This document shows positions 1-6,348 of a stretch of DNA of 6,348 nt, piece after piece. How positions within the stretch are numbered: the first letter of the stretch is position 1; each line of letters opens with the position of its first letter. Source of the DNA: Deltaproteobacteria bacterium (GTDB lineage Bacteria > Desulfobacterota > Desulfarculia > Adiutricales > Adiutricaceae); the NCBI GenBank assembly GCA_031279525.1, contig JAITIH010000162.1, forward strand, positions 1-6,348. The letters are read 5' to 3'. Both the position numbers and the translations under genes were made by a program. Under the pieces are notes generated by a model, which saw only the letters and a list, made by a program, of their open reading frames with translations, was not told the DNA's origin and did no database searches.

Positions 1-1
1 C

Positions 2-745
2 AACAACATCTACATCATCGACCTTCAAAAGACGGTCCAACTCTTCAAAACCGCCTACCAGTTCGTGGTGGACACGGTTTCCCAGGGCCGTAGCGTCCTT
101 TTCGTGGGCACGAAAAAGCAGGCTTCCGACGCCATTCAGGAAGAAGCCAACCGGGCCGGCATGTTTTTCATTAACTCCCGGTGGCTGGGCGGCACCCTGA
201 CCAACTTCGTGACCATCAAGAAAAGCATCGAGCGGCTCAAGAAGCTCGAGCAGATGAAGGCCGACAACTCCATCAAAAAATACTACAAAAAAGAGATCAT
301 CCAGTTGGAAAACCAGATGGTCAAGCTGCGCAAGAACCTTGGCGGCATCAAGGAAATGGATCGCCTCCCCGGGGCCATTTTCGTCATCGACCCCCGGCGC
401 GAGAAGATCGCCACCGCCGAGGCCCGACGCTTAAACATTCCAGTGGTGGCCGTGGTGGACACCAACTGCGACCCCGACGAGATCGATTACATCATCCCCG
501 GCAACGACGACGCTATCCGAGCCATTAAACTCATGGCCTCCAAGATGGCCGACGCCTGCCTTGAAGGCCGAGCCCGTTGGGAAGAGCTGGCTAGAGGCGG
601 CTCCGGAGCCCCGGATAAGGACGAGGAAGGCTCCCCGGACCTTCAAGCGGAGCCCGCCGCCGCGGCTTTCCCAGTAAGCCAGCCGGCCCCGACCTCGGCT
701 CCGCCGGCCGCCCCCGCCGCGCCCGTCGAGGGCCAGGCCAACTAG
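2..745 (+). CDS. rpsB: 30S ribosomal protein S2, 5'-truncated by window edge
   Basis: S2 is a small-subunit protein of the 30S ribosome, bound at the head-body junction late in assembly and needed for S1 association. The frame is open from base 2 ([11 protein letters not shown]...). By recalled comparison with E. coli S2 (HIINLEKT), roughly 35-40 N-terminal residues lie outside the window, so no start codon is visible; the GTG at 65 is an internal valine. Family signatures seen are [11 protein letters not shown] (about 98-130), [11 protein letters not shown] (176-208), the [13 protein letters not shown] segment (about 365-403) and [23 protein letters not shown] (about 458-529). After the conserved core, from about 595, the protein carries a low-complexity acidic then Ala/Pro-rich tail of about 50 residues ending in EGQAN, longer than the short acidic end of E. 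coli S2. rpsB followed by tsf is the classical order. Identity is secure. Confidence 0.97.
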
Positions 746-847
746 GGTTAACCCCTACCCTATAGGTCGGCGACTGGCCTAATTGGCTTTTGGCCATCGG
801 CCTTTGGCCTTGGCCTTATGGCATTTAGCCCTTGGCCTTTAGCCCTT

Positions 848-916
848 GGCCTTTTGGCCTTTTGGCATTTGGCCTTTTGGCCTTTTGGCCTTTTGGCATT
901 TGGCCTTTTGGCATTT
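848..916. repeat. Tandem array of GGCCTTTT units punctuated by GGCATTT
   Basis: Direct reading gives three blocks. Bases 848-870 are two GGCCTTTT units plus GGCATTT. Bases 871-901 are three GGCCTTTT units plus GGCATTT. Bases 902-916 are one GGCCTTTT unit plus GGCATTT. Block lengths are therefore 23, 31 and 15 bp, and the 7-bp variant always closes a block. Degenerate relatives continue on both sides (about 781-847 and 917-1000). GGCC is self-complementary, so any two neighbouring units can form a small GGCC-TTTT-GGCC hairpin in RNA or single-stranded DNA. The 8-bp period rules out a simple coding repeat. The function is unknown; slippage-driven expansion is the simplest origin. Confidence 0.9.
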
Positions 917-957
917 GGCCCTTGGTCTATGGGTTTTAGCCTTTTTGGCTTTAAGGC

Positions 958-977
958 TTAAGGGCTTTGGCCCTTAA
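958..977 (+). terminator. Compact 8-bp hairpin, possible rpsB terminator or attenuator
   Basis: TTAAGGGC (958-965) and GCCCTTAA (970-977) are perfect reverse complements around a 4-base loop (TTTG). A short T run (980-983) begins two bases after the stem. This resembles a weak Rho-independent terminator on the + strand. The stem has only four G:C pairs and the T run is short, so the hairpin is certain as a sequence feature but termination is only a possibility. Confidence 0.4.
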
Positions 978-994
978 CGTTTTGGGCTATTTTT

Positions 995-1038
995 GGCTTT
1001 TAGCTTAATGGTTGGCGGCTTAACGGCTTTTAGCTTAA
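995..1038. repeat. 14-bp direct repeat GGCTTTTAGCTTAA, two copies 30 bp apart
   Basis: Identical 14-mers lie at 995-1008 and 1025-1038, separated by 16 bases. They share words (GGCTTTTAGC) with the surrounding degenerate repeat tract, so they are probably part of the same slippage or duplication history. They could be paired protein-binding sites, but nothing in the sequence shows this. Confidence 0.6.
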
Positions 1039-1092
1039 AGGCGTTTAGACTTAAGCCCTCTAAGGCCGCTTGAGCCAAGCTTCGATAAAGCC

Positions 1093-1127
1093 CTTAAGTC
1101 GCGGGCGACTCGCGCCCGCGACTTAAG
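1093..1127 (+). terminator. Perfect 15-bp inverted repeat ahead of tsf, likely terminator or attenuator
   Basis: CTTAAGTCGCGGGCG (1093-1107) pairs with its exact reverse complement at 1113-1127, leaving a 5-base loop (1108-1112). The stem has ten G:C pairs and should be very stable in RNA. An AT-rich stretch with T runs (1139-1149) starts about ten bases after the stem, too far away for a standard intrinsic terminator. The element could be a Rho-dependent or pausing site, an mRNA-stabilising 3' end for rpsB, or an operator-like dyad. An attenuator between rpsB and tsf is known in E. coli, which makes that reading plausible here by analogy. Confidence 0.55.
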
Positions 1128-1238
1128 CGCGCCAAGTTATTTATTTTTTAGACTCCGCCCCCTAAGACGGCCAGGGTCGCCAGGCGCGGGCCAAATGGCC
1201 TACGCCTTATAGCCTACTTGGCCCTAAATGGGGAATCT

Positions 1239-1247
1239 GGAGGGGAG
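1239..1247 (+). promoter_or_regulatory. Ribosome binding site deciding the tsf start
   Basis: The purine run GGAGGGGAG ends seven bases before the ATG at 1255. It lies inside the reading frame if the earlier in-frame ATG at 1228 is used, and that ATG has no comparable purine run upstream. Together with the family N-terminus ([15 protein letters not shown]), it fixes the start at 1255. Confidence 0.85.
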
Positions 1248-1254
1248 ACGAAAA

Positions 1255-2181
1255 ATGGCGATCACCTCGCAAATGGTCAAAATATTGCGCGACAAAACCA
1301 ACGCCGGGATGATGGACTGTAAAAAAGCCCTCACCGAATGCGAAGGAGACATTGAAAAAGCCGTCGACTGGCTGCGCCAAAAAGGCTTGCTCACGGCCCG
1401 CAAAAGGTCAGGCCGAGCCACGAAGGAAGGCCTGGTCCTGGCCGCCGAAAGCCCGGACGGCCAAAAAGGGGCCTTGGTCGAGCTCAACACTGAGACCGAC
1501 TTCGTGGCCAAGATGGACTCTTTCCGGGAGCTGACCCAAAACGTGGCCAACTTCCTTTTGGAGGCCCCACAGGCCCCTAAAGACGTGGAGGAGCTTTTGG
1601 CTCATAAATGTCCCACTTGCGGCAAGCTCATAGGGGAATTGATCCAAGGGGCCGTGGGCACGACCGGCGAGAACATGAAGCTGCGCCGCTTCGCCGTCCA
1701 CTCGGCCCAAGGCGGCCTGGTCCACTCCTACATTCACATGAACGGCCGGCTCGGGGTCCTTATAAACCTTAAGGTCGAAAAGCCAGGGGCCGCGGCCGTG
1801 GAGCTGGCCCATAATCTGGCCATGCAGATCGCCGCCGCCAACCCCTTGGCCATTACGGTTAAAGACGTGCCCCCGGCCATTTTAGCCCGGGAGCGGGCCG
1901 TCTACGAGGCCAAAGCCGACGAGGAAGCCGAGGCCCGAATTCAGAAAAACCCTAAAAAACCCTTGGACAAAGCCTCCTTGGTGGCCAAGATAGTCGAGGG
2001 CCAGATCAAGAAGTTCTATTCCGAGGCGGTCTTAATGGAACAGCCCTACGTCAAGGAGCCGGCCAAATCCATCTCCCAGATCGTCAAAGAGGCCGCCCCC
2101 GCGGTCGGCCAGGCCGAAGTCGTTCAATTCGCCAGGTTCCAGCTGGGCGAGGAGCTGGAAGGCGAAAGCTCCGAAGGGTAG
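1255..2181 (+). CDS. tsf: Elongation factor Ts
   Basis: EF-Ts is the cytosolic guanine-nucleotide exchange factor that recycles EF-Tu from its GDP to its GTP form during translation elongation. The 308-residue product begins with the UBA-like helical domain (residues about 3-45, with [17 protein letters not shown]). The EF-Tu contact motif TDFVAK follows at 81-86. Two core subdomains are recognisable, one around [11 protein letters not shown] (138-147) and [13 protein letters not shown] (158-170), the other with [13 protein letters not shown] (186-198) and [21 protein letters not shown] (246-266), so this is the long EF-Ts type. It is somewhat longer than the 283 residues of E. coli. Oddities are a CPTCG pair (Cys119 and Cys122) in the first core subdomain and extra charged residues around 220-240. 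The start at 1255 rather than 1228 rests on the ribosome binding site and on homology. A terminator follows the stop codon. Confidence 0.97.
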
Positions 2182-2200
2182 TTTCCGGGGCGTCGTCTAT

Positions 2201-2227
2201 GGGGGGGTCGAAAACCCCCCTTTTTTT
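2201..2227 (+). terminator. Rho-independent terminator between tsf and pyrH
   Basis: A run of seven G (2201-2207) is followed by the loop TCGAAAA (2208-2214), six C (2215-2220) and seven T (2221-2227). This gives six G:C pairs, optionally closed by a G:U pair, and then a uninterrupted U-tract: the standard intrinsic terminator layout. It ends only 22 bases before the pyrH start codon. pyrH must therefore be reached by read-through of this hairpin or from a promoter inside the tsf 3' end. Partial attenuation is the simplest reading. Confidence 0.85.
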
Positions 2228-2238
2228 GCCGGGTTTTC

Positions 2239-2244
2239 GGGAGG
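2239..2244 (+). promoter_or_regulatory. Ribosome binding site of pyrH
   Basis: GGGAGG sits five bases before the ATG at 2250 and selects it over the in-frame ATG at 2199, whose extra 17 codons would run through the terminator hairpin. The C6 arm of that hairpin (2215-2220) could alternatively pair with this site with one mismatch, so hairpin formation might affect its accessibility. That last point is speculative. Confidence 0.8.
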
Positions 2245-2249
2245 CCGCC

Positions 2250-2978
2250 ATGGAAAGCCGCGATTACCGCTACAAGACCGTTCTTTTGAAAATCTCCGGC
2301 GAGGCCCTCCAAGGGTCTTTGGGGTTTGGGCTCGACCCCGACACCGTGGAGGACATCGCCGCGCAGATCGCCGAGGTGGCCCGCGACGGGGTCCGCTTGG
2401 GCCTCGTCATCGGCGGGGGCAACATATTTCGGGGCCAGGCCTTAGCCGAGCGGGGTCTTAACCGGGTGACCGGCGACCACATGGGCATGCTGGCCACGGT
2501 CATTAACGCCCTGGCCATGCAGGACTCCCTAGAGCGTCAGGGCCTGGAGACCCGGGTCCAGAGCGCCATCACCATGGTGGAGTTCGCCGAGCTCTACATC
2601 CGGCGGCGGGCCATCCGCCACCTGGAAAAGGGGCGCGTGGTCATCTTCGCCGCCGGCACCGGCAACCCCTATCTGACCACGGACACGGCCGCCGTCTTGC
2701 GGGCCAACGAGATCGGGGCCGACGTCATCCTAAAGGCCACGCGGGTGGACGGCGTTTACGACCGCGACCCCCAGATCGACCCCACGGCCATCCGCTTTCA
2801 GGAAATTTCGTATTTAGAGGTCATTAACCGCCGGCTTAAGGTCATGGACGCCACGGCCATGTCTTTGGCCATGGAAAACGGGCTCGAGACCATCGTCTTC
2901 GACCTCCGGAAAAAAGGCAACATCAAGAAAACCATCATGGGCGAGCCGGTGGGGACCTTAGTCAAAATCGGCGACTAG
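2250..2978 (+). CDS. pyrH: UMP kinase (uridylate kinase)
   Basis: PyrH phosphorylates UMP to UDP with ATP in the cytosol, an essential step of pyrimidine nucleotide supply. It belongs to the amino-acid kinase family and forms hexamers that are typically activated by GTP and inhibited by UTP. The product has 242 residues, against 241 in E. coli. Visible motifs are the N-terminal KISGEAL (14-20), the glycine-rich GGGNIFRG (55-62), [10 protein letters not shown] (75-84) of the UMP site, the [11 protein letters not shown] segment (135-145), [13 protein letters not shown] (162-174), and a C-terminal GEPVGTLV (231-238). The start at 2250 follows the GGGAGG site and gives the usual family N-terminus. 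frr follows after 14 bp, so the two are probably co-transcribed. Nothing appears broken. Confidence 0.97.
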
Positions 2979-2980
2979 TC

Positions 2981-2984
2981 GGAG
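2981..2984 (+). promoter_or_regulatory. Ribosome binding site of frr
   Basis: GGAG lies eight bases before the ATG at 2993 and three codon-lengths after the pyrH stop. No terminator or promoter-like element fits in the 14-bp gap, which supports co-transcription of pyrH and frr. Confidence 0.7.
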
Positions 2985-2992
2985 ATGTTCTC

Positions 2993-3550
2993 ATGCTTCA
3001 GGAAATATACGCGGACTTAAAAGGCCGCATGGAAAAGACCTTGACCGCCCTGGCTCGGGACTATCAGAAGATCCGAACGGGCCGAGCCACCCCGGCCCTT
3101 TTGGACGGTTTGGCGGCCAATTACTATGGGACCGCCACCCCCTTAAACCAGATGGCCTCCATCACCGTCCCCGAGGCCAGGCTGCTCTTGATTCAACCTT
3201 GGGATCCCACGGCCATCGGCGAGATCGAAAAGGTCATCTTAAAGTCCGAGCTTGGCCTCACCCCCCAAAACGACGGCAAGGTCATCCGGGTCAACGTGCC
3301 GCCCTTAAGCCAAGAAAGGCGCAAAGAGCTGACCAAGCTGGTTAAAAAGACGGCCGAGGAGGCTAAGGTGGCCTTGCGGGCCATCCGCCGGGAAGCCAAC
3401 GACCTGACCAAAGACTTAAAGAAGTCCAAAGACATAAGCGAAGACGAGCAGGCCAAGGCCGAGACGCAGATCCAAAAGATCACCGACGAGTACGTGGCCA
3501 AAGCCGACCAGGCCGCCGCGGCCAAGGAAAAGGAAATCTTAGAGTTCTGA
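2993..3550 (+). CDS. frr: Ribosome recycling factor
   Basis: RRF works with EF-G in the cytosol to split post-termination ribosomes from mRNA so that subunits can be reused. At 185 residues it has exactly the length of E. coli RRF. The three-helix-bundle domain is marked by YQKIRTGRATPALLDG (24-39) and by RRKELTKLVKK and AIRREANDLTKDLKK (109-144), including the conserved Arg132. The small beta domain spans roughly residues 40-105 (NYYGTATPLNQMASITV, then IRVNVPPLSQERR). ISEDE (148-152) and the long final helix match the family C-terminus. It closes the conserved translation block: a strong terminator starts three bases after its stop, so the uppS-cdsA-dxr genes that often follow frr elsewhere are not linked here. 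Confidence 0.98.
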   Translation: MLQEIYADLKGRMEKTLTALARDYQKIRTGRATPALLDGLAANYYGTATPLNQMASITVPEARLLLIQPWDPTAIGEIEKVILKSELGLTPQNDGKVIRVNVPPLSQERRKELTKLVKKTAEEAKVALRAIRREANDLTKDLKKSKDISEDEQAKAETQIQKITDEYVAKADQAAAAKEKEILEF

Positions 3551-3552
3551 TA

Positions 3553-3602
3553 GGCCAAAAAAAAGCTCTGGCCCGGCTCGTTTTCGGGGGCCTTTTTTGG
3601 CC
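3553..3602 (+). terminator. Terminator after frr, symmetric A-tract/T-tract hairpin
   Basis: GGCC followed by an A-run (3553-3562) mirrors six T followed by GGCC (3593-3602), giving a perfect 10-bp outer arm. Inside it, GGCCC (3570-3574) pairs with GGGCC (3588-3592) immediately before the T6 tract, which is the standard intrinsic terminator layout on the + strand. The matching A-tract means the same structure could also stop reverse-strand transcription, although no reverse gene is present here. It begins three bases after the frr stop codon. Confidence 0.85.
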
Positions 3603-3723
3603 CTAAGCTTTGGGTCCATTTCTAGCCCTAAGTTTGGGGGCCTTCTAGTCCTAAGCTTTGGGTCCTTCTAGTCCTAAGCTTTGGGTCCTTTTCTAGCCTT
3701 AGAGTTTTTAGGTCCTTTTTTTT
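3599..3723. repeat. Five degenerate copies of a ~23-bp CTAG/CCTAAGCTTTGGG repeat
   Basis: Consecutive units are 3599-3621, 3622-3644, 3645-3667, 3668-3692 and 3693-3723 (23, 23, 23, 25 and 31 bp, the last two stretched by T runs). Units two to five start with CTAG. Units one, three and four share CCTAAGCTTTGGGTCC, units three and four being identical over 23 bases, and units two and five are degenerate. Each good unit has an imperfect dyad centred on AAGCTT (CCC.AAGCTT.GGG). The array begins inside the frr terminator's closing GGCC. It does not look coding, and its role is unknown. Confidence 0.85.
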
Positions 3724-3984
3724 GGCCCCTTTTAAAAATATTTCGACTCCGATCGCCTTAAAGTCGACTAGCCCTAGCCCCGGCTAGCTAAACTCAAAGG
3801 GCCTAGCCCGGGCCGCCCTTCCCCAAAGAGCCCTAGAGCTAACCAAGGGAAGAGCTAGACCCAAAAGGGCGGGGCTAGCCCTAAATGGGCCGCAGTCAAA
3901 ACTGGCCGCCCGAAAACGGGGCCTTAGCCCCGACTGGCTTTAGCCCACGTTTTCCCCCGCCGCGCGTCGCCGAAGGGAGGGCCC
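3724..3984. other. CTAG-rich, dyad-dense leader upstream of the hydrolase gene
   Basis: No credible gene is seen here. An AT-rich patch (3730-3743) follows the repeat array and is the best place for a promoter, but no clear -35/-10 pair can be defended. Short dyads follow: TCGACT/AGTCGA (3743-3748 and 3762-3767), CTAGCC/GGCTAG (3774-3787), the palindrome GGGCTAGCCC (3872-3881), CCCG-AAAA-CGGG (3909-3920) and GGGGC-CTTA-GCCCC (3918-3931). The last two share GGG at 3918-3920 and cannot form together. CTAG occurs seven times between 3768 and 3878. This could be a structured 5' leader or decayed repeat sequence. Confidence 0.6.
3975..3980 (+). promoter_or_regulatory. Ribosome binding site of the two-hydrolase gene
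   Basis: GGGAGG ends four bases before the ATG at 3985. The N-terminus it selects is a basic stretch followed by a hydrophobic segment, as expected for a membrane-anchored protein. Confidence 0.75.
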
Positions 3985-6306
3985 ATGCGGTTTAAACGAC
4001 AAGGCTTGACCCCTAAAAGGATTATCTTAGCCTACGTTTTGGCCATGATCTTGGTTTTAGGCCACGAGGCCAGTCGCCTGGCCGACTGGCTGGCCGACCT
4101 GGGCGGCTCCGAGGACGGGACGGGGCGGGCCCTGGCTTTAAACCTCGCCGCCGACCTAAAACACGGAGCCCAAGAGACGGGGATAGTCGCCCTTAACCAG
4201 GCCGAGGAGCGCCTAGCCCGGCGCCTGACCCCCACCTTGGAAGTGGGGGCGGTGGCGGCCAAGCCCAAGATGAAACCCGTCTTAGCCCCTTACGGCCCCG
4301 CTAACCTCGCCGCCGACCCGGCCCAAAAGGCCGCCTACGTCGGCCCTGGCCAAATGGCCAACCAGGCCAACCAGGCCAACCAGGCCATCCAGGCCATCCC
4401 AGCCGGTTACGCCGACTCGGCCGGCCCGGCCGATCCCGCGGAACTCCCGGCCCCCAAAGATCCCGCGACCCCGGCCGGGGCCGCCCAAAGCGCCCTTTTG
4501 GAAATCCCCTTAGCCGCGGAGCCGGCTAAACCCGTTTACCATAGCGTCCTTTTGACCGGCGACTCCATGATGCTGGAGGGCTTAGGGCCCCCTTTACAGA
4601 AAATGTTGGCCAAGATGGAGGGCCTTTCGGTCAGCCGGGCCGGCAAGTACGCCACTGGCTTGTGCCGGCTGGACGTTTTCGACTGGATTAAGTATTTTGA
4701 GGAGCTTTTAGCCGAGAAAGACCCGGATCTAGTGGCCATATCCATTGGGGCCAACGACACCCAGGACATCGTCGATCACGACGGCCGCCGCCATCGCGTG
4801 GCCACCGAGAGCTGGGGGGCGATCTACGGCCAAAGGGTGGCCGAGATATTGCGGCTGGCCGCCGAAAAGCCAGCCCAGGTGATCTGGGTAGGCCTCCCCA
4901 TCATGGGCCAGGAGCCTTACAACGCCCGGGCCGCGGCCATTAACGAGGTGGCCGCGGCGGCTTGCCAAAAAGCCGACAACTGCCGCTTTTTCGACGCCTG
5001 GGAGATCCTGGCCGAGGAAGGCCAGTTCGCGACCTTCCTTAAGCTGGGCGACAAAAACCAAAGGGTCCGGGCCAAGGACAAGATCCACCTCACCGAGGCC
5101 GGCGGCCGCGTCATGGCCGAGGCCTTCTTAACCTTCGCCCAGTCCTTCGCCGTTTTGGGCCATCCGCCTAAAGACGCGGCCACCGAATCCGCCATCCAGT
5201 CGGCTAGCGTCGTCGCCGGCCCCGCCGAGGCCCGGGCCATCATAGACGACCCGGCCTTAGCCGCCAAAGCCACGGCCGCGACCCCGGCCCAGGCCATTTT
5301 CCCGCCAAAAAACCCCCCCGACCCCGCGGCTAGCGAGCCCGCCCTAAGCCAGAGCCCGGCGGCAAGCGACTCCGCCCTAAGCCAGATCCCGGCGGCTACC
5401 GACTCCGCCCTAAGCCAGAGCCCGGCGGCTAACGAGCCCGCCCTAAGCCTGAGCCCGGCGGCAAGCGAGCCCGCCCCTAAGGCCGGCTCGCCGGAGCCAG
5501 AGGGGGCGGCGGCCAGCCCCAAAGGCGGCCAGGCCCCCCTCGCCGCCCTAGCCGAGGCCTCCTTTAAGTCGAAGGCCCTAGGCCGGGAGGTTAAGTACCT
5601 GGTTTTCGCGCCCAAAGGCCAAGGGCCGTTCCCGACCGTCTTTCTCCTGCCTGGGGTGGGCGAAAACTACAAGGTCTGGGACGAGCGCTTTGGGGCCGAT
5701 CTCTTTAACGAGGCCGAAAGGCTAGGCCTTGGGCTCATCATGATCGACTCCGGAGACGACGGCTGGTACCTCGACAGCCCCATTAAGCCCGCCTCCAAGC
5801 ACGAGACCCACTTTTTTCAGGAGCTTTTGCCCCACGCCCTGACCAAGTTTCCCTTAGACCCGGACCGCCTGGCTTTATTGGGCGTCTCCATGGGCGGCCA
5901 CGGGGCCTTGGGCTTCGCCCTGGCCCAGCCGGGCCGCTTTAAGGCCGTCTCGGCCTTATCGGCCGTCCTCGATCTGACCAGCCACGGCGACGACCGGGCC
6001 ATTAACCGCTTTTTGGGCTTAAAGCCGCTCTTAGGGGCCTATCCCAACCGGGCCGACCTCTGGCGGGCGGCCTCGGTATACTGGCGCACTCGAAGCCAAC
6101 CCGAGGCCCTGAGCCAGACGACCGTTTACCTGACGGTGGGCCGCTCCGACGCCCTGGCCTTGGCCGACAACCGCCAGTACAGCCGCCTTTTAACGGAGCT
6201 GGAGATCCCCCACCTCTACCGGGAGGACTCCGGCGGCCACGATTGGGGCCTGTGGACCCGGGAACTGCCCGATCACCTAGCCTTCCTGGCCGATAGGCTA
6301 AAATAA
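3985..6306 (+). CDS. Membrane-anchored DUF459-like SGNH hydrolase fused to an esterase-D-like domain
   Basis: The protein has 773 residues. A basic N-terminus (K4, R5, K11, R12) and a hydrophobic segment (about 13-26) suggest an uncleaved signal anchor that places the rest in the periplasm. A low-complexity Ala/Pro-rich spacer (about 85-185) follows and includes an NQA repeat. Domain 1 (about 186-392) is SGNH-type and resembles DUF459: LLTGDSMM with Ser194, SIGANDTQ with Asn257, and DKIHLT with Asp365 and His368 as the DxxH pair. A second linker (about 393-525) carries an 11-residue repeat. Domain 2 (about 526-773) resembles esterase D: GVSMGG with nucleophile Ser635, a likely acid at Asp722, and GGHDWGLW with His752. 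Both active sites look complete. DUF459-type and other SGNH proteins often handle acetyl groups on envelope polysaccharides, so removal or transfer of acyl groups is a reasonable inference; the substrate is unknown. It is separated from frr by a terminator and is probably transcribed independently. Confidence 0.85.
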   Translation: MRFKRQGLTPKRIILAYVLAMILVLGHEASRLADWLADLGGSEDGTGRALALNLAADLKHGAQETGIVALNQAEERLARRLTPTLEVGAVAAKPKMKPVLAPYGPANLAADPAQKAAYVGPGQMANQANQANQAIQAIPAGYADSAGPADPAELPAPKDPATPAGAAQSALLEIPLAAEPAKPVYHSVLLTGDSMMLEGLGPPLQKMLAKMEGLSVSRAGKYATGLCRLDVFDWIKYFEELLAEKDPDLVAISIGANDTQDIVDHDGRRHRVATESWGAIYGQRVAEILRLAAEKPAQVIWVGLPIMGQEPYNARAAAINEVAAAACQKADNCRFFDAWEILAEEGQFATFLKLGDKNQRVRAKDKIHLTEAGGRVMAEAFLTFAQSFAVLGHPPKDAATESAIQSASVVAGPAEARAIIDDPALAAKATAATPAQAIFPPKNPPDPAASEPALSQSPAASDSALSQIPAATDSALSQSPAANEPALSLSPAASEPAPKAGSPEPEGAAASPKGGQAPLAALAEASFKSKALGREVKYLVFAPKGQGPFPTVFLLPGVGENYKVWDERFGADLFNEAERLGLGLIMIDSGDDGWYLDSPIKPASKHETHFFQELLPHALTKFPLDPDRLALLGVSMGGHGALGFALAQPGRFKAVSALSAVLDLTSHGDDRAINRFLGLKPLLGAYPNRADLWRAASVYWRTRSQPEALSQTTVYLTVGRSDALALADNRQYSRLLTELEIPHLYREDSGGHDWGLWTRELPDHLAFLADRLK
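4360..4395 (+). repeat. 9-bp in-frame tandem repeat encoding NQA/IQA
   Basis: AACCAGGCC occurs three times (4360-4386) and is followed by the variant ATCCAGGCC (4387-4395), encoding NQA-NQA-NQA-IQA in the first linker of the hydrolase fusion. The period is a multiple of three, so gain or loss of a unit would change spacer length without breaking the frame. Confidence 0.85.
5326..5478 (+). repeat. 33-bp in-frame tandem repeat encoding an 11-residue linker unit
   Basis: Residues 448-491 are four 11-residue units: AASEPALSQSP, AASDSALSQIP, AATDSALSQSP and AANEPALSLSP. A partial fifth, AASEPAP, follows (492-498). DNA units start at 5326, 5359, 5392, 5425 and 5458. The repeat separates the SGNH and esterase domains and looks like a flexible, extended spacer. 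Copies differ at a few bases each, so the array is not freshly duplicated. Confidence 0.92.
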
Positions 6307-6313
6307 CCCGCCC

Positions 6314-6348
6314 ATGAAAAGCCTCGCCATCGTGGGGGTCTACTTCCG
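6314..6348 (+). CDS. Start of a downstream gene, cut by window edge
   Basis: An ATG lies seven bases after the stop of the hydrolase fusion and opens MKSLAIVGVYF before the window ends. The basic second residue and hydrophobic continuation suggest a signal peptide or membrane segment. The tight spacing suggests co-transcription with the fusion gene. No clear Shine-Dalgarno sequence precedes it, and eleven residues are too few to name a family. In DUF459 neighbourhoods a membrane acyltransferase or another envelope protein would not be surprising, but nothing here shows that. Confidence 0.45.
   Translation, partial: MKSLAIVGVYF

Follow-up and report, generated by a model that had tools for sequence, protein, structure and literature searches.

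The window examined here, a stretch of 6,348 nucleotides from a Deltaproteobacteria bacterium, constitutes the entire contig of a genome that is 64% complete (G000). As listed in Table 1, four genes precede a single open frame that begins with ATG, carries GGAGG immediately 5' of its start codon, and encodes a product of 773 amino acids. The gene order upstream of the fusion was similar in three other loci (L034-L036). The contig ends within the following gene, whose first residues (MKSLAIVGVYF) look, by eye, like the beginning of the gene that follows the fusion in L033 and L036; judged from these few residues, the cut gene probably encodes the leading member of an ABC exporter pair. Short tandem repeats were also noted to fill the spacers that follow rpsB and frr (783-944 and 3587-3698), with 7-bp TTGGCCT-like units and a 23-bp unit, CCTAAGCTTTGGGTCCTTCTAGT.

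Table 1. Genes and features of the 6,348-nucleotide window
Feature	Position	Strand	Basis or details
rpsB (partial)	2-745	+	Pfam Ribosomal_S2
tsf	1255-2181	+	Pfam EF_TS
pyrH	2250-2978	+	Pfam AA_kinase
frr	2993-3550	+	Pfam RRF
patB-like/esterase fusion gene	3985-6306	+	open frame, N-terminus conserved; Pfam DUF459 + Esterase
N-terminal membrane region (predicted): helices 10-27 (anchor), 29-42, 47-65, 67-81	4012-4227	+	AlphaFold2
Linker 1, Pro/Ala-rich, residues 82-186	4228-4542	+	pLDDT <50 over most
DUF459/PatB-type SGNH domain	4546-5130	+	Ser194 4564-4566, Asp365 5077-5079, His368 5086-5088
Linker 2, Pro/Ala-rich, residues 387-520	5143-5544	+	pLDDT; tandem repeat 5322-5481 inside
Alpha/beta-hydrolase esterase domain, PF00756	5569-6285	+	Ser635 5887-5889, Asp722 6148-6150, His752 6238-6240
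Start of next gene	6314-6348	+	cut by contig end

A sequence-only reading of this DNA had placed an SGNH domain and an alpha/beta-hydrolase esterase in one reading frame. This was borne out by Pfam, which matched DUF459 (PF04311) at residues 188-382 (E 2.4e-56; 190.7 bits, cut-off 27.2) and Esterase (PF00756) at residues 529-767 (E 7.6e-22; 78.7 bits, cut-off 22); the first domain has the SGNH triad together with the block III Asn, and the Ser635-Asp722-His752 triad of the second is intact. Pfam and alignment also agreed with that reading on the domain coordinates and both catalytic serines, and the motifs lie where it had put them: GDS (Ser194), GAND (255-258), DKIH (365-368), GVSMGG (633-638, with Ser635), and GGHDW (750-754). 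In the AlphaFold2 model, a check that the same reading had proposed, both domains were predicted mostly with pLDDT >90 (lowest ten-residue means, 88-90), residues 10-27 formed a predicted helix that would serve as the membrane anchor, and the long Pro/Ala linkers appeared as low-confidence stretches (83-177 and 399-518, mostly pLDDT <50). Across the 48 rows of alignment A1, linker 1 ranged from 0 to 195 residues (median 91.5, short gene calls included), and linker 2 from 8 to 168 (median 84.5). Within linker 2 of the window's protein, a 33-bp repeat present 4.8 times (5322-5481) encodes an 11-residue Pro/Ala/Ser-rich repeat.

Distribution of the fusion and conservation of its active sites

A single gene-call or assembly artefact was rejected as the origin of the fusion, given that 27 of the 30 loci from L002 to L031 have both domains in one frame. 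The same is true of G036, G003, and G001 and, in a frame of 588 aa, of G033. In G007 and G008, the frame leaves the contig shortly past the apparent esterase start (as judged by eye), and tblastn gave no significant esterase match at these two fusion loci; G034 has the halves split between two contigs, with the second half starting at base 8. Among the family genomes, no intact ortholog was shown to be esterase-less; some paralogs (G036 C179 and G026 C256) have no visible esterase.

The fusion gene was detected in 34 of the 37 genomes of the window's family, including all 12 that are at least 90% complete, and was not present in G010, G006, and G032. When 7992 candidates sharing most words were scored in a similarity search, at least 49 two-domain proteins were found, the window's included, and those bearing an organism name came from Deltaproteobacteria genome bins or Candidatus Adiutrix. 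The two-domain architecture was thus not widespread in the data searched. One of the proteins (P0033, "Candidatus Adiutrix sp.") shares 49% identity across 694 aa with the G005 copy, of genus g2, and by sequence the family carrying the fusion appears to include Candidatus Adiutrix and is probably Adiutricaceae. Strong DUF459 matches (E <1e-40) occurred in 7 of 297 genomes drawn from the phylum, namely four of the window's family plus G050, G249, and G310; in the loci of the 11 strong DUF459 domains of the latter three genomes, no esterase was found by tblastn.

Several variants of the arrangement were observed. In G028 and G029, a degenerate DUF459 copy precedes the intact, esterase-linked one (tandem-DUF459 loci L082:7165-10293, L078:5517-8186, L074, and L081), and G036 and G026 have extra paralogs with several DUF459 copies and no visible esterase. 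G027 has two fusion-ABC-ABC clusters (L075 on C120 and L076 on C34), each with an frr-type gene upstream, and may be a mixed genome bin.

Alignment A1 comprised 48 of the 52 collected proteins, the window's included (P0017 and P0050-P0052 were left out). Both triads (S194/D365/H368 and S635/D722/H752) are almost invariant in these relatives: D365, H368, D722, and H752 were each found in 48 of 48 rows, S194 in all 44 rows having a residue there (the other four are gene calls starting downstream of it), S635 in 47 of 48, and the block III N257 likewise in 47 of 48. The S635 exception is P0008 of G020, a relative from the same genus (L086), in which GLGMGG replaces GxSMGG and Gly stands at the nucleophile. 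Either the esterase nucleophile was naturally lost there or the change is a sequencing error; given this Gly, esterase activity may be dispensable in places.

The SGNH domain, PatB, and a candidate PatA partner

The PDB structure closest to the SGNH half is PatB, a peptidoglycan O-acetyltransferase (7tjb and 8tlb). Alignment to 8tlb covered 201 of 214 residues at 1.7 A, and identity to PatB in the structure alignments was about 25-28%. Shared between PatB and the fusion are the SGNH domain and the triad and, as predicted by the model, an N-terminal helix region and a disordered linker. As traits of PatB sensu stricto, PMC12148441 describes two wing-like beta-hairpins and an N-terminal TM helix followed by two amphipathic helices and a disordered linker. 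In the AlphaFold2 model, helices 10-27/29-42, 47-65, and 67-81 and then the low-confidence stretch 83-177 follow one another in an order that matches C. jejuni PatB as that paper portrays it; the model also has short strands near 261-270 and strands 351-354/357-360, which may correspond to the hairpins. For NgPatB, Leu/Ile is described as a hydrophobic wall behind the serine (PMC12148441); in alignment A1, Ile367 is kept in 47 of 48 rows, and Tyr312, found in all 48, replaces Leu.

Other comparisons set the fusion apart from PatB. A change of the block II Gly, at an oxyanion-hole position, to Ser/Asn is given as a PatB criterion in PMC12148441, whereas the window's protein has Ala223 at this position, and the 48 rows of A1 have Gly (24), Ala (13), or Ser (11). 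The fusion scored 84.3 bits against the NCBIfam PatB equivalog NF045704, far below the cut-off of 580; both results weigh against a PatB role, though the PatB of G050, located inside an intact patA-patB-ape1 cluster, was also under this cut-off (278.5). Moreover, unlike PatB, the fusion has an extra C-terminal esterase, and its gene adjoins ABC exporters or a lipid/polyketide synthase rather than patA, which counts against reading it as a PatB-type writer. In a DUF459 tree, the fused domains and their paralogs grouped together (81/79); their position among other DUF459 domains was not settled there, so the tree neither supports nor opposes a pairing with PatA.

According to PMC12148441, PatA carries acetyl on the tyrosine of a C-terminal FXYXXF tail. 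An MBOAT of any type was found in 31 of the 37 family genomes. From 20 retrieved MBOAT loci, the gene was found in 18, as 19 copies, comprising 14 that we term core and 5 others. Three of the non-core copies lie beside AlgX genes above the Pfam cut-off (two in L057, one in L067), that of L059 adjoins a sub-threshold AlgX, and that of L049 a gene without a Pfam match; AlgX-type partners were present in 5 of the 37 genomes. Partner genes of the core MBOAT were sought as the DUF459 and AlgX families, and SurA-like, YebC, or RuvC genes were seen in the vicinity of 12 of the 14 core copies (by gene clusters; Pfam was applied to the L052 set).

A tree of 57 MBOATs grouped the 14 core copies with the three DUF459-adjacent MBOATs and no others (98/96), the remaining 40 falling outside; the G050 branch was long (2.16). 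The MBOATs of L061 and L063 were outside the tree and were placed, with 16 others, by BLAST. Fifteen more genomes thereby had a core-type copy, in each case nearer to the MBOATs adjacent to DUF459 genes than to the remaining non-core classes, and the MBOATs of G006, G029 C99, and G024 C460 were AlgX-type. Altogether, a core MBOAT was found in 29 of the 37 family genomes; counting fusion carriers alone, the figure is 28 of 34. Weighing against a PatA-PatB reading, the six fusion genomes in which none was found are G000 (64% complete), G016 (96%), G022, G023, G033, and G036, the last having two MBOATs, both beside AlgX genes. G010 has a core MBOAT without the fusion, and G006 and G032 have neither. 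In G002, about 0.66 Mb separates the fusion gene from the core MBOAT gene. Wherever the end of a core copy was visible (26 copies), it read FIYFQ[YF]. The FIY tail was rejected as proof of PatA, an FXYXX[FY]-like end being present in 56 of the 57 tree MBOATs and hence too general; the assignment of the core MBOAT to PatA is based on the tree, not on the tail.

Given the predicted layout and the PatA-clade MBOAT found in most fusion-carrying genomes, we consider that the first domain likely acts as PatB, transferring acetyl from the C-terminal tyrosine of PatA to peptidoglycan. The PatB role of the SGNH domain is well supported; peptidoglycan, by analogy, is probably the polymer that would be acetylated. 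Of two possibilities that the sequence-only reading had raised, deacylation by both domains is less likely, given that the SGNH half is closest to PatB and that an orphan PatA-clade MBOAT occurs in 28 of the 34 genomes. The other, in which one domain transfers acyl groups and the second removes them, is favoured on these same grounds as regards transfer, and we infer the removal half.

A separate arrangement was seen in G249 and G310, where 7 and 6 LysM stretches, respectively, come after a DUF459 domain that neighbours a PatA-clade MBOAT (L116:7737-10217 and L117:7767-9986). These LysM-DUF459 proteins are PatB-type proteins with wall-binding repeats. They bear on whether PatB acts on the cross-linked wall, a question left open in PMC12148441, where such action is doubted because PatB is without wall-binding domains.

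The esterase domain as a candidate eraser

By both sequence and fold, the nearest matches of the esterase domain are feruloyl esterases, S-formylglutathione hydrolases, and small esterases; Antigen 85 ranks lower. The VIA-align and Foldseek lists were dominated by this domain, and the absence of other folds from them is uninformative. Identity to the structures of the feruloyl esterase BT_4077 and of S-formylglutathione hydrolase was about 24-27%; unlike the fusion, the matched CE1-like solved structures are not joined to an SGNH domain. The domain scored below the NCBIfam cut-offs for S-formylglutathione hydrolase (TIGR02821; 50.8 bits against 281.7) and for enterochelin esterase. Among 120 stand-alone relatives listed, the best were about 28-35% identical, and those with a name were called S-formylglutathione hydrolase; naming a donor of the esterase domain was rejected, these matches being too distant.

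Ape1 (PF22753 plus an SGNH esterase) was not found by Pfam in the fusion protein or in any of the 37 family genomes, and was detected in the positive control G050, a relative with a patA-patB-ape1 cluster. G249 and G310 have patA-patB and also gave no Ape1_N match, so the absence of Ape1 is suggestive only and is not enough on its own to require a substitute. C. jejuni lacking ape1 was reported in PMC5077204 to accumulate O-acetyl (35.6% vs 12.5%), and for this reason an eraser may well be required alongside a writer. The natural candidate for this role is the fused esterase. That it would erase acetyl groups from the wall, a proposal by analogy, is the least certain part of our reading, and we would put it about level with its negation.

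Three alternatives to this role were considered. First, the esterase could act on a different envelope ester (e.g. an exported or synthase-made lipid or glycolipid), the two domains sharing only a tether. Among 20 retrieved loci, 18 hold the fusion; ABC exporter genes adjoin it in 13 (two being visible in 10), four further loci, each from genus g2, have a Pfa/PKS-like synthase together with an OleD-like reductase, and one ends at the contig edge (neighbour gene families were determined on one locus per kind). These neighbours keep the alternative open, and CE1-like folds span acyltransferases and esterases for many acyl chains. However, the fusion follows pyrH-frr-type genes in many loci, such that the neighbours may reflect position rather than function, and the neighbour varies by genus with the fusion retained. 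We regard action on a different ester as unlikely. As a separate observation, the synthase beside the fusion in G002 (L068:10594-17616) ends in two XRE-type helix-turn-helix domains, which is odd for a lipid synthase.

Second, the esterase might be a proofreader or idle-cycle brake that removes misloaded acyl groups from the PatA tyrosine, Ser194, or the product, rather than remodelling the wall. Its location on the same chain as the transferase, with a linker predicted by AlphaFold2 to be flexible, would suit such a role, but no PatB system is known to need an editor of this kind, and we consider the idea improbable. Similarly improbable is that the C-terminal domain is a second, Antigen 85-like acyltransferase, such that the envelope would receive two types of acyl group from one protein, given that the best sequence and fold matches, and the named stand-alone relatives among those listed, are hydrolases.

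On balance, we lean towards the fusion combining the PatB-type half of a split PatA-PatB O-acetylation system with a C-terminal esterase that deacetylates the same polymer. In the mechanism proposed by analogy, an orphan PatA-type MBOAT, encoded elsewhere, would use acetyl-CoA to load acetyl on the tyrosine in its FIYFQ[YF] tail; tyrosine loading was shown for C. jejuni PatA (PMC12148441). The fusion, anchored by its N-terminal helix, would dock on PatA, and Ser194 would take the acetyl group and hand it to peptidoglycan, as the domain, layout, and candidate partner suggest. The esterase, on its long flexible linker, might then cut O-acetyl esters of the wall through Ser635-Asp722-His752 in place of the missing Ape1, which is the least certain step. 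Whether, across the whole family, one membrane-tethered chain both writes PatA-derived acetyl and erases it through an alpha/beta-hydrolase in Ape1's stead seems to us evenly balanced.

Comparison with known O-acetylation systems

We found no paper on a PatB-esterase fusion in the open-access literature. If the proposed reading is true, a single molecule would determine the acetylation level that governs the lytic enzymes of the wall itself, and writing and erasing could be told apart by inactivating Ser194 or Ser635 singly. In the Gram-negative systems described in PMC12148441, PatB, which adds acetyl, and Ape1, which removes it, are separate proteins encoded in one three-gene operon. Ape1 (PF22753 plus GDSL_2) and the fusion would have in common the job of removing O-acetyl from peptidoglycan; Ape1, however, is a separate SGNH protein, whereas the esterase of the fusion has an alpha/beta-hydrolase fold and is joined to the writer. 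The fusion would physically link a writer to a non-homologous likely eraser, with patA located elsewhere. OatA (AT3-SGNH), as described in PMC12148441, resembles the fusion in carrying two parts of O-acetylation on one membrane-bound chain; OatA joins a loader to a writer, whereas the fusion joins a writer to a likely eraser.
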